Assembly (NCBI GenBank): GCA_029238665.1
Contig: JAQWFQ010000030.1
Span: forward strand, 1-64,000
Reading direction: 5' to 3'
Source of the DNA: Crocinitomicaceae bacterium
Lineage (GTDB): Bacteria; Bacteroidota; Bacteroidia; Flavobacteriales_D; Crocinitomicaceae
Length of the DNA stretch: 64,000 bases
Position numbers and translations under genes: made by a program. Of this stretch, positions 1 through 64,000 are shown piece by piece. The notes beneath the pieces are model-generated. The model did not search any database. It was given only the letters and a program-made list of their open reading frames with translations, and was not told the DNA's origin. Numbering within the stretch: position 1 is the first letter of the stretch; each line of letters opens with the position of its first letter.

Positions 1-28
1 TTATATTAACCTTTAAATAATACCAGTA

Positions 29-376
29 ATGACAAAAAAGAAAAGTGCTAGTGCGTTAATCAGTGACTTGAAACGTAAAACAAGAAAAGCATACAGTTCA
101 GAAGAAAAAATCAGAATCATTGTAGAAGGATTTCGCGGAGAAAGTTCAATCGCGGAGTTATGCCGAAAAGAAAATATCGGTCAAGCTAATTATTACAAAT
201 GGAGTAAAGATTTTATGGAAGCTGGAAAGAGACGCTTATCTGGCGACACAATGCGAGAGGCCAACACTTCTGAAGTTCAGGAGCTAAAAGGAGAGAACAG
301 TTCTTTAAAGGAACTAGTAGCGGAGCTTTCGCTTGAAAATAGGTTTTTGAAAAAAAACTTAAATGGAAACGGATAA
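29..376 (+). CDS. IS3-family transposase OrfA (helix-turn-helix)
   Basis: This 115-residue protein is the DNA-binding half of an IS3-type transposase. Residues about 25-60 form a helix-turn-helix of the HTH_Tnp_1 type (SSEEKIRIIVEGFRGESSIAE, then LCRKENIGQANYYKWSKDF). A leucine-rich segment near residues 85-112 would be the zipper that lets OrfA multimerise with OrfAB. The last codons run through an A-rich slippery stretch and the stop lies 14 bases before the orfB ATG. Known IS3 elements use this layout to make a small amount of an OrfAB fusion, the active transposase. Length and layout are normal and nothing suggests inactivation. Confidence 0.93.
   Translation: MTKKKSASALISDLKRKTRKAYSSEEKIRIIVEGFRGESSIAELCRKENIGQANYYKWSKDFMEAGKRRLSGDTMREANTSEVQELKGENSSLKELVAELSLENRFLKKNLNGNG
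352..358 (+). promoter_or_regulatory. Probable programmed -1 frameshift site (A AAA AAC)
   Basis: In the orfA phase the bases read A-AAA-AAC, a canonical X-XXY-YYZ heptamer inside a run of eight A. The orfB phase is open from 343 (a TAG sits at 340-342) straight through to the orfB ATG at 391. Slipping back one base here therefore fuses OrfA to OrfB without a stop. IS3 elements commonly make their transposase this way. I have not folded a downstream stimulatory structure. Confidence 0.7.
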
Positions 377-390
377 ACCGGCAGAAGTAT

Positions 391-1365
391 ATGCATTATA
401 GTCAAAGAGAAAAGTACGAAATCATTCAACTTGTTGAGCAGTCTGATCTTGGAGTAAATCGAACTCTCAGGGAATTAAAAGTGAACAAAACAACGTTTTA
501 CAATTGGTACAATGCCTATGTGGAGATGGGATTTGATGGTCTAGCTCGCAAAGCTTCTAAAAGAACTGGCTCATGGAATAAGATCAACATGGCAGACAGA
601 GACAAAGTAGTTGAAATAGCGTTGGAGAAGCCAGAATTATCCTCCAGGGAAGTTGCTTGGTATATCACAGATAATTATAAGTATTACATCAGTGAATCAA
701 GCGTGTATCGAATTTTAAAGGCCAATGGGCTTATAAGTACACCTTCATTTAGAATCATGAGTGCTTCTGATAGCTTTCATGATAAAACAACAGCCGTCAA
801 TCAGATGTGGCAAGCTGACTTTACCTATTTCAAGATATATGGCTGGGGTTGGTATTACTTGTCAACGATTTTAGATGATTACAGCCGTTATATCGTAACA
901 TGGAAGCTCTGCTCAACCATGAAAGCTGAAGACGTCAAAGACACCTTAGATGAGGCTTTATTGGCTTCAAATGTGTCAGAGAAAGCCAGGCCAAAACTAT
1001 TATCTGACAATGGATCTTGTTACATATCACATGAATTAGCGGAATATCTAGATGATAAAGACATGAAACACGTTAGAGGAAGACCATTACATCCTCAAAC
1101 GCAAGGGAAAATCGAGCGTTATCACAGATCTATGAAAAACATTGTCAAACTTGATAATTATTTTAGTCCGGGACAGCTCGAAGAAAAATTGAAGGAATTT
1201 GTTCATTATTATAATTTTGAACGATATCATGAATCACTTCAAAATGTGACTCCTTCTGAAGTTTATTTCGGCACAGCATATCGCAAAATTAAACAGCGAA
1301 AAATGACAAAAAGTAGAACTTTAATAGAAAGAAAAAAGCAGTATCAGAATTTTAACTTAAATTAG
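391..1365 (+). CDS. IS3-family transposase OrfB (DDE integrase core)
   Basis: This 324-residue protein is the catalytic half of the IS3 transposase. It has an N-terminal helix-turn-helix (about 1-60), an HTH_21-like region (about 70-115) and an rve integrase core. The catalytic triad can be placed as D143 (in QADFTYF), D206 (in LLSDNGS) and E242 (in GKIERYH). The D-to-E spacing of 35 residues is the IS3 hallmark. The C-terminal part (YYNFERYHESLQNVTPSEVY) is also typical. The frame is intact, so the element may still be mobile. It can start at its own ATG or be made as an OrfAB fusion from the upstream slippery site. Confidence 0.95.
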   Translation: MHYSQREKYEIIQLVEQSDLGVNRTLRELKVNKTTFYNWYNAYVEMGFDGLARKASKRTGSWNKINMADRDKVVEIALEKPELSSREVAWYITDNYKYYISESSVYRILKANGLISTPSFRIMSASDSFHDKTTAVNQMWQADFTYFKIYGWGWYYLSTILDDYSRYIVTWKLCSTMKAEDVKDTLDEALLASNVSEKARPKLLSDNGSCYISHELAEYLDDKDMKHVRGRPLHPQTQGKIERYHRSMKNIVKLDNYFSPGQLEEKLKEFVHYYNFERYHESLQNVTPSEVYFGTAYRKIKQRKMTKSRTLIERKKQYQNFNLN

Positions 1366-1507
1366 ACAGAACTCTATCTTATTTTTTAAGTCGAAAAGTT
1401 CAGTTTTATCTGACGACATACATAAAATAGAAGAAAATAGAGTGACTAAAGATAAAAAACACAATGGAAGTTTGGATGAGCTTCTTACCAGTTAAAAAAT
1501 ATACGTA

Positions 1508-2314
1508 CTACAGCTTTACAATAGAACTTTGTGAAACTTTACCGTCACCTTGAATCAAGCAGATGTAATTCCCTGCGTCTAAGTGAGTAATGTCAATTTT
1601 AGACGCAGTTGATTCGACAAGAACCTTTCCGTCTAATGAAATAACCTGAATGTTATGAATTGATTGCAATCCTTTAATCGTAATAAAATCAGACGTTGGG
1701 TTAGGGTATATGCTCACTTGAACACCTGGTTCAATTAAAGCTGCTGGATCATCTTTTGTAACACGAATATCATCTAAGGATAACTTAAAGCCGTCAACGG
1801 TTCTATTTACAAAGGCAAGGTGAATTGTTTGATTATCAAATCCCAAGTCACTAATGTTAGCTTCGTTGAAATGTAGAGAATCTGACACCTCACCATAAAC
1901 ATACGCCAAGGTATCTGTAAAGCTTGACAACTGTGTGTCTGTTCCAGAAACTAATACGTAATACCCATCAGGAAAAGAAGGGTCGTGAGATTGCGCTTTC
2001 CAAGAGGCAGAATTCCCAAATGCACCTAAGACAATAGCTGGAGTAATTAACCAACGGTCTGCCTGCCCTGTTGGTTCAAAGTATGATGTTGAAGAAGCTA
2101 CAATATTGGTATTTGATGTGTCGAAAGGATCCGTAATGAATATCCACGCATCAGTGTACTCCGATACCGCTGCATTTGGTGTTAAACCATCATTATCAAC
2201 AACAGTATAAGTTACAGGGAATGTAGGTTGGAAATCTTCAAAATAAACTTCTGTCTGTGCACTCGTGTAAAAACCACAAAGTAGTGCTATGGCTAATGTT
2301 GTTTTCTTAATCAT
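1508..2314 (-). CDS. Secreted protein with choice-of-anchor J-like domain and T9SS type A sorting domain
   Basis: This 268-residue exported protein begins with a Sec signal peptide (MIKKTTLAIALLCGFYTSAQ, cleavage after AQ). The middle (about 22-185) looks like the cleaved-adhesin/choice-of-anchor J jelly-roll fold: EDFQ near the start, then DRWLITPAI, and an LDDIRV strand near the end. Residues about 200-268 (YPNPTSDFI ... LDAGNYICLI ... IVKL) are a T9SS type A C-terminal signal, removed during transport to the cell surface. It lies 23 bp downstream of the DUF4268 gene on the same strand and is probably co-transcribed. The ligand is unknown; such folds often bind protein or sugar. Confidence 0.88.
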   Translation of the reverse strand: MIKKTTLAIALLCGFYTSAQTEVYFEDFQPTFPVTYTVVDNDGLTPNAAVSEYTDAWIFITDPFDTSNTNIVASSTSYFEPTGQADRWLITPAIVLGAFGNSASWKAQSHDPSFPDGYYVLVSGTDTQLSSFTDTLAYVYGEVSDSLHFNEANISDLGFDNQTIHLAFVNRTVDGFKLSLDDIRVTKDDPAALIEPGVQVSIYPNPTSDFITIKGLQSIHNIQVISLDGKVLVESTASKIDITHLDAGNYICLIQGDGKVSQSSIVKL

Positions 2315-2337
2315 AATTCAAAAATAGTTAAATCGAA

Positions 2338-2802
2338 TTAACTCGCTAGGTTGATTAGTATTTCTTTGTATTCTTGGTAAAACTTATCAAAGCGAACAAG
2401 CTTATCCTTTAAGAATTCATAGATCTTAGGGATATCCTCTTTATTGTAATAGTTTAGAGTGTTGTCTTCCCACTTAATGCGTGAAATTAAGCGGCCATTC
2501 CAATAGTGACTTTCTTCAAGCCAAATTGCCTCAAGGCCCATTTCAGAAGTCATGAGCGATTTCATTTCATTCATTTGTTCCCAAAGGATAGAGCGAACAC
2601 CATCGTCTTTTGGTTGAATGTCATAGCATAAGCGAACACCTTTAGGATCTACCTCCATACGGACATAGGCATCTTTTAAGTCTGACGGATAATTGATCCA
2701 GTTCATTTGCCTTCCGTTGACAGATCTAACGTCTTTGATGTCTTTTCTAAATCCTTCCCAAAATTCTGTATTGAGGTTTTTCTTTTCTTCTTTTGATAAC
2801 AT
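2338..2802 (-). CDS. DUF4268 domain-containing protein
   Basis: This 154-residue soluble protein matches DUF4268 over most of its length. Recognisable parts are the N-terminal NTEFWEGFRKD, the aromatic strand QMNWINYP, and the central VRLCYDIQPKDDG. It has no signal peptide or membrane segment. Family members are short cytoplasmic proteins of unknown role; some larger relatives are fused to nuclease-like domains, but this one is the single domain. It precedes the T9SS protein gene. No catalytic residues can be assigned with confidence. Confidence 0.85.
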   Translation of the reverse strand: MLSKEEKKNLNTEFWEGFRKDIKDVRSVNGRQMNWINYPSDLKDAYVRMEVDPKGVRLCYDIQPKDDGVRSILWEQMNEMKSLMTSEMGLEAIWLEESHYWNGRLISRIKWEDNTLNYYNKEDIPKIYEFLKDKLVRFDKFYQEYKEILINLAS

Positions 2803-2978
2803 AAATGTGTTTTGCTGTTAATGCGTTGTAAAAGTACGCTTATCCTCTTTAAAAACAGCTACAATTACCTGTCAAATATTGATTGAAGGCTTGAGGGGTA
2901 ACGTTCAATTATAATTGAATTTGATGAATGATAAGGTTTGTGCGAATATTTTGACCCTCTACTCAGGTATAGCTAAAG

Positions 2979-2986
2979 TATATTTG
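2979..2986 (+). promoter_or_regulatory. Bacteroidota -7 box TATATTTG upstream of the FemAB-like gene
   Basis: TATATTTG matches the Bacteroidota -7 consensus TAnnTTTG. A TTTG at 2950-2953 could be the -33 element, although the 25-bp spacing is longer than usual. It would give a leader of about 75 bases to the GTG start at 3065. Confidence 0.45.
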
Positions 2987-3064
2987 GTCTAAATTAGCAC
3001 ACTGTTTAAATACTGTGTTAACATCATTATCCTTATTTTTACTGCCAAATCAAGACTAAGAAGA

Positions 3065-4243
3065 GTGCTCAAACAAAAGAAGTCAAGTCATATAGATCAT
3101 CACGAAATAACGGACTCTATTCAGTCGATAGATAAACGTGATTGGGATGGCGTGGTGGACGCTAGAAATATATACCTGTCCTACGATTACCTCCTGGCAC
3201 TTGAAATAGTAATGAAAAAAGAGATGGATTTTTATTACAACATCTCTTATGATAGTGCTGGAACTCCAGTTTTAATAGTCGCTATGCAATTGGTTAAGTT
3301 TATTGATAAACGTAAAGTACACGCTGAATCCCTAGGTAAATTATCGAATCACCTGCACAAAAAAATAGCAGATGCATTCACAACCAATGTCCTTGTATGT
3401 GGCAACGTATTTTCGGATGGAGAGAATGGATTTTTATGGTCCGAAAACTTAGGGAGGGAAGAGGCAATCAATGAAGTATGTTCGATTATTGATCAACTGA
3501 AAGAGGATACACGTATTAAAACCAAATCTTCAATTACTTTATTTAAAGAATTTTGGCCTGCATCAAAGAAGTACAGCGACTTGTTAAAAGAACACAGCTA
3601 CCGTAAATTCATGATTGATGTCAATATGGTATTGGATATCCCTGAGTCATGGAAGGCTATGGATGACTATTTCGGAAGTATGAAGACCAAGTTTAGAACA
3701 CGTGCTAAGCGTGTTTTTAAGCAATCGAAAGACATCCAGATAAAGACATTAACGGCAGCTGAAATTGTAGACAATAAGGAGCGTATTTCTGTTTTATTTG
3801 GGAACGTGATTAATAAGTCTGATTTTAGTGTTGGTCGTTTAGATACAGCTGTTTTTGAACTCTTTAAACTCCACTTACAGGATGTGTTTTCATTCCGCGC
3901 GTTTTATTTAGGCGACGAGATGGTGGGGTTTAGCACCTCATTTTTAAATGGTGATATTCTTGAAGCTAATTATGTTGGGTTAGACTACAAATACAATAAT
4001 GAACTTGCTGTTTATCAACGTATTCTATATGATTATGTAGAGCAATCATTAAAGTCAAAATCGCGTGAATTGCACCTCGGTAGAACAGCAGAATTGATAA
4101 AGAGTTCAATAGGTGCACTGCCTAAAAACATGACTTTATACGCCAAGCACCGAGGCAGTGTTCGGAATATGTTACTGAAACCAATCATTGAGTCAATATC
4201 TCCACGCGAGTTTGAATTAAGGAAACCATTTAAAACAAATTAA
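3065..4243 (+). CDS. FemAB/GNAT-like peptidogalycan biosynthesis-recognition family protein
   Basis: This 392-residue cytoplasmic protein resembles the Peptidogalycan biosynthesis/recognition family (FemAB-like double GNAT fold). The C-terminal half carries the pattern of such acyltransferases: a basic stretch (KTKFRTRAKRVFKQ, about 210-223), a strand-loop FRAFYLGDEMVGFSTSF (about 278-294), and ANYVGLDYKYNN before a helical region. Substrate is unknown; relatives transfer amino acids or acyl groups to peptidoglycan precursors or other acceptors. The start is a GTG preceded by AAGAAGA; the next ATG would remove about 50 conserved-looking residues. The stop is 9 bp before the next ORF, so the two are probably one operon. 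Confidence 0.7.
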   Translation: MLKQKKSSHIDHHEITDSIQSIDKRDWDGVVDARNIYLSYDYLLALEIVMKKEMDFYYNISYDSAGTPVLIVAMQLVKFIDKRKVHAESLGKLSNHLHKKIADAFTTNVLVCGNVFSDGENGFLWSENLGREEAINEVCSIIDQLKEDTRIKTKSSITLFKEFWPASKKYSDLLKEHSYRKFMIDVNMVLDIPESWKAMDDYFGSMKTKFRTRAKRVFKQSKDIQIKTLTAAEIVDNKERISVLFGNVINKSDFSVGRLDTAVFELFKLHLQDVFSFRAFYLGDEMVGFSTSFLNGDILEANYVGLDYKYNNELAVYQRILYDYVEQSLKSKSRELHLGRTAELIKSSIGALPKNMTLYAKHRGSVRNMLLKPIIESISPREFELRKPFKTN

Positions 4244-4252
4244 CTCTTAGCA

Positions 4253-5263
4253 ATGGATTCAATAACACAAGTTGTATTAGGTGCGGCAGTAGGAGAGGCG
4301 GTACTGGGCAAAAAAGTAGGAAGCAGAGCAATGCTTTGGGGTGCAATTGCAGGCACAATTCCCGATTTAGATGTCTTCTTGAAGTTTTTCGTTAGTGACA
4401 TTACAGCTACGGAAATGCATCGGGGCTTTTCACACTCCTTGGTGTTTGCCATTCTAGTCGCTCCGGTACTAGGCTGGCTAGCGCATAAAATTCATAGAAG
4501 GAGGGAGGATGTTAGTTTTAAAAATTGGTCATGGTTGTTTTTCTGGGCCACTGTTACACACCCACTATTAGACGCCCATACAACATGGGGGACACAATTT
4601 TTCTGGCCACTGGAATATCGTTTAGCTTACAAGAACATCTTTGTTGTAGACCCTTTGTACACGGTTCCATTTTTAGTCTTTTTGTTGATTGCCCTATTCC
4701 ATAAGCGTACCAATCCACGCAGAAGATTCTTTAATAATATAGGTTTAATCGTTAGTACAACCTACATGATGCTCACGCTTGTATTTAAGTGGATTTCATT
4801 TGAAGCATTTCAAGAGCGCTTACACCTAAGTAATATTACATATTTAGAGATGGATGTAAAACCAACACCACTAAATTCAGTTCTTTGGAATGCACAGGTA
4901 GAAACAAGTAATGGTTACCGTGTGGCGTATTATTCATTGTTTGACACAAAAGACATTGAATTTTCTCATGAATTCCCTAAAAATCACCATTTATTAGATC
5001 CATATAAAGATCAAGAAAATGTAAAACAGTTACTTAATATTTCTGCGGGGTGGTATTTTATTGAGCAAGAGGGAGAAAAGCTCATTTTTTACGACATGCG
5101 TTTTGGGCAGGTTAGTTTAAAAGAACTGGAATCTAGCTTTATTTGGAGGTATGAATTAACCATTGATACTGAAGGGCAAGTTACAATTAAACGAAGCCGT
5201 CCAGATATTGATGGAGTTGGAGAGTTGTTTGAGGATTTGGTAGAGCGAATTAAAGGGAATTAA
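4253..5263 (+). CDS. YdjM-family (LexA-binding, metal-dependent hydrolase-like) inner-membrane protein
   Basis: This 336-residue membrane protein belongs to the YdjM/DUF457 family. It starts with the signature MDSITQVVLGAAVGEA, followed by IAGTIPDLDVF and HRGFSHSLVF, whose His and Asp residues are thought to bind metal. Four or five hydrophobic segments lie in residues 1-190. The C-terminal about 140 residues are soluble and look specific to Bacteroidota. E. coli YdjM is an SOS-induced inner-membrane protein; its reaction is not established, so hydrolase is a family label only. It follows the FemAB-like gene by 9 bp. Confidence 0.85.
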   Translation: MDSITQVVLGAAVGEAVLGKKVGSRAMLWGAIAGTIPDLDVFLKFFVSDITATEMHRGFSHSLVFAILVAPVLGWLAHKIHRRREDVSFKNWSWLFFWATVTHPLLDAHTTWGTQFFWPLEYRLAYKNIFVVDPLYTVPFLVFLLIALFHKRTNPRRRFFNNIGLIVSTTYMMLTLVFKWISFEAFQERLHLSNITYLEMDVKPTPLNSVLWNAQVETSNGYRVAYYSLFDTKDIEFSHEFPKNHHLLDPYKDQENVKQLLNISAGWYFIEQEGEKLIFYDMRFGQVSLKELESSFIWRYELTIDTEGQVTIKRSRPDIDGVGELFEDLVERIKGN

Positions 5264-5286
5264 CTGCTTAGAATCACTTTTTTAGA

Positions 5287-5895
5287 TTAAAGTTCCAGGT
5301 AGAAAAATACAATCAAACGAATTGAAAATAAAACCATTAAAACACCGAATAAGGTAGTTAAACGTCTCATTTTATCTGGTTTTATTAGAGAAGCAAGTCT
5401 GTTTGAAAAGTACGATTTAAGAATGTCTGTCGCTAATATTACAAGCAGTGTAACAATAAGTGAAACAACTGTTTCGTTAAAAGAGTAATGAGCAGTGTTA
5501 TATGCTGTAAACCCAAGCCAAACAACAAATACAAAAGGATTCACAAAGTTAATTAAGAACCCATTTACAAAATAAGCAATGTATCTTTTGTTTTTGAGTT
5601 TGCCGTTAACCTCAGTATTTAAATTAGGTTTCAATACATATTTTAACCCAATAGTTAAAAGGATAATTCCTCCGAAAAGTGCAAACCATTTTTGATATTC
5701 CAACTGGTTTATTAGCGATTCAGTACCAAATAAAGCAAGAGCTACATAGATAGCGTCTCCAAGTAAAATACCTAAAGAAACTGCGACACCAGCCTTAAAA
5801 CCAGATTCAATCGTACTTTTCAACAAGTAAAAAAGCACAGGACCTACAAAGAGTAGTGTACTTAATCCAAATAAAAACCCTGTAATGATTGACAT
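5287..5895 (-). CDS. LysE/RhtB-family amino-acid exporter
   Basis: This 202-residue protein has the LysE translocator signature at the N-terminus (GFLFGLSTLLFVGPVLFYLL, with the conserved G-P) and six hydrophobic segments. Motifs LGILLGDAIYVALALFG and NGFLINFVNPFVFVVWLG are typical of the family, which exports amino acids or related small metabolites by proton antiport across the inner membrane. Substrate cannot be read from sequence. It is convergent with the YdjM-like gene (23-bp gap) and divergent from the large T9SS protein gene. Confidence 0.88.
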   Translation of the reverse strand: MSIITGFLFGLSTLLFVGPVLFYLLKSTIESGFKAGVAVSLGILLGDAIYVALALFGTESLINQLEYQKWFALFGGIILLTIGLKYVLKPNLNTEVNGKLKNKRYIAYFVNGFLINFVNPFVFVVWLGFTAYNTAHYSFNETVVSLIVTLLVILATDILKSYFSNRLASLIKPDKMRRLTTLFGVLMVLFSIRLIVFFYLEL

Positions 5896-6024
5896 TGTGT
5901 AAATATAGGAGTTATATAGATATTACAGAGGGAAGTTATCGTTCCGTTAATTTCTCACTAAATAACCTATTTAACATAATATTAATTATAGGACAAAATA
6001 AGTGAATTTTATAATACGCAGTAT

Positions 6025-6079
6025 TTAACATAAAATCAGATATAAGGCTTTAGTTTTATATCGGTAGATTTTATGTTAA
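6025..6079. repeat. 55-bp nested inverted repeat in the lysE/T9SS intergenic region
   Basis: The outer arms TTAACATAAAATC (6025-6037) and GATTTTATGTTAA (6067-6079) are perfect reverse complements of 13 bp. Nested inside are GATATAAGGC (6039-6048) and GTTTTATATC (6053-6062), which pair over 10 bp with two G-U pairs. TATTTAACATAA at 5968-5979 is repeated directly at 6022-6033. No T-run follows, so it is not an ordinary terminator. The rest of the 273-bp gap (5896-6168) shows no gene. Confidence 0.75.
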
Positions 6080-6168
6080 GAAATTTACTTCTAACGGTTT
6101 AGTTCTGTTGTTAATAACAATACGCATTCTTAAATTGCTTTTAACAGAATTCATCTTATTTTTAAATC

Positions 6169-9100
6169 ATGAAATTGATACTGATACTCCTCGTCTTATT
6201 CACAATGAATAATTTACACGCCCAGCGCTGGAAAGAAATGATGCACAATCCAAATTACAATGTGTACGATGTGATCCAAGAAGCTGAATCCTATTTTGAA
6301 ACCATTGATAAAAATCTTAAAGGCTCAGGTTGGAAAGGTTATCAACGTTGGAAGTATGAAACTGAACCAAAATTTTATCCATCTGGAGACCGAAGTAATT
6401 TAGATCCTTATTTTCTTCAAAAAAACTATACGGCGTTCCAACAAAATACTGCGGCAAACTTATTCGACAATGGCTGGGAAGAATTGGGCCCACACTATAT
6501 TGAACAAGTAACAGGGCACTACTCTACCGGTTTAGGAAGGGTAGAATCATTCTATGCTGATCCAAACGATTCGCTAAGAATCTATTTAGGCTCTAGAAGT
6601 GGTGGTTTCTGGAAAACAATTGATGGTGGTATTTCTTGGACAGAAAGCACAACCGATTTTCTAATGGCATCAGGGGTAAATACAATAGCTGTTTCTCCAA
6701 CAAATCCAGACGATGTGCTTATTAATGTTCGAAATTCAAATAATGGAACAACTCATGGGATTTACCGGTCTGTAAATGCTGGTGACACTTGGTTTGAAAC
6801 GAATTTTAATCCAAGTGTTTTAGGTTGGGGAGGCTTAGGGACAAGTAGAAAAATCTACCAAATTGCCTATCACCCAACTGTTCCCGGCTTAATTCTTATA
6901 GGAACAAATGAAGGGATATTTCGGTCTTCAGACGACTTGGCAACGTGGACAAACCCAATTGCATCATTAAACTTTCAAGCCTTTGCTTTTCACCCAACAA
7001 ACCCAGATATTATCTATGCAAAAACATCCAGCAGTAATTCTTATATCTACGTTTCTACAGATGCCGGAGCAACATTCAACACCTCAAATACTATAACTGG
7101 AAACTCCTCCACCATTCAACTTTCAACTACTGCAGCCTGCCCAAACTGTGTATATATAGGTTCAAGTGATGGTGTTTGGAAATCGGTAGACGAAGGACAA
7201 AACTTTACACTGCTATCGACTCCTGGCATTAGTAACTACGGTGCTTTTGCTGTGAGTGACATTGACACGAATTATATATTATTTGGAGATATTGACACGC
7301 ACATGAGCGCAGATGAAGGGCAAACATTTAATCAGGTCTCTTATTGGAGTCAAGGAAATGCAAACTACAATACTACTGGAACATACACACACGCTGATAT
7401 CCGAGGGGCTAAATGTGAAAATGGTACATTTTGGATAAACACAGACGGGTTTCTATGTAAAAGTACAGATAATGGTGCTACATGGCAGATCTTCGAAGGA
7501 CAGTCAATTCGTGAAAACTACAACCTTGGTCTTAGTCAGTCTAACCATTACAGAACAATTTGTGGTTCTCAGGACAATGGAACAAGTATTAAAACAGAGT
7601 CAACATGGATTGAATTTTATGGTGCTGATGGCATGGAGGGTATCATTCACCCTTTAAATGATGACTGGATGATAGGGAGCCTTCAGTATGGAGGACGTAG
7701 AAGAACTAAAGACGGAGGTATAACTCAATCGGGGGTCACTCCTACTGGACAAAATGGTGGTTGGATAGCTCCTTTAATCTATGATCCAAACAACCAAATG
7801 ACCGTTTACTCATTCGGAGATTCTGTTTACCGAAGTGATGATTTTGGTTCAAATTGGACACAGCTTGGTACACCTAGTTTTACCGGAACAATTAGCCATG
7901 CCGCAATTGCTCAAAATAATACAGAGCGCATTGTAGTTTCAAGGGGTTCAGCGATTGAAAAGTCGCTAAATGGTGGCGCAACTTTTTATAACATTCAATC
8001 AGGATTACCCAATAGCTCAATTACAGATATTGCTTTTGATCCAAATGATGACTTAGTCATTGTTGTTACATATGGCTCATACCAATACAATAATCAAAAG
8101 GTTTACATAACATTTAATCAGGGTCTTACATGGAATAACATAACTTATAACTTAAATGATATCCCTGTGCGTTCAGTTGTCATTGACCATGCCAATGAAT
8201 CAACAATATACCTTGGGACTGAAATAGGTGTCTATAAAAAAGCAATGGCAGATAATTCATGGAGTTTATACAACCCTGACCTACCTAACACTTCTGTTTT
8301 AGAGCTTGAAATAATGAATGGGTCCAACACTTTGCGCGCTGCAACATGGGGACGAGGGCTTTGGGAGTTCACTTTAGATGGAAGGCAAAATCACCCAACA
8401 ATTACGAAAACATCAATTACAGACATGCCTACTGATCAATTTCCAATGGTCAATGATAATCAGTATGTGTATGCTTCTGTTTTATATGACAATACACTTT
8501 CGGATGTTTATCTTGAATGGTCAATAAACACGCCAACTTTTGGTAATACAATTGCAATGTCTAATACTTCAGGAAATGACTGGGAATCAGTAACTCCCCT
8601 GCCAAACTATCCAGCTGGTACAAAAATGTATTTTAAAGTATTTGCTATTGGAAATGCTGGAGACACTACTGAAACATATAAATTCATGTACGACGTTAAG
8701 CCTTTTAGTCAGTGTGTTTCTTATGGTAATATGTCATACACAACTGCAGTAACCCTGGTTGACTTCAATACAATTAATAATGTAACAGGAAAAACACAGC
8801 CTTACACAGATTATTCGGGAACGGATTCAACGGAAGTAGCGATAGGAAGTTCATATGACCTTAATGTGAATTTAGATACGGATGGAAATTATGTTATATA
8901 TTCAAAAGTTTGGTTTGATTGGAATCATAATGCGAGTTTTTCAGATCCTGGAGAGGAGTACGATTTAGGCACTGCTCAAAATACCCCCGATGGGCCAACA
9001 AACCTTTCACCTCTAAGTATTACCATTCCTGCAAGCGCCTTAATCGGAGAAACATTAATGCGGGTTTCTGCTAAGTATAGCAATGCTCCAACTTCGTGTG

Positions 9101-9774
9101 AAACAGGGTTTGATGGTGAGGTTGAGGATTATCTCGTAATTGTTGGTCCTATATGCACTACAACAGATTCATACACCACCCTTACTGTTTGTGACAGTAT
9201 AGATTGGAATGGAACAAGCTATACAACATCCGGGTCTTATGCTGCATTATTGAATGTTGGTGGTTGTGATTCAACCGCTTATTTAGATTTAACTGTTAAT
9301 ACGATTAATACAGGTATATCACAAAACGGAGCTGTTTTAACTTCACTTAGTAGCTCTGGCGGTTATCAGTGGGTTGATTGCGCCGCTAATTTTACGCCAA
9401 TTTCAGGAGCTACAAACCAGACTTATGTTGCAACAAACTCAGGGGATTATGCTGTTATTGTTGATTCAGGCCTATGTTCTGATACAAGCGCTTGTATCGA
9501 AGTGAATTTTTCAGGAATCGAAGAGCAAAATTTAAGTCATTCAGTACTGGTATCCCCTAACCCGTCATCGGGAAGTTTCTCTATCAGCTTTAAAGAACCT
9601 GTGGGTGATTTTGAAATTAAAATTTACAGTGAAGATGGTCGCTTAATTTGCAACGAATCATTCGCAAATAAAACTAAGGTTGATTATACATTGGATGTAG
9701 CAAAAGGTATTTACTTTATACTTGTTGAATCAGTTAAGGGTACCAGTATGCATCGATTGGTTATAAAGGAATAA
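6169..9774 (+). CDS. Large secreted BNR/sortilin-like repeat protein with GEVED domain and T9SS sorting domain
   Basis: This 1201-residue protein has a signal peptide ending in HAQ (residues 17-19). Residues about 100-720 are beta-propeller-type BNR/VPS10-sortilin repeats, seen as recurring S-x-D-x-G-x-T-W blocks (for example TIDGGISWTES, STDNGATWQIF, DDFGSNWTQLG). Around 905-1000 is a GEVED domain (VWFDWNHNASFSDPGEEYD ... GFDGEVEDYLVI). Cysteine-containing modules follow (about 1005-1110), and the last about 75 residues are a T9SS type A sorting signal (SPNPSSGSF ... AKGIYFILVE ... HRLVIKE). It is therefore probably displayed on or released from the cell surface. Similar Bacteroidota proteins are often called glycosyl hydrolases, but no catalytic residues are evident here. 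Confidence 0.85.
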   Translation: MKLILILLVLFTMNNLHAQRWKEMMHNPNYNVYDVIQEAESYFETIDKNLKGSGWKGYQRWKYETEPKFYPSGDRSNLDPYFLQKNYTAFQQNTAANLFDNGWEELGPHYIEQVTGHYSTGLGRVESFYADPNDSLRIYLGSRSGGFWKTIDGGISWTESTTDFLMASGVNTIAVSPTNPDDVLINVRNSNNGTTHGIYRSVNAGDTWFETNFNPSVLGWGGLGTSRKIYQIAYHPTVPGLILIGTNEGIFRSSDDLATWTNPIASLNFQAFAFHPTNPDIIYAKTSSSNSYIYVSTDAGATFNTSNTITGNSSTIQLSTTAACPNCVYIGSSDGVWKSVDEGQNFTLLSTPGISNYGAFAVSDIDTNYILFGDIDTHMSADEGQTFNQVSYWSQGNANYNTTGTYTHADIRGAKCENGTFWINTDGFLCKSTDNGATWQIFEGQSIRENYNLGLSQSNHYRTICGSQDNGTSIKTESTWIEFYGADGMEGIIHPLNDDWMIGSLQYGGRRRTKDGGITQSGVTPTGQNGGWIAPLIYDPNNQMTVYSFGDSVYRSDDFGSNWTQLGTPSFTGTISHAAIAQNNTERIVVSRGSAIEKSLNGGATFYNIQSGLPNSSITDIAFDPNDDLVIVVTYGSYQYNNQKVYITFNQGLTWNNITYNLNDIPVRSVVIDHANESTIYLGTEIGVYKKAMADNSWSLYNPDLPNTSVLELEIMNGSNTLRAATWGRGLWEFTLDGRQNHPTITKTSITDMPTDQFPMVNDNQYVYASVLYDNTLSDVYLEWSINTPTFGNTIAMSNTSGNDWESVTPLPNYPAGTKMYFKVFAIGNAGDTTETYKFMYDVKPFSQCVSYGNMSYTTAVTLVDFNTINNVTGKTQPYTDYSGTDSTEVAIGSSYDLNVNLDTDGNYVIYSKVWFDWNHNASFSDPGEEYDLGTAQNTPDGPTNLSPLSITIPASALIGETLMRVSAKYSNAPTSCETGFDGEVEDYLVIVGPICTTTDSYTTLTVCDSIDWNGTSYTTSGSYAALLNVGGCDSTAYLDLTVNTINTGISQNGAVLTSLSSSGGYQWVDCAANFTPISGATNQTYVATNSGDYAVIVDSGLCSDTSACIEVNFSGIEEQNLSHSVLVSPNPSSGSFSISFKEPVGDFEIKIYSEDGRLICNESFANKTKVDYTLDVAKGIYFILVESVKGTSMHRLVIKE

Positions 9775-9800
9775 CCAACCGTATGATTTATGAGTAATTA

Positions 9801-10292
9801 TCAACTTGAAATCAGGTACAATTTAGCACATCCCCTTGCGTCTGAAAGTGCATCGTGGTGCTGGAGTTGAATACCATGAAGTGCACAGCAGGCATTTAAC
9901 TTGGCAGGTACATACCCCCTATTTTTATAGATCCTCATTGTACATTCCCATTTCTCAGCTATAGAAAGCTCAAGGTAATCTAAATTAAAATCGAGCATCG
10001 ACTTCTTTAAAACGCTGCGGTCAAAAGATTCATTATGTGCTACAACTAAATTGCCTGCTAGTCGCTTTTTTATTTCAGGGTAAATTTCATTAAACCGAGG
10101 AGCTTGGTAGGTGTCAATCTCTGTAATTCCATGAACTTGAACATTGTGCCAATTGTATTCGTTATTGGGTGGCTGTATCAGTGTGTGATACTCATCTATG
10201 ATTTCCCCATCTTTAACCGTAACAATCCCAACAGAACATGCAGAGTTTCTTTTTGCCGTTGCTGTTTCAAAATCGATAGCTACAAAGTTCAT
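9801..10292 (-). CDS. DEDDh 3'-5' exonuclease (DnaQ/epsilon-like)
   Basis: This 163-residue single-domain protein has all the DEDDh exonuclease motifs: Exo I DFETA (D7, E9), Exo II around VAHNESFDRSVL (about 82-93), and Exo III HHDALSDARGCA with the catalytic His and Asp near residues 145-150. It should remove nucleotides from 3' ends of DNA or RNA using two metal ions. It lacks BRCT or polymerase-binding extensions, so it is a stand-alone relative of Pol III epsilon rather than the replicative proofreader itself. It lies 22 bp downstream of the predicted winged-helix nuclease gene on the same strand; the two probably share a transcript. Confidence 0.9.
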   Translation of the reverse strand: MNFVAIDFETATAKRNSACSVGIVTVKDGEIIDEYHTLIQPPNNEYNWHNVQVHGITEIDTYQAPRFNEIYPEIKKRLAGNLVVAHNESFDRSVLKKSMLDFNLDYLELSIAEKWECTMRIYKNRGYVPAKLNACCALHGIQLQHHDALSDARGCAKLYLISS

Positions 10293-10314
10293 GCGTTGTT
10301 ATTTATAAATATAC

Positions 10315-11058
10315 CTAATCAATGAAACTTGAAAGTAATTCCCTCAATACACGTTCATCGTTGGTTTTAGTGCGAATAAGCTTAAATGTATCATCAACTT
10401 CAAACCTTTCAATTGGAACCTCTATAAAGTTTACCGCACGCTCTTGAAGTGTTTTTTTCTTGCGCTGATAATATTTAAAGCGTTGCTCTGCACGTGTAAT
10501 CCCACTAACCGTTAGTTTTTCCTCCAACGACTTATTAGCATCACTCAATTCCTCAGGATGTTTAACAAATTCTAATGCCAATCGTTTGTGTTTGTAATAT
10601 AAGTCAATCGGGAGCTTTGTTCGTTTTTTTTCATTTTGATGTAAGTCCCCGAGTAAGAAATCAAACTTATGTTTTCGAGAGCCCTCTTTTTCCATCAGTG
10701 CATCAATGAGTTCTATTAAGTAACTTTCATCATTATTAGCACGCTCAACAGCTTTTAATTCTTTTTTACTTGGTGTACTCGGGTCTTTTTTATCGGAAAC
10801 ATAGCTTACACCTTCACGTACAAAGTACCAATAAATATCAACCCCAACACGCTCTGCATAAACTCGAGGAATATCATTGAGTTGATTCAATTTATCTAAG
10901 TCTCTCAGAACCTTCCGTAGAGGCATTCCATTTTTCTTATCTTTAATAAAGACCCTGGCCTTTATTAAAAGTGGCATTATTTTCTTGACAGGGAACCATT
11001 GGGTTTCTGGATTGTCGTTAAAATAGACATCAACAGCTTCGTTGATTTTTTTATTCAT
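10315..11058 (-). CDS. Unnamed protein; predicted winged-helix plus PD-(D/E)XK/VSR-like nuclease fold
   Basis: I do not recognise a named family. From the chosen ATG (MNKKINEAVD) the protein has 247 residues; the open frame extends upstream to an ATG at 11106, but those 16 residues look unlike a conserved start. The N-terminal about 75 residues resemble a winged helix (WFPVKKIMPLLI ... MPLRKVLRDLDKLNQ ... IYWYF). The C-terminal half has FDFLLGD, then LPIDLYYKHKRLALEFVK, a charged helix EQRFKYYQRKKKTLQE and the strand NFIEVPIERF. This order mirrors the D...E core and following helix-strand of VSR-like endonucleases, but the catalytic lysine is uncertain. It precedes an exonuclease gene by 22 bp. 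Confidence 0.55.
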   Translation of the reverse strand: MNKKINEAVDVYFNDNPETQWFPVKKIMPLLIKARVFIKDKKNGMPLRKVLRDLDKLNQLNDIPRVYAERVGVDIYWYFVREGVSYVSDKKDPSTPSKKELKAVERANNDESYLIELIDALMEKEGSRKHKFDFLLGDLHQNEKKRTKLPIDLYYKHKRLALEFVKHPEELSDANKSLEEKLTVSGITRAEQRFKYYQRKKKTLQERAVNFIEVPIERFEVDDTFKLIRTKTNDERVLRELLSSFID

Positions 11059-11212
11059 ATCAAGTTTTTCCGGTATCAAAATGGCGTATGTTTTAGTAAA
11101 ACACAAAACTAGTTATAATAAGGGGTTCAACTTCTTATTATGATATAATAATATAATTATCAGGCAGATTAAACTTAGATAAGGCTGGTAATTTTAGTAT
11201 TTTTAAGCGAAT

Positions 11213-11686
11213 ATGAAAGCAATAGGAACAACAGAAGCTGAAATCTTAACGAACATCCCTGAGGATAGGTCTGAAGCGTTCAAGACCTTACATAATGCTA
11301 TCATGAAGAGTTTGCCTAAAGGCTTTGAGACGGCGATTAGCTATGGTATGTTAGGGTACGTTGTACCTCACAAACTATACCCCGCTGGCTACCATTGTAA
11401 ACCAAGTGAACCACTACCATTTGCAGCAATTGCCTCTCAAAAACATTCGGTCAACATTTATCATATGGGAATTTATTCTGACCCTAAACTGCTAAAGTGG
11501 TTTGTAGCTGAATACCCTAAGCACTGTAAGCAAAAGCTTGACATGGGTAAAAGCTGTATTCGTTTTAAAAAGTTTGATGACATTCCTTTTAAACTGATAG
11601 GAGAATTGATGGGGAAAATAAGTGTAGCACAATGGATAGAGACATACGAGATGGGTCTCGTGAAAAATTCTAAGACAAAGAAATAA
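11213..11686 (+). CDS. DUF1801 (YdhG-like) family protein
   Basis: This 157-residue cytoplasmic protein matches the DUF1801 fold: an N-terminal helix with ...RSEAFKTLHNAIMKSLPKG, then ETAISYGMLGYVVPHK, and the strand/helix LPFAAIASQKHSVNIYHMGIY. The conserved C-terminal part includes GKSCIRFKKFDDIPFKLIGELM. The function of the family is not established; some relatives have been linked to iron or to frataxin-like folds. It lies 7 bp upstream of a 48-residue basic ORF and could be co-transcribed with it. Confidence 0.85.
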   Translation: MKAIGTTEAEILTNIPEDRSEAFKTLHNAIMKSLPKGFETAISYGMLGYVVPHKLYPAGYHCKPSEPLPFAAIASQKHSVNIYHMGIYSDPKLLKWFVAEYPKHCKQKLDMGKSCIRFKKFDDIPFKLIGELMGKISVAQWIETYEMGLVKNSKTKK

Positions 11687-11693
11687 ACGCGCT

Positions 11694-11840
11694 ATGTCCA
11701 AGCAAAAGAATGGCGAAAATAAAGCCAAACACACAAAACTTCTAAACCAGAAGAGAAGCAAGAAAAAGCTTCAAAAGGAAGAACACAAACGAAGATTGAA
11801 AGAGATTGCTAGGTTAGCTGCAGAAAAAACAAAGGATTAA
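11694..11840 (+). CDS. Small basic protein, 48 aa, unknown
   Basis: This ORF starts at an ATG 7 bp after the DUF1801 stop and encodes 48 residues, more than a third of them Lys or Arg. The C-terminal half reads as a single amphipathic or coiled helix (KKLQKEEHKRRLKEIARLAA). Spacing to the upstream gene supports translation as the second gene of an operon. Its stop overlaps the convergent ychJ-like stop by 4 bp. Such tails can bind nucleic acid, but no family was recognised. It could also be chance coding in A-rich DNA. Confidence 0.5.
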   Translation: MSKQKNGENKAKHTKLLNQKRSKKKLQKEEHKRRLKEIARLAAEKTKD

Positions 11841-12232
11841 TCTGCAAATCCTAAGTAAACCCAAACCCCATGCTCACGAACAAACATTGAGTTCTCGTGA
11901 ATAAAAGTCTTTTTACCTTTTTCTTTAAAGTGGGCTTTAAACTCGACTGTTCCTTCCTGATCATCAACACCTCCTTGAGACGTCGAAATAAGCTCTAGTT
12001 CTATCCATTTAACACTGTTAGCCCAAGTGGTTATTTCAGTTTTCTGATTAATAGGTCTTGTAGATGAGTGGTGACTACGCATTAGGTAATCCCCCATCCC
12101 TTTTGTAAAGGCAGTATATCGTGATCGCATTAAATCTTCTGCTGTTCTTATCGAGGCATTGTTTGTGTGTTTTTGCTTGCAACAATTTAAATAGCTGTTA
12201 ACGCTTCCACAAGGACATTTTTTAGTGCTCAT
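11837..12232 (-). CDS. ychJ: YchJ-family protein with N-terminal SEC-C-like zinc motif
   Basis: This 131-residue protein begins with a zinc-binding Cys cluster (CPCGSVNSYLNCC, C6-x-C8 ... C17-C18), the SEC-C-like motif of the YchJ (UPF0225) family. The remainder is the NTF2-like YchJ domain with AEDLMRSRYTAF and NSMFVREHGVWVYL. It is a cytoplasmic zinc protein of unknown function. The gene starts one base after the stop of the phosphotransferase gene (TGA-T-ATG), so translation of the two is probably coupled. Length fits the family. Confidence 0.9.
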   Translation of the reverse strand: MSTKKCPCGSVNSYLNCCKQKHTNNASIRTAEDLMRSRYTAFTKGMGDYLMRSHHSSTRPINQKTEITTWANSVKWIELELISTSQGGVDDQEGTVEFKAHFKEKGKKTFIHENSMFVREHGVWVYLGFAD

Positions 12233-12233
12233 A

Positions 12234-13199
12234 TCAATACTTTTCTAGTGTATCTAATGCCCTCAAAGTTATGTGATCACTGTATTTATTTAACTTTTCA
12301 TGGCCTGGCATCCAACCCATTAAAAATCGATTGAAATCTGCCCATGCTATTGTAAACAAGGGACTCCACTCTTTTTTTAATGCGTTAAAATCAACATTTT
12401 TCACGTGTTTTTTTAATTCATGAAAATAGAACTCGATGAGTTCATTTTCATATTGAAAACATGCTTCAGGTGAAATTGCACTACCTATCAGATAGACTAA
12501 ATCTTGCATCCCGCACCCTGAACCTGTATATTGAAAATCCAACCCAGCAACGCTATCGTCACTGTTGTGAAAGCAAAAGTTAGCAAGCTTTGGATCGCCA
12601 TGAAGAATACACTTATACTTCACACGATTAAGAATACTGTCAATTTGATTGCTGCAACTTTTCAATGGAGAATCTTCCATTGCATTATATTCATCGATAC
12701 GTGTTTGTAGATGCCAGTAAGTACCTCTACTCCATAAACCTGTGCTTTCAGATAACAAGGTGTTGCCATGCAGTGTTGCTAACCATGAAATACATTGTTT
12801 TAACTCGAAAATTGAAGCCTTTTTTTCCCGAACAGAAAAACCTTTGTGATCCAAGTCTTCTAAAATCAATATGATTTCACCCCCTTCTTTAATTAACTCA
12901 ATTAGCTTTGGCATTCTAAGTTTACTGGAAAGAATACCTTCATAGAATTGATACCAGTTTCCCTCAACCTCATACGACTTCACTTTACGCGCGTGGGAAT
13001 TGCTTGTACTCCATCCTTTTGGATGTATTTTTAATTCGCTTATCTTGATGTGCTTAACGACAATACTTGAATAAACAGCACCGCTTAAGGTGTATCGTAT
13101 TATTTCTCCGTAATCACTCCAAAGTGACTGAATCAACTCTTTTGAGGTAATTCTATCTGCCTTGGTACAAGCTTTAACAATACCGTCTCTATTTAACAT
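12234..13199 (-). CDS. Choline/aminoglycoside kinase-like phosphotransferase
   Basis: This protein of about 321 residues has the kinase-like core of the APH/CHK superfamily: the catalytic loop ILHGDPKLANFCF (Brenner motif HxDxxxxN-like) and the metal-binding GLDFQYTGSG. A GAVYSSIVVKHIKI strand near residues 40-52 contains the probable ATP-binding lysine. It should phosphorylate a small hydroxylated molecule; the substrate is not predictable. The frame opens at an ATG at 13226, but that adds MKLMLTLFL, an unlikely hydrophobic lead for a cytosolic kinase, so I start at the next ATG (MLNRDGIVK). It is upstream of, and coupled to, the ychJ-like gene. Confidence 0.8.
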   Translation of the reverse strand: MLNRDGIVKACTKADRITSKELIQSLWSDYGEIIRYTLSGAVYSSIVVKHIKISELKIHPKGWSTSNSHARKVKSYEVEGNWYQFYEGILSSKLRMPKLIELIKEGGEIILILEDLDHKGFSVREKKASIFELKQCISWLATLHGNTLLSESTGLWSRGTYWHLQTRIDEYNAMEDSPLKSCSNQIDSILNRVKYKCILHGDPKLANFCFHNSDDSVAGLDFQYTGSGCGMQDLVYLIGSAISPEACFQYENELIEFYFHELKKHVKNVDFNALKKEWSPLFTIAWADFNRFLMGWMPGHEKLNKYSDHITLRALDTLEKY

Positions 13200-13274
13200 T
13201 AAAAACAAAGTTAACATAAGCTTCAAATTACATTTTATTGTATAGCTTTATTTCAAAATAGTATTTGTAGCAAA

Positions 13275-14102
13275 ATGGAAACCACAGAACACAGTCTTTC
13301 TAACATTGATGGACAGGAAATTATCAAAAGACAACTTGATGGTTATCTAGCTACTGAAACACTATGGAAAGGAACTGATTTAGCTGGTCTAAAACAACTA
13401 GAATTCGAACACAGAACTCACAGCATCAATATAGAAAAACCTGAAAAAAGGCTTGGAAAACGTGCGGAACAATTTTTCATTGAATTAATTAAGAAAACAA
13501 GAGAATGTAAGCTTGTCAGCCAAAACATACAATTAAAATCAGGTAAAATAACCATTGGTGAAATTGATTGTATTCTTAAAAAAGAGGATGATTTTTATCA
13601 TGTTGAACACGTTTATAAGTTCTACCTGTACGACCAAACAGAAGGTACAAATGAATTGGATTACTGGATTGGTCCAAACAGAAAGGACTGCTTAAATTTC
13701 AAACTAGATAAATTAAAGAATAAGCAACTACCTATTCTACAAACAGATCAAGGAATACAAGTACTTAAAGACTTAAATATACCGCCAGACAAGGTTCAAC
13801 AATACGTCCATTTTAGGGCCCAACTATTTACACCCAAAACAAAGCATGTGCAATTTAAGGCAATAAACCCCACTGCTATTGCTGGTTATTACTACCGTCT
13901 AGATGAACTTCCTACTAATTACGCTTATTTTTTGCCCTGTAAACTGAATTGGCTTTTAAAACCATATGAAAATGTTGAGTGGAAAACGTTCAAGGAAGGG
14001 GTGTCAGAAATCAAACTACTCCTAAGTGCGCAAAAATCACCAATGTGTTGGCTTAAATCCAATTCTGGAGAACTAGAAAAGTGCTTTGTGGTATGGTGGT
14101 AA
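13275..14102 (+). CDS. DUF1853 family protein (PD-(D/E)XK-like fold)
   Basis: This 275-residue protein matches DUF1853 throughout: LGKRAEQFFIELIKK, then GEIDCILKKEDDFYHVEHVYKFYLY, LDYWIGPNRKDCLNFKLDKL and WWLKS-like C-terminal aromatics (PMCWLKSN). The GEIDCIL / HVEHVYKF pair aligns with the D...ExK layout of restriction-like nucleases, and the family is usually placed in that clan, but activity is unproven. It has no signal or membrane segment. It is divergent from the phosphotransferase gene and convergent with the helicase gene, leaving only 5 bp between the stops. Confidence 0.88.
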   Translation: METTEHSLSNIDGQEIIKRQLDGYLATETLWKGTDLAGLKQLEFEHRTHSINIEKPEKRLGKRAEQFFIELIKKTRECKLVSQNIQLKSGKITIGEIDCILKKEDDFYHVEHVYKFYLYDQTEGTNELDYWIGPNRKDCLNFKLDKLKNKQLPILQTDQGIQVLKDLNIPPDKVQQYVHFRAQLFTPKTKHVQFKAINPTAIAGYYYRLDELPTNYAYFLPCKLNWLLKPYENVEWKTFKEGVSEIKLLLSAQKSPMCWLKSNSGELEKCFVVWW

Positions 14103-14107
14103 GCTAA

Positions 14108-15463
14108 CTAACCGCGCTTCTGTTTTTTATGATATGTCTTGTCGCCTCGTGTCTGCGCTTTTTTATATTTCTTTTTTTGTGTACGCTTATAAGACCCTCC
14201 CTGATTTGTTTTTGAATTCTTTTCTTTCTTTTCATGAAAAGCTAACCCTGGAGCTTTGTGCTTTGTGTTCCTGTTGTGGTTTACAAGCTCCTCTTCTTTT
14301 GGGCGTTCTTCAGGTGTTAATTCATTCGAAAGTTCAACTTCGGTAGGAAAAGGTATTTGTGGAATCTTATAATCCATCAGAGTTTCGATTGAATCTTTCC
14401 ATTCAAGCTCCTTTTTCGTATAGAATAAGATAGACTTTCCTTTATGTTCTGCCCTACCCGAACGACCAATTCGATGCATGTAATTCTCAGGGTAGTCAGG
14501 CGTATCAAAGTTGATTACATGTGATATTCGATCTAAATCTAGCCCCCTTGCCATAACATCGGTTGACACTAAAATTCTATTCTTTCCTGAATCAAAATCT
14601 TCAATAGAGCGAATTCTATAATTTTGTGTTTTATTCGAATGAATCACACACACTTCATCATTAAAAACCTTTTCTATTGCTTCAAACAAGCGATCAGCAT
14701 TCCGTTTATTGGAAACGAAAACAATTACTTTTTTATATTCCACTCCATCTGCCAATAAATGCTTCAACAGATTTACCTTTGTATAAAAATTCCTTACCTG
14801 AAAACAGGTTTGAGAAATATTATCTAAAGGTGTGCCAGACAATGCAATAGATATTTTTTTTGGTGTAATAAAAAAATCATCAATCAATACATCTACGTGC
14901 TCTGTCATTGTAGCTGAAAACATGATGTTTTGACGCTTATCTGGAAGTAACTCCATAATATTGGTGAGTTGTCTTCTAAAACCTAGGTCAAGCATTACGT
15001 CAACCTCGTCAATTACAAGCTTCTTAATTCCCTTCAAATTTAATGCATTGCTTAATGCTAAGTCATACAAACGTCCAGGCGTTGCTACAACAATGTCAGA
15101 GCCTAATAAGATAGATTGAACCTGTTTATTTAAGTTAACACCGCCGTAAACACCCAGTGTACGCACATTCATATAGCGTGTAAAAGAAGCAATGTTGTCA
15201 ACCACTTGAATGACAAGTTCTCGTGTTGGTACAATTACTAAAACACGTGGGTTTAACTGTTTTGAAAATTTTAATTCATCTAAAATAGGTAGCATATAAC
15301 CCAATGTCTTACCGGTACCTGTTTGAGCAATACCAACCATATCTTTTCCCGAAAGAATAACAGAAAATGATTCTTCTTGAATGGGTGTTGGTTTAACAAA
15401 GTCCAGATCTTTAATTGCGTTACGCAACGGCTTTATTAATCTAAAATCGTCAAATGTGCTCAT
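14108..15463 (-). CDS. DEAD-box RNA helicase (RhlE/CsdA-like, DEVD variant)
   Basis: This 451-residue protein has the full set of DEAD-box motifs: Q motif FVKPTPIQ (22-29), Walker A AQTGTGKT (46-53), PTREL (79-83), motif II DEVD (152-155, Val replacing the Ala of DEAD), SAT (183-185), the domain-2 motif STDVMARGLD and HRIGRSGR. After about residue 375 a long Lys/Arg-rich tail probably binds RNA. It should unwind short RNA duplexes in ribosome assembly or mRNA turnover, often important at low temperature. A cold-shock-domain gene lies just upstream on the same strand with a terminator-like hairpin between them. Confidence 0.93.
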   Translation of the reverse strand: MSTFDDFRLIKPLRNAIKDLDFVKPTPIQEESFSVILSGKDMVGIAQTGTGKTLGYMLPILDELKFSKQLNPRVLVIVPTRELVIQVVDNIASFTRYMNVRTLGVYGGVNLNKQVQSILLGSDIVVATPGRLYDLALSNALNLKGIKKLVIDEVDVMLDLGFRRQLTNIMELLPDKRQNIMFSATMTEHVDVLIDDFFITPKKISIALSGTPLDNISQTCFQVRNFYTKVNLLKHLLADGVEYKKVIVFVSNKRNADRLFEAIEKVFNDEVCVIHSNKTQNYRIRSIEDFDSGKNRILVSTDVMARGLDLDRISHVINFDTPDYPENYMHRIGRSGRAEHKGKSILFYTKKELEWKDSIETLMDYKIPQIPFPTEVELSNELTPEERPKEEELVNHNRNTKHKAPGLAFHEKKEKNSKTNQGGSYKRTQKKKYKKAQTRGDKTYHKKQKRG

Positions 15464-15538
15464 GTTGAATAATATTTGGGCAAATGTACAATATATAAGG
15501 CTTATCGAGATGTCAATAACTACATTTCTGAAAAAGGA

Positions 15539-15568
15539 AAAGTCCTACCACAAACGCGATAGGACTTT
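15539..15568 (-). terminator. Rho-independent terminator after the cold-shock-domain gene
   Basis: The arms AAAGTCCTA (15539-15547) and TAGGACTTT (15560-15568) pair over 9 bp with a 12-base loop. On the minus strand the stem is followed by a T-rich stretch. It lies 20 bp past the stop of the cold-shock-domain gene and upstream of the helicase gene. Confidence 0.75.
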
Positions 15569-15587
15569 CAATATGTAACAATAAGAA

Positions 15588-16115
15588 TTAAGCTTCTGCA
15601 GTGTCAGTGCCAGAATCGTCAGAATCGTCATCCTCTTCTTCTAAAACAGGTTTTGGTGCTGGTGCTACGTATTTCTTTACACCTACAGCATTCATTCCTT
15701 TCATTCCTCGTTCTAACTCATAGCTTACAACGTCATTCTCTCTAATTTCTTCAAGTAAACCGTTAACGTGAACAAAGAAATTCTCTTGTGTCTGGCTATC
15801 TTTAATAAATCCGTAACCTTTAGCATCGTTAAAGAAAGTAACTTTACCTTTTCTTCCTGCTGGCTCGTCTGAATCTTCACGTTTAGGAACACCTAACTCA
15901 ATACTACTAGCCTTAATCTCTTTCTTTTTCTTTGTTGGATCCGGCGGAGTGTCTGTGATATTCCCGAACTCATCAACGTAGGCCATCATATTATCTAAAC
16001 CTCCTCCTTCAGAATTTGCTTTACGCTCTTCTTTTTTAAGTAGTTTGTCTTGACGTTTTTTTCTTCTTTTCTTTTCTTTTTCCTTCTTATTAAAAGTCTC
16101 TTGAGATTTTGCCAT
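15588..16115 (-). CDS. Cold-shock-domain RNA-binding protein with charged tails
   Basis: This 175-residue protein contains one cold-shock domain at about residues 88-150 (GKVTFFNDAKGYGFIKD, FFVHVNGL), including the two RNA-binding motifs KGYGFI and FFVHV. The N-terminal about 35 residues are strongly basic with coiled-coil character, and the last about 25 are acidic (Glu/Asp/Ser). It should act as an RNA or single-stranded DNA chaperone in the cytoplasm. The gene is followed by a hairpin terminator and then a DEAD-box helicase gene, a pairing that fits RNA remodelling in the cold. A candidate promoter about 110 bp upstream implies a long leader. Confidence 0.92.
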   Translation of the reverse strand: MAKSQETFNKKEKEKKRRKKRQDKLLKKEERKANSEGGGLDNMMAYVDEFGNITDTPPDPTKKKKEIKASSIELGVPKREDSDEPAGRKGKVTFFNDAKGYGFIKDSQTQENFFVHVNGLLEEIRENDVVSYELERGMKGMNAVGVKKYVAPAPKPVLEEEDDDSDDSGTDTAEA

Positions 16116-16395
16116 TAATTATTAGTTATCAGTTTTAATCTTTAATTGATCTGGTTTTAAACAGGTGTATTTAATCTCGAAGTAAATAAATACCTCTTAA
16201 TAAACCCACCTTCTCTTTCAAAACGTCTCCAAAGATACTTTTTCTCAGCGTAAAACAGATTGAATCAGTTTAAAATATTCTAAATCTGCCTTGTTTCAAT
16301 TAAAAACAATAAGTGGAAGGGCTTAGGTTCTATACTGTATTTATGACAATAAGACTGCTTTTAAATAGCTGTATAATTATATTTGGAAGCAAAAA
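16116..16395. other. Gene-free stretch holding the probable leader of the cold-shock-domain gene
   Basis: No convincing ORF lies here; the open frames starting inside it run antisense into the lipoprotein gene. The part next to the cold-shock gene (16116-16226) would be its transcribed leader. The leader contains a possible stem: AGGTGTATTT (16163-16172) against AAATACCT (16188-16195), with a two-base bulge. I see nothing in 16240-16390. Confidence 0.5.
16230..16237 (-). promoter_or_regulatory. Candidate -7 box TATCTTTG for the cold-shock-domain gene
   Basis: On the minus strand this reads TATCTTTG, a match to TAnnTTTG. Transcription would begin near 16226 and give a leader of roughly 110 bases before the start at 16115. 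No good -33 TTTG was found, so this rests on one box. Confidence 0.4.
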
Positions 16396-16428
16396 AAAAT
16401 GCCTTTCCTTAATTTGGAAAAGCATTTT
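16396..16428 (-). terminator. Rho-independent terminator after the cysteine-rich lipoprotein gene
   Basis: The arms at 16396-16408 and 16416-16428 are 13 bases each and pair with a single mismatch around a 7-base loop. Read on the minus strand the stem runs straight into a run of nine T. It lies 25 bp past the lipoprotein stop. Confidence 0.8.
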
Positions 16429-16453
16429 AAAATTATTGAAAAACGATTCGTCT

Positions 16454-16822
16454 CTACCTGCACTCCTCTGGGCAAGCATCAGTACATTTGTGCGATGCGT
16501 GCTCAGCCTTACAAGCTTTAGAACATTCTTTTTTGCTTTTACATTCAGATTTATCTTTACAGCTTGACTTTCCTTTGCATTCAGTCTTACCCTCACACTT
16601 CGACTTGTCTTTACAGCTTGACTCACCCTTACATTCTTTTTTACTTTTACATGCTTTTTTATCAGCTGAACAACATGCCTTCTTATCTTCATCTTTGCAT
16701 TTCTTTGCGCACTCAGTTTTAACACCTTCCTGACATTTATCTGCTTCAACGTCATAGTTTCCATTACACGCAATTAATACCACAGATAATAATGCAGGGA
16801 TAATAAATTTAAATAGTTTCAT
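16454..16822 (-). CDS. Cysteine- and lysine-rich lipoprotein with a period-6 Cys repeat
   Basis: This 122-residue protein starts with a lipoprotein signal (MKLFKFIIPALLSVVLIAC, lipid on C19). The mature part has 17 further cysteines. Eight of them, C58 to C100, fall exactly every six residues in units such as CKGESS, CKDKSK, CEGKTE. An 18-residue block (KGESSCKDKSKCEGKTEC) is followed at once by a near copy, so the array probably grew by tandem duplication. Other cysteines sit at 30, 38, 42, 50, 51, 104, 113, 117 and 121. Longer frames on both strands overlap the gene, but only this one has a signal peptide. Metal binding or a disulfide-laddered rod are both possible; I recognise no family. 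Confidence 0.85.
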   Translation of the reverse strand: MKLFKFIIPALLSVVLIACNGNYDVEADKCQEGVKTECAKKCKDEDKKACCSADKKACKSKKECKGESSCKDKSKCEGKTECKGKSSCKDKSECKSKKECSKACKAEHASHKCTDACPEECR

Positions 16823-16932
16823 TTTTATTGATTTTATATTCGTTTTAGTTTCCGATGAAATTACTTAAAAAAAATCAAACAAGATTATATCACACATGTT
16901 TTAACACTAAAGAATATCAATTCTAAATAGTT

Positions 16933-17781
16933 TTAATTTGATTTACCCCAAGATGTATTCAATGCATCAATTATTTTTTTTGATGTATTGTTGAAATAAC
17001 GTTTTGTTCGATAGCCGCTAATCCATACAATTCCTTTAATTGCATTTGTTAAGAAAATTTCGTCCGCTACCAGTAAGTTTTGAGGCATAATACTACACTC
17101 ATAAACCTTAATTCCATTTGCAATAGCTAGATTGATTACCTGCATTCTCATCGTCCCTGCCAAGCAGCCATCTTCGAGTTTTGGTGTGTATAAAACACCA
17201 TTGCTAACGATAAATAGATTTGCAGAAGTGGATTCAAGCACCTCCCCTTTTTCATTAACAAGTAATAAGTCATCCAAGCCCTTCTTTTCAGCTTCAATTG
17301 CAGCTAAAATGTAAATTAACCCATTTTTAGTTTTAAAGTTTGAGAGCTTAGTTTTTGGCTTTTTATGCTCCATAAATAGATCAACCTCTATTCCTTTTTG
17401 ATTCAAAACAAACTTATTCTCATTTACAGGATAAACTTCAATCAGAAACTCAACCTCATTGGATTCAGGACTATATGTTCCTCCGGTAGCCCGGTCCAAC
17501 GACACTCTACACCTCCCTCCTTCGTAAATTTCAGACTTTTCAATAAGAACTTTGATTCGCTCTTCAAAAAATGAAACATTATAGAAACCTGGAAGGCGCA
17601 TCATTATCTTTTTTGCTCCTTCCAGCATACGGTCTATATGATTCTTTAAGTTAATCAATCGCCCGTCTATAATTCGTATGGATTCAAAAACACCGTCACC
17701 ATATAAATACCCCCTGTTCCCAGCATGAATTACCGGGCCATCATTGGAAATAATAGTATCGTTGTTGTTGATGTATAGCAT
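16933..17781 (-). CDS. Class IV aminotransferase (PabC/IlvE-like)
   Basis: This 282-residue protein is a fold-type IV PLP enzyme. K150 in SNFKTKNG is the probable Schiff-base lysine; other motifs are the N-terminal GYLYGDGVFESIRI, the EVLESTSANLF segment near 185-196 and GCLAGTMR near 210. It could be a branched-chain aminotransferase, a D-amino-acid aminotransferase or 4-amino-4-deoxychorismate lyase. The short length and lone position lean towards the lyase of folate synthesis, but sequence alone does not decide. It starts 4 bp after the stop of the rhomboid gene, so the two form an operon. Confidence 0.85.
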   Translation of the reverse strand: MLYINNNDTIISNDGPVIHAGNRGYLYGDGVFESIRIIDGRLINLKNHIDRMLEGAKKIMMRLPGFYNVSFFEERIKVLIEKSEIYEGGRCRVSLDRATGGTYSPESNEVEFLIEVYPVNENKFVLNQKGIEVDLFMEHKKPKTKLSNFKTKNGLIYILAAIEAEKKGLDDLLLVNEKGEVLESTSANLFIVSNGVLYTPKLEDGCLAGTMRMQVINLAIANGIKVYECSIMPQNLLVADEIFLTNAIKGIVWISGYRTKRYFNNTSKKIIDALNTSWGKSN

Positions 17782-17785
17782 TTAT

Positions 17786-18412
17786 CTAAAAGATGTAGTT
17801 TATGAATTCAATTCCTTTATCAATATTAATAATTAAAACGTAAACAATACCAAAAACAGCGCCTCCAATATGGGCATCGTGTGCAATACCTGTATTTCCA
17901 CGCTTATCTTGATAGAACTCATAAAGTAAGTACAGTGGTCCAAAAATATATGCGGGAATATCAATAGGAATGAACATGAGGTTTAGTTTTATACTTGGAT
18001 GCCATATAATTGCTGCAAAAATAACTGCAGAAACAGCACCAGAAGCTCCAAGGGAACGGTAGTTTGGATTATCTTGATTTCGACCATACGGAATTAAGGT
18101 AGCAAATAGTCCACCAAGAATATACAACATTAAAAAATGAAACTGCCCACCAAAAACACCAAACTCAGACACCAGCCCTCCATGGAAATTTAAGAGCCCG
18201 TTCCCCAAATAGTACAAGGAAATCATATTGAAAAGTAAATGCCCGTAATCGGCATGTATTAAAACATGACTAAACACCCGCATGTAATCAGAGTTGTGTT
18301 TCACCTTATAAGGAATAAACATCATCTTATTCATGGTCTTCTGATTATTGAATGCCATTACAGAGATTGCAACAGTTGTAAATAATATTAACGTAAGTAT
18401 GTTTAAGGTCAT
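17786..18412 (-). CDS. Rhomboid-family intramembrane serine protease
   Basis: This 208-residue, six-segment membrane protein has the rhomboid catalytic dyad: S124 in GASGA and H181 in DAHIGGA. The conserved HLLFNM segment with the oxyanion Asn is at 58-63. It should cleave transmembrane helices of client proteins in the inner membrane; substrates are unknown. It heads a two-gene unit with the class IV aminotransferase (4-bp gap). It differs from the two rhomboids at 61350-63007, which are linked to mutL. Confidence 0.92.
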   Translation of the reverse strand: MTLNILTLILFTTVAISVMAFNNQKTMNKMMFIPYKVKHNSDYMRVFSHVLIHADYGHLLFNMISLYYLGNGLLNFHGGLVSEFGVFGGQFHFLMLYILGGLFATLIPYGRNQDNPNYRSLGASGAVSAVIFAAIIWHPSIKLNLMFIPIDIPAYIFGPLYLLYEFYQDKRGNTGIAHDAHIGGAVFGIVYVLIINIDKGIEFINYIF

Positions 18413-18473
18413 TAAAAAGATTATATTAGTTCTTGATTTTTTTAAACCTATACGAAGGTAGGTATTTCAACAC

Positions 18474-20051
18474 ATGTTTATGAAACTAGTACTATTCATT
18501 TTAACATCCTATATCTTATTCAGCTGTTCTCAAAAAACAGAGACTCAAATTTTACTGCCATTTGAAGAACAAAGCATTTCGGTTTCAAAAAAGATAAAGA
18601 TTGCCTTGTCCGAAGAGTATCTTGATCAAATGGGCTTACCTGACTCTACCCTATTATTCCTTGACGGCTATTATTCAAACAGGTCTTACACACCTCGTTG
18701 GCTTAACGATTCGATGATTACACAAGAGGGTACTGCAATGAAAGCACTGTTAAGCCAAACACTATCACTGGGCATTCCTTTAAACCGCATATCTTTTGCT
18801 ACAACAGAAAATTACATCCAAGACGAAATAAACTTAACCATTTCATTGGCACAAATTATCGGTGATTTACAACATGGGTTTGTTGATTATGAAAACAAAG
18901 TAAAAAAACCGAAAAGACTTGTTGCCCCCTCAGAATTAGACTCACTTCTCGCATTTAATTTCGATGCTGATTTAAGGCCACAATTTTTAAAATATGGACC
19001 TGCTGACACAAGTTATCAAGTATTAGGTAAAGGGTTGATAGCCTTGATTGACACACTACCTATAGACCAAGCGACCTTTGCAGTTAAATCGATAAAGCAT
19101 GACACTACAGATGCAATTAAACGAACCCGTAAAGCACTTATTTCAAAAGGGTACATAACACCCTCAACCGATAGTACATCAACAATGCTGGGTTTAAAAC
19201 GTTTTCAAAAAGACAACAACTTAATCCCAGACGGTGTTATCGGGAAGTATACGTCTGAAGCTTTAAATGAAAGCACTTATCATAAATTAGAGCGCATCAT
19301 TCTAGCAATGGATAAAATACGTGATCGAGCGCCCAGACCAGACAAATACATCCACATTAACATTCCTGAATTTAAACTACGCTATTATGTTGATGGCACA
19401 CTAAAAAGTGACCATAACATTGTTGTTGGGAAGTATAAAAGCCAAACTCCAGAACTAACATCAAAACTTCGAAAAATTGTAGCCTATCCGTACTGGAACC
19501 TACCATACTCCATTTCAAGCAAAGAAGTCCTTCCGCACTTAAGAAGGGACAGTTCTTACATGGATAAACATAATTACAAACTGTTCAAGAAGGGGATGGA
19601 AATCAACCCGGACTCTATAGACTGGAGTCGTATTCGACAGAATTCTTTTCCTTTCAAAATAAGACAAGATCCTGGCCCAATGAACAGTTTGGGTATTATC
19701 AAGTTTGTTTTTTATAACAAGCACAGTGTATACTTTCACGATACCCCATCTAAATCATTATTTAATACAAATATCCGTGCATATTCACACGGTTGTATGC
19801 GGACACAAAACCCCGTTGATTTAGCCAAGGTTATTCTTGAAAATGACGTGCGTAAAAGTAAATTCAACAGTACCATTCCCGATTCGCTGGACGCTATTTT
19901 GACACGAAACACAAATCATGAAATCAAATTGTTATCCCCAATAGCTATTTTTATTGAATACCAGAGCGTAACACGTAAAAATGAGTCCATGGTACTCCAC
20001 CTCGATATTTACGGACGGGACGAAGAATACTTAGCTATAATGCGTGAATAA
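18474..20051 (+). CDS. L,D-transpeptidase (YcbB-like) lipoprotein with peptidoglycan-binding domain
   Basis: This 525-residue protein carries a lipoprotein-type signal (LVLFILTSYILFSC); either ATG at 18474 or 18480 fits. Residues about 200-265 look like a PG_binding_1 domain (GLKRFQKDNNLIPDGVIG). The YkuD catalytic domain lies at about 290-475 with the active-site motif YSHGCMRTQN, C441 being the nucleophile. The architecture matches YcbB/LdtD, which forms 3-3 peptidoglycan cross-links in the periplasm. A strand insertion in the YkuD domain is also typical of that subtype. It is divergent from the rhomboid gene and 44 bp before rpe. Confidence 0.92.
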   Translation: MFMKLVLFILTSYILFSCSQKTETQILLPFEEQSISVSKKIKIALSEEYLDQMGLPDSTLLFLDGYYSNRSYTPRWLNDSMITQEGTAMKALLSQTLSLGIPLNRISFATTENYIQDEINLTISLAQIIGDLQHGFVDYENKVKKPKRLVAPSELDSLLAFNFDADLRPQFLKYGPADTSYQVLGKGLIALIDTLPIDQATFAVKSIKHDTTDAIKRTRKALISKGYITPSTDSTSTMLGLKRFQKDNNLIPDGVIGKYTSEALNESTYHKLERIILAMDKIRDRAPRPDKYIHINIPEFKLRYYVDGTLKSDHNIVVGKYKSQTPELTSKLRKIVAYPYWNLPYSISSKEVLPHLRRDSSYMDKHNYKLFKKGMEINPDSIDWSRIRQNSFPFKIRQDPGPMNSLGIIKFVFYNKHSVYFHDTPSKSLFNTNIRAYSHGCMRTQNPVDLAKVILENDVRKSKFNSTIPDSLDAILTRNTNHEIKLLSPIAIFIEYQSVTRKNESMVLHLDIYGRDEEYLAIMRE

Positions 20052-20095
20052 TGCACAGGGATTAATTACCTTTACATAAAAACAACAACAACACT

Positions 20096-20746
20096 ATGCC
20101 CCACTTAATTTCTCCCTCTGTTTTATCTTGTGACTTCGCCAATATTCAACGCGATGTTGAAATGATTAACAATTCTAGCGCTGATTGGTTTCACGTTGAT
20201 GTAATGGATGGTGTTTTTGTGCCGAATATTTCATTTGGATTCCCTGTTGTTAAAGCCATAAAAAGACATGCTAAAAAACCTTTAGATGTGCATTTGATGA
20301 TTGAGAATCCTGATCAATATGTAGAAGAATTCGCAAAATCAGGTGCAGATATTCTTACTGTTCATTATGAAGCATGCCGTCACCTGCATAGAACAATTCA
20401 GCTAATTAAAGCCAATGGGATGAAGGCTGGAGTCGCCTTAAACCCTCATACAAGCGTGAGTGTATTGGAAGATGTAATAATGGATTTAGATTTGGTGTTA
20501 ATCATGTCTGTAAACCCAGGGTTTGGTGGGCAAAAATTCATTCAACATACATTATCTAAAGTAGAACAAACCAAAGCGTTAATAAGTAAAACGGGTTCAA
20601 ACGCTGTTCTTGAAGTTGATGGCGGTGTTAACACAACTACAGGGGCTGCTTTAATTAAAGCAGGAGCCGATGTCCTTGTTGCTGGTAGCTTTGTCTTTAA
20701 CTCTGAAAATCCTACACAAACAATTCTTGACTTAAAATCAATGTAA
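20096..20746 (+). CDS. rpe: Ribulose-phosphate 3-epimerase
   Basis: This 216-residue TIM-barrel enzyme interconverts ribulose-5-phosphate and xylulose-5-phosphate in the pentose phosphate pathway. The metal and catalytic motifs are all present: HVDVMDGVFVPN (about 33-44), LDVHLMI (about 63-69), MSVNPGFGGQ (about 140-149), and the phosphate-binding EVDGGVN and VAGSFVF near the end. Length is standard. The A-rich leader with no Shine-Dalgarno is normal for the phylum. The downstream gene is 103 bp away, so rpe is probably transcribed alone or with the L,D-transpeptidase gene. Confidence 0.97.
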   Translation: MPHLISPSVLSCDFANIQRDVEMINNSSADWFHVDVMDGVFVPNISFGFPVVKAIKRHAKKPLDVHLMIENPDQYVEEFAKSGADILTVHYEACRHLHRTIQLIKANGMKAGVALNPHTSVSVLEDVIMDLDLVLIMSVNPGFGGQKFIQHTLSKVEQTKALISKTGSNAVLEVDGGVNTTTGAALIKAGADVLVAGSFVFNSENPTQTILDLKSM

Positions 20747-20849
20747 TTGGTAGTAAGTACTCTTGAATTCGAGTCAATAGATCATTTAAGCTGTATTTTT
20801 ATTACAGACAGAAGTAACAATAGAGCCATCTTTACGTTAATTAAACATT

Positions 20850-21941
20850 ATGCATAAGGTATTCTTCGTATTGACTGTTCTTTTAACTCCTGCCGTATTC
20901 GGTCAGGAATTGGACTTAGTTGCAGAAGAACTAAAACTAGAACAACTACTTCTTGAGTTAAGGTCCGCTAAAAACAATCAAGAGAAAAAAGAGAAGAATA
21001 CACTATTAAAAATTGAAATGAACCGTGTGCTTCAGTCCAAAGAAGCGATGCTCTACCCTTTTTCAAAACTATCCTCTATTGGGTTCATTGACAGCCCTGA
21101 TAAGCAGTTAAGAATTGTTAACTGGAACATTGAACAGGATGACTTTAGTCAAGCTTACACTGCGTTTGTAATACATATCGATAGAAAAAAGAAAACACAT
21201 TTTGTAACAGAGCTAAAAGAGAATAGCTTTGGAATGCCTACCCAACCTACCGAAACAGTTACCGCCAACAATTGGTATGGCGCTTTGTATTACAGAATAA
21301 TTCCTATCAAAAAAGGGACAAAGACAATTTATACTGTCCTCGGATGGGACTACAATACTTCGTTAAGTCAATTGAAGGTCATTGATGCCATTTATACCAA
21401 CGGGAAAACAATAAAACTTGGTAGCCCAATATTTAAATCGGGAAAAAAAACACAACGACGGGTGTTTTTCGAATATTCAAAAAAGGTTACGATGTCACTT
21501 AAATATGAAAAAGAGCGCGAATTAATTATTTTCGACCACCTGTCTCCTGAGTCACCAAGTTTAAAAGGGTTCAAGTCTTTTTATGTCCCTGACATGTCTT
21601 ACGATGGATATAAATTACAGAAAGGTAAATGGATCCTTCAAGAAGATATTATTGGTATAAATAAAGGAACTAGCGCCAAGAGGCAATATGTATATGTCAA
21701 AAATGAAAAAACAGGTAAAGTTGAGCGCAAGGAAATCAGAAGCAAATGGCTAAACCCTGAAGACTCAAAAGCTCCTGTAAATGGAGGGTCTCATGTCGCT
21801 ATCACTCCCGATACCGAAGCGAATGAAAATCAAAAAAAGAGAAACAATACACTGCCAAAAGTAGATAAGCGAGATAAACGCACACCATCAAGCTTAACCA
21901 GTCATAAGAAACGAAAGCGATTTAGATGGTGGTGGAAATAA
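20850..21941 (+). CDS. Secreted protein of unknown function with basic, aromatic C-terminus
   Basis: This 363-residue protein begins with a signal peptide (MHKVFFVLTVLLTPAVFGQ). Residues 20-60 are a charged, probably coiled segment. The middle (about 70-270) is beta-rich with motifs LRIVNWNIEQ, ANNWYGALYYRIIPIKKG and YTVLGWDYN, and looks like a conserved Bacteroidota periplasmic family I cannot name. After residue 310 it becomes low-complexity and basic and ends in RFRWWWK. No T9SS domain or lipobox is present, so a periplasmic location is likely. It stands between rpe and the stress-protein gene with gaps over 100 bp on each side. Confidence 0.75.
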   Translation: MHKVFFVLTVLLTPAVFGQELDLVAEELKLEQLLLELRSAKNNQEKKEKNTLLKIEMNRVLQSKEAMLYPFSKLSSIGFIDSPDKQLRIVNWNIEQDDFSQAYTAFVIHIDRKKKTHFVTELKENSFGMPTQPTETVTANNWYGALYYRIIPIKKGTKTIYTVLGWDYNTSLSQLKVIDAIYTNGKTIKLGSPIFKSGKKTQRRVFFEYSKKVTMSLKYEKERELIIFDHLSPESPSLKGFKSFYVPDMSYDGYKLQKGKWILQEDIIGINKGTSAKRQYVYVKNEKTGKVERKEIRSKWLNPEDSKAPVNGGSHVAITPDTEANENQKKRNNTLPKVDKRDKRTPSSLTSHKKRKRFRWWWK

Positions 21942-22032
21942 TCATTATTCGATTTAAATAGTAAAATACTCAGTATAATATTACCAATACTCATTGTCCC
22001 TTTTTTACACTCGATTAAATTACAAAAATCTA

Positions 22033-22040
22033 TATATTTG
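22033..22040 (+). promoter_or_regulatory. -7 box TATATTTG for the universal stress protein gene
   Basis: TATATTTG is a match to the TAnnTTTG consensus and ends 14 bp before the ATG. It predicts a leader of only about ten bases. No clear -33 TTTG was found. Confidence 0.5.
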
Positions 22041-22054
22041 AACAAACCCTTACC

Positions 22055-22861
22055 ATGAGCAACAACCTATATATTGTCCCTTACGATTTCACTCCAGTTA
22101 GTGATAAAGCAGTTCAATATGCACTTTTTTTAGGTGGGCATATTGCTACGGAGATTCGTTTGGTGCACTTTGCTACAAATGAATCAGAAGCAATAAAACG
22201 TAGAAAGGAATTTGAAGCAGTAAAAGAAAAGTTAACAATACCTGCTACTGTAGACGTGAGCACGCTAGTTAAAGTTGGCGATGTTTTTAGCGACTTAGGA
22301 AAGGTAGCAAAAGGAGAAAAGGCTCAGTTAATTGTGATGGGTACTCATGGAATGAAAGGTTTTCAGCGGTTATCTGGTTCTTATGCAATGAAGGTAATAA
22401 CAAGTGCCGAGATCCCTTTTCTTGTTGTTCAAAAAGACACAGAAATAAAGGAGATTGAAAACATTATGGTTCCTGTTGATTTAACAAAGGAAAGCCTACA
22501 AATTGTTTCAATTGCTGGGGATATGTCTAAAATATTCAAATCAAAAGTACACGTGCTTGCCGAAAAGCAACACGACGAAATGCTGAGCACACGAATAAAA
22601 ATTAGAATAGGCATTGTTAGTAAGGAGTACGAAGAACGATCCATCGATTCTGAAGTTAGTTTTTTAAACTCTAGCGGCTACTACAGTAAGAAGATTATAA
22701 AGTACGTAAAAGAAAATAATGGCGGATTAATCGCAATTGCTTATCATTCTGAGAGTTTATTGCCACAATTTGATAGCTTTGCACAAGATTTAATTACAAA
22801 CAAACTTGGACTGCCTGTTTTAATTGTAAATTCAAAACTAGCATCCGCACTCTATTTCTAA
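22055..22861 (+). CDS. Universal stress protein, tandem UspA domains
   Basis: This 268-residue cytoplasmic protein holds two UspA-like domains, about 1-130 and 140-268. The first has a clear ATP-binding loop (GTHGMKGFQRLSGSYAMKVI, G-x2-G-x9-G/S type) and the strand PFLVVQ. The second is divergent, lacks that loop and may be structural. Double-domain Usps are common in Bacteroidota and are linked to stress survival. The next gene starts 3 bp after the stop, so the two are co-transcribed. Confidence 0.9.
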   Translation: MSNNLYIVPYDFTPVSDKAVQYALFLGGHIATEIRLVHFATNESEAIKRRKEFEAVKEKLTIPATVDVSTLVKVGDVFSDLGKVAKGEKAQLIVMGTHGMKGFQRLSGSYAMKVITSAEIPFLVVQKDTEIKEIENIMVPVDLTKESLQIVSIAGDMSKIFKSKVHVLAEKQHDEMLSTRIKIRIGIVSKEYEERSIDSEVSFLNSSGYYSKKIIKYVKENNGGLIAIAYHSESLLPQFDSFAQDLITNKLGLPVLIVNSKLASALYF

Positions 22862-22864
22862 CAC

Positions 22865-23692
22865 ATGAAAATTGGTGAATATAATGACCTGACCATACTC
22901 AGGTTTACTTCAGTAGGGGCTTATTTGGCTGATGAAGAGGATAATGATGTTCTTCTACCGAACAAATACCTAACAGATGACATGTTGTTGGATGATACTG
23001 TTAACGTGTTTATTTACAGAGATTCTGAAGATCGCGCAGTGGCAACTACAGAGAAACCTTTGATTGAAATGGGTGGTTTTGCATACCTAAAAGCTACTGC
23101 AGTCAGTCACTTTGGTGCTTTTGTTGATTGGGGTTTAGAGAAAGAGCTCATGATCCCATTTAAAGAACAAAATCTAAAACTCGAAGAGGGCCGTTATTAT
23201 TTAACACACCTTTATCTTGACGATCAAACTGACCGTGTTGTTGGGTCTACACGTGTAAATCGCTATTTGAAAGATTGCACAAGTGAACTAGAGCCTGAAA
23301 CTGAAGTTGACTTATTAATCTGTGAAACAACTGACTTAGGTGTTAAAGTTGTAGTAAACAACAAGTATTCAGGATTAATTTTTAGAAGCGATATTAATAA
23401 ACCTATAAAACGAGGTGATTATACAAAAGGATATGTAGCCAAAGTTCGTGAGGACGGTAAGGTTGATGTTCGGCTTAACATTTCTGGTTACGACAAGGTA
23501 AGTGGGTCTGCTAAAGAATTGTTAGAGCTACTACAACGTGATAAGTCAATAAGCTTAACAGACAAAAGTGACCCGGATGACATCCGTGAAACCGTTGGTA
23601 TGAGTAAAAAAACATTCAAACAGGCTGTTGGGAATTTATACCGGAAGCGTTTAATCAAACTTGAAGACGGGAAGATTTCAATTGTAGAATAA
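22865..23692 (+). CDS. CvfB-like S1 RNA-binding protein
   Basis: This 275-residue protein resembles CvfB/YitL: successive S1-like OB folds (about 1-60, 65-130, 145-210) followed by a C-terminal winged helix (about 225-275). Recognisable parts are LKATAVSHFGAFVDWGLEKEL, VDLLICETTDLGVKVVVN and GMSKKTFKQAVGNLYRKRLI. CvfB proteins bind RNA and affect virulence or stress gene expression in Gram-positives; the precise role here is unknown. It follows the Usp gene by 3 bp. Its TAA is directly adjacent to the stop of the convergent LytTR gene, leaving no spacer. Confidence 0.88.
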   Translation: MKIGEYNDLTILRFTSVGAYLADEEDNDVLLPNKYLTDDMLLDDTVNVFIYRDSEDRAVATTEKPLIEMGGFAYLKATAVSHFGAFVDWGLEKELMIPFKEQNLKLEEGRYYLTHLYLDDQTDRVVGSTRVNRYLKDCTSELEPETEVDLLICETTDLGVKVVVNNKYSGLIFRSDINKPIKRGDYTKGYVAKVREDGKVDVRLNISGYDKVSGSAKELLELLQRDKSISLTDKSDPDDIRETVGMSKKTFKQAVGNLYRKRLIKLEDGKISIVE

Positions 23693-24439
23693 CTAAAGAC
23701 TGAATCGATCTTTAAACCGGATAGCTTGTCGCCTAGAGATCTCAACCTTTTCACCTGTGCGTAGCTCAACCTGTAAACCGCCGTTAAACCAGTTTTCAAC
23801 TTTATCCACCCAATTTAGGTTAATTATGAACTTACGATTGGCCCTAAAAAAACATTCCGGATCCAACCTGTCTTCAAAACTGTTTAATGAACGAAGTGTT
23901 AACAGACGGTTTTTATCAAAATGAATTTTCACATAATTCCCATCTGATTCTAACATGCGCACATCTTTCAGTGTAACAAAATAACACTTCTCACCATCCT
24001 TAATAAAAACTTTATCTTCCTGCGTTAGTTTACGCTCAATAGGTATTGCTTCTTGAGTAGAATCCGACTCGAAATCTTCGTTATTCTTTTGCATCAACTT
24101 CTCAATGGCCTCACTCAACCGAGCTGTATCAACAGGCTTCAAAATGTAGTCAAGCGCGTCAACTTCAAATGCTTTTAAGGCATATTCATCATAAGCTGTA
24201 ACAAAAATGACATGTGGAATTTCGGGCAGTTGCCTTAACATTTCAAACCCAGTCATCCCAGGCATATTCACATCTAGAAAAATTAAATCAGGCTGTAGCG
24301 CTTTAATTTTCTCAATTCCTTCAATTCCATTTTTAGCTTGATCAATAACTTCTATTTCAGGGTAATCAATCAAGATCCTTTTGAGGTCCTCTCTAGCTAA
24401 ACGCTCATCATCAATTAATATCGTTTTAAATTGCTTCAT
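23693..24439 (-). CDS. LytTR-family response regulator
   Basis: This 248-residue regulator has an N-terminal receiver domain with acidic pocket D10-D11, phospho-acceptor D56 (LIFLDVNMPG) and the later conserved T/K (VTAYDEYALKAF ... LKPVD). Residues about 145-248 form a LytTR DNA-binding domain (DGNYVKIHFD, RANRKFIINL). It should be phosphorylated by the sensor kinase encoded immediately upstream, whose gene overlaps it by 14 bp. Targets are unknown. Confidence 0.95.
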   Translation of the reverse strand: MKQFKTILIDDERLAREDLKRILIDYPEIEVIDQAKNGIEGIEKIKALQPDLIFLDVNMPGMTGFEMLRQLPEIPHVIFVTAYDEYALKAFEVDALDYILKPVDTARLSEAIEKLMQKNNEDFESDSTQEAIPIERKLTQEDKVFIKDGEKCYFVTLKDVRMLESDGNYVKIHFDKNRLLTLRSLNSFEDRLDPECFFRANRKFIINLNWVDKVENWFNGGLQVELRTGEKVEISRRQAIRFKDRFSL

Positions 24440-25478
24440 CTTGTCTAAAGTTCATTTGTGAGTACACCCTACCCTTCCTTTCTTCAAGGATAAAGTGAGC
24501 GCCATTGCCGTATTGCAATGCTAGTCGTTGCTTTATGTTTTGAACACCTACACCTAAGTCAACTAGGTTGCTAAGCGCTCCTGGATTATCTACCTTGATA
24601 ATAACAAATTGATCCGTTTGTGTTGCTGAAATATTTACAAGCCCACCTTCAGGTAAAACTGAAACACCATGCTTAACTGCGTTCTCAACCATCATTTGCA
24701 ATGAAAATGGTGGTATTAGAAAAGAATTAAGACTTGGGGATATATTCCAACAAACCTCTAAACGCTCTTCAAATCGAACTTTCTCTAATGATAAATAACT
24801 CTTAGCGAGGTCAACTTCACTTTCTAATGTAACTAAGTTTTCACGACCAAGTAATAGCGATTGTCTAAGCAGATTTGAAAGTGTTGATATCGATGTTTTA
24901 GCTTTTACAGGATCAATATCAATTAAGGCACGTATACTGTTTAATGAATTAAATAAAAAATGTGGATTTAACTGCTCCCTTAGATTTTTTAACTCCCCCT
25001 CCTTATTGCTTGCTCTTAATTCTAAGTTTGAAATTTCTTGCCTTCTAGATTTTTGAAAGAAATGAACCGTAAAATAGAGTGCATTCCAAAACAAGACCAG
25101 TAGCATCATTGCTAAAACATTAACAACCATTCTGTCAAAAGAAAAATCGGGTTGATTTGGGTCTACTATTCGATGCAGACAATCGGTACCATTATCAATT
25201 ACTGTAATAGCCACAGAAGCAACGAACGACGTGACCACCAATCGAGGGATTAAGCGTGGTAGCCGAATCCCTAGCCAACCCATTCTTATACAGAATGCAC
25301 GTTGAGTGTGTGTAATTGCGATTCCTACAACCGTTAAGGTGAAAACATTTAACAGCAGGACGGTATCAATCTTCTGAGGGTCACTATTGTAAATAGAAAA
25401 AACAATGAGCCCAGAATAAGAAAACCATCCTATTAATTGAGCAAGCCAATAAATTTTTCTCGTATTCATCTTAAACAA
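24426..25478 (-). CDS. LytS/YehU-type sensor histidine kinase
   Basis: This 350-residue membrane kinase has four predicted transmembrane helices in residues 10-140, a short coiled linker, the His_kinase domain with H173 in EQLNPHFLFNSLN, and an HATPase_c domain (LQMMVENAVKHGV N-box near 265, LGVGVQNIKQRL G-box near 320). Stimulus is unknown; there is no periplasmic sensor domain of note, so sensing may occur in the membrane. The 3' end overlaps the LytTR regulator gene by 14 bp, ensuring paired expression. Confidence 0.94.
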   Translation of the reverse strand: MFKMNTRKIYWLAQLIGWFSYSGLIVFSIYNSDPQKIDTVLLLNVFTLTVVGIAITHTQRAFCIRMGWLGIRLPRLIPRLVVTSFVASVAITVIDNGTDCLHRIVDPNQPDFSFDRMVVNVLAMMLLVLFWNALYFTVHFFQKSRRQEISNLELRASNKEGELKNLREQLNPHFLFNSLNSIRALIDIDPVKAKTSISTLSNLLRQSLLLGRENLVTLESEVDLAKSYLSLEKVRFEERLEVCWNISPSLNSFLIPPFSLQMMVENAVKHGVSVLPEGGLVNISATQTDQFVIIKVDNPGALSNLVDLGVGVQNIKQRLALQYGNGAHFILEERKGRVYSQMNFRQDEAI

Positions 25479-25599
25479 AACTAACTTTTTATTCAGTGTA
25501 TTTTAAAGTCCAATAGACCTATTCATCGTTTTTTATGAAAAATGTTAGTAATACATTAAAATTAATCTTGTTTTTTTAAGGTTGGAACTAGATATCTTG

Positions 25600-25607
25600 T
25601 AACTTTG
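25600..25607 (+). promoter_or_regulatory. -7 box TAACTTTG of the pyrG promoter
   Basis: TAACTTTG matches TAnnTTTG and predicts initiation about four bases on, at the CCCCG run 25610-25614. A six-base inverted repeat, TGTAAC (25598-25603) and GTTACA (25617-25622), brackets the predicted start. The leader would be about 20 bases. Confidence 0.6.
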
Positions 25608-25617
25608 TACCCCGTAG

Positions 25618-27243
<1,626 letters not shown>

Positions 27244-27267
27244 CAATAACATCGAAAAAAAAACATC

Positions 27268-29127
27268 ATGGATAAAAATACAGTCATTGGACTAGTTATA
27301 ATCGGATTGATACTTTCTGTATTTACAATTTTCAATCAACCTTCTGACGAAGAAATTGCTGAATTGAGAAAAAAAGAATTGGTTGACGCTAAAATATCGA
27401 AACCAATAACGGAAAAAATAGAATCAGAAAACACTATAGCTGAACAAGTAGATAGCATCTCTATCTCCACGCCCGTCAAAGCTATAGAAGCTGAACTTAT
27501 TCGCATGGAAAATGAAAAGTTAATCATTGACTTTACAACAAAAGGTGGGCAAGTAGCCGCTGTTCGTATGAAAGAATTTGAAACATACGCAAACTATGCT
27601 AAAAACGACAATAAGTTAACACCTTTAATATTCTTTAAAGAAGGTGATGCAACAAATGGAATTACACTACCTATGAATGGTGCAGATTTAAACACTGCAA
27701 ACGAGCTATTTCAGGTAAAATCAAAAACAGATACGAAAATCGTCTTCGAGTTGAAAAGACAAGGTAAAGAAGCCATTGAGTTTGCTTATACATTGAAACC
27801 GAATGAATATGATTTAGACTACGACATTACAGTCCGTGGTTTTGGAGGAAAAGTAACTCCAAAAAATGTATTGTTTAACTGGAACGCTTCACTACGTAAA
27901 ACAGAGCGTCTATTCAGCGAGCAACGTCGTGTGTCTACCGTTTGCTTTAATTATGAAAATGAAGGTTTTGACTGGCTGAATGAAATGTCTGACGTGGAAG
28001 AGCTTGCGGAAGATAAAATTGACTGGATCAGCTTTAAACAAAGTTATTTCTCTTCATTCATTAACCCTCACAATGGCTTTGCTAAGGAAGGTTCAGTTTT
28101 TGAAGTTAACACATATGAAGAAGGTGAAGCTAAACATGCAACACATCTAAAAGACTTCTCTGCTATCGCAAATTTAAACCTTGCAAATGTTGACAATAGT
28201 ACGGTTCATATGAGTTGGTTTTTTGGACCAAACGACTTCGAAGTATTAACATCTTATGACGACGGTTACGACGATGTTCTTAATTATGGATGGGGGCTAT
28301 TTCGTTGGATCAACCTGTACGCCGTTCAACCTGTATTTAACGTGTTAAAATCAACAGGAATGGGAATGGGGATAGCTATTCTATTACTCACACTGTTCAT
28401 CAAGTTTGCATTAATGCCGATTCAATGGAAAATGTACACTTCGTCTGCGAAAATGAGAATTTTAAGACCGGAAATTGATGCCATCAACGAGCGTTTTCCT
28501 GACAAGGCTGATGCAATGAAAAAACAAATGGAAACAATGACACTGTATAGAGAGTCTGGAGCTAGTCCTTTAGCAGGCTGCGTACCAATGTTAATTCAAA
28601 TGCCTATTCTACTTGCAGTATTCCGATTTTTCCCTTCCACATTTGACTTGCGTCAAAAATCTTTTTTATGGGCAGAAGACCTTTCTTCGTATGACTCGAT
28701 TGCAAGTATCCCATCGATTCCATTTTACGGAGATCACATCAGTTTATTTACACTGCTAATGGCAGTTACTACCTTAATTTACACACATGTAAATAGCGGG
28801 CAAATGCAACAACCTTCTCAGCCAGGCATGCCAAACATGAAGGTAATCATGTACTTCTTCCCTATTATGATGATATTCTTCTTCAATAATTACGCCTCTG
28901 GTTTATCCTACTACTACTTCATCTCAACATTAGCATCAATACTGATTATGGTGTTAATCAAGAAGTTCTTTGTAGACGAAGAAAAGCTTAAATTAAAAAT
29001 GGCGAATCGTAAAGCTACAGCTGCAACAAACCCGAAAAAAGGAAAAACGAAATCCAAATTTCAGGAGCGCCTTGAGCAAATGCAAAAAACACAACAAGAA
29101 GCATTAAAGAATAAAAAGAAAAAATAG
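27268..29127 (+). CDS. yidC: Membrane protein insertase YidC
   Basis: This 619-residue inner-membrane insertase has an N-terminal anchor (residues 5-22), a large periplasmic beta domain (about 75-340) and the conserved five-helix YidC/Oxa1 core (about 355-575) with the motif SPLAGCVPMLIQMPILLAVF. The C-terminus is Lys-rich (about 580-619), which helps ribosome contact. It inserts and folds membrane proteins with or without SecYEG. Length fits Bacteroidota YidC. It follows pyrG by 24 bp, with an A-rich leader directly before the ATG, and ends at a strong terminator. Confidence 0.98.
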   Translation: MDKNTVIGLVIIGLILSVFTIFNQPSDEEIAELRKKELVDAKISKPITEKIESENTIAEQVDSISISTPVKAIEAELIRMENEKLIIDFTTKGGQVAAVRMKEFETYANYAKNDNKLTPLIFFKEGDATNGITLPMNGADLNTANELFQVKSKTDTKIVFELKRQGKEAIEFAYTLKPNEYDLDYDITVRGFGGKVTPKNVLFNWNASLRKTERLFSEQRRVSTVCFNYENEGFDWLNEMSDVEELAEDKIDWISFKQSYFSSFINPHNGFAKEGSVFEVNTYEEGEAKHATHLKDFSAIANLNLANVDNSTVHMSWFFGPNDFEVLTSYDDGYDDVLNYGWGLFRWINLYAVQPVFNVLKSTGMGMGIAILLLTLFIKFALMPIQWKMYTSSAKMRILRPEIDAINERFPDKADAMKKQMETMTLYRESGASPLAGCVPMLIQMPILLAVFRFFPSTFDLRQKSFLWAEDLSSYDSIASIPSIPFYGDHISLFTLLMAVTTLIYTHVNSGQMQQPSQPGMPNMKVIMYFFPIMMIFFFNNYASGLSYYYFISTLASILIMVLIKKFFVDEEKLKLKMANRKATAATNPKKGKTKSKFQERLEQMQKTQQEALKNKKKK

Positions 29128-29151
29128 ACCATTTTTAATGGACACATACTT

Positions 29152-29186
29152 AACCCCGAAAAGGAATTCCTTTTTGGGGTTTTTTA
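29152..29186 (+). terminator. Rho-independent terminator after yidC
   Basis: CCCCGAAAAGG (29154-29164) pairs with CCTTTTTGGGG (29169-29179) around the loop AATT, with one G-U pair, followed by a run of seven T. It lies 26 bp after the yidC stop. Confidence 0.92.
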
Positions 29187-29251
29187 TACACAATATTCAA
29201 GAACTATCTTCAAGAGGAACAATTACCAGGTAGTCAAGTAAAAATATAAAG

Positions 29252-29983
29252 CTACCTTCTACTCCAGATGTTGTACTTACAAATGCAATAGATTGCTCTA
29301 AAACCATCCCTCCAGCCTATTTTCTTCCCTTCTTCATAGGTTCTTCCGTAATACGAAATACCAACTTCATAAATTCGAATGTTTGGAATCCGAGAAAGTT
29401 TTGCTGTAACCTCAGGTTCAAAGCCAAATCGATTTTCTTTCAAACTCAACGATTGTGCAAAATCTGTCCGAATCATCTTGTAACACGTCTCCATGTCAGT
29501 CAAGTTTAAATTTGTAAACATGTTAGACAAGCGTGTTAAAAATATATTGCCTATTGAGTGCCAATAAAACAAAATACGATGCGGTTTCCCTCCAATAAAA
29601 CGAGAGCCATAAACAACGTCTGCTTGCCCTTCTAATATTGGTTTTAAAAGATCATTATACTCTTCTGGAGCATATTCTAAATCAGCATCTTGAATAATTA
29701 AGTACTCCCCCGTAGATAACTCTATACCCTTATGGAGTGCTGCACCCTTTCCGTAATTCTTGTCCTGGTTGAATAAGCGGATATCGAGGTTCTTATTTGC
29801 GTGGATGTAATTTTCTACAACTATTTTGGTGTCGTCAGACGAAAAATCGTTTACAATGATCAATTCTTTATCAATCCCATTTTTCAATGAAACAGCTTTA
29901 ACCTTATCCAGAATAAGGTGTATTGTTTTAGCCTCATTATAGGCAGGAATGATTATTGACAACTTTTTAAATTCACTTCTCAT
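29252..29983 (-). CDS. Family 2 glycosyltransferase (dolichol-phosphate mannosyltransferase-like)
   Basis: This 243-residue protein is a GT-A fold glycosyltransferase: the start LSIIIPAYNEAKTI, the nucleotide-binding NDFSSDDT, the metal-binding QDADLEYAPEEY (DxD) near residue 97, and VYGSRFIGGK. It lacks C-terminal membrane helices, so it is a soluble or peripheral DPM1-like enzyme that probably charges a polyprenyl phosphate with a hexose. Donor and acceptor are unknown. It is convergent with yidC and has no partner gene on its strand nearby. Confidence 0.9.
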   Translation of the reverse strand: MRSEFKKLSIIIPAYNEAKTIHLILDKVKAVSLKNGIDKELIIVNDFSSDDTKIVVENYIHANKNLDIRLFNQDKNYGKGAALHKGIELSTGEYLIIQDADLEYAPEEYNDLLKPILEGQADVVYGSRFIGGKPHRILFYWHSIGNIFLTRLSNMFTNLNLTDMETCYKMIRTDFAQSLSLKENRFGFEPEVTAKLSRIPNIRIYEVGISYYGRTYEEGKKIGWRDGFRAIYCICKYNIWSRR

Positions 29984-30247
29984 AAGGCACTAAATATAGA
30001 TATTCATATTCGTAATTGTGTAAAGATTCTGTTTTGAGTACGTTTTTCCTGACGCGCACAAATTATAAAGCTTTATTCTCAACACTAAAACCTTCTTACT
30101 CATACACAAATTACCTATGAACACTACACATTACATACAGACTGACTAGTTGTTTTCCACAAATGAATACTCGGTTATCTAATCGGCATTAAAAAACGTA
30201 CTACTTTTATTTGTAATTTGCGACACTAATTAAAAACGATACACAGA

Positions 30248-30748
30248 TTGAAGGTTCTTACAGTTACATTTCTAGTTCTATTTTCCCTGACATCTTTTGG
30301 TCACGAGTATTTTTTTGGGTTTTCAGAACTGGAGTACAATGAGATCTCACAAAAATTTGAGTGTACAATAATTAGCTCTACCCATGATATTGAACTAGCG
30401 CTTAAACAAAACAATATCAAATCAGGAAAACTCGTAATGCTATCACCAAACTCAAAGGAATTTAAAGCTGTTGAGGCATACTTAAACACACATTTTAAAG
30501 TCTGGACCAAAGAACTGGTTCAATTTAAATTAATCGGAAGCGAGGTTTCGTTAAGCGGAACAACAAACTTTTACCTTGAATCAGAAGTAATCGATATTGG
30601 TACTGAGCTTAGAATAACGTTCGACCTGTTGATGAATACGTATCAACAACAACAAAACAAAGTAACATTAAAGCATAGAAACAATAAGTATACAGAAACG
30701 TTCCTATACACGGAGCGCACTCAAATTATCACCCTTGAAAATAAATAA
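30248..30748 (+). CDS. DUF6702 family exported protein
   Basis: This 166-residue protein matches DUF6702, a small Bacteroidota family almost always found beside an M1 peptidase gene, as here. The start is a TTG; no ATG is available, and the TTG gives a good signal peptide (MKVLTVTFLVLFSLTSFG). Then come HEYFFGFSELEYN and the conserved strand FECTIISSTHDIELAL. The mature domain is beta-rich and probably periplasmic. The M1 peptidase ATG begins one base after this stop, so translation is likely coupled. Function is unknown. Confidence 0.85.
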   Translation: MKVLTVTFLVLFSLTSFGHEYFFGFSELEYNEISQKFECTIISSTHDIELALKQNNIKSGKLVMLSPNSKEFKAVEAYLNTHFKVWTKELVQFKLIGSEVSLSGTTNFYLESEVIDIGTELRITFDLLMNTYQQQQNKVTLKHRNNKYTETFLYTERTQIITLENK

Positions 30749-30749
30749 A

Positions 30750-33050
30750 ATGAAGAGAATTCTACTTTTAGCAAGCCTACTGCCTGCACTGGCTTTTAGT
30801 CAAGAACAAAATAAGTTTGCACAACTAGAACAAGAGCTGCCTACTCCAAACGAGTACCGCAATGCTGCTGGTGCACCTGGCCACAATTACTTTCAGCAAA
30901 AAGCAGATTATAAAATTGAAGTTGAAATTGATGATGAGACTCAAAAACTAACAGGAAAAGAAACGATAACATACACAAACAATTCTCCAGATAGATTGGA
31001 ATATCTATGGATTCAACTGGATCAAAATGTACGTGCAGATGACTCTGATTCAAAACTCATCTCTGTTGAGCGAATGGAAGACTTTCGATCTATAGGTGAC
31101 CTGGAAAAAAAGATGTTTTATTTTGACGGGGGATTTAAAATAGAAGAAGTGAAAACAACTTCAGGCAAAAATCTTTCTTATTCAATCAACAAAACAATGC
31201 TAAGGATTGACCTTGTTAAACCACTAGCTCCCAATGGAGTTATATCTTTTAACATAAAGTGGTGGTACAACATAAATAACCGAATGGAAGTTGGCGGTCG
31301 AAGCGGGTTTGAACACTTTGAAGAAAATGATAACTACCTATACACAATCGCACAATGGTTTCCAAGAATGTGTGTTTATAGCGATGTTGAAGGTTGGCAA
31401 AACAAGCAGTTTTTAGGACGTGGTGAATTCGCGCTTCCTTTTGGCGATTACGAAGTTTCAATTACAGTTCCAGCAGATCACATTGTTGGCTCTACAGGTG
31501 AACTACAAAACCCCAACTCTGTTCTGAGTACTACCCAACGTTCACGATTCAAAAAAGCTAAAAACGCTGACACACCTATACTTATCGTTACCCAAGAGGA
31601 AGCTGAAACGGCAGAAAAAAAAGAGCAAGAAATTAAGGGTAAGAAAACCTGGATTTTTAAAGCGAAAAATGTGCGGGATTTTGCTTTTGCATCTTCACGT
31701 AAATTCATGTGGGACGCCCAGGGGGTAGACATTGGCGGAAAAAAAATCATGGCGATGTCCTACTACCCAAAAGAAGGAAACCCATTATGGGAGCGCTATT
31801 CAACAAAACTAGTTGCCCACACATTAAAAACATATTCTAAATACACTGTCGACTACCCTTACCCTGTTGCTATTTCTGTGCACTCTAAATGGATTGGCAT
31901 GGAATACCCTATGATTTGTTTTAACGGTGGGCGCCCTGAAGCTGATGGCACCTATTCTAAACATACAAAATACGGGATGTGGGGCGTAATCATTCATGAA
32001 GTAGGACATAACTTTTTCCCAATGATTATCAATTCTGACGAACGTCAGTGGACATGGATGGATGAAGGATTAAATACTTTTGTTCAATACCTAACAGAAC
32101 AAGAATGGGAACGTGGATACCCTTCAAGAAGAGGGCCTGCGCACTTAATTACAAACTATATGCGTGGAGATAAAGATCGAATTTCTCCGATTATGACCAA
32201 TTCAGAGTCAATTTGGCAGTTTGGAAATAATGCTTACGGAAAACCCGCAACAGCATTAAACATTCTGAGAGAAACTATTATGGGACGCGAACTGTTTGAT
32301 CACGCATTTAAAATTTACTGCGAACGCTGGAAATTCAAACACCCTACCCCTGCCGATTTCTTTAGAACAATGGAAGATGCTTCCGCTGTTGATTTAGATT
32401 GGTTCTGGAGAGGTTGGTTCTACACAACAGACCATGTTGATATCAGTATTGATGCTGTAGATTGGTTTGAGTTAAACTCAGGAAACCCTACCATAGAAAA
32501 AGCAAAGGCAAAAATGGAAATGGAATCCTCCGATGAACACATAGGCGTATCAAGAAATAAAAAATCCATTAAGGAAACAGTCAACGAACGCGACGGAGAC
32601 ATCGATGATTTCTATGGAAAACATGACATCTACAACGTTGATGCTTTAGATATACAAGAATACGAGGACTTCAAGAACACCCTGGCCAAAGCACAATTGG
32701 AATTGCTAAATTCAGGGAAACAGATTTATGAAGTTACATTCTCAAACATAGGCGGATTACCAATGCCATTAATTTTAGAGTTTAGCTTTACAGATGATAC
32801 CCGTGAAGTAATCCGTATACCTGCAGAAATATGGAGAAGACACGAACAAAAAGTATCTAAGGTCTTTGTATTTGACAAAGAGGTATCTTCATTAAGACTT
32901 GATCCATTTCTTGAAACTGCAGATACCGATCTAGACAACAACAGTTGGCCAACAAAAAAACAACCTTCGCGCTACGAATTATTTAAAAAGAAAAACCTAA
33001 GAGAAAACCCAATGCAAAGGGATTTACGATTGAAAGAACTAAACAATTAA
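30750..33050 (+). CDS. M1-family metallopeptidase
   Basis: This 766-residue exported zinc peptidase begins MKRILLLASLLPALAFSQ (signal peptide). A TTG five codons upstream is open but would overlap the DUF6702 gene. The gluzincin motif is complete: H416-E417-V-G-H420 and E439 in WMDEGLNTF, with 18 residues between H420 and E439. An N-terminal M1 beta domain (about 40-290) precedes the catalytic domain, and a C-terminal region of about 200 residues follows. It should trim peptides in the periplasm. The aminopeptidase GxMEN motif appears only as a loose relative (WIGMEYPM), as in many Bacteroidota M1 proteins. Confidence 0.93.
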   Translation: MKRILLLASLLPALAFSQEQNKFAQLEQELPTPNEYRNAAGAPGHNYFQQKADYKIEVEIDDETQKLTGKETITYTNNSPDRLEYLWIQLDQNVRADDSDSKLISVERMEDFRSIGDLEKKMFYFDGGFKIEEVKTTSGKNLSYSINKTMLRIDLVKPLAPNGVISFNIKWWYNINNRMEVGGRSGFEHFEENDNYLYTIAQWFPRMCVYSDVEGWQNKQFLGRGEFALPFGDYEVSITVPADHIVGSTGELQNPNSVLSTTQRSRFKKAKNADTPILIVTQEEAETAEKKEQEIKGKKTWIFKAKNVRDFAFASSRKFMWDAQGVDIGGKKIMAMSYYPKEGNPLWERYSTKLVAHTLKTYSKYTVDYPYPVAISVHSKWIGMEYPMICFNGGRPEADGTYSKHTKYGMWGVIIHEVGHNFFPMIINSDERQWTWMDEGLNTFVQYLTEQEWERGYPSRRGPAHLITNYMRGDKDRISPIMTNSESIWQFGNNAYGKPATALNILRETIMGRELFDHAFKIYCERWKFKHPTPADFFRTMEDASAVDLDWFWRGWFYTTDHVDISIDAVDWFELNSGNPTIEKAKAKMEMESSDEHIGVSRNKKSIKETVNERDGDIDDFYGKHDIYNVDALDIQEYEDFKNTLAKAQLELLNSGKQIYEVTFSNIGGLPMPLILEFSFTDDTREVIRIPAEIWRRHEQKVSKVFVFDKEVSSLRLDPFLETADTDLDNNSWPTKKQPSRYELFKKKNLRENPMQRDLRLKELNN

Positions 33051-33076
33051 GATACAAAATTCGTAATCTACGATAT

Positions 33077-33107
33077 AAGCGATTAACTTAAGGTTGATCG
33101 CTTTTTT
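33077..33107 (+). terminator. Rho-independent terminator after the M1 peptidase gene
   Basis: AAGCGATTAACTT (33077-33089) pairs with AAGGTTGATCGCTT (33090-33103) through an interrupted stem with G-U pairs, followed by six T. It lies 27 bp after the stop and touches the stop of the convergent gene. Confidence 0.75.
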
Positions 33108-33810
33108 ACTTTATCAACTGCTGGTAATGTTCAAACTTATCTTTTACAAACGTAATTAACTCCATTTCTGAAGCCGTCTTCAAGAACATCTCATCCATAT
33201 TCAAGAACGAAATGAAAGATTTGAACTCATCGTCTGTAAGCTCAATAATATCATACGCAGCATACGTTCTCAGTAACTCTTGAAGAATGTGCTGCTGATT
33301 GTCTAAATGCTCTTGCTTGGCCACCCATCGCTTTGACTGCTCCTTTTTGGAGAATGCCTGATAAAGTGCAGTAATTGGACTCTGCAATACATCAATACCT
33401 GTAACCATTCGAGTTTCACGCATAGCCAAGGCCTGACGCTCTTCTTTTATTTGCGCCAATGACTTTAACGGCTTCACGTTAACAACCTCAAACTCCTGAA
33501 TCTTTCCTTCAATATAAAAAATTGTCTCATGCTGACAGTCAGCATCTCCATGAACCACCACACTTACAACCGGATACCCTTTTACTGACAAAGAAAGTAA
33601 GTCACCCTGGTTAACATAAACTGAAAAAGAACCATCAGGCTGTCCAAAAACACCTTTCCCATTTGACCTATTAACAACCATTAAGTTGTAAAATGACTGA
33701 GGACGTAAAGTATCTGACACCTTCCCGGTAAAAAGTACCTTCTCACACTCCTGAGCATGAATCATTGAAACTCCCATCAACATTAAACCTATAAGAATCG
33801 TTGCTTTCAT
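33106..33810 (-). CDS. Exported CarboxypepD_reg-like domain protein
   Basis: This 234-residue protein has a signal peptide (MKATILIGLMLMGVSMIHAQ) and a beta-sandwich of the carboxypeptidase regulatory-like type at about 25-105 (FTGKVSDTLRPQSFYNLMVVN, GVFGQPDGSFSVYVNQGDLLSLSVKGY). A helical C-terminal half follows (about 110-234), including LKSLAQIKEERQAL. Such short proteins occur widely in Bacteroidota; they lack the TonB-dependent barrel that often follows this domain. Role unknown, probably periplasmic. It is convergent with the M1 peptidase gene and divergent from mnmA. Confidence 0.8.
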   Translation of the reverse strand: MKATILIGLMLMGVSMIHAQECEKVLFTGKVSDTLRPQSFYNLMVVNRSNGKGVFGQPDGSFSVYVNQGDLLSLSVKGYPVVSVVVHGDADCQHETIFYIEGKIQEFEVVNVKPLKSLAQIKEERQALAMRETRMVTGIDVLQSPITALYQAFSKKEQSKRWVAKQEHLDNQQHILQELLRTYAAYDIIELTDDEFKSFISFLNMDEMFLKTASEMELITFVKDKFEHYQQLIK

Positions 33811-33891
33811 CGGTCGCTAATTTACAAAAATTAGTGTCCGATTCTGTTTTAGCTAGACTTAACAAATGTTAAAGCTGGGCTGAGTTTTTTA

Positions 33892-33920
33892 TTGTAAAGT
33901 AGTAAATAAGTGTAATTTTG
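33892..33920 (+). promoter_or_regulatory. mnmA promoter: TTG-N18-TAATTTTG
   Basis: TTG (33892-33894) and TAATTTTG (33913-33920) are 18 bp apart, close to the ideal Bacteroidota -33/-7 arrangement. The -7 box ends only 4 bp before the mnmA ATG at 33925, so transcription should begin at or next to the A of the start codon. Confidence 0.65.
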
Positions 33921-33924
33921 CACC

Positions 33925-35103
33925 ATGAAACGTGTGGTAGTAGGTTTATCTGGAGGTGTTGATTCAAGCGTAACCGCCTTGCTATTAAAACAACAAGGTT
34001 ATGAAGTTATTGGCATGTTTATGCGTAATTGGCACGACGAAACAGTAACAATATCTGATGACTGCCCTTGGATCGACGACTCTAATGACGCGTTACTAAT
34101 TGCTCAAAAGCTGGATATCCCATTTCAGGTAATCGATTTAAGCGAAGAGTACAAAGCACGCATTGTCGACTACATGTTTAATGAATATAAGAATGGGCGA
34201 ACTCCCAATCCTGATGTACTCTGTAACCGTGAGATAAAATTTGATGTTTTTTTAAAAGCAGCGCTAGAACTTGGTGCTGATTATGTCGCTACAGGACATT
34301 ACTGTCAAAAAACTGAACATGAAGATGGAAGTTTTGGACTGGTTGCTGGAGTAGACTCCAATAAAGACCAATCTTATTTCCTATGTCAACTTAGCCAAGA
34401 ACAACTAGCCAAAGCACTCTTCCCAATAGGAGATATATTAAAGCCAGAAGTTCGACGAATTGCGGAGGAAAATGGACTGCACACAGCAAATAAAAAAGAC
34501 TCTCAAGGATTGTGTTTTGTAGGAAAAATAAGTCTGCCTACTTTTTTACAACAAAAACTAGAACCCATTCCAGGTGATATTATTGAATTACCGGCAGAAT
34601 TGGATCAATACAAAGAATACCAAACCCTGAAGCCCACAGAAGAAAATATTGAGCTATTGGCAGCCCCTTTTAATTACTCTCCAGAAATGGGCCAAATTGT
34701 TGCCAGTCATCAAGGAGCTCATTACTACACAATTGGACAACGAAGAGGTTTGCATATTGGAGGTAGACCACAACCATCTTTTGTTGTTGGATTAGATGTA
34801 AAAACAAACACCGTTTACTCAGGCCAAACAGATCAACATCCAGGCCTAAATAAATACGCTTTAAAAATTATTACTAAAGACCTCCACTTTGTTTCAAACC
34901 TATATAATTCAAAAAACTTAAATGGTTTAAACTGCGACATTAGAATTCGATACAGACAGGAGCTACAAGCTGGAAAGGTTCTAATAAAAGATTCTGGAGT
35001 TTACGTTTTGTTTGATAAAAAACAACGAGGAATTACACCTGGTCAATTCGCAGCATTCTATATTTCAGGAGAACTAATAGCTTCAGGAACAATAGCCCAT
35101 TAA
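33925..35103 (+). CDS. mnmA: tRNA-specific 2-thiouridylase MnmA
   Basis: This 392-residue enzyme puts sulfur on U34 of tRNAs for Lys, Glu and Gln. It has the PP-loop GLSGGVDSS (7-15), the catalytic cysteines C100 (PDVLCNREIKF) and C197 (GLCFVGK), and the conserved YTIGQRRGLHIGG segment near 275. A C-terminal beta barrel ends the protein. Length is normal. The promoter sits nearly on the start codon, so the mRNA may be leaderless. The TAA stop overlaps the stop of the convergent XRE gene by 4 bp. Confidence 0.97.
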   Translation: MKRVVVGLSGGVDSSVTALLLKQQGYEVIGMFMRNWHDETVTISDDCPWIDDSNDALLIAQKLDIPFQVIDLSEEYKARIVDYMFNEYKNGRTPNPDVLCNREIKFDVFLKAALELGADYVATGHYCQKTEHEDGSFGLVAGVDSNKDQSYFLCQLSQEQLAKALFPIGDILKPEVRRIAEENGLHTANKKDSQGLCFVGKISLPTFLQQKLEPIPGDIIELPAELDQYKEYQTLKPTEENIELLAAPFNYSPEMGQIVASHQGAHYYTIGQRRGLHIGGRPQPSFVVGLDVKTNTVYSGQTDQHPGLNKYALKIITKDLHFVSNLYNSKNLNGLNCDIRIRYRQELQAGKVLIKDSGVYVLFDKKQRGITPGQFAAFYISGELIASGTIAH

Positions 35104-35423
35104 GGGTTGTACGTTTTAAATGTACCATCGGTATATGTAACAATTACCTGCTCAATCTCTTTCTTAGACATACTAACTTCACCCGCTATTATTCTTGAAT
35201 CTTCTTCAAAGTCTCCGTCTCGTGTTACACCAGTAATAAGCCACGAAGCATTTACACTAGGGTAAAATGAAATTATTTTCGACAAGAAATCTAAGCTTGG
35301 TTTATTTCTTCCACTAAGTACATGAGAAAGGTTCGACCTCTTTATTCCAATCTTATCTGCAAACGAAGACGAACTTTCATTGTTAGCTTTAATAATAAGC
35401 TTGACTCTATCGTGAATTAACAT
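35100..35423 (-). CDS. XRE-family helix-turn-helix regulator
   Basis: This 107-residue protein has an HTH_3 domain at about 5-62 (RVKLIIKANNESSSSFADKI, RSNLSHVLSGRNKPSLDFL) and a short tail ending EQVIVTYTDGTFKTYNP. This form recurs in Bacteroidota genomes. The start codon itself is part of an 11-bp box (GTTTACAAATG on the minus strand) that is repeated in opposite orientation at 35468-35478, so the gene may repress itself. A related box lies before the next gene upstream (35540-35779). Confidence 0.88.
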   Translation of the reverse strand: MLIHDRVKLIIKANNESSSSFADKIGIKRSNLSHVLSGRNKPSLDFLSKIISFYPSVNASWLITGVTRDGDFEEDSRIIAGEVSMSKKEIEQVIVTYTDGTFKTYNP

Positions 35424-35478
35424 TTGTAAACTATTATTTATTTACAATAGTAAACAAATTTTCACCTGTTTACAAATG
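35421..35478. promoter_or_regulatory. Operator-like inverted repeat and third box upstream of the XRE gene
   Basis: CATTTGTAAAC (35421-35431) and GTTTACAAATG (35468-35478) are perfect 11-bp inverted repeats 36 bp apart. Between them is GTAAACAAATT (35450-35460). A weaker GTTTAT follows at 35478-35483. The first arm covers the XRE start codon. An autoregulatory site is the likely meaning. Confidence 0.55.
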
Positions 35479-35488
35479 TTTATAAAGC

Positions 35489-35522
35489 AAAAAAACCACG
35501 TGATTAAATCACGTGGTTTTTA
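35489..35522 (-). terminator. Rho-independent terminator after the 79-aa protein gene
   Basis: ACCACGTGATT and AATCACGTGGT form a perfect 11-bp arm pair around one A, flanked by A7 on the left and T5 on the right. It can work in both directions. On the minus strand it follows the 79-aa protein gene by about 20 bp. Confidence 0.88.
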
Positions 35523-35539
35523 TCTAAAGTTATTATCGT

Positions 35540-35779
35540 TTAATTTAAGGAAAAATAAATCGGGGTATTTTGAACCGAACCAACTTCCTTCCCTTTCTTA
35601 ATGGTGTCCATTAATTTAGCAACTTGAAAAACACTTAAATCACTATATTGTCCTTCTGCTTTGTGTTGCGATAATTTAAATTTCGCAGTCTTTACTACAT
35701 TACTCATCATGTCTACTCCTGTTAATTTCATATCTGATAAAATATTAATTACAAGGGCATTTACGGAGGTTAGTTTCAT
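35540..35779 (-). CDS. Small protein of unknown function, 79 aa
   Basis: The frame is open from 35833, but the best start is the ATG at 35779 (MKLTSVNALVINIL), giving 79 residues; the upstream 18 residues are low-quality and hydrophobic. The sequence has an N-terminal helix-like part, SNVVKTAKFKLSQHKAEGQY and a C-terminal VFQVAKLMDTIKKGKEVG. There is no signal peptide and I recognise no family. It has its own terminator. A GTAAACAAATT box 35 bp upstream is identical to one before the neighbouring XRE gene, so it may be under that regulator. Confidence 0.6.
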   Translation of the reverse strand: MKLTSVNALVINILSDMKLTGVDMMSNVVKTAKFKLSQHKAEGQYSDLSVFQVAKLMDTIKKGKEVGSVQNTPIYFSLN

Positions 35780-35813
35780 AATGTTACAAAATAGTCTAAA
35801 AAAAATGAGTTTT

Positions 35814-35824
35814 GTAAACAAATT
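35814..35824. promoter_or_regulatory. Shared 11-bp box GTAAACAAATT upstream of the 79-aa protein gene
   Basis: The box is identical over 11 bases to 35450-35460 in front of the XRE gene. It sits 35 bp before the probable start at 35779 and is extended to TTTTGTAAACAAAT, close to a palindrome. Confidence 0.45.
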
Positions 35825-35903
35825 CTTAATCAAAAACTCAATCGAAAATAAGTTAAAATATTGTTTTACAGGTAGTTGTATGGAGGTGGTTTGCTGTGAA
35901 AAT

Positions 35904-36125
35904 TTATTTCTTTTTTTCCATTAATGGGTAAATAAGATCCTCTAAACCATTAATTTTAATCTCTAAGATCAATTCAAGTTGCCTTCCAAGCTTACCAACA
36001 GGAAACCCTTTATTCTTGTACCAGACCAAATAAGGCTCAGGAATATGAATCAAATACCTCCCTGCATATTTACCATAAGGCATTCGCATGTTCGCTAATG
36101 CAACTAATTCATGCGGTTCTTTCAT
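35904..36125 (-). CDS. DUF3820 family protein
   Basis: This 73-residue protein matches DUF3820 with its signature MPYGKYAGRYLIHIPEPYL and WYKNKGFPVGKLG. Family members are very short and occur in many bacteria; a link to quorum-sensing-regulated virulence has been suggested for some, but biochemical function is unknown. It begins 12 bp after the pepD stop and is the last gene of the run ettA-VF530-pepD-DUF3820. Confidence 0.92.
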   Translation of the reverse strand: MKEPHELVALANMRMPYGKYAGRYLIHIPEPYLVWYKNKGFPVGKLGRQLELILEIKINGLEDLIYPLMEKKK

Positions 36126-36137
36126 CTTTTCCCAGTC

Positions 36138-37595
36138 TTATCTGCTTGGAATTTGCTTTAATGTCGCTAGTAGGTATTCCCAATATTTTTTCACAGAAGA
36201 AATTTGACACTTTTCATCAGGTGAATGTGCCGCCCTAATGTTTGGCCCAAATGAAATCATATCTACCGTCGGCAAATGCTTTAACAATATTCCGCACTCT
36301 AAACCTGCGTGACACGCCTTAATCTTAGGCTCTTCGTTGTAGCGTTCTCTGTACAAGTTCGCCATAATATCTAAAATAGCCGAATCCTTATCTGGCTGCC
36401 AACCTGGATAGTCTCCCGACTGAACAACAGCACACCCCATAAGCTCAAAAGAAGACCTGATAGTATTAGCTAAATCGCCCTTTGTACTCTCAACACTACT
36501 TCGTTGCAACGACTGAGTCTCAAACACCCCGTCAGCGAGTATAACTCGAGCTAAACTTGATGAAGCCTCCACAAGCCCTTCGATATCAGGACTCATTCGA
36601 TAAACACCATTTTGAACACTATAGATCGCATTCAATATCTTATACAAATCTTCATCATCAACAGCTTCAACTACATCAATAGCCATTTGCCCCATAGCAA
36701 ACTTCAATTCTGACTCAATGAATTTAAACTCCGTTGCAATGATACCACCTACCTTTTCAAACTCAAGACGTAACAACGCTAAATCATCTTTACTAACAGT
36801 AACAACCGCTACAGACTCCCTAGGTATTGCATTGCGCAAACTACCGCCGTCAATTGAAATCAATTGATACTTAACTGTCGAAAGCAAATGATACAAAATG
36901 CGATTCATAAACTTGTTTGCATTCCCTCTGCCCTTGTCGATATCCATTCCTGAGTGGCCACCAACCAAACCTTTAACAGAAAGCTCAATTGTAACTGAAT
37001 CAGCATTAACAAGCGCCTTACTGTATTTGTACGATGTATTCGTATCAATACCACCCGCACAACCAATAGACAACTCATCATCATCTTCAGTATCTAAGTT
37101 CAATAGTATTTCTCCTGAAAAATTTGAAGGATCTAACTCAATGGCTCCAGTCATTCCTGTCTCCTCATCAATCGTAAACATAGCTTCAATTGCCGGATGC
37201 TCAATATCCGTAGACGCTAAGAGCGCCATGATTGTTGCAACACCAATACCATTGTCAGCTCCTAAGGTTGTTCCATTCGCCTTTACCCAGTCGCCATCTA
37301 CAATCATCTCTATTCCTTGAGAATCAAAATCAAATACCGTATCACCATTCTTTTGATGAACCATATCTAAATGCGATTGAAGAATGATTGTTTTTCGAGC
37401 TTCCATCCCTGAAGATGCAGGCTTCTTAATCACCACATTACCAACCCTATCTTTAATTACCGGAAGATTTAGCTTACGACCAAACTCCATCATAAATTCA
37501 ATTACACGCTCCTCATCCTTAGAAGCTCTCGGAACGGCATTTAAATCTGCAAAATGATTCCACAATGCTTTTGGCTCTAAATTTCTTACACTCAT
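36138..37595 (-). CDS. pepD: Aminoacyl-histidine dipeptidase (M20 family)
   Basis: This 485-residue cytosolic metallopeptidase splits Xaa-His and other dipeptides. The two-zinc site is visible in SHLDMVH (about 74-80), GADNGIGVA (about 112-120, bridging Asp), DEETGMTGA (about 143-151, catalytic Glu) and CHAGLECG near 430. A lid domain lies between about 200 and 390. It is longer than generic M20 peptidases, as PepD should be. The ATG overlaps the VF530 stop by 4 bp (ATGA), so the genes are translationally coupled. Confidence 0.95.
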   Translation of the reverse strand: MSVRNLEPKALWNHFADLNAVPRASKDEERVIEFMMEFGRKLNLPVIKDRVGNVVIKKPASSGMEARKTIILQSHLDMVHQKNGDTVFDFDSQGIEMIVDGDWVKANGTTLGADNGIGVATIMALLASTDIEHPAIEAMFTIDEETGMTGAIELDPSNFSGEILLNLDTEDDDELSIGCAGGIDTNTSYKYSKALVNADSVTIELSVKGLVGGHSGMDIDKGRGNANKFMNRILYHLLSTVKYQLISIDGGSLRNAIPRESVAVVTVSKDDLALLRLEFEKVGGIIATEFKFIESELKFAMGQMAIDVVEAVDDEDLYKILNAIYSVQNGVYRMSPDIEGLVEASSSLARVILADGVFETQSLQRSSVESTKGDLANTIRSSFELMGCAVVQSGDYPGWQPDKDSAILDIMANLYRERYNEEPKIKACHAGLECGILLKHLPTVDMISFGPNIRAAHSPDEKCQISSVKKYWEYLLATLKQIPSR

Positions 37596-37828
37596 TTTTT
37601 ATCTTTCGAAAATTGATGAATTCTTTCTACCCACAAGTTCTCCACCTTGGTTCTTGCCCAAGGAGTTTTTCTCAAAAAAGTTAAACTACTTTTTAATGTA
37701 GGATTGTTTTTAAAACAGTTGATATTCACTAAATACCCCATGTGATCCCAACCAAATTCTGACTCAAGTTCCTCTACGATCGACTTAAGTGTTTTGCCAT
37801 GAAGCGGATTTTTTGGCTGTTCAGTCAT
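37592..37828 (-). CDS. VF530 family (DUF2132) DNA-binding-like protein
   Basis: This 78-residue protein has the whole VF530 signature: NPLHGKTLKSIVEEL, GWDHMGYLVNINCFKNNPTLKSSLTFLRKTPWAR (motif about 25-58) and KVENLW. The structure of the Vibrio homologue suggested DNA binding; the cellular role is unknown. Its ATG shares one base with the ettA stop (TAATG) and its stop overlaps the pepD start, so it sits in a strictly coupled three-gene run. Confidence 0.93.
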   Translation of the reverse strand: MTEQPKNPLHGKTLKSIVEELESEFGWDHMGYLVNINCFKNNPTLKSSLTFLRKTPWARTKVENLWVERIHQFSKDKK

Positions 37829-39513
37829 TACTTCATTAATTTCTTATATCTAATTCTCTTTGGCGCTTTATCACCCAATCGCTTCTTACGATTCTCTTCG
37901 TACTCTGTATACGACCCTTCAAACGAATACACCTCAGAACCGCCTTCAAAAGCTAATATATGAGTACATATTCGATCTAAAAACCACCTATCGTGAGAAA
38001 TAACAACAGCACAGCCTGCAAAATTCTGTATTCCCTCCTCCAGAGCACGCAAAGTATTAATATCAATATCATTTGTAGGCTCATCAAGCAGCAATACATT
38101 TGCCTCAATTTTTAATGTCATAGCAAGATGAAGTCTATTCCTTTCACCTCCCGATAAAACCCCCACTTTTTTATTTTGATCTGAACCATTAAAGTTGAAC
38201 TTAGATAAGTAGGCACGCGAATTTATTTTTTGATTTCCAATTTCAACAAATTCCAATCCATTTGACACAACTTCAAAGACAGATTTCTCTAGCTTTATAT
38301 CATCGTGTGTTTGATCAACATAGCCTAACTTAACCGTTTCTCCCACTTTAAACTCACCTGAATCAGGCGTAAGTTCATCCATAATCATCTTAAATATTGT
38401 TGTTTTACCAGCACCATTAGGCCCAACAATACCAACAATACCAGCAGGTGGCAAACTGAAATTCAAATCACCATATAGCAATTTCTCTCCAAATCCTTTT
38501 GAAACATGCTCTGCATCAATAACATTATTCCCCAAGCGAGGTCCATTAGGAATAGGCATCTCAAGAACAGCCTCTTTATCCTTAATATCTTGAGACAACA
38601 TTTTATCGTAGTTAGCAATACGTGCCTTATTCTTTGCATGCCTCCCTTTAGGATTCATTTTAACCCACTCCAACTCACGGGCTAACATTTTTTGACGCTT
38701 AGACTCTGTTTTTTCTTCTTCTTTTAAACGCTTACCTTTTTGATCTAGCCAAGAAGAATAATTTCCTTTCCACGGAATACCCTCACCTCGATCAAGTTCT
38801 AAAATCCAACCGGCAACGTTGTCAAGAAAATACCTATCGTGTGTTACAGCAATAACTGTTCCTTTGTACTGCTGTAAATGTTGTTCTAACCACTCAATAG
38901 ATTCAGCATCTAAGTGATTGGTAGGCTCATCAAGCAATAAAACATCTGGGTTTTTAAGCAACAGTCGACACAATGCAACTCTTCTACGCTCCCCTCCAGA
39001 TAATGTCCCAATCAACTGATCGTCTGGCGGACATCTTAACGCATCCATAGCACGATCAAGCTTTGTATCTAACTCCCAAGCATCTTGAGAATCAATAATA
39101 TCCTGAACCTCACCCTGTCGAGCAATTAGTTTTTCCATTTTATCCGGATCATTCATGATGTCTTCATCCATGAATGAGTTATTAATTTTTTCAAATTCAG
39201 CTAAAATATCAACCGTTTCTTGAACACCTTCTAAAACAATTTCTTTTACAGTCTTAGTCTCATCCAACTCTGGCTCCTGAGATAGATAACCTACAGAGTA
39301 CCCTTCAGAGAATACGACTTCTCCTTTATACGCCTGGTCTAACCCAGCTATAATTTTCATTACCGTTGATTTACCCGAACCATTTAAACCAATGATACCG
39401 ATTTTTGCACCATAGTAAAATGAAAGGTAAATATTCTTGATAATCTGCTTGCCTTGTGGAGTATCTTTTGAGACACCAACCATTGAGAATATAATCTTTT
39501 TATCGTCTGCCAT
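37828..39513 (-). CDS. ettA: Energy-dependent translational throttle protein EttA (ABC-F)
   Basis: This 561-residue soluble ATPase has two ABC domains. Walker A motifs are GLNGSGKST (first) and GPNGAGKTT (second), both with LSGGERRR/LSGGERNR signatures and DEPTNHLD or DEPTNDID Walker B regions. The linker between domains (about 240-320, KQGKRLKEEE-type charged helices) is the P-site tRNA interaction motif, and the arm insertion in domain 1 fits EttA. It binds the ribosomal E site and gates elongation by ATP level. It heads the coupled run with VF530 and pepD and has a TAACTTTG box 23 bp upstream. Confidence 0.96.
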   Translation of the reverse strand: MADDKKIIFSMVGVSKDTPQGKQIIKNIYLSFYYGAKIGIIGLNGSGKSTVMKIIAGLDQAYKGEVVFSEGYSVGYLSQEPELDETKTVKEIVLEGVQETVDILAEFEKINNSFMDEDIMNDPDKMEKLIARQGEVQDIIDSQDAWELDTKLDRAMDALRCPPDDQLIGTLSGGERRRVALCRLLLKNPDVLLLDEPTNHLDAESIEWLEQHLQQYKGTVIAVTHDRYFLDNVAGWILELDRGEGIPWKGNYSSWLDQKGKRLKEEEKTESKRQKMLARELEWVKMNPKGRHAKNKARIANYDKMLSQDIKDKEAVLEMPIPNGPRLGNNVIDAEHVSKGFGEKLLYGDLNFSLPPAGIVGIVGPNGAGKTTIFKMIMDELTPDSGEFKVGETVKLGYVDQTHDDIKLEKSVFEVVSNGLEFVEIGNQKINSRAYLSKFNFNGSDQNKKVGVLSGGERNRLHLAMTLKIEANVLLLDEPTNDIDINTLRALEEGIQNFAGCAVVISHDRWFLDRICTHILAFEGGSEVYSFEGSYTEYEENRKKRLGDKAPKRIRYKKLMK

Positions 39514-39535
39514 AATTTGAGAAAATGAATTTCAT

Positions 39536-39543
39536 CAAAGTTA
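39536..39543 (-). promoter_or_regulatory. -7 box TAACTTTG for ettA
   Basis: Read on the minus strand this is TAACTTTG, the same octamer as the pyrG box. It ends 22 bp before the ettA ATG. No good -33 element was identified. Confidence 0.5.
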
Positions 39544-39584
39544 ACAAAAGATGACGGTAAATGGTTTAAGAAACGACTTAGATA

Positions 39585-39863
39585 TTAATGAAAAACAACT
39601 CCTGATGACAACTTGACGATATAATTAGTCAAAATAAAAAACACCGTAAGGATAAACAATAAAAGAATGAATTTTGCCCCATGTTTAAACTTGAAAATCA
39701 AATGAAGAAACAATACAAGTAGCGTTAATAAAAAAGGAATCAAAGCTGGAAGCATAGCAAAACTCTCTGAGATTTTTCCGTCAAGCAACAGTGTAAACGA
39801 ACGCTGAAAACCACAAGTTAAACAATCAACTCCAAAACGACTCTTCCATGCGCACTTAACCAA
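39585..39863 (-). CDS. DUF2752 family small membrane protein
   Basis: This protein of about 92 residues has the DUF2752 core: GVDCLTCGFQRSFTLLLDGK (the C-x2-C-G and R motif) followed by two hydrophobic helices. The frame is open further upstream to an ATG at 39989, but that part lies wholly inside the CCC-motif gene and reads as its shadow. I therefore use the TTG at 39863, 3 bp after the CCC stop, which leaves the conserved motif near the N-terminus as in other short Bacteroidota members. Function is unknown. It is translationally tied to the CCC gene by position. Confidence 0.7.
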   Translation of the reverse strand: MVKCAWKSRFGVDCLTCGFQRSFTLLLDGKISESFAMLPALIPFLLTLLVLFLHLIFKFKHGAKFILLLFILTVFFILTNYIVKLSSGVVFH

Positions 39864-39865
39864 AA

Positions 39866-40210
39866 CTACAATGCAACTGACACTACTGACGCAACAATAA
39901 TGAAGGCGATCATAAAATAAATGAAGTACAATGCTGAAATAGATACGCCAATAATAGCGCACACGTATCCCGCTCTTGCATTTTCCCAAGAAGCAGCATA
40001 TTTAATAGGATTTGTCGCATAAACCTCTTTGTTTCGTTTATGTAAAATAAGTGCAATAATACCACAAATCAATCCAACAATACCGTAAAGCACACAGCCT
40101 ACAATTGACATAATTCCAAGAACTAAAACAGCGGTTGCATTGGGCAACACCCCTTTTTCATCTTGACCACTACCCCCTCCTACATTAGACACATTACTTG
40201 AATCACTCAT
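39866..40210 (-). CDS. CCC-motif membrane protein (short paralogue)
   Basis: This 114-residue protein has a disordered N-terminus (about 1-24, Ser/Gly/Asn-rich) and two hydrophobic hairpins carrying the three conserved cysteines: SIVGCVLYG, GLICGIIAL and GYVCAIIG. It resembles the DUF4190 group of small Bacteroidota membrane proteins; role unknown. The core from GVLPNATAVLVLG to SALYFI is very close to residues about 140-225 of the protein at 40935-41633, and the DNA is also alike, so one arose by local duplication. It is directly followed by the DUF2752 gene. Confidence 0.85.
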   Translation of the reverse strand: MSDSSNVSNVGGGSGQDEKGVLPNATAVLVLGIMSIVGCVLYGIVGLICGIIALILHKRNKEVYATNPIKYAASWENARAGYVCAIIGVSISALYFIYFMIAFIIVASVVSVAL

Positions 40211-40347
40211 TATTAAATACTTTATAAATTACACCTTAGGCACATCGGAGACACGCCATAACTAAACAAGCTCAAAATTAAGGGAATAAATCCAATATTA
40301 AAATTAAACCCATTAATCAACATACACAATACTTTACAGCATAAAAA

Positions 40348-40376
40348 AAAGCCTCTGCAATTCATACAGAGGCTTT
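40348..40376 (-). terminator. Rho-independent terminator after the DUF4190-like gene
   Basis: AAAGCCTCTG (40348-40357) and CAGAGGCTTT (40367-40376) are perfect 10-bp arms around a 9-base loop. On the minus strand the stem runs into eight T. It lies 20 bp beyond the DUF4190-like stop. Confidence 0.9.
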
Positions 40377-40395
40377 CATTTCTTATACAGACTCC

Positions 40396-40803
40396 TTAAT
40401 TTCCGTAAATATCATTCAGGTCATTAAGAGCGTCAATACTCTCATTCATATTCCCTACAATATCTGAATAGTTATCTGAAACTGAAGCAGCCGCAGATAT
40501 ACCAGCAGATAGCATCAAGCAATAAATAACAGAAACGATTCCGATAACCAAACCAGCAATAGCCAAGCCTTTCTTACCACCAGTCTTACCCAGTTTAGAC
40601 ATTCCCATTGCAGACAGTACTACACTTAAAATAGCCAATACTGACCAAAAGTGCATTAACCACCCACTACCTCCAGCGATAATTGATGCTGTAGCAAGAA
40701 CAGCAATCCAGCTTGAGAATAATAAAGTTACAAGTGACAAAATAAAACCAGCAACACCCATTGATTTTCCTTGAGGTTGTGATACGTTGTTTTCTTCAGA
40801 CAT
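40396..40803 (-). CDS. DUF4190-like small membrane protein
   Basis: This 135-residue protein has a polar N-terminus and three or four short hydrophobic segments: MGVAGFILSLVTLLF, the Trp-containing WLMHFWSVLAILSVVLSAMGM, and GLAIAGLVIGIVSVIYCLM. The pattern of Gly-rich helices with GKTGGKKGLAIAGLVIG resembles DUF4190 proteins. The tail is acidic and polar. Function is unknown. It lies between the two CCC-motif genes and has its own terminator. Confidence 0.75.
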   Translation of the reverse strand: MSEENNVSQPQGKSMGVAGFILSLVTLLFSSWIAVLATASIIAGGSGWLMHFWSVLAILSVVLSAMGMSKLGKTGGKKGLAIAGLVIGIVSVIYCLMLSAGISAAASVSDNYSDIVGNMNESIDALNDLNDIYGN

Positions 40804-40934
40804 AATAGTTGTTTTTATTTAAGTTAGACCACAATATATATTATTAATTTGAGTAAACCATAAAAAAGGAATAAAAAATGCACTAGAAACATACATACAC
40901 CTCACTCCAAGTAAGTTAACTTGAACCCGAAAAA

Positions 40935-41633
40935 TCAAACACTTTCTATCACTAGAAAAACAAAAGTCATCAAAAAAGCAATAAAATATAATGCTGAAAG
41001 CGACACCCCTATAATTGCGCATATATACCCTGCCTTTGCATTCTTCCAAGAAGCCACATATTTTGTAGGACTCAGCGCATAAGCGTCTTTATTTCTCTTG
41101 TGTAAAGATAGAGCGATTATACCGCAAACAAGCCCAACAACACCGTAAAAAGCACACCCAACAATGGAAACAATGCCAAGAACCAAAACAGCTGTCGCAT
41201 TGGGTAAAACACCTTCATCATTCACCGATACAAGATTTGACTCCGGATCAGAATCAAAACCAGCAGGCTCTTGTGAAGCTGGAGCTATATATTTAGCATC
41301 ACCAAAACCTAAGATCATGATAAAAATAGGGCTCAAAAAAACAAGACCTAAAGCAAACCCTGAATCCTTACCAAATACCTTAGCCAACTCTATATATATT
41401 AGTATTATAACAACCAGATTAGCAATAGGTATAAACATTAAAGCGATCCACCAAATCGGTTTTCTAACAATCTCTAACAATACAATTGTATTATAAACAG
41501 GTATTAATACCGCCCACCCCGGTTTACCTGCTTTTTCATAAATTTTCCAATTTGCTATAATTGAAAAAACAATAAGCGGAAGTATTAAGAATACAAAAAA
41601 CAATAAAAAAATAAGTGGAAACGCAGGACTCAT
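40935..41633 (-). CDS. DUF5684-like plus CCC-motif fusion membrane protein
   Basis: This 232-residue protein joins two parts. Residues about 1-115 look like DUF5684: hydrophobic helices with KIYEKAGKPGWAVLIPVYNT, KPIWWIALMFIPIAN and LAKVFGKDSGFALGLVFL. Residues about 140-232 are a CCC-motif domain with the three cysteines in SIVGCAFYG, GLVCGIIAL and GYICAIIG, nearly the same as the short paralogue at 39866-40210. The two domains are linked by a flexible acidic stretch. The fusion suggests that the two families act together in the membrane. Function is unknown. Confidence 0.8.
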   Translation of the reverse strand: MSPAFPLIFLLFFVFLILPLIVFSIIANWKIYEKAGKPGWAVLIPVYNTIVLLEIVRKPIWWIALMFIPIANLVVIILIYIELAKVFGKDSGFALGLVFLSPIFIMILGFGDAKYIAPASQEPAGFDSDPESNLVSVNDEGVLPNATAVLVLGIVSIVGCAFYGVVGLVCGIIALSLHKRNKDAYALSPTKYVASWKNAKAGYICAIIGVSLSALYFIAFLMTFVFLVIESV

Positions 41634-41718
41634 AAACTATAGATTTAAATTAAGTAAGCATTAAAGCTACTAAAAAAATTTACTCATCAAAAGGTAGGGA
41701 TTTTATTACTTTAGTATT

Positions 41719-42339
41719 ATGAAAATAATGACGATTCTGTTAATCATTACAATGAGCACCTACTCTTGTCAAAAAGGCAAGGCGAAAGTTACAATTAAAG
41801 GGATTATTACAGACACTTCTTTTGCAACCCCCCTCTCTGATGCTACAGTTGACCTATACCAAATTGAATCAGGTGTTTCAGATGAATTAATTGGACAAAC
41901 AACCACAAATTCAAACGGTGAATACAGCTTCACATTTGACAGAGATCAAACAGAATACTACCGAATAACATCAACAAAAAACGATTACTACGACTTAAAC
42001 GAATCCATTTCCTTTTCAGACATAACAATAAACAACGATAACGTTTATGATTTTTCTACCGCAGCTAAATCATGGGTAAAACTACGTTTTCACAACCCTT
42101 TAGGGCAAATCACAGATGTATTCAAATACATCAAGCAAGAAGGGAAGTCTGGTTGCGATGACTGCTGCCCAGAAACAGAGCAAGTTTTAAACGGTATTAT
42201 TGATACTACAATTGTTTATGCTAACAACGGTAACGAAATCTTTTCGTACCACTACTTTGTTACGGGAACAACAAACCAAGGCCTCAAATCTACCACAACA
42301 GTAGCCTTTGATACAACATTAATTAACTTAACGTACTAG
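41719..42339 (+). CDS. Lipoprotein with CarboxypepD_reg/Cna-like beta domain
   Basis: This 206-residue protein carries a lipoprotein-type signal (MKIMTILLIITMSTYSC; the lipobox is weak but a Cys follows Ser). Residues about 25-115 form a carboxypeptidase regulatory-like sandwich (KGIITDTSFATPLSDATVDLYQ ends with NSNGEYSFTF). The C-terminal part has a cysteine cluster GCDDCCPETE near 147-156, which could bind metal or form disulfides. Role unknown. It is convergent with the helicase gene; the stops are 7 bp apart. Confidence 0.75.
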   Translation: MKIMTILLIITMSTYSCQKGKAKVTIKGIITDTSFATPLSDATVDLYQIESGVSDELIGQTTTNSNGEYSFTFDRDQTEYYRITSTKNDYYDLNESISFSDITINNDNVYDFSTAAKSWVKLRFHNPLGQITDVFKYIKQEGKSGCDDCCPETEQVLNGIIDTTIVYANNGNEIFSYHYFVTGTTNQGLKSTTTVAFDTTLINLTY

Positions 42340-42346
42340 ACACATC

Positions 42347-43858
42347 TTACTCATCCTCCAGATTTGCTCTTAACTTCTGTCTAAGCTGTCTGTTGTATGT
42401 CTCAATGATGTACTTATAGTAATTAGGAGTACTCTTTGTTATGCACTTTGTGTAATGCTTTAATCGGTGGTCTATATGATCTTTTAAAACATCCAAAAGT
42501 TCCAGTCCGTGAAAATAGTCTTCTGCTGCATCGTAAATTACCTCATAATGGTTTTCCATAGATCGATTCATAGCATCCTTACCTTTAAGACCACTATCAA
42601 TACAATCGTAATAAACCTCTTTCATATTGAAGCCTTCAAGTTTTTCCAGCTTCATCACATCTGCAGCACCTCTAGGGAACTCAAACTTAGCTACAAACTC
42701 AATGTCCTCCACCTCTGTTAATCGAGCCTCCATAAAACGGTCAGGAAACTTAAACGCATCTTGCCAGTTAATAAAGTCTTGCCAAATACCAAATCGCCTA
42801 ACATTATTACCAAGGTCAATCAATTTAAACTGAGACTTGTTAGGCAACTTACGTGACCCACGGCCAATCATTTGATGATAAAGGGTTAACGATCGTGTTG
42901 CTCTGTTTAATATAATCGTATTCACTGTAGGTTCATCAAACCCAGTCGTTAAAATACCTACAGAAGTAAGTATTGCATCTGGCGTCTCTTTAAACCAACG
43001 AAGAACTTCCTTTCTATCCTTATCACTAAATGTAGAATCTAAGTGTCTGATTTTGTATCCACGCTTCTTAAATGTTTCTTCAACACGCATTGAAGTATCT
43101 ATCCCAGAGTTGAAAATCAATGTTTTATCACCCAAACCAACCTCTTCGTATGCAAAAAGTAATTTCTCTTGCATGAAATAGTTTCCATAAACAACGTCCG
43201 AACTACTCACGGTAAAATCTCCATTCGTCCCTATCTTAAGACCATGAAGATTAACATCATACGTATATGTTTCTGCATCAGAAAGGTATCCAGACTCAAT
43301 CAAAGACTTGATGCTTTCCCCTACAATTAGCTCGTCGTAGTTATCATTTAACGGCAGCGCCTTATTACTACTTAGTGGTGTTGCTGTAACACCAAGTATG
43401 TTCGCATTTTGATAAAATTGAAATATTTTTCTAAAACTATTGTAATGTGCCTCATCAACAATTACCAGTCCGATATTCTCTAAAAAGTTTTCATCATCAT
43501 TCAGGCGGTTGTTAAGTGTTTCTACCATCGCAATAAAGCACTGGTAGTCATCCGGGTTTTCTATCTCCTTAACCTCGCTGTTAATGACTTTATTTTTAAC
43601 ATCTATTGCTGCTAATTGCTTTGATGTCTGAACAGAAAGCTCAATTCGATGAGTTAGTATCAAAACCTTATCACCTGATTTCTCTATGTGTCTCTTTGCT
43701 ATTTCAGAAAAAATAACAGTCTTACCACCACCCGTTGGAAGTTGGAATAACAGGTTGAAATTCTTACCATTAGCAGTAATCTTTTCTAGTATAGCATTAA
43801 TCGTTTTCTCCTGAAAAGGATATAGTATTTTTGCTTGATATAATTCTGTATCTATCAT
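42347..43858 (-). CDS. SF2 DEAD/DEAH-type helicase (RadD/SSL2-like)
   Basis: This 503-residue protein has a full SF2 core: Walker A QLPTGGGKT (39-47), LTHRIEL (Ia), DEAH (135-138), VTATPLS (III), and domain-2 motifs SVGILTTGFDEP and QMIGRGSRK (VI). The C-terminal about 130 residues lack a known domain. It resembles stand-alone ResIII/RadD helicases that act on DNA in repair or recombination. No methylase, specificity or nuclease gene is adjacent, so it is not part of a restriction system here. Confidence 0.9.
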   Translation of the reverse strand: MIDTELYQAKILYPFQEKTINAILEKITANGKNFNLLFQLPTGGGKTVIFSEIAKRHIEKSGDKVLILTHRIELSVQTSKQLAAIDVKNKVINSEVKEIENPDDYQCFIAMVETLNNRLNDDENFLENIGLVIVDEAHYNSFRKIFQFYQNANILGVTATPLSSNKALPLNDNYDELIVGESIKSLIESGYLSDAETYTYDVNLHGLKIGTNGDFTVSSSDVVYGNYFMQEKLLFAYEEVGLGDKTLIFNSGIDTSMRVEETFKKRGYKIRHLDSTFSDKDRKEVLRWFKETPDAILTSVGILTTGFDEPTVNTIILNRATRSLTLYHQMIGRGSRKLPNKSQFKLIDLGNNVRRFGIWQDFINWQDAFKFPDRFMEARLTEVEDIEFVAKFEFPRGAADVMKLEKLEGFNMKEVYYDCIDSGLKGKDAMNRSMENHYEVIYDAAEDYFHGLELLDVLKDHIDHRLKHYTKCITKSTPNYYKYIIETYNRQLRQKLRANLEDE

Positions 43859-44004
43859 GTTTCGTTCTGAAAAAAAGCGGCTACAAAGCTACGGTCTTTT
43901 TCGTCAAATACAAAGTTTAATCCAATGTAATCTCTAAGAGTTAATTGTAATCCTACCTAAAACATAACTATTACACAAAACCTATGAAATAAGTAATAAA
44001 GAAT

Positions 44005-44012
44005 TATTTTTG
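44005..44012 (+). promoter_or_regulatory. -7 box TATTTTTG upstream of trxB
   Basis: TATTTTTG matches TAnnTTTG and ends 40 bp before the trxB ATG. No convincing -33 element was found. Confidence 0.45.
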
Positions 44013-44052
44013 TAATCGAAAACAACGACATTAAACATATACAAGAGATAAA

Positions 44053-45003
44053 ATGAGTGAAATCGAAAAAGTAAAATGCCTAATTATCGGTTCAGGACCG
44101 GCAGGATATACTGCTGCTATTTATGCTGCACGTGCAGAGATGCAACCAGTAATGTATCAAGGAATGCAACCTGGCGGACAACTAACAACAACAAACGAAG
44201 TTGAAAACTTTCCTGGATATCCAGAAGGGGTTACTGGACCAGACATGATGTTACAACTAGAAGCGCAAGCCAAACGGTTTGATACAGATGTCCGTTTTGG
44301 CTTCATAACCAAGGTTGACTTTTCTGGAGAAATTCACAAATGCTGGGCTGACGATGGTAAAGAAATTCATGCTGAAACAGTAGTTATATCTACAGGGGCT
44401 TCTGCCATGTATTTAGGTTTAGAAAGTGAACAACTTTACCTTAAAAATGGTGGAGGTGTTTCTGCCTGTGCTGTCTGTGATGGATTCTTTTACAGGGGGC
44501 AAGAAACAGTAATTGTTGGCGCTGGAGATTCTGCCTGCGAAGAAGCTCACTACCTATCAAAACTATGTACAAAAGTAACCATGCTTGTACGTAAAGACGT
44601 ATTTAGAGCATCTAAAATTATGGCTGATCGTGTTAAAAATACTGAAAACATTGAAATCCTCTATAATACAAATACTGTCGAAGTCTTAGGTGATGGACAA
44701 GGGGTTACTGGTACACTGGTTAAAAATAGCATTACTGGTGAGCAAACAACAATTCCATGTACTGGATTTTTTGTTGCTATTGGACACAAGCCCAATACCG
44801 ATATTTTCAAAGACTACATTAACCTAGATAGTACTGGGTATATTGAATACGCGCAACCTGGCACATCTAAAACAAATGTACCAGGTGTATTTGTAGCTGG
44901 AGATGCCGCAGATAAAACATACAGACAAGCGATTACTGCTGCCGGTACAGGATGTATGGCTGCCTTAGATGCGGAAAGATACCTTGCATCTAAAGCGCAT
45001 TAA
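44053..45003 (+). CDS. trxB: Thioredoxin-disulfide reductase
   Basis: This 316-residue flavoprotein reduces thioredoxin with NADPH. It shows the FAD site IIGSGPAGYTAAIYAARA (about 11-28), the redox-active C139-A-V-C142 in ACAVCDG, the NADPH-binding VGAGDSACEEA (about 155-166), and the C-terminal FAD motif GVFVAGDAADKTYRQA. Length is typical of low-molecular-weight TrxR. It stands alone, bounded by its own promoter box and by a bidirectional terminator shared with pcm. Confidence 0.97.
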   Translation: MSEIEKVKCLIIGSGPAGYTAAIYAARAEMQPVMYQGMQPGGQLTTTNEVENFPGYPEGVTGPDMMLQLEAQAKRFDTDVRFGFITKVDFSGEIHKCWADDGKEIHAETVVISTGASAMYLGLESEQLYLKNGGGVSACAVCDGFFYRGQETVIVGAGDSACEEAHYLSKLCTKVTMLVRKDVFRASKIMADRVKNTENIEILYNTNTVEVLGDGQGVTGTLVKNSITGEQTTIPCTGFFVAIGHKPNTDIFKDYINLDSTGYIEYAQPGTSKTNVPGVFVAGDAADKTYRQAITAAGTGCMAALDAERYLASKAH

Positions 45004-45022
45004 CACAAAATTTAATTGATTA

Positions 45023-45052
45023 AAAAAGGGATAACAAATGTTATCCCTTTTT
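45023..45052. terminator. Bidirectional terminator between trxB and pcm
   Basis: AAAAAGGGATAAC (45023-45035) and GTTATCCCTTTTT (45040-45052) are perfect 13-bp arms around the loop AAAT. The flanking A and T runs let it serve both convergent genes. Confidence 0.93.
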
Positions 45053-45697
45053 CTATTTAACTCTTTTTTCCAACATTGGAACAAAACTAAAGACACCAAA
45101 CTCTTCGATTTCTAAATCTGTTTCCGAGATCTTAGTTATTCGCTTCATTTCCTGCTCATCTCCTTCTCCGATAGGAATTATCATCACCCCTCCTATTTTT
45201 AATTGGTCAACTAAATCTTTTGGAATTTTTGGCGCACCACATGTAATAATAACCTTATCAAAAGGCGCATACAATGGAAGTCCTTTATAGCCATCTCCAA
45301 AGCTAAGTCGCGGTGTAAAACCAAGTTTTTGAATAATAGTCTTTGCTTTTAAATGCAATGGCTTGTGGCGCTCTATACTGAAAACCTTAGCTCCCAAAGC
45401 ACACAGTATTGAGGTTTGAAAACCTGATCCCGTTCCAATTTCAAGTATTTTATCTCCCCGATTAACATCGAGTAATTGTGTTTGAAAAGCAACCGTATAA
45501 GGATGACTTATTGTTTGCCCTGATCCAATCTGAAACGGCATATTTGAATACGCTTGCTCAGCAAAAGCATTGTCTAAAAAGTAATGGCGCGGAACACTAT
45601 CAAAGGCTTTTAGAATAGACTCCTGCCCTATCCCTTTATCCCTCAACTCATTAATAAGTTTTTTTCGCATCCCTTTATATTTAAACGTATCCTGCAT
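45053..45697 (-). CDS. pcm: Protein-L-isoaspartate O-methyltransferase
   Basis: This 214-residue SAM-dependent enzyme repairs damaged Asp/Asn residues by methylating L-isoaspartate. The PIMT motifs are visible: VPRHYFLDNAFAEQAYSN, GQTISHPYTVAFQTQLLD, the SAM loop EIGTGSGFQTSIL (about 82-94), and IITCGAPKIP (about 150). Length fits. It converges on trxB, sharing the terminator. Confidence 0.96.
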   Translation of the reverse strand: MQDTFKYKGMRKKLINELRDKGIGQESILKAFDSVPRHYFLDNAFAEQAYSNMPFQIGSGQTISHPYTVAFQTQLLDVNRGDKILEIGTGSGFQTSILCALGAKVFSIERHKPLHLKAKTIIQKLGFTPRLSFGDGYKGLPLYAPFDKVIITCGAPKIPKDLVDQLKIGGVMIIPIGEGDEQEMKRITKISETDLEIEEFGVFSFVPMLEKRVK

Positions 45698-45810
45698 ACC
45701 TCAAATGTAACGCTATTCTAAATTCTTTTTGAAAATAATTTTCTAACAATTTACTGTTGAACATTGTTATTTATTGGTGTAAACGGTATTCAAGTCCTTT
45801 GAGAAATACC

Positions 45811-45818
45811 TATATTTG
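45811..45818 (+). promoter_or_regulatory. -7 box TATATTTG for the acyl-CoA carboxylase gene
   Basis: TATATTTG matches the consensus and ends 23 bp before the ATG at 45842. A well-spaced -33 TTTG is not obvious. Confidence 0.5.
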
Positions 45819-45841
45819 AAGCACTTTATTACAGACTACAC

Positions 45842-47485
45842 ATGGGAATTTCAAAAAAAGAACTAGAATTCAACAAGAATCATGATGAAATGCGCTTAAA
45901 GATTTCTGCGCTAAATCGTACATTAGAAACGATTCATGATGGTGGAGGAAAAAAGAAACAAGAAAAACTACACGCCAAAGGAAAACTTACCGCGCGTGAA
46001 CGAATAGATCTATTATTAGACAAGGGGACAGAACGCTTTGAAATGGGCGCGCTTGCTGGCTATGGAATGTATAAAGAACATGGTGACTGTCCGGCTGGTG
46101 GTGTTGTTACTGTAATTGGATATGTTTCGGGGAAACAATGCATCGTGGTTGCTAATGACGCTACAGTTAAAGCTGGAGCATGGTTCCCTATTACAGGGAA
46201 GAAAAACCTACGTGCTCAGGAAATAGCCATGGAAAACAAGCTACCTATTATCTACCTTGTAGACTCTGCAGGGGTTTATCTTCCAATGCAAGATGAAATC
46301 TTCCCAGACAAAGAACACTTCGGACGAATCTTTAGAAACAACGCAGTAATGAGCTCTATGGGAATTACTCAAATAGCCGCCGTAATGGGAAGCTGTGTTG
46401 CAGGTGGAGCCTATCTACCCATTATGTCTGACGAATCTTTAATCGTGAATAAAACAGGCACAATCTTTTTAGCTGGCTCCTATTTAGTTAAAGCTGCAAT
46501 TGGAGAATCTATAGACAACGAAACATTAGGTGGAGCAACGACACACACGCAATTATCAGGTGTATGTGACTACAACACCGAAAATGATGAAGAGTGCCTT
46601 GAAACTATTCGTGACTTAATGGATAAGATAGGGAGCTCTGAAAATGCAGGCTTCAACAGGAAAGAATCTGTTGAACCAGCTAGAGATCCAAAAGATATTT
46701 ATGGCATCATGCCAGAAGACCGCTCTAAACCATACAATGTTAGAGACATCATTAAATGTATTGTTGATGACTCCAAGTTTACAGAATATAAAGCTGACTA
46801 CGGGAAATCTATCGTTTGTACATATGCCCGTATAGATGGATGGAGCGTAGGGATAGTTGCAAATCAAAGAGAAATTGTTAAAAATGCAAAAGGAGAAATG
46901 CAATTTGGCGGTGTGATTTATTCAGACTCCGCAGATAAATCTGCTCGATTTATCATGAATTGCAACCAGAAGAATATTCCGTTGGTTTTTCTTCAAGATG
47001 TTACAGGATTTATGGTAGGGTCTAAAAGTGAACACGGTGGAATTATAAAAGACGGTGCAAAAATGGTTAGCGCAATGGCGAATTCTGTTGTTCCAAAATT
47101 CACCGTAATAATGGGGAACTCATATGGCGCTGGTAATTACGCAATGTGCGGAAAAGCTTATGATCCACGATTAATTGTAGGATGGCCTACTGCTGAAATG
47201 GCTGTTATGAGTGGTTCTGCAGCTGCTAAAGTTTTACTTCAAATTGAAGTTGCGTCTTTAAAATCTCGCGGAGAAGAAATTACAGCTGAACGTGAAAAGG
47301 AATTGTTTAATTCAATAAAAAGCAAATACGACGAACAAACCTCTCCCTACTATGCTGCAAGCAGAATTTGGATGGACGCTATTATTGACCCAGCTGATAC
47401 ACGAAAAACAATTTCTATGGGTATTGAAATGGCAAACCATAAAAAAGCTGAAAAAGCTTACAATGTAGGAGTCATACAGGCATAA
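45842..47485 (+). CDS. Acyl-CoA carboxylase beta subunit (methylcrotonyl-CoA carboxylase-like)
   Basis: This 547-residue carboxyltransferase subunit moves a carboxyl group from carboxybiotin to an acyl-CoA. The two crotonase-fold halves are complete: KLTARERIDLLLD, GGVVTVIGYVSG, VANDATVKAGAWFPIT, VMGSCVAGGAYLPIMSDE, then the second half with LQDVTGFMVGSKSEHGGII and VIMGNSYGAGNYAMCG. The oxyanion Gly-Gly pairs are present. The pattern is closest to methylcrotonyl-CoA carboxylase (leucine breakdown). The biotin-carrying alpha subunit is not in this window, so the substrate is not certain. The elaA gene follows by 22 bp. Confidence 0.92.
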   Translation: MGISKKELEFNKNHDEMRLKISALNRTLETIHDGGGKKKQEKLHAKGKLTARERIDLLLDKGTERFEMGALAGYGMYKEHGDCPAGGVVTVIGYVSGKQCIVVANDATVKAGAWFPITGKKNLRAQEIAMENKLPIIYLVDSAGVYLPMQDEIFPDKEHFGRIFRNNAVMSSMGITQIAAVMGSCVAGGAYLPIMSDESLIVNKTGTIFLAGSYLVKAAIGESIDNETLGGATTHTQLSGVCDYNTENDEECLETIRDLMDKIGSSENAGFNRKESVEPARDPKDIYGIMPEDRSKPYNVRDIIKCIVDDSKFTEYKADYGKSIVCTYARIDGWSVGIVANQREIVKNAKGEMQFGGVIYSDSADKSARFIMNCNQKNIPLVFLQDVTGFMVGSKSEHGGIIKDGAKMVSAMANSVVPKFTVIMGNSYGAGNYAMCGKAYDPRLIVGWPTAEMAVMSGSAAAKVLLQIEVASLKSRGEEITAEREKELFNSIKSKYDEQTSPYYAASRIWMDAIIDPADTRKTISMGIEMANHKKAEKAYNVGVIQA

Positions 47486-47507
47486 AACAACACAAAGAAC
47501 AAGCGAC

Positions 47508-47960
47508 ATGCATTTAGACTGGCAAATAAAACATTACAGTGATTTAACACTAAATGAATTTCACGACATTGTTGCACTTCGTATACGCGTATTTATTGTA
47601 GAGCAAAATTGTCCCTACCAAGAATTAGACGGAAAAGATAAAAAAGCATACCATTTATTATGCCGTGATGGCAAAGGAAACATCGTTGCCACCACACGTA
47701 TACTTCCTCCTGGTCTTCCCTATACAGAATGTGCTATCGGAAGGGTTGTAACAGAAAGCAGCATACGCGGAAAAGGAATTGGTCACGAACTAATGAATTT
47801 TTCAGTGAAGTTTGCCCGACAGGAATTCGGAACATCTTCGATTATAATCTCTGCTCAAAAACATTTAGAAAATTACTACAGACAACACAACTTCATCTCT
47901 ACAGGCAATGAATACCTGGAAGATGGAATACCACATGTTGAAATGAAATTAAAACAATAA
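47508..47960 (+). CDS. elaA: ElaA-family GNAT acetyltransferase
   Basis: This 150-residue protein matches ElaA: the N-terminal WQIKHYSDLTLNEFHDIVALR, VFIVEQNCPYQELDGKDK and the acetyl-CoA loop VTESSIRGKGIGHELM (R-x2-G-x-G/A, about 84-99). It should acetylate a small molecule or a protein N-terminus; the natural substrate of ElaA is not known. It lies 22 bp after the carboxylase gene and 4 bp before the M13 peptidase gene, so the three are probably one operon. Confidence 0.93.
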   Translation: MHLDWQIKHYSDLTLNEFHDIVALRIRVFIVEQNCPYQELDGKDKKAYHLLCRDGKGNIVATTRILPPGLPYTECAIGRVVTESSIRGKGIGHELMNFSVKFARQEFGTSSIIISAQKHLENYYRQHNFISTGNEYLEDGIPHVEMKLKQ

Positions 47961-47964
47961 AACC

Positions 47965-50028
47965 ATGAAAAATTTAATCCTATTAAGTTCAATTGCATTA
48001 ACACTAGCTTCGTGTGACCTACCAAAAAAGGCTACTGAATCAAGTATTGACAACACTGAACACTCCAACAATAAAGGGAAGCGTCAAACAATTGACACCG
48101 AATACCTGGATGTAGAAATTAGCCCACGCACAGATTTTTTTAATTATGCAAACGGCAGCTGGCTTGTAAAGAACCCTGTTCCCGCATCGGAATCTAGGTG
48201 GGGAAGTTTTAACGAACTGGATCAGAGTAACAAAAAGAAATTAGCCGTAATCCTTACAGATGCCAAAAATGCTGACGCACCAAAAGGAACAATGCTACAA
48301 ATTCTAGGCGACTACTACGCTTCTTACATTGATATGGACCGTAGAAATGAACTTGGAATGCAGTCAATCAAAGCAGACTTAGCAGAGATTGACCAACTAG
48401 AATCTAAAGACCGGCTAATCACCTTGATTTCTAACCTCCACAGCAAAGGAGTACACCCATTCTTTTACTTTGGTGTTGGACAAGACTTGATGAATGTTGA
48501 CTACCACTCTGTTAATTTTTACCAAGCCGGAATTGGGTTGCCAAATAAAGACTACTACATTGAAAGTGATAAAGCCGACATTTTAGATCAGTACAGAGAA
48601 CATTTAATTACACTGTTTTCAAAATGTGAATCGAACGAGTCAAGTACCCTAATAGCTGATGATGTCTTATCTATAGAAAGGCAACTAGCGAAAGCCATGA
48701 TGTCTAGAGCAGAGCAAAGAGTCCCTGAAAACACGTACAATAAGTTTTCTAAGGAAGACTTTATTCTAAATGCAGGGGCACTCAACATTGAAGAATACAT
48801 AGCAAACATTGGGATTGGAAACTTTGATTCAATTATTGTAGGTCAACCCAAATTTTTAACTCAATTAGGCAACTTAATCCAAAACACAGAGTTAAGCGTA
48901 ATTAAGAATTACTTAAAGTGGAATGTTTTAAATCATTATGCAGGGCATTTATCTGACGAGTTTGTTCAAGCCAACTTTGACTTCTACGGAGGTGTGTTAA
49001 CTGGCAAGAGTGAAATGAAACCAATTGGTGATCGAGCAACAAACGAAATTACAAACATGGCATTTGGAGAATTGCTAGGAAAAGCCTTTGTAGGTCGTCA
49101 TTTTTCTGATGAAGCTCAACTAAGAGTAAACAAGATGGTCGACAACTTACTCGTTGTCTTTAAAGAGCGAATTGATGCATTAAACTGGATGTCAGTTGAT
49201 ACAAAAAAGCAAGCAACTATAAAGCTAAATGCCATTGGAAGAAAATTAGGGTTCCCAAATAAATGGGAAGATTTCAGCGACCTCTCTTTTAGCGCTACAG
49301 ATTACATTGGAAATATAAACCAATCAGCAGTAAGGTCACACCGAAAAAATTTAGCTAAACTGAATAAAAAGGTAGACAAAGAAGAATGGGGAATGCCTGC
49401 TCATATGGTGAACGCATATTACCACCCCCTATTAAATGAAATTGCTTTTCCTGCTGGAATTATGCAAGAACCTTTCTTTAGTAACAACTACGAAGATGCG
49501 GTTAACTACGGAAGAATAGGAATGGTTATTGGCCACGAATTTACACACGGATTTGATGATATGGGTTCTAAATTTGCCGCCGATGGAACATTTAGAAACT
49601 GGTGGACAGAGCAAGACCTTGCCGCCTTCAAAGAACGCACGGAGAAACTAGGAGAAACATTTGCAGGGTTCTGTCCAATTGAAGGACATTGTGTTAATTC
49701 GGATTTAACCATGGGCGAAAACATTGCTGACCTAGGAGGATTAACCATGGCCTATTACGCATACGCTAAAACGGATGAATTTAAACTTGCTAAAACAAGA
49801 AATGGATTTACCCCTGCACAGCGTTTCTTTATTGCATACGCACAACTATGGAAAATAAACTACACCGATGAGGAGCTAAAAAATAGAATTGCCAACGACC
49901 CACATTCTCCAGGGATGTATCGTGTAAACGGTCCGCTTATGAATTGCCCAGAGTTTTTTGATGCGTTTAACGTTCAGGAAGGTGATGAAATGAGAAATTC
50001 TAAAGATAAGATTTCAAAAATCTGGTAA
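47965..50028 (+). CDS. M13-family (neprilysin/PepO-like) metallopeptidase lipoprotein
   Basis: This 687-residue zinc peptidase carries a lipobox (LALTLASC-type; SSIALTLASCDLPKK). The mature part starts with the M13 N-terminal region (SPRTDFFNYANGSWL). The catalytic site is H524-E525-F-T-H528 and E585 in GENIADLGG. The conserved substrate-binding NAYYHPLLNEIAFPAGI stands just before it. It should act on peptides at the cell envelope. Length is normal. It is the last gene before a strong terminator and starts 4 bp after elaA. Confidence 0.95.
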   Translation: MKNLILLSSIALTLASCDLPKKATESSIDNTEHSNNKGKRQTIDTEYLDVEISPRTDFFNYANGSWLVKNPVPASESRWGSFNELDQSNKKKLAVILTDAKNADAPKGTMLQILGDYYASYIDMDRRNELGMQSIKADLAEIDQLESKDRLITLISNLHSKGVHPFFYFGVGQDLMNVDYHSVNFYQAGIGLPNKDYYIESDKADILDQYREHLITLFSKCESNESSTLIADDVLSIERQLAKAMMSRAEQRVPENTYNKFSKEDFILNAGALNIEEYIANIGIGNFDSIIVGQPKFLTQLGNLIQNTELSVIKNYLKWNVLNHYAGHLSDEFVQANFDFYGGVLTGKSEMKPIGDRATNEITNMAFGELLGKAFVGRHFSDEAQLRVNKMVDNLLVVFKERIDALNWMSVDTKKQATIKLNAIGRKLGFPNKWEDFSDLSFSATDYIGNINQSAVRSHRKNLAKLNKKVDKEEWGMPAHMVNAYYHPLLNEIAFPAGIMQEPFFSNNYEDAVNYGRIGMVIGHEFTHGFDDMGSKFAADGTFRNWWTEQDLAAFKERTEKLGETFAGFCPIEGHCVNSDLTMGENIADLGGLTMAYYAYAKTDEFKLAKTRNGFTPAQRFFIAYAQLWKINYTDEELKNRIANDPHSPGMYRVNGPLMNCPEFFDAFNVQEGDEMRNSKDKISKIW

Positions 50029-50047
50029 TTTCAGAAACATTTCTAAA

Positions 50048-50081
50048 CTAAAAAAGGGACCCTATCGAGCCCCTTTTTTAG
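50048..50081 (+). terminator. Rho-independent terminator after the M13 peptidase gene
   Basis: CTAAAAAAGGG (50048-50058) and CCCTTTTTTAG (50071-50081) are perfect 11-bp arms with a 12-base loop; the T-run is part of the right arm. It lies 19 bp after the stop. Confidence 0.85.
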
Positions 50082-50091
50082 TTTATTAATA

Positions 50092-50247
50092 TTAATTCAA
50101 TGAGACAATAACCTTGCTCATTCCTTTTAATTTTTTAACCTCAACAGACTTGCTGTAATTCAGTATAGCTTTGATTGTTGCGGTATTCGGTGTGACTTTT
50201 AACTCTTCACAAGGAGCAATAGTAGTGTATTTTTTTAACATAGGCAT
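50092..50247 (-). CDS. Small conserved-looking protein, 51 aa
   Basis: This ORF of 51 codons (MPMLKKYTTIAPCEELKVTP at the start, LKGMSKVIVSLN at the end) lies 63 bp downstream of the vWA protein gene on the same strand. The composition is protein-like, with a central AILNYSKSVEV. It resembles short Bacteroidota proteins with a P-C/N-E-L-K-V-x-P and LNYSK pattern that I recall but cannot check here. The start could be the second ATG at 50241. No signal peptide. It could be mistaken for intergenic DNA because of its size. Confidence 0.65.
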   Translation of the reverse strand: MPMLKKYTTIAPCEELKVTPNTATIKAILNYSKSVEVKKLKGMSKVIVSLN

Positions 50248-50310
50248 TTATTGTTTGGTTACATAGATAACGCCTAATTATTAAACTTATTGCAAGTGTA
50301 TTAAACAATC

Positions 50311-52383
50311 CTAATACAAGCCCGAATACCTTCGAACAAGCCACTCAACACTCAATAGAAACACGATTACAACCAGCAAGAGCTTCCAGTCAATAAGATT
50401 TAAAAAAGTAGACTCTTGGTAACTAACACTTACAATATCTTTTCTATTTTCAACATCATTGAATAATTTGTCAGTCTTATTTAACGGGTAAAACTGGCCA
50501 TTTGACCTGGTTGATATTTGTTCAAGTATATTGTGGTTTGCGCGCGTCTCCAAATCTTCCAGCGAGCTATTCTCAACGATAAATGAACCTGATTTCTTAT
50601 GATTAAGACCCGAATACTTCGCGCTAGCCTTCCAGCTATAAACACCTTGACTTAAGGTCCCTAAATCTAGTGTGTAATTATTTTCGTTTTTACCAAAAGT
50701 GTACTCTGTAGAAACCCCTTCTGTATTAGTAAGGTAAAGCGCTATCTCTGGGCTTGTAATAAGATCAAAGGAAGCGTTATAAAACTCAGCCCTCAAAATA
50801 ATTGGATCTCGAGATAACACACGTTTAGGAAAGTTAATTCGTAACGGCTCTAAATTTGACTTAACAGTAAGGTATTGTGTTGTTTTTTGAATTAACTCGT
50901 TAAATAAATCGTTGTTTTCAGACTCCGCATATTCAGACAACTTCCATCTCCAAAGTCCTTCTCCTACAAGAACACCATACTTCACACCATTGGTTGAATT
51001 GAAATAAAGCACAGGCACTTCTTTAACAATCCCTCCTATCATTTGTTTAAGAAGAGTATTATTACCGTGCTGTCTTAATCGACCAAACAATACAGTTAAG
51101 GGCTGCCAACGTTTAACAGCACGCTTCAATTGACTTGACACATCGAAGAGTTGAAATTCGTTTGCAAAAACTCCCTGAACTTGATCTGTAGACCTTGTAG
51201 ATGGCAAACGCACCCCAATATTCATATCACTCACAAACGACCTTGACGAATTAAGCCCTAAGAGGTATAAGGCAGGAGTTTTTGTCGCACGTATAGCACG
51301 ATATAGATCTGAACCATCCTCTGAAGGATTGTGCCAAATAGCTAACGAACATCCATCTAAACTCCCATCCCACTCATCAATTAGAACAGTAGAAACGTCC
51401 ATATTGTCATTCTTATCTAACTCCTGTTTTATTGCAGAAACATCTGGATGTGGGGCATTTGCGAATACAAACACCTTACTACGCGAATCTATCACTTCTA
51501 CATATACTGTTCTTGAATTATTTTCATAGGATGATTCACTAGACTCCTTTTTCAGTTTAACGGTGTAAGAAATAAAGCCAATATCGTCAGCATCAGTCAT
51601 AAAACTCACATTGATGAAATCTAAGTTACCATCGGTATAACTTATTGTTTTTGAATCAATTTTGCGCTGTCCTTTCCAAAGGGAAATCTCCGTATTCCCC
51701 TTCCCCATCTTATGCCCTTCAATACTAATCTCAATCGGAAATTTATTCTTGTAAAAAGCAATATCATTTGTCGAAACAGTTCTTAACAACTGGTCTCGTT
51801 TAACAACAGTATCTCCTACTCCAATTGTAAATATAGGGGTGAGATTGATTTTTTCAGCGCCATATATTGGGCTTACACCCTCATTGAAGTTACCATCACT
51901 GATAAAGGTGATTCCGCCAACATTTCTATTGTAAAATTCATTGTAAATAAAATCAAATCCTGCATTTAAATTAGACTTAGACCCATCAAGTCTAATTGAA
52001 TCCAAACTAACTCCATCACCTATTGTGTAAGACTTAAATTCAAACCTATCCTTAAATTTCTCTTGTAGTTTTGCATGAAAACCTGCCACACGGCTCTTAA
52101 CCTTACTGCTATCAGCATAATTCAACAACGAACTTGAGTTATCTGTCAATGTAATGAAAACAGGTTTTTCAACCTTCACTTCTTTTCGTTCAAAAATCAC
52201 CCCAAACAAAAGCAGACCCAATAAAAAAAGTGTTGAGCTACGAAGGACAATTAAACTAAACCGTATTACTGTTTTTAATTCGTTTACTCGCGATTGTTTT
52301 CTGTAGTATAAAAAGGCTAACCCGAAACAGGCTATTCCAAATGGAAGTAACCAATAAAGCGATATGTCAGAAAAGAAATTCAT
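50311..52383 (-). CDS. BatA-like membrane protein with vWA-type domain and GATase-like region
   Basis: This 690-residue protein has two N-terminal transmembrane helices (about 9-27 and 41-63) and one at the C-terminus (about 664-682). After the second helix comes a vWA-like domain with a MIDAS-type D-x-S-x-S (TDNSSS, about 82-87) and FISDGNFNEG near 160. A central part (about 290-400) resembles the class I glutamine-amidotransferase-like fold seen in related Bacteroidota proteins, but no catalytic Cys is evident. Beta-sandwich segments follow. Relatives sit near BatA/BatB genes; none is visible here. It probably senses or holds an envelope partner through the periplasmic domains. Confidence 0.8.
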   Translation of the reverse strand: MNFFSDISLYWLLPFGIACFGLAFLYYRKQSRVNELKTVIRFSLIVLRSSTLFLLGLLLFGVIFERKEVKVEKPVFITLTDNSSSLLNYADSSKVKSRVAGFHAKLQEKFKDRFEFKSYTIGDGVSLDSIRLDGSKSNLNAGFDFIYNEFYNRNVGGITFISDGNFNEGVSPIYGAEKINLTPIFTIGVGDTVVKRDQLLRTVSTNDIAFYKNKFPIEISIEGHKMGKGNTEISLWKGQRKIDSKTISYTDGNLDFINVSFMTDADDIGFISYTVKLKKESSESSYENNSRTVYVEVIDSRSKVFVFANAPHPDVSAIKQELDKNDNMDVSTVLIDEWDGSLDGCSLAIWHNPSEDGSDLYRAIRATKTPALYLLGLNSSRSFVSDMNIGVRLPSTRSTDQVQGVFANEFQLFDVSSQLKRAVKRWQPLTVLFGRLRQHGNNTLLKQMIGGIVKEVPVLYFNSTNGVKYGVLVGEGLWRWKLSEYAESENNDLFNELIQKTTQYLTVKSNLEPLRINFPKRVLSRDPIILRAEFYNASFDLITSPEIALYLTNTEGVSTEYTFGKNENNYTLDLGTLSQGVYSWKASAKYSGLNHKKSGSFIVENSSLEDLETRANHNILEQISTRSNGQFYPLNKTDKLFNDVENRKDIVSVSYQESTFLNLIDWKLLLVVIVFLLSVEWLVRRYSGLY

Positions 52384-52460
52384 TTCTTCACGAAAATACG
52401 AAACTCAAGCACTTATTAGACAGAAGTAAAAACTTTTATCCCCAATTCTAGAAACAGGGT

Positions 52461-53396
52461 CTATTTACCTTCAAAATTTCTCATTGTGTAAGAGACACCT
52501 AAACCTAAAACAGATTTCAATTGAAGTCTCGGACCTACACCACCATTAACATCTCGAACATCAATATCATCATCATAAAGTAGATTCAAGTTTAAGGAAG
52601 CAGAAAACCAACTATTCACCTTAAAGTTTAAAATAATCTCTGCAGCAACATCAATATTTTCTGGATTATTTAAGTAATTAGAAAACAATTCTAGCTTAGA
52701 TCTCATCTTGATGTTTTTCACGATTTCTTTATTATACATCATTTTAAAATACGCTCCAACCTCTCCTCTGAAACGCCTGCCAGCAGTAAGAATATTCCCT
52801 AAATTGTCATAAGAAGCACCTTCGACACCAAAAGCCCCTGAATTTGCTAAGTCAGCATCGTTAACAAAAGTCATCTTAGATGCAACAGGAGATAAATAAA
52901 CCGAAAAGTGTTCTGTTGGTTTAAAGTCTACCCCAATTGCAAATGTTGAATAACCAGGAGCCATAAACTTAGACGTTCTAATTGAGTCATCTGGAGAAAT
53001 ATACCCATCAATAAATTGCGTTTTAAAATTCCCTAAAAATGCAACGTACCAAGACTCCTTAACTTTACACCCAAAGCTAGAGGTCAAATCAATTTTATCG
53101 TCTGTTTTTTGTATTGGACTAGCATTACCCTTTCCAATATACTGTATCCCTCCTAAAGACAAACCTAAATCATTCCCCCATTTATAGTTTCCTTTAGTAT
53201 AGTTTGCAGAAACATCAATAGCACCTAAAAGTGAAACATTGTTGCGCCCACCTGCATTCCAATTAACAAATGAAGACTGGGTCCCGTTTAAGCCATAACG
53301 TGCTTTAAGCTTCCAGTTTTTAGGTAGCGTATCTTCTTGCGCAAAAGAAGCCCCAATAGTAACTAATGTGAAAATAGCAATAAATAGATTTTTCAT
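52461..53396 (-). CDS. DUF3078 outer-membrane beta-barrel-like protein
   Basis: This 311-residue protein has a signal peptide (ending SFAQ) and the DUF3078 signature NWKLKARYGLNGTQSSFVNWNAGGRNNVSLLG. The remainder alternates short amphipathic strands (YTKGNYKWGNDLGLSLGG, FSVYLSPVASKMTF, RFRGEVGAYFKMMYNKEI) and ends in a strand with aromatic residues, as expected of an outer-membrane barrel. Function is unknown. It lies 77 bp upstream of the vWA-like gene on the same strand. Confidence 0.92.
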   Translation of the reverse strand: MKNLFIAIFTLVTIGASFAQEDTLPKNWKLKARYGLNGTQSSFVNWNAGGRNNVSLLGAIDVSANYTKGNYKWGNDLGLSLGGIQYIGKGNASPIQKTDDKIDLTSSFGCKVKESWYVAFLGNFKTQFIDGYISPDDSIRTSKFMAPGYSTFAIGVDFKPTEHFSVYLSPVASKMTFVNDADLANSGAFGVEGASYDNLGNILTAGRRFRGEVGAYFKMMYNKEIVKNIKMRSKLELFSNYLNNPENIDVAAEIILNFKVNSWFSASLNLNLLYDDDIDVRDVNGGVGPRLQLKSVLGLGVSYTMRNFEGK

Positions 53397-53565
53397 TTTT
53401 TGTTCTTGTTATTTTATCAAAAATAATCTTTTTTCATTTTCACATAACGTTCAATAGCTAGAATCTACAACCCCACCTCACCTTAAGATCTTACTAAAGC
53501 ACAATAATAAAGCCGACATCTGCTAAGAATTTAGTAATTTCGCATCGAAATAAAAAACACTAATA

Positions 53566-54747
53566 ATGAGTAAAGAAGTATATATAGTATCAGCATTAAG
53601 AACTCCAATGGGAAGCTTTGGAGGTGCTCTATCAACTGTACCAGCAACACAATTAGGTGCTGCAGCAATTAAAGGTGCATTAGACAAATCAGGTGTTTCT
53701 GCCGATATCGTAGGTGAGGTTTTTATGGGGAATGTTCTTCAAGCCAACCTAGGCCAGGCTCCTGCACGTCAAGCTGCTATGTTTGCAGGTCTATCTAACA
53801 GCGTTCCATGTACAACTGTAAACAAGGTTTGTGCTTCAGGAATGAAGGCAATGAGCATGGCTGCTCAATCAATCCTTTGTGGAGACAATGATGTTGTTGT
53901 TGCCGGAGGAATGGAAAACATGAGCATGGTTCCTCACTACTACAACGCTCGTACCGCAAGCAAATTAGGAGATGTTAAAATGTATGACGGAATGGTTAAA
54001 GATGGTTTAACTGACGTTTACAACAAGGTTCACATGGGCGTATGCGCTGACAAGTGTGCTACTGAACACAATATCTCAAGAGAAGATCAAGATAATTTTG
54101 CAATCGAATCATACAACCGTGCAGCAGCAGCATGGAATGATGGTAAATTTGATGATGAAATCGTTCCTGTTGAAGTTCCTCAAAGACGTAGCGATGCTAT
54201 TGTCGTTTCTAAAGATGAGGAGTATTCAAATGTTCGAATGGATAAAATTCCAGCATTGAGAGCTGTTTTTACAAAAGAAGGTACTGTTACAGCTGCAAAT
54301 GCCTCTACATTAAACGATGGCGCTTCTGCAGTAGTTTTAATGAGCAAAGAAAAAGCAGAAGAATTAAACATAAAACCACTTGCTAAACTAATTGGATATG
54401 GAGACGCATCACATGAGCCAGAATGGTTCACGACTGCACCTTCAAAAGCGGTACCTGTTGCCTTGAAAAAAGCAAATCTTACTATCGCTGACATTGATTA
54501 TTGGGAGTTAAACCAAGCATTTTCTGTTGTTGGTCTATACAACACAAAGGCACTAGGGCTAGATCCTGCTAAAGTTGATGTTAATGGTGGAGCGGTTGCT
54601 TTAGGTCACCCTCTAGGGAGCTCTGGGTCACGAATCATTGTTACCTTGATCAATGTATTAAAACAAAATGGAGGTAAATATGGTGCTGCTGGAATCTGTA
54701 ACGGAGGTGGTGGCGCTTCTGCTATGGTTATTGAAAATGTAAACTAA
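53566..54747 (+). CDS. Acetyl-CoA C-acetyl/acyltransferase (thiolase)
   Basis: This 393-residue thiolase has the nucleophile C89 in VNKVCASGMKAM, GGMENMS near 115, the His in GGAVALGHPLGSSGSR near 350, and the second Cys in GICNGGGGASA near 380. Length and motifs fit the biosynthetic (AtoB/ThlA) group, which makes or cleaves acetoacetyl-CoA. It is a single-gene unit with its own terminator. A weak box TAATTTCG lies about 23 bp upstream. Confidence 0.95.
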   Translation: MSKEVYIVSALRTPMGSFGGALSTVPATQLGAAAIKGALDKSGVSADIVGEVFMGNVLQANLGQAPARQAAMFAGLSNSVPCTTVNKVCASGMKAMSMAAQSILCGDNDVVVAGGMENMSMVPHYYNARTASKLGDVKMYDGMVKDGLTDVYNKVHMGVCADKCATEHNISREDQDNFAIESYNRAAAAWNDGKFDDEIVPVEVPQRRSDAIVVSKDEEYSNVRMDKIPALRAVFTKEGTVTAANASTLNDGASAVVLMSKEKAEELNIKPLAKLIGYGDASHEPEWFTTAPSKAVPVALKKANLTIADIDYWELNQAFSVVGLYNTKALGLDPAKVDVNGGAVALGHPLGSSGSRIIVTLINVLKQNGGKYGAAGICNGGGGASAMVIENVN

Positions 54748-54767
54748 TTGCAGTTAACATAAAACTC

Positions 54768-54802
54768 AAAGCCCCCTGCTAAATTTAGCAAGGGGCTTTT
54801 TT
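54768..54802 (+). terminator. Rho-independent terminator after the thiolase gene
   Basis: The arms 54768-54783 and 54784-54799 (AAAGCCCC at the base, TGCTAAA at the tip) pair over 16 bp with one C/A mismatch, followed by T. It lies 20 bp past the thiolase stop and before the convergent bshA stop. Confidence 0.92.
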
Positions 54803-54815
54803 ATAACCTAAGTTC

Positions 54816-55940
54816 TCATTTATTCAAAACTTCGTGATAAAGCTCTTCGTAACGACCAACAATTTTTTCAATATCAAACTCTTTTACACGCTCAAGTGCA
54901 TTTTTACGGAACATATTTAAAGTTTCTTCATCTCTCAAAATGTGGAGTGCATTTTCCGCCATATCACCCACATCACCCACATTCGATAAAAACCCGGTAA
55001 CACCATGAACATTCACCTCAGGGATTCCTCCTGTATTTGAAGAAATCACAGGGACACCAACAGCCATAGCCTCAAGTGCAGCCAATCCAAAACTTTCCGT
55101 TTCAGATGGAAGAAGAAATAAATCGGCCAATTCAAGTACTTGTTGTGTATCACGAACCTTTCCTAAAAAAACAACGCGATCACACAAATTCAGCTCACGG
55201 CATGATTCTTCTAAAGCATAACGCTCAGGCCCATCTCCCACCAGTAAAAGTCGGGCATTTTTCAATTCGTTTACCTTAGAAAAAATACGCAGTACATCTT
55301 GCACACGCTTTACCTTTCTAAAATTAGAGATGTGGCAAAGTATCGGTTCGTCATCTGGAGCATACCTTCTTCTCAAGTCCCAATTCATTACTGAAACCTT
55401 ATGCTGAACAGGAATAAAATTTGGAATGACCTTAATTTCTCGCGTTGTAGAAAAGTGCTTGTACGTATCGTTTTTCAAACTTTCTGAAACAGCAGTAACA
55501 GCGTCAGATTCATTTAAACAAAACGTAATTACAGGTTCAAATGCAGGGTCTTTTCCTACCAGTGTAATGTCTGTTCCATGAAGCGTTGTCACAAATGGAA
55601 TATTAATTCCTTGCGACTTTAATATTTGGCGCGCCATAAAAGCCGCAGAAGCATGTGGAATTGCATAATGAACATGTAAAATATCTAAGCCCTCATGCTT
55701 AACCACATCAACCATTTCACTTGCCAACACAGTTTCATAAGGCTCATACTCAAACAGCGGATAGTTAGAAACCCTCACTTCATGGTAGAATATATTTTCC
55801 CTAAACGAGCCCAGTCTCACAGGTTGTGAGTAGGTGATGAAATGGATTTCATGCCCCTTTCCCGCTAAAGATTTACCCAGCTCTGTTGCTACAACTCCAC
55901 TCCCACCATATGTTGGATACAATACAATTCCTATCTTCAT
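54816..55940 (-). CDS. bshA: N-acetyl-alpha-D-glucosaminyl L-malate synthase BshA
   Basis: This 374-residue GT4 glycosyltransferase makes the first intermediate of bacillithiol from UDP-GlcNAc and L-malate. BshA features are the start IGIVLYPTYGGSGVVATELG, HFITYSQPVRL, HVHYAIPHASAAFMA, TLHGTDITLVGKDP, and the C-terminal nucleotide-sugar site PSETESFGLAALEAMA. The rest of the pathway (bshB, bshC) is not in the window. With TrxB it indicates a bacillithiol-type thiol economy. Confidence 0.95.
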   Translation of the reverse strand: MKIGIVLYPTYGGSGVVATELGKSLAGKGHEIHFITYSQPVRLGSFRENIFYHEVRVSNYPLFEYEPYETVLASEMVDVVKHEGLDILHVHYAIPHASAAFMARQILKSQGINIPFVTTLHGTDITLVGKDPAFEPVITFCLNESDAVTAVSESLKNDTYKHFSTTREIKVIPNFIPVQHKVSVMNWDLRRRYAPDDEPILCHISNFRKVKRVQDVLRIFSKVNELKNARLLLVGDGPERYALEESCRELNLCDRVVFLGKVRDTQQVLELADLFLLPSETESFGLAALEAMAVGVPVISSNTGGIPEVNVHGVTGFLSNVGDVGDMAENALHILRDEETLNMFRKNALERVKEFDIEKIVGRYEELYHEVLNK

Positions 55941-56028
55941 ATTTTATGACTTAACAAGCTCCTTACTTCAAAAATAAACTTTTTAATATACATCCCATAC
56001 TTGTACTTCAGTATTCCATCAGGCTTAC

Positions 56029-58974
56029 TTAAAGACGGGCCTCACTTAACGCTGTATATATCGCTTCTTGTATATCTGTACGGATGTTCATGCGAACTAA
56101 TTTCCAGTTTTCTGCATCCGGGTAAACACGATTAGATAAAAACACATAATTCACCTCATGTACCGGGTCTGCCCAAGCAAGAGTTCCTGTAAATCCAGAA
56201 TGTCCAAAGCTAGCTAGACTTACCTTATTACACGTAGGCCCACCGTTTAAATTAACTGTAGGTTTATCAAACCCAGCCCCCCTTCTGTTCGTTGGGCAAT
56301 ATTGACACCCAGTATACCGATCAATGACATCAGGATCTACATACGAAACACCTGCATAATTCCCCTTGTTTAAAAACAGCTGCATTAAACCAGCTAAATC
56401 ACTTGCGTTTGAGAACAAGCCAGCGTGTCCACCAACTCCACCCATCATAGCGGCTCCTTGATCATGTACATGTCCATGAATCTGTTCCCTTCTAAATATC
56501 GTGTCGTTTTCTGTTGGCAAAATTTGACTAAGTGGGAAGTGTTCTTTTGGATTATATCTCAAATGATTAAACCCCATTGGTTTGTAGAATTTATCTTCGA
56601 CATACTGATCTAAAGTAAGCCCAGACTTATTTTCAATGATCTTTTTCACAAAGTAATAACCAACATCCGAATATTTATATCGCTTTCTATTTAAAGGTGT
56701 AGCTAATATTCTCTTGTAAATTAAATCTGTATACCCGTCAACGATCCAAAGGTTAGAAGAAACTTGCGTTGGGAATGAGTCACTTCGAAGACCTTGATAG
56801 AACACAGGGTTAGGCTGGTAGTCTTTTAAGGTTTTAGTATAAAAAGGTATCCACGGTTTTAAACCTGCCTGGTGAGACATCATGGCTTTTAACCGAAGAG
56901 CACCATAAGCTGTACCGTAAGTTAATTTAGGAAGATAGTCAGAAAGTTTTCCATCAAGGCTAAACTCACCATTGCTCTCCATATGCATTAACGACAGTGT
57001 TGACGAAGCTATTTTGGTAATTGAAGCAATATCGTAAACATCTGTATCAATTACCCTATTATCGTTTTTATAGGTGTGAAACCCGAATGATTTCCTGTAA
57101 ATAACTTTACCCTTAACAGCGACAATAATTTGGCACCCAGGGAAAGCACCCGTAAGAATGCCTTTCTCAACAATAGAATCAATTTGAGCTAAATTTTGAG
57201 GGGATATACCCAATTCTTCGGGCTGCGATTCCTTTAACCTACCACCGCTCTTAATTTTTATTCCCGCCCCTCTTTTAAATTGTGAATTTACTGTTAGCGG
57301 TAACTTACCCTCACTGGCGTAGGCTCCCATTAACAGTTGTCCTGCACGATCAAGCGCAATAGGGTTGTTTTCATACCCAACAATAACTGTGTTAATTGCC
57401 TTTAAATTGACATCCTTTGAAAGCGCTAATGGGTTTCCAAAAACAAGCAACACATTTTCCTTTAATGTGTCTTGACTTTCTACCCAACTTTTCCAACCTT
57501 CGGGTAAGCCATAACCATTTTTTATACTTAAAGAGCTAGCGTGAACAGATGTAATAATCATATCATATTCCAACCGTTTAGAATCAAAGACTCGTTGCGC
57601 TTCTTGACCAGTAAGAAAGTGAAAGTGATCCAGCTTACTAATTAAATCCATCGAAGCATCTAAACTAGCTGTATTTTCACCTATAGAAACATGTGCTATT
57701 CGTTTATCAAATCGCTTTATAGGAAGTACTTCATGCTCATTCTTTAAAACAGTTAATGCTTTTTCATAAACCTGTCTTTTAGCCAACTTAATCACCCCTT
57801 CTGAATATACTTTTTGCTTTTTAGGATTAATAATCGCTTTGTATTTAGCTGCCAAAATCTTTCGGCAACGGCTGTCAATTTCAGTACGGGTAATTTCTCC
57901 AGACTCTACTTTTTTCAAAATAGCGTTAATCGCCCCTTTCACATCCCCTGGGAATAACAAGATGTCACAGCCAGCCTGAAATGCTTTTACACAAACTTCC
58001 GCTTCTCCATACCTCTCAGTTACCGCCCTCATTCCTAAAGCATCACTAATTACCAATCCCTGAAACCCCAAATCACCTTTTAGGTAATTATGAATAACAA
58101 CTTTCGACAAACTACTCGGTGTTCCTGACGGATCTAAAGCAGGAACATTAAGGTGGCCAATCATAACTGTAGACGCGCCAGCCCGAATACCGGACCTAAA
58201 CGGGAAGAAGTCAATCGCATTAATTTGAGCGTATGTATTTGTTACTATCGGAAGGGTTAAATGAGAATCTTTATCTGTATCTCCATGGCCAGGAAAATGC
58301 TTAAGACTGGTTAAAACACCCTGATTTTCCATCCCTTTAACAGCCGCTTCTACATGCTTAGCTACTTCTTTAGGATTTTCTCCATACGATCTAAATCCAA
58401 TTACAGGGTTATTTGGGTTACTATTTACATCTGCGACCGGAGCAAAATTCAGATGAATACCAAGTCCCCTACACTCTTGCGCTATCATTTCTGAAATACG
58501 CTGAGTAAGTCTAGGATCATTTGCTGCTCCTAAGGTATAATTATAAGGAAAACGATCTTCTCCAAGCAAACGCATCTGAACTCCCCATTCGGCATCCATT
58601 CCAATTAACAAAGGTATTTCTGCTGCTTTCTGAAAACGATTAATCGATGAAGTTAAGTTGGTTCTATTTCCTTGAAAAAAAATTACACCTCCCACCTTTT
58701 GATTCGTAATAAGTGAATCAACTTGTTTTAGATGCGCCTCGCCTTTGCCTGAATATGCTGCAACCATAAAAAACTGACCGATTCGCGCAGTCAACGAAAG
58801 ACTAGACAACTCCTTTTCTACCCAAGAATTTGACTCCAGATTTATAGATGTTTTTTCAAAAGGTGGGCTTATATCATTCGGACTCTCTACAGGTGTAAAA
58901 GCCGTTAACAACAGGTTAAAGCCTATCAATGTAAGGATTACTACCGTTAATTTTACAGGGAAATATTTTTTCAT
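56029..58974 (-). CDS. Glycoside hydrolase family 3 / serine hydrolase fusion (NagZ-like plus beta-lactamase-like)
   Basis: This protein of about 981 residues has a signal peptide and two enzymes in one chain. The N-terminal part (about 50-380) is a GH3 domain with the NagZ motif KHFPGHGDTDKDSHLTLP and IGMDAEWG; a GH3 C-terminal-like domain follows (about 400-590). The C-terminal part (about 600-975) is a class C beta-lactamase/PBP4*-type domain with S-x-x-K (SITK), Y-S-D in KYSDVGYY and a late HAGLFSNASDLA. This suggests trimming of muropeptides: removal of N-acetylhexosamine and hydrolysis of a peptide or ester bond. The frame opens at 58980; I use the second ATG because the promoter leaves almost no room. 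Confidence 0.9.
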   Translation of the reverse strand: MKKYFPVKLTVVILTLIGFNLLLTAFTPVESPNDISPPFEKTSINLESNSWVEKELSSLSLTARIGQFFMVAAYSGKGEAHLKQVDSLITNQKVGGVIFFQGNRTNLTSSINRFQKAAEIPLLIGMDAEWGVQMRLLGEDRFPYNYTLGAANDPRLTQRISEMIAQECRGLGIHLNFAPVADVNSNPNNPVIGFRSYGENPKEVAKHVEAAVKGMENQGVLTSLKHFPGHGDTDKDSHLTLPIVTNTYAQINAIDFFPFRSGIRAGASTVMIGHLNVPALDPSGTPSSLSKVVIHNYLKGDLGFQGLVISDALGMRAVTERYGEAEVCVKAFQAGCDILLFPGDVKGAINAILKKVESGEITRTEIDSRCRKILAAKYKAIINPKKQKVYSEGVIKLAKRQVYEKALTVLKNEHEVLPIKRFDKRIAHVSIGENTASLDASMDLISKLDHFHFLTGQEAQRVFDSKRLEYDMIITSVHASSLSIKNGYGLPEGWKSWVESQDTLKENVLLVFGNPLALSKDVNLKAINTVIVGYENNPIALDRAGQLLMGAYASEGKLPLTVNSQFKRGAGIKIKSGGRLKESQPEELGISPQNLAQIDSIVEKGILTGAFPGCQIIVAVKGKVIYRKSFGFHTYKNDNRVIDTDVYDIASITKIASSTLSLMHMESNGEFSLDGKLSDYLPKLTYGTAYGALRLKAMMSHQAGLKPWIPFYTKTLKDYQPNPVFYQGLRSDSFPTQVSSNLWIVDGYTDLIYKRILATPLNRKRYKYSDVGYYFVKKIIENKSGLTLDQYVEDKFYKPMGFNHLRYNPKEHFPLSQILPTENDTIFRREQIHGHVHDQGAAMMGGVGGHAGLFSNASDLAGLMQLFLNKGNYAGVSYVDPDVIDRYTGCQYCPTNRRGAGFDKPTVNLNGGPTCNKVSLASFGHSGFTGTLAWADPVHEVNYVFLSNRVYPDAENWKLVRMNIRTDIQEAIYTALSEARL

Positions 58975-58982
58975 ATACACAC

Positions 58983-59009
58983 CAAAAATACAATAGTATT
59001 ACCCTACAA
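58983..59009 (-). promoter_or_regulatory. Promoter of the GH3/serine hydrolase gene, TTG-N16-TATTTTTG
   Basis: On the minus strand TTG (59009-59007) and TATTTTTG (58990-58983) are 16 bp apart. The -7 box ends 2 bp before the first ATG and 8 bp before the second, so the first ATG would lie at or ahead of the start of transcription. Confidence 0.55.
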
Positions 59010-59144
59010 TTAACAAGCCATTTATTAGTTATAAACAATAGACAATGAAAAACATAGAAAACACCCAATAAGCACACCAACAAAGCCTTTTGAATGACTT
59101 AATAATTGTATTTAAACAGACACCTAAAAAGGAATATAATTTGC

Positions 59145-59152
59145 TAAATTTG
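59145..59152 (+). promoter_or_regulatory. -7 box TAAATTTG for the mutL operon
   Basis: TAAATTTG matches TAnnTTTG. It ends 1 bp before an ATG at 59154 and 7 bp before the next ATG at 59160. It would drive the small membrane protein gene, mutL and the genes after it. Confidence 0.55.
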
Positions 59153-59159
59153 TATGACA

Positions 59160-59483
59160 ATGAAATTTAGATTTTTAAATAAAACAATTAATAATCAGAG
59201 ATTCAATTACACGCCAATGTATTTTGATGAGCGCAAGCAACGTCTCAAACGAAAAAAAGCGCAATATCAAGAACTTGAAAACACCGAAATGTCCGATTAT
59301 AAAAGAAAAGAAATGTTAAGGGACAGCCTTCAAGAAGGCTGGAACCGCGCAGCGCATAGACAAAATGAAAACAAGAGTTCAAACATTCGGATTTTGGCCT
59401 TGATAGTAATCCTTGTCGGACTGGGGTATTTCATATTTAACGGTGTTGACGAAGTTGATACTGTAGTCACAAAAATCTGGTAA
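59160..59483 (+). CDS. Small single-pass membrane protein upstream of mutL
   Basis: This protein of 107 residues (109 from the ATG at 59154) has a charged N-terminal half with a possible coiled coil (FDERKQRLKRKKAQYQELE) and one membrane helix near 78-93 (ILALIVILVGLGYFIF). It resembles a short Bacteroidota protein commonly next to mutL. Function is unknown. I prefer the ATG at 59160 because the -7 box abuts 59154. It is 6 bp upstream of mutL and heads the operon. Confidence 0.8.
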   Translation: MKFRFLNKTINNQRFNYTPMYFDERKQRLKRKKAQYQELENTEMSDYKRKEMLRDSLQEGWNRAAHRQNENKSSNIRILALIVILVGLGYFIFNGVDEVDTVVTKIW

Positions 59484-59489
59484 GCTCTG

Positions 59490-61346
59490 ATGAATGATAT
59501 AATAAAACTACTCCCGGATAATATTGCCAATCAAATTGCAGCTGGTGAAGTAATTCAAAGGCCTGCGTCTGTAGTAAAAGAGCTATTAGAGAATGCCATT
59601 GACGCTGGCTCCACTGCAATAAGTGTAAACATCAAGGATGCCGGAAAAACACTAATTCAAGTTGTTGATGACGGCGTAGGAATGAGCCCTAGTGATGCTG
59701 TTTTATGCTTTAAACGTCACGCCACAAGCAAGGTTCGTACTGCGGAAGATTTATTCGCATTAACAACAAAAGGGTTTCGTGGTGAAGCACTTGCCTCCAT
59801 AGCAGCAATCTCTCATGTTGAAATGAAAACACGGACAGCAACTAACGATGTTGGACAAATCCTCCGAATTGAAGGCAGTGAAATTAAACAACAGGAAGAT
59901 GTGGTATGCCCTGTCGGAACCTCTTTTGAAGTAAAGAATTTATTCTTCAATGTACCTGCAAGACGCAACTTCTTAAAGAAAGAATCTACTGAATTTAAAC
60001 ACATTCAGGATGAGTTTGATCGCATTGCTCTTGCACACCCAGACTTGCACTTAACACTAACACATAATGGCGCTGAAATCCACAATTTACACCCCGCTGT
60101 TTTACGTAAGCGGATTGTTAACCTATTTGGTGGGAATTCAAATGATCGATTGGTACCGATAGATGAAACTACAGAAATTGTTTCATTAAAAGGGTTTGTA
60201 CTTAAACCTGAACATGCACGTAAAACACGGGGCGAACAGTTTCTTTTTGTAAATAACCGATTCTTCAAAAGTTCCTTCTTTAATCATGCTGTTACAAAGG
60301 CTTTTGAAGGTTTATTAAAACCAAAATCTTTTCCAGGATACTTCTTGTACATGGAGGTCGACCCACAGAAAATTGACGTCAATGTACACCCTACTAAAAC
60401 AGAAATTAAATTTGAAGAAGATAAATTCATCTATTCAATATTACTAAGCAGTATCAGGCAGGCACTTGGAAAATACAACATAGCTCCAACCTTAGAATTC
60501 GAGCAAGAAACCAGTTTTGAGATTCCTCACGCAATGAAATCACAGCCCGCTGTAGAACCAACAATCAATGTTGATACAGAATTTAACCCTTTTAAAACAA
60601 CAAGCAACCCCATTTCTAGCGGTAGCGGATACGGGAAAACAAAAGACAACCTTACCAAAGGTATAGCGAGTCAAGGATTTGGACTAAACAAAGCATCAGC
60701 TTCGGACTGGGAAGGCTTCTATTCAATTGAAGAAAAACCCGATAATACAGAAGAAAACTACCCTCCAATTGATATGGATGACACCATGGAAAATATTTCT
60801 ACGTTTATTGTAAAGGGAAGCTACATCATCACCCCTAGTAAATCTGGTTTAATGATGATTCACGCACGAAGAGCAATTGAACAAATAGTTTATACAGAAA
60901 TACATAATTCATTTATAATCAATCCTATAAAATCTCAAAAACTATTATTCCCTATTGAAAAAGAAGTTTCAACAAATGAAATAGCACTTTGGAATGAAAA
61001 CGCTTCAATATTAAAACAACTAGGCTACCAAGGTGTTATTGAAGGTAAACTACTAAAGGTTGATTCTGTACCCGCTGTAATCCAAGAAGAGTCAATCTCA
61101 AGTTCACTAGATGAAATATTTCAAGGAATTGGATTTAAAGAAATTGAAAAGGGAGACATTGCACACACTTTAGTTTTAGCAATTGCAAAGTCTGCGGCAA
61201 TGAAAAAAATGAATCTTAACACGAATGAGTCTATTCAAGCTCTAATCAACCAGTTATTTCAATGTGAAAATCATACCTATTCACCTAGAAAAAAGAAAAT
61301 TATAGAGACAATTACCCTGGATGACATTCAACATAAATTCAATTAA
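59490..61346 (+). CDS. mutL: DNA mismatch repair protein MutL
   Basis: This 618-residue protein has the GHKL ATPase motifs in order: ELLENAIDAGS (about 31-41), VDDGVGM, TKGFRGEALASI (about 91-102) and the transducer domain with KIDVNVHPTKTEIKFEE. It should couple mismatch recognition by MutS to strand removal. The C-terminal half holds the dimerisation region, but the endonuclease signature DQHA(X)2E(X)4E is replaced by IHARRAIEQIVYTE around H458. It may therefore lack nicking activity. It is the second gene of the operon, 6 bp after the small membrane protein gene and 3 bp before the first rhomboid gene. Confidence 0.97.
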   Translation: MNDIIKLLPDNIANQIAAGEVIQRPASVVKELLENAIDAGSTAISVNIKDAGKTLIQVVDDGVGMSPSDAVLCFKRHATSKVRTAEDLFALTTKGFRGEALASIAAISHVEMKTRTATNDVGQILRIEGSEIKQQEDVVCPVGTSFEVKNLFFNVPARRNFLKKESTEFKHIQDEFDRIALAHPDLHLTLTHNGAEIHNLHPAVLRKRIVNLFGGNSNDRLVPIDETTEIVSLKGFVLKPEHARKTRGEQFLFVNNRFFKSSFFNHAVTKAFEGLLKPKSFPGYFLYMEVDPQKIDVNVHPTKTEIKFEEDKFIYSILLSSIRQALGKYNIAPTLEFEQETSFEIPHAMKSQPAVEPTINVDTEFNPFKTTSNPISSGSGYGKTKDNLTKGIASQGFGLNKASASDWEGFYSIEEKPDNTEENYPPIDMDDTMENISTFIVKGSYIITPSKSGLMMIHARRAIEQIVYTEIHNSFIINPIKSQKLLFPIEKEVSTNEIALWNENASILKQLGYQGVIEGKLLKVDSVPAVIQEESISSSLDEIFQGIGFKEIEKGDIAHTLVLAIAKSAAMKKMNLNTNESIQALINQLFQCENHTYSPRKKKIIETITLDDIQHKFN

Positions 61347-61349
61347 ACG

Positions 61350-62096
61350 ATGTTTAACAACTTACCACCTGTAACCAAGAATTTATTGATACTAAACGTG
61401 TTGTTTTACGTAGTATCTCTATTCTTAGCTTCAAACGGAATTGACCTTAATCAAAAATTAGGATCTCATTATTTTAATTCAATTTTATTTGAGCCCTACC
61501 AGGTCGTGACACACATGTTTATGCACAGCTTAACGGACTTCTTTCACATCTTATTTAACATGTTGCTACTAGTTATGTTTGGAGCTCACTTAGAGCGTGT
61601 GTGGGGTGCTAAACGTTATTTTATTTTTTATTTCGCCTGTGGATTTGGAGCACTAATACTATACAACTCGATTGGTGTATGGAAAATCATGGAAATAAAC
61701 CAGGCTTTAATTGCAGATGGCTTTGACATGACTGTTTTAAAAAGTAAAGTACTTCAAGGATCATTCGAATACATACAGTACACAAACCAGTCTGAGCAAC
61801 TAGTAAAAGCCTACGCCAGTATGACCTATAGCTCTATGGCCGGTGCTTCCGGAGCCATATTCGGCCTGTTAGCTGGGTTCGCATTACTTTTTCCAAACAC
61901 ACAACTTCAACTACTATTCCCTCCTATTCCTATCAAAGCAAAGTATTTAATTGGAGGGTATCTCGCATTCGAAATCTACAGTAGTTTTTCACGTCCTGAC
62001 GACCAGATTGCACATTTAGCTCACGTTGGAGGCGCAATTGTAGGAGCTATACTTATAATCACATGGCGTAAAACCGATAGACAAAACTTTTACTAA
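61350..62096 (+). CDS. Rhomboid-family intramembrane serine protease (first of tandem pair)
   Basis: This 248-residue, six-helix membrane protease has S167 in AGASGAIFG and H225 in LAHVGGA as the catalytic dyad, with FHILFNMLLLVMFG supplying the conserved Asn and WGAKRYFIFY in loop 1. It contains a longer segment between helices 3 and 4 (about 110-155). It should cut membrane-protein substrates in the inner membrane. It shares one base with the start of the second rhomboid gene (TAATG). Confidence 0.94.
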   Translation: MFNNLPPVTKNLLILNVLFYVVSLFLASNGIDLNQKLGSHYFNSILFEPYQVVTHMFMHSLTDFFHILFNMLLLVMFGAHLERVWGAKRYFIFYFACGFGALILYNSIGVWKIMEINQALIADGFDMTVLKSKVLQGSFEYIQYTNQSEQLVKAYASMTYSSMAGASGAIFGLLAGFALLFPNTQLQLLFPPIPIKAKYLIGGYLAFEIYSSFSRPDDQIAHLAHVGGAIVGAILIITWRKTDRQNFY

Positions 62097-63007
62097 TGGA
62101 GCGAAATTTTATAGCTGAATTAAGACATCAATACAAGTATGGCGGTGCCGCAGTTCAACTGATATTCATTAATGTGAGTATATTTCTTGCAATTCGAATA
62201 ATTGATGTTTTTTTCAATTTAACAACAGCTAACGAAAATATATTTATTGATAATTATGCGAGTCACGTTGTAGGTTTACACACAAATATCATCGACTTCT
62301 CCAAGCATCCATGGGGTTTATTCACAAGTATATTTACACACTACAGCTTAATGCACCTACTATTCAACATGGTGTTTTTATATTTTTCAGGAAAACTATT
62401 CTTACAACTTTTTGACAAACGAAGATTAATAACAACCTATATACTTGGCGGCTTAATTGGTGGCTTATTTGAAGTTCTTGCACACAGCTTATTCCCAAAA
62501 CTACAACTCTTTGATGACATTGTCCTTGGTGCTTCAGGTGCAATTATGGCAATTTTCGTTGCGATTGCATTTCATAGACCTCAATTAAAAATCAACCTAT
62601 TCGGAGTTATACCTGTTCGAATGATTGTTCTAGCAGTGTTATTTATTCTAGTAGACCTATTGGCTCTAGACAAAAAAGATGGCACAGCACATTTTGCTCA
62701 TTTAGGAGGAGCCGTACTTGGTGTAATTTCAATTCAAAACATACAGTCCCCCAAGAACATTGTCAATTTATCACAAAAACTGTGGGACACATTTAAGACA
62801 TTATTTCAAAAACGCTCAACTAAATTCAAGGTTACAAAAGGCGGTAAAGCAAATGAACGCTACAAGACAGATGAAGAATACAACATTGAAGAAAAATCAC
62901 GCCAAATTCAAGTCGATAAAATTTTAGACAAAATATCTAAGTCTGGTTATGAATCTCTAACAAAAAAGGAAAAAAAATTTTTGTTTAATCAGAGTAAGAA
63001 TGGTTAA
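62096..63007 (+). CDS. Rhomboid-family intramembrane serine protease with cytosolic C-terminal domain
   Basis: This 303-residue protein has the rhomboid core with S147 in GASGAIMA and H202 in FAHLGGA, plus HLLFNMVFLYFSG. After the last helix (about 215) comes a charged cytosolic tail of about 85 residues with the DUF6576-like motif VDKILDKISKSGYESLTKKE near 274-293. The tail is absent from the first rhomboid, so the two paralogues may have different partners. The 3' end overlaps the next ORF by 8 bp. Confidence 0.92.
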   Translation: MERNFIAELRHQYKYGGAAVQLIFINVSIFLAIRIIDVFFNLTTANENIFIDNYASHVVGLHTNIIDFSKHPWGLFTSIFTHYSLMHLLFNMVFLYFSGKLFLQLFDKRRLITTYILGGLIGGLFEVLAHSLFPKLQLFDDIVLGASGAIMAIFVAIAFHRPQLKINLFGVIPVRMIVLAVLFILVDLLALDKKDGTAHFAHLGGAVLGVISIQNIQSPKNIVNLSQKLWDTFKTLFQKRSTKFKVTKGGKANERYKTDEEYNIEEKSRQIQVDKILDKISKSGYESLTKKEKKFLFNQSKNG

Positions 63008-64000
63008 TTTTTTAGGTAAAATAATTCGTCTCCACACCCTGTTCGTCTTATTAACACTAGGAGCCATAACTGCCTTAATACTATCCTACACTACCTCTTA
63101 CATTCACCCAACATCAGTACCATCCCTGCCTTTCTTTGGACTAGCGCACTGGTTAATACTCACCATAAACCTAACCTTATGCGTGTTTTGGGCGTTTAAA
63201 AAATCTAAATGGTTCATCGTTATAATTATCATTATTTCAGCGGGCATAAAGATCCACGTAAGAACATTCTCTTTTGGTGCAAATAGTCAAGCCACAAGCC
63301 AAAATGAACTTCGAATAATGAGTTATAATGTACATTTATTTGACTTATACAACCCCAATACGAACGAGAAGCATAAAACAAAAAACAAAATCATTGAACA
63401 TGTAAAAGATCGAAACCCTGACGTTGTATGTTTTCAAGAGTTTTATCAGCAAGACAGCCCCACCTCATTTGTAACAAAAGACACGATCCTTAAGATAATG
63501 GACTACAAGTATTATCATGAACGTTTTGCACGCAAACGAAGGGCTAGACAAAATGTTGGAGTAGCAATTTTTTCAAGACACCCTATAATCAAAGAAGGAA
63601 ATGTGCCATTTGAAGTACACAAAGGTAATTTCAACTACTGTATATACACTGATATTGTAAAAGAAACTGACACTTTTAGAGTCTACAACATACACCTACA
63701 GTCTATCCGACTTCAAAAAGAAGATTATGAAATATTTGAAACTGACTCCAACAGTAGAACCCCTTCTAACGTCACTAATTTAATCACCAAAATAAAAAAA
63801 GCATACCCAATACGTGCCAAACAAGCAGCGCGTGTTAAAAAACATATAGCGGCATCCCCTTACAAGGTAATTGTTTGTGGTGACTTCAACGATACACCTG
63901 TGTCATACTGTTACAATACCTTTAACAGCATATTAACCGATGCGTTTAGAAATACATCATTTGGAATTGGAGCAACTTACGCAGGCAGCTTACCTGCAAT
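63000..64000 (+). CDS. Endonuclease/exonuclease/phosphatase-family membrane protein, C-terminus cut by window
   Basis: The ORF begins at an ATG overlapping the rhomboid stop by 8 bp and is open to the right edge (333 codons seen). The N-terminal about 95 residues form two or three membrane helices. The EEP domain follows, with MSYNVHLFD, VVCFQEFYQ (metal-binding Glu), VGVAIFSRHP, IHLQS and CGDFNDTP (catalytic Asp/Asn). Family members cut nucleic acids or phosphoesters; the membrane anchor suggests a periplasm-facing or surface phosphoesterase. Substrate is unknown. It looks like the last seen gene of the mutL operon. The SDH-type His motif near the C-terminus is off the window. Confidence 0.88.
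   Translation, partial: MVNFLGKIIRLHTLFVLLTLGAITALILSYTTSYIHPTSVPSLPFFGLAHWLILTINLTLCVFWAFKKSKWFIVIIIIISAGIKIHVRTFSFGANSQATSQNELRIMSYNVHLFDLYNPNTNEKHKTKNKIIEHVKDRNPDVVCFQEFYQQDSPTSFVTKDTILKIMDYKYYHERFARKRRARQNVGVAIFSRHPIIKEGNVPFEVHKGNFNYCIYTDIVKETDTFRVYNIHLQSIRLQKEDYEIFETDSNSRTPSNVTNLITKIKKAYPIRAKQAARVKKHIAASPYKVIVCGDFNDTPVSYCYNTFNSILTDAFRNTSFGIGATYAGSLPA

Follow-up and report, generated by a model that had tools for sequence, protein, structure and literature searches.

A cysteine-rich lipoprotein family of a Crocinitomicaceae genus: a putative envelope-anchored, metallothionein-like chelator

What is the role of a lipoprotein in which eight cysteines lie exactly six residues apart, and does its spacing reflect a fold? 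The question is raised by a 122-amino-acid protein (MKLFKFIIPALLSVVLIACNGNYDVEADKCQEGVKTECAKKCKDEDKKACCSADKKACKSKKECKGESSCKDKSKCEGKTECKGKSSCKDKSECKSKKECSKACKAEHASHKCTDACPEECR) encoded in a MAG from the Crocinitomicaceae (Flavobacteriales; 2.2 Mb, 34 contigs, 98.45% complete). We analyzed the first 64,000 nucleotides of contig JAQWFQ010000030.1, which we will call the window. The initial annotation had proposed either a metallothionein-like metal trap at the cell surface or a disulfide-laddered solenoid, as in some antifreeze proteins. We propose that this is an envelope-anchored, metallothionein-like thiol lipoprotein that is selected for its density of cysteines. We give this reading, including its predicted metal binding, a probability of roughly 55%.

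The gene (16454-16822, minus strand) is an open frame with an ATG start and a TAG stop, and it has homologs within its genus. Compared to the nearest clear ortholog, from genome G016, dN is 0.50 and dS is 1.30 (ratio of ~0.38, from 94 codons). For another pair of orthologs (L003 and L004), dN is 0.031 and dS is 0.44 (ratio of ~0.07). At the level of substitution rates, this shows that the gene is under purifying selection. Directly 3' of the stop codon is a terminator-like hairpin with a T run (16396-16428, minus strand), and in most orthologs, the stop is likewise followed directly by a hairpin and a T run. Because dN/dS is below 1 and the stop codon is followed by a terminator-like hairpin, the frame appears to be translated. 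A pattern search found no Bacteroidetes-type promoter upstream of the gene, and there was no Rfam element near it.

The gene order at this locus is rhomboid protease, aminotransferase class IV, lipoprotein, cold-shock-domain protein, and DEAD-box helicase. The upstream neighbor (PF01063; 16933-17781, minus strand) marks a locus that is conserved by synteny. The downstream neighbor (PF00313; 15588-16115, minus strand) is also found at the locus in several relatives.

Residues 1-19 form a signal peptide and lipobox (MKLFKFIIPALLSVVLIA-C19; 16766-16822, minus strand). The lipobox, LIAC, ends at C19. Both elements are kept across the family alignments (M1, K2, P9, and C19 are conserved), which agrees with the original description of the protein as a lipoprotein, and C19 is predicted to be lipidated. 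A location at the cell surface fared less well. In Bacteroidetes, the export signal of surface lipoproteins is a pair of acidic residues shortly after the lipidated cysteine, as defined in other genera (PMC5080379), and the signals may not be those of this genus. Since residues +2 to +6 are NGNYD, without paired acidic residues, we do not predict that this protein is exposed at the surface. Some orthologs (CSNDD or CSSEE) resemble the export signals.

The protein has cysteines at positions 19, 30, 38, 42, 50, 51, 58, 64, 70, 76, 82, 88, 94, 100, 104, 113, 117, and 121. Counting these positions confirms the 17 cysteines that had been reported after the lipidated one, as well as the exact six-residue spacing of the eight from C58 to C100. 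This array spans 43 residues (C58-E99 plus C100 with its last codon; 16520-16651, minus strand). The array also contains the tandem duplication of an 18-residue block that had been noted, in about 2.4 copies: two full units of 54 bases (CKSKKECKGESSCKDKSK and CEGKTECKGKSSCKDKSE; residues 58-93; 16544-16651, minus strand), followed by CKSKKEC, which is the first seven residues of a third copy. The full units are identical at 39 of 54 bases, and seven of their codon differences are synonymous while five are non-synonymous. Tandem Repeats Finder reports an 18-base period at the array. When we shuffled the mature protein 200,000 times, at least eight cysteines at any constant spacing from 2 to 12 appeared in 15 of the shuffles. 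The six-residue regularity is beyond composition alone, and tandem duplication is a simple and direct cause of it.

Cysteine makes up 17% of the mature protein, versus 0.79% of the 25 large open reading frames in the window. The mature chain after C19 has 103 residues, with one aromatic residue and 12% hydrophobic residues. Near the C-terminus, the protein has the motif CxxxCxxxC (C113, C117, and C121; 16457-16486, minus strand), which is common to most of its relatives (alignments A1 and A3).

Searches with this protein, followed by alignments (A1 and A4), identified family members in 14 of the 34 genomes of the genus (G000, G002, G003, G007, G014, G016, G017, G020, G022, G027, G028, G029, G031, and G033). 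In 11 of the 14, the gene is located behind that of the aminotransferase, within about 1 kb of it and on the same contig. In the other three (G007, G017, and G028), it lies away from the aminotransferase locus. In the tree of the aminotransferase, the focal species groups with G001 (support 92/82), then with G015, and then with G016. At this locus, G001 encodes a lipoprotein that is rich in cysteine and whose signal peptide and C-terminal module both differ; we consider it a positional equivalent whose homology is unproven. In G015, there is no cysteine-rich gene at the locus. We found no clear member of the family outside the genus among 240 Crocinitomicaceae genomes and 399 Flavobacteriales genomes. 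Weak matches at the level of the order (G804, G676, and G226) are Lys-rich proteins with 5-6 cysteines and are not lipoproteins of this family, and another match (G069) is a cysteine-poor lipoprotein and was false.

The initial annotation suggested that the protein might be new. This holds for the family, which has no description in the literature that we searched: the focal protein has only chance-level matches in Pfam and NCBIfam, a sequence search of the PDB gave one chance match, and the relatives have no credible match in Pfam or NCBIfam either. The kind of protein is familiar. The best description of the family is cysteine-rich and metallothionein-like, but with a predicted lipid anchor, no CxC or CxxC motifs, and spacing that changes freely.

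Is the six-residue spacing a feature of this family? It is not kept in the homologs, an outcome that the initial annotation had named as one that would refute its interpretation. The signal peptide is retained in the relatives, and so is a high density of cysteine (9-17% of the mature chain), while the number, parity, and register of the cysteines, and the charge of the chain, vary. MK..KFI.P and the lipobox are common to the orthologs, as are several columns of cysteine. In at least one of the two alignments, there is little or no variation at C42, C50, C58, C94, C100, C104, C113, C117, and C121, but repeats align loosely and the alignment of the array is uncertain, so the near-invariant columns within it should not be over-read. 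Members have from 7 to 18 cysteines after the lipidated one, and the number is odd in 9 of the 14. The commonest spacing in the orthologs is four (CxxxCxxxC), and among their listed commonest spacings, there is at most one spacing of six per ortholog, versus seven in the focal protein. The G016 ortholog is sparse, with just 7 mature cysteines; the G027 member has five-residue units of EGKC; and in the sister species (G001), the protein at the same locus has K/S-rich cysteine units about eight residues apart. Net charge is +7 for the focal protein, -8 to -28 for its relatives, and -2 for the protein from G001. On these sequence comparisons, the best reading is that the hexads are a species-specific repeat expansion, rather than a structural register common to the family.

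We also looked for hexads elsewhere, by searching a sample of 395 Bacteroidota genomes with a hexad DNA pattern. In the loci that we fetched, we saw no other convincing protein in which eight cysteines lie six residues apart. The other matches were mostly low-complexity sequence, with repeats of the Ala/Gly or Gln type that were read in another frame. An apparently unrelated lipoprotein from G008 (L019:1495-1803, minus strand) has hexads of CEGDHK and CEGDSK, so hexads can arise independently.

Because the membrane anchor and the density of cysteine are kept, and the number, parity, register, and charge are not, a chelator or a thiol sink fits better than a fold that is defined by disulfides. 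Between these two, we prefer chelation because of the metallothionein-like composition, the stretches rich in His, Asp, and Glu in the relatives, and the precedent of lipidated, cysteine-rich copper chelators at bacterial membranes: the oxazolin lipoproteins (PMC12636315) and the bufferin lipoproteins (PMC12452194). We propose that the protein is exported by Sec, is lipidated at C19, and is anchored in the envelope, where it would probably face the periplasm. A disordered, Lys/Ser-rich chain would then offer soft metal ions (Cu(I), Zn, Cd, or similar) many thiolates, which would bind them in clusters. What would matter is the count and density of the cysteines, not their exact register, and the hexad rhythm would have arisen when a short unit with a cysteine was duplicated in tandem in the focal lineage. 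Since the focal protein is basic and its relatives are acidic, its metal or partner could differ from theirs.

AlphaFold gave no confident fold, with mean pLDDT of 43.6 for the focal protein and 44.4 for the L004 ortholog, and there are no strands in the model of the focal protein. As these models drew on 14 aligned sequences, the low pLDDT is weak evidence of disorder. Metallothioneins fold only upon metal binding (PMC7558416).

Several observations count against the proposal of a chelator. The envelope is oxidizing, so free thiols would need protection there. More than half of the genomes of the genus, among them that of the close relative G015, yielded no member of the family. Also, there was no metal gene among the ten neighbors that we scanned with Pfam.

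How does the protein compare to known bacterial metallothioneins? Like SmtA/BmtA, PmtA, and MymT, it is small and cysteine-rich, has few aromatic residues, and is probably disordered without metal, and metal binding by clusters of thiolates is the mechanism that we propose for it. Bacterial metallothioneins usually have CxC or CxxC metal-binding motifs. In contrast, the mature focal protein has CxxxC and Cx5C spacing with no CxC, no CxxC, and one CC; it has a lipoprotein signal; and it matches no Pfam or NCBIfam model and no PDB structure. Because the usual motifs are absent, and because we infer the metal binding, we do not class this protein as a metallothionein. The copper storage proteins Csp1 and Csp3 also have many cysteines, and in the relatives, the CxxxC spacing could place cysteines along one side of a helix. 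But Csp proteins are rigid four-helix bundles before they bind copper, and Csp1 has a Tat signal (PMC7558416), whereas the focal protein has a lipoprotein signal, low model confidence, and no Pfam match.

A more specific version of our proposal is tentative. The family may be a genus-specific "thiol polymer" of the envelope: an unmodified lipoprotein, found mostly at one conserved locus, with cysteine density as the main selected trait. It would then represent a new family of metal buffers in the Flavobacteriales that resemble metallothioneins and are anchored to the membrane. The repeat unit, the spacing, and the charge may turn over between species via short tandem duplications. If this is correct, then an environmental genus of flavobacteria buffers metal with an unmodified, membrane-anchored, cysteine-rich protein, a role that has so far been described for cytosolic metallothioneins and for lipidated peptides that are modified by enzymes. 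It would also be a clean case of selection on composition at a single locus, with the register left free. A free register would explain why libraries of profiles miss such proteins, and it would imply that a fold need not be regular just because the spacing is strikingly so.

An alternative is that the protein is a thiol redox buffer, in which the cysteines take up oxidants, electrophiles, or reactive sulfur at the envelope, either sacrificially or reversibly, and any metal binding is incidental. The conserved density and free spacing of the cysteines fit this idea as well, and PmtA, a metallothionein at the cell surface, is protective under oxidative stress (PMC11237414). In several relatives, there is a gene for an NADPH-dependent FMN reductase-like protein nearby. 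However, this gene does not adjoin the focal gene, and it also occurs where there is no lipoprotein gene (L086-L089). The His- and acid-rich stretches of many of the relatives look more like metal ligands. Although sequence cannot separate a redox buffer from a chelator, we consider the redox buffer to be rather unlikely.

It is less probable still that the protein is cross-linked by disulfides, within or between chains, to build a tough covalent network or a spacer in the outer membrane. Export to an oxidizing compartment, the many cysteines, and the hydrophilic and elongated chain would suit such a role. But with 7-18 mature cysteines and an odd number in most members, full intramolecular pairing is not conserved, and the G016 protein keeps just 7.

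We doubt even more that the protein is a RiPP precursor, in which an MNIO or radical-SAM enzyme converts the cysteines to a metallophore. Lipidated oxazolins and bufferins are MNIO-modified peptides with a proposed role in holding copper at the membrane (PMC12636315, PMC12452194), and, like the focal protein, they are lipoproteins with repeated cysteines. MNIO genes are present in 4 of the 34 genomes of the genus, with one beside a DAKCGEKGKSG-repeat precursor, and the G027 relative has EGKC(G) repeats. On the other hand, in the focal genome, at 98.45% completeness, we found no MNIO (PF05114) and no SPASM-domain protein (PF13186; this search covered SPASM-type radical-SAM maturases). Nor is there any modifying enzyme or other biosynthetic gene among the ten neighbors scanned with Pfam. 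The focal protein has no EGKCG motif and no bufferin model among its NCBIfam matches. Furthermore, in G016 and G003, the MNIO gene is on another contig than the lipoprotein.

Finally, it is hardly credible that the protein is a beta-solenoid with a disulfide ladder, perhaps one that binds ice like the protein of Tenebrio: the exact spacing over 43 residues does match that between C2 and C8 in the 12-residue tandem repeats of beetle antifreeze proteins (TCTxSxNCxxAx; PMC8038014), but the focal protein has no TxT or TCT ice-binding motif, its hexads are charged (CKSKKE, CKGESS, and CKDKSK), the spacing is absent from every homolog, the parity of the cysteines varies, and the low-confidence AlphaFold model has no strands.

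We made several other observations about cysteine-rich proteins in these genomes. The family member from G027 (L100:6401-6769) has EGKC(G) repeats like those of oxazolin precursors, yet we found no MNIO gene in the G027 genome. In G019, an MNIO gene (L195:1492-2325) lies beside an exported precursor with DAKCGEKGKSG repeats (952-1395) and a partner gene (2318-3049); this cluster (L195:952-3049) looks like an oxazolin-type metallophore cluster. In G709, a genome from another family of the order, there is a 120-residue lipoprotein (L209:905-1267) that has 15 cysteines as well as an EGKCG motif and whose kinship to the present proteins is uncertain. The family member from G002 (L036:1501-1860) consists of two near-identical tandem copies of CTDECAEKCKxxGCDENCEGQCEHKAS, a different way for repeats to grow at the locus. 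Also, the membrane pyrophosphatase HppA (L010:1-1860, plus strand, and L011, minus strand) has a cysteine-rich C-terminal tail of about 110 residues. The last part of this tail (KCDMSKCAEMTKEECAKMCDDKGC) is similar to the C-terminal end of the G001 lipoprotein (L084:5902-6258) and to an open reading frame of L150.
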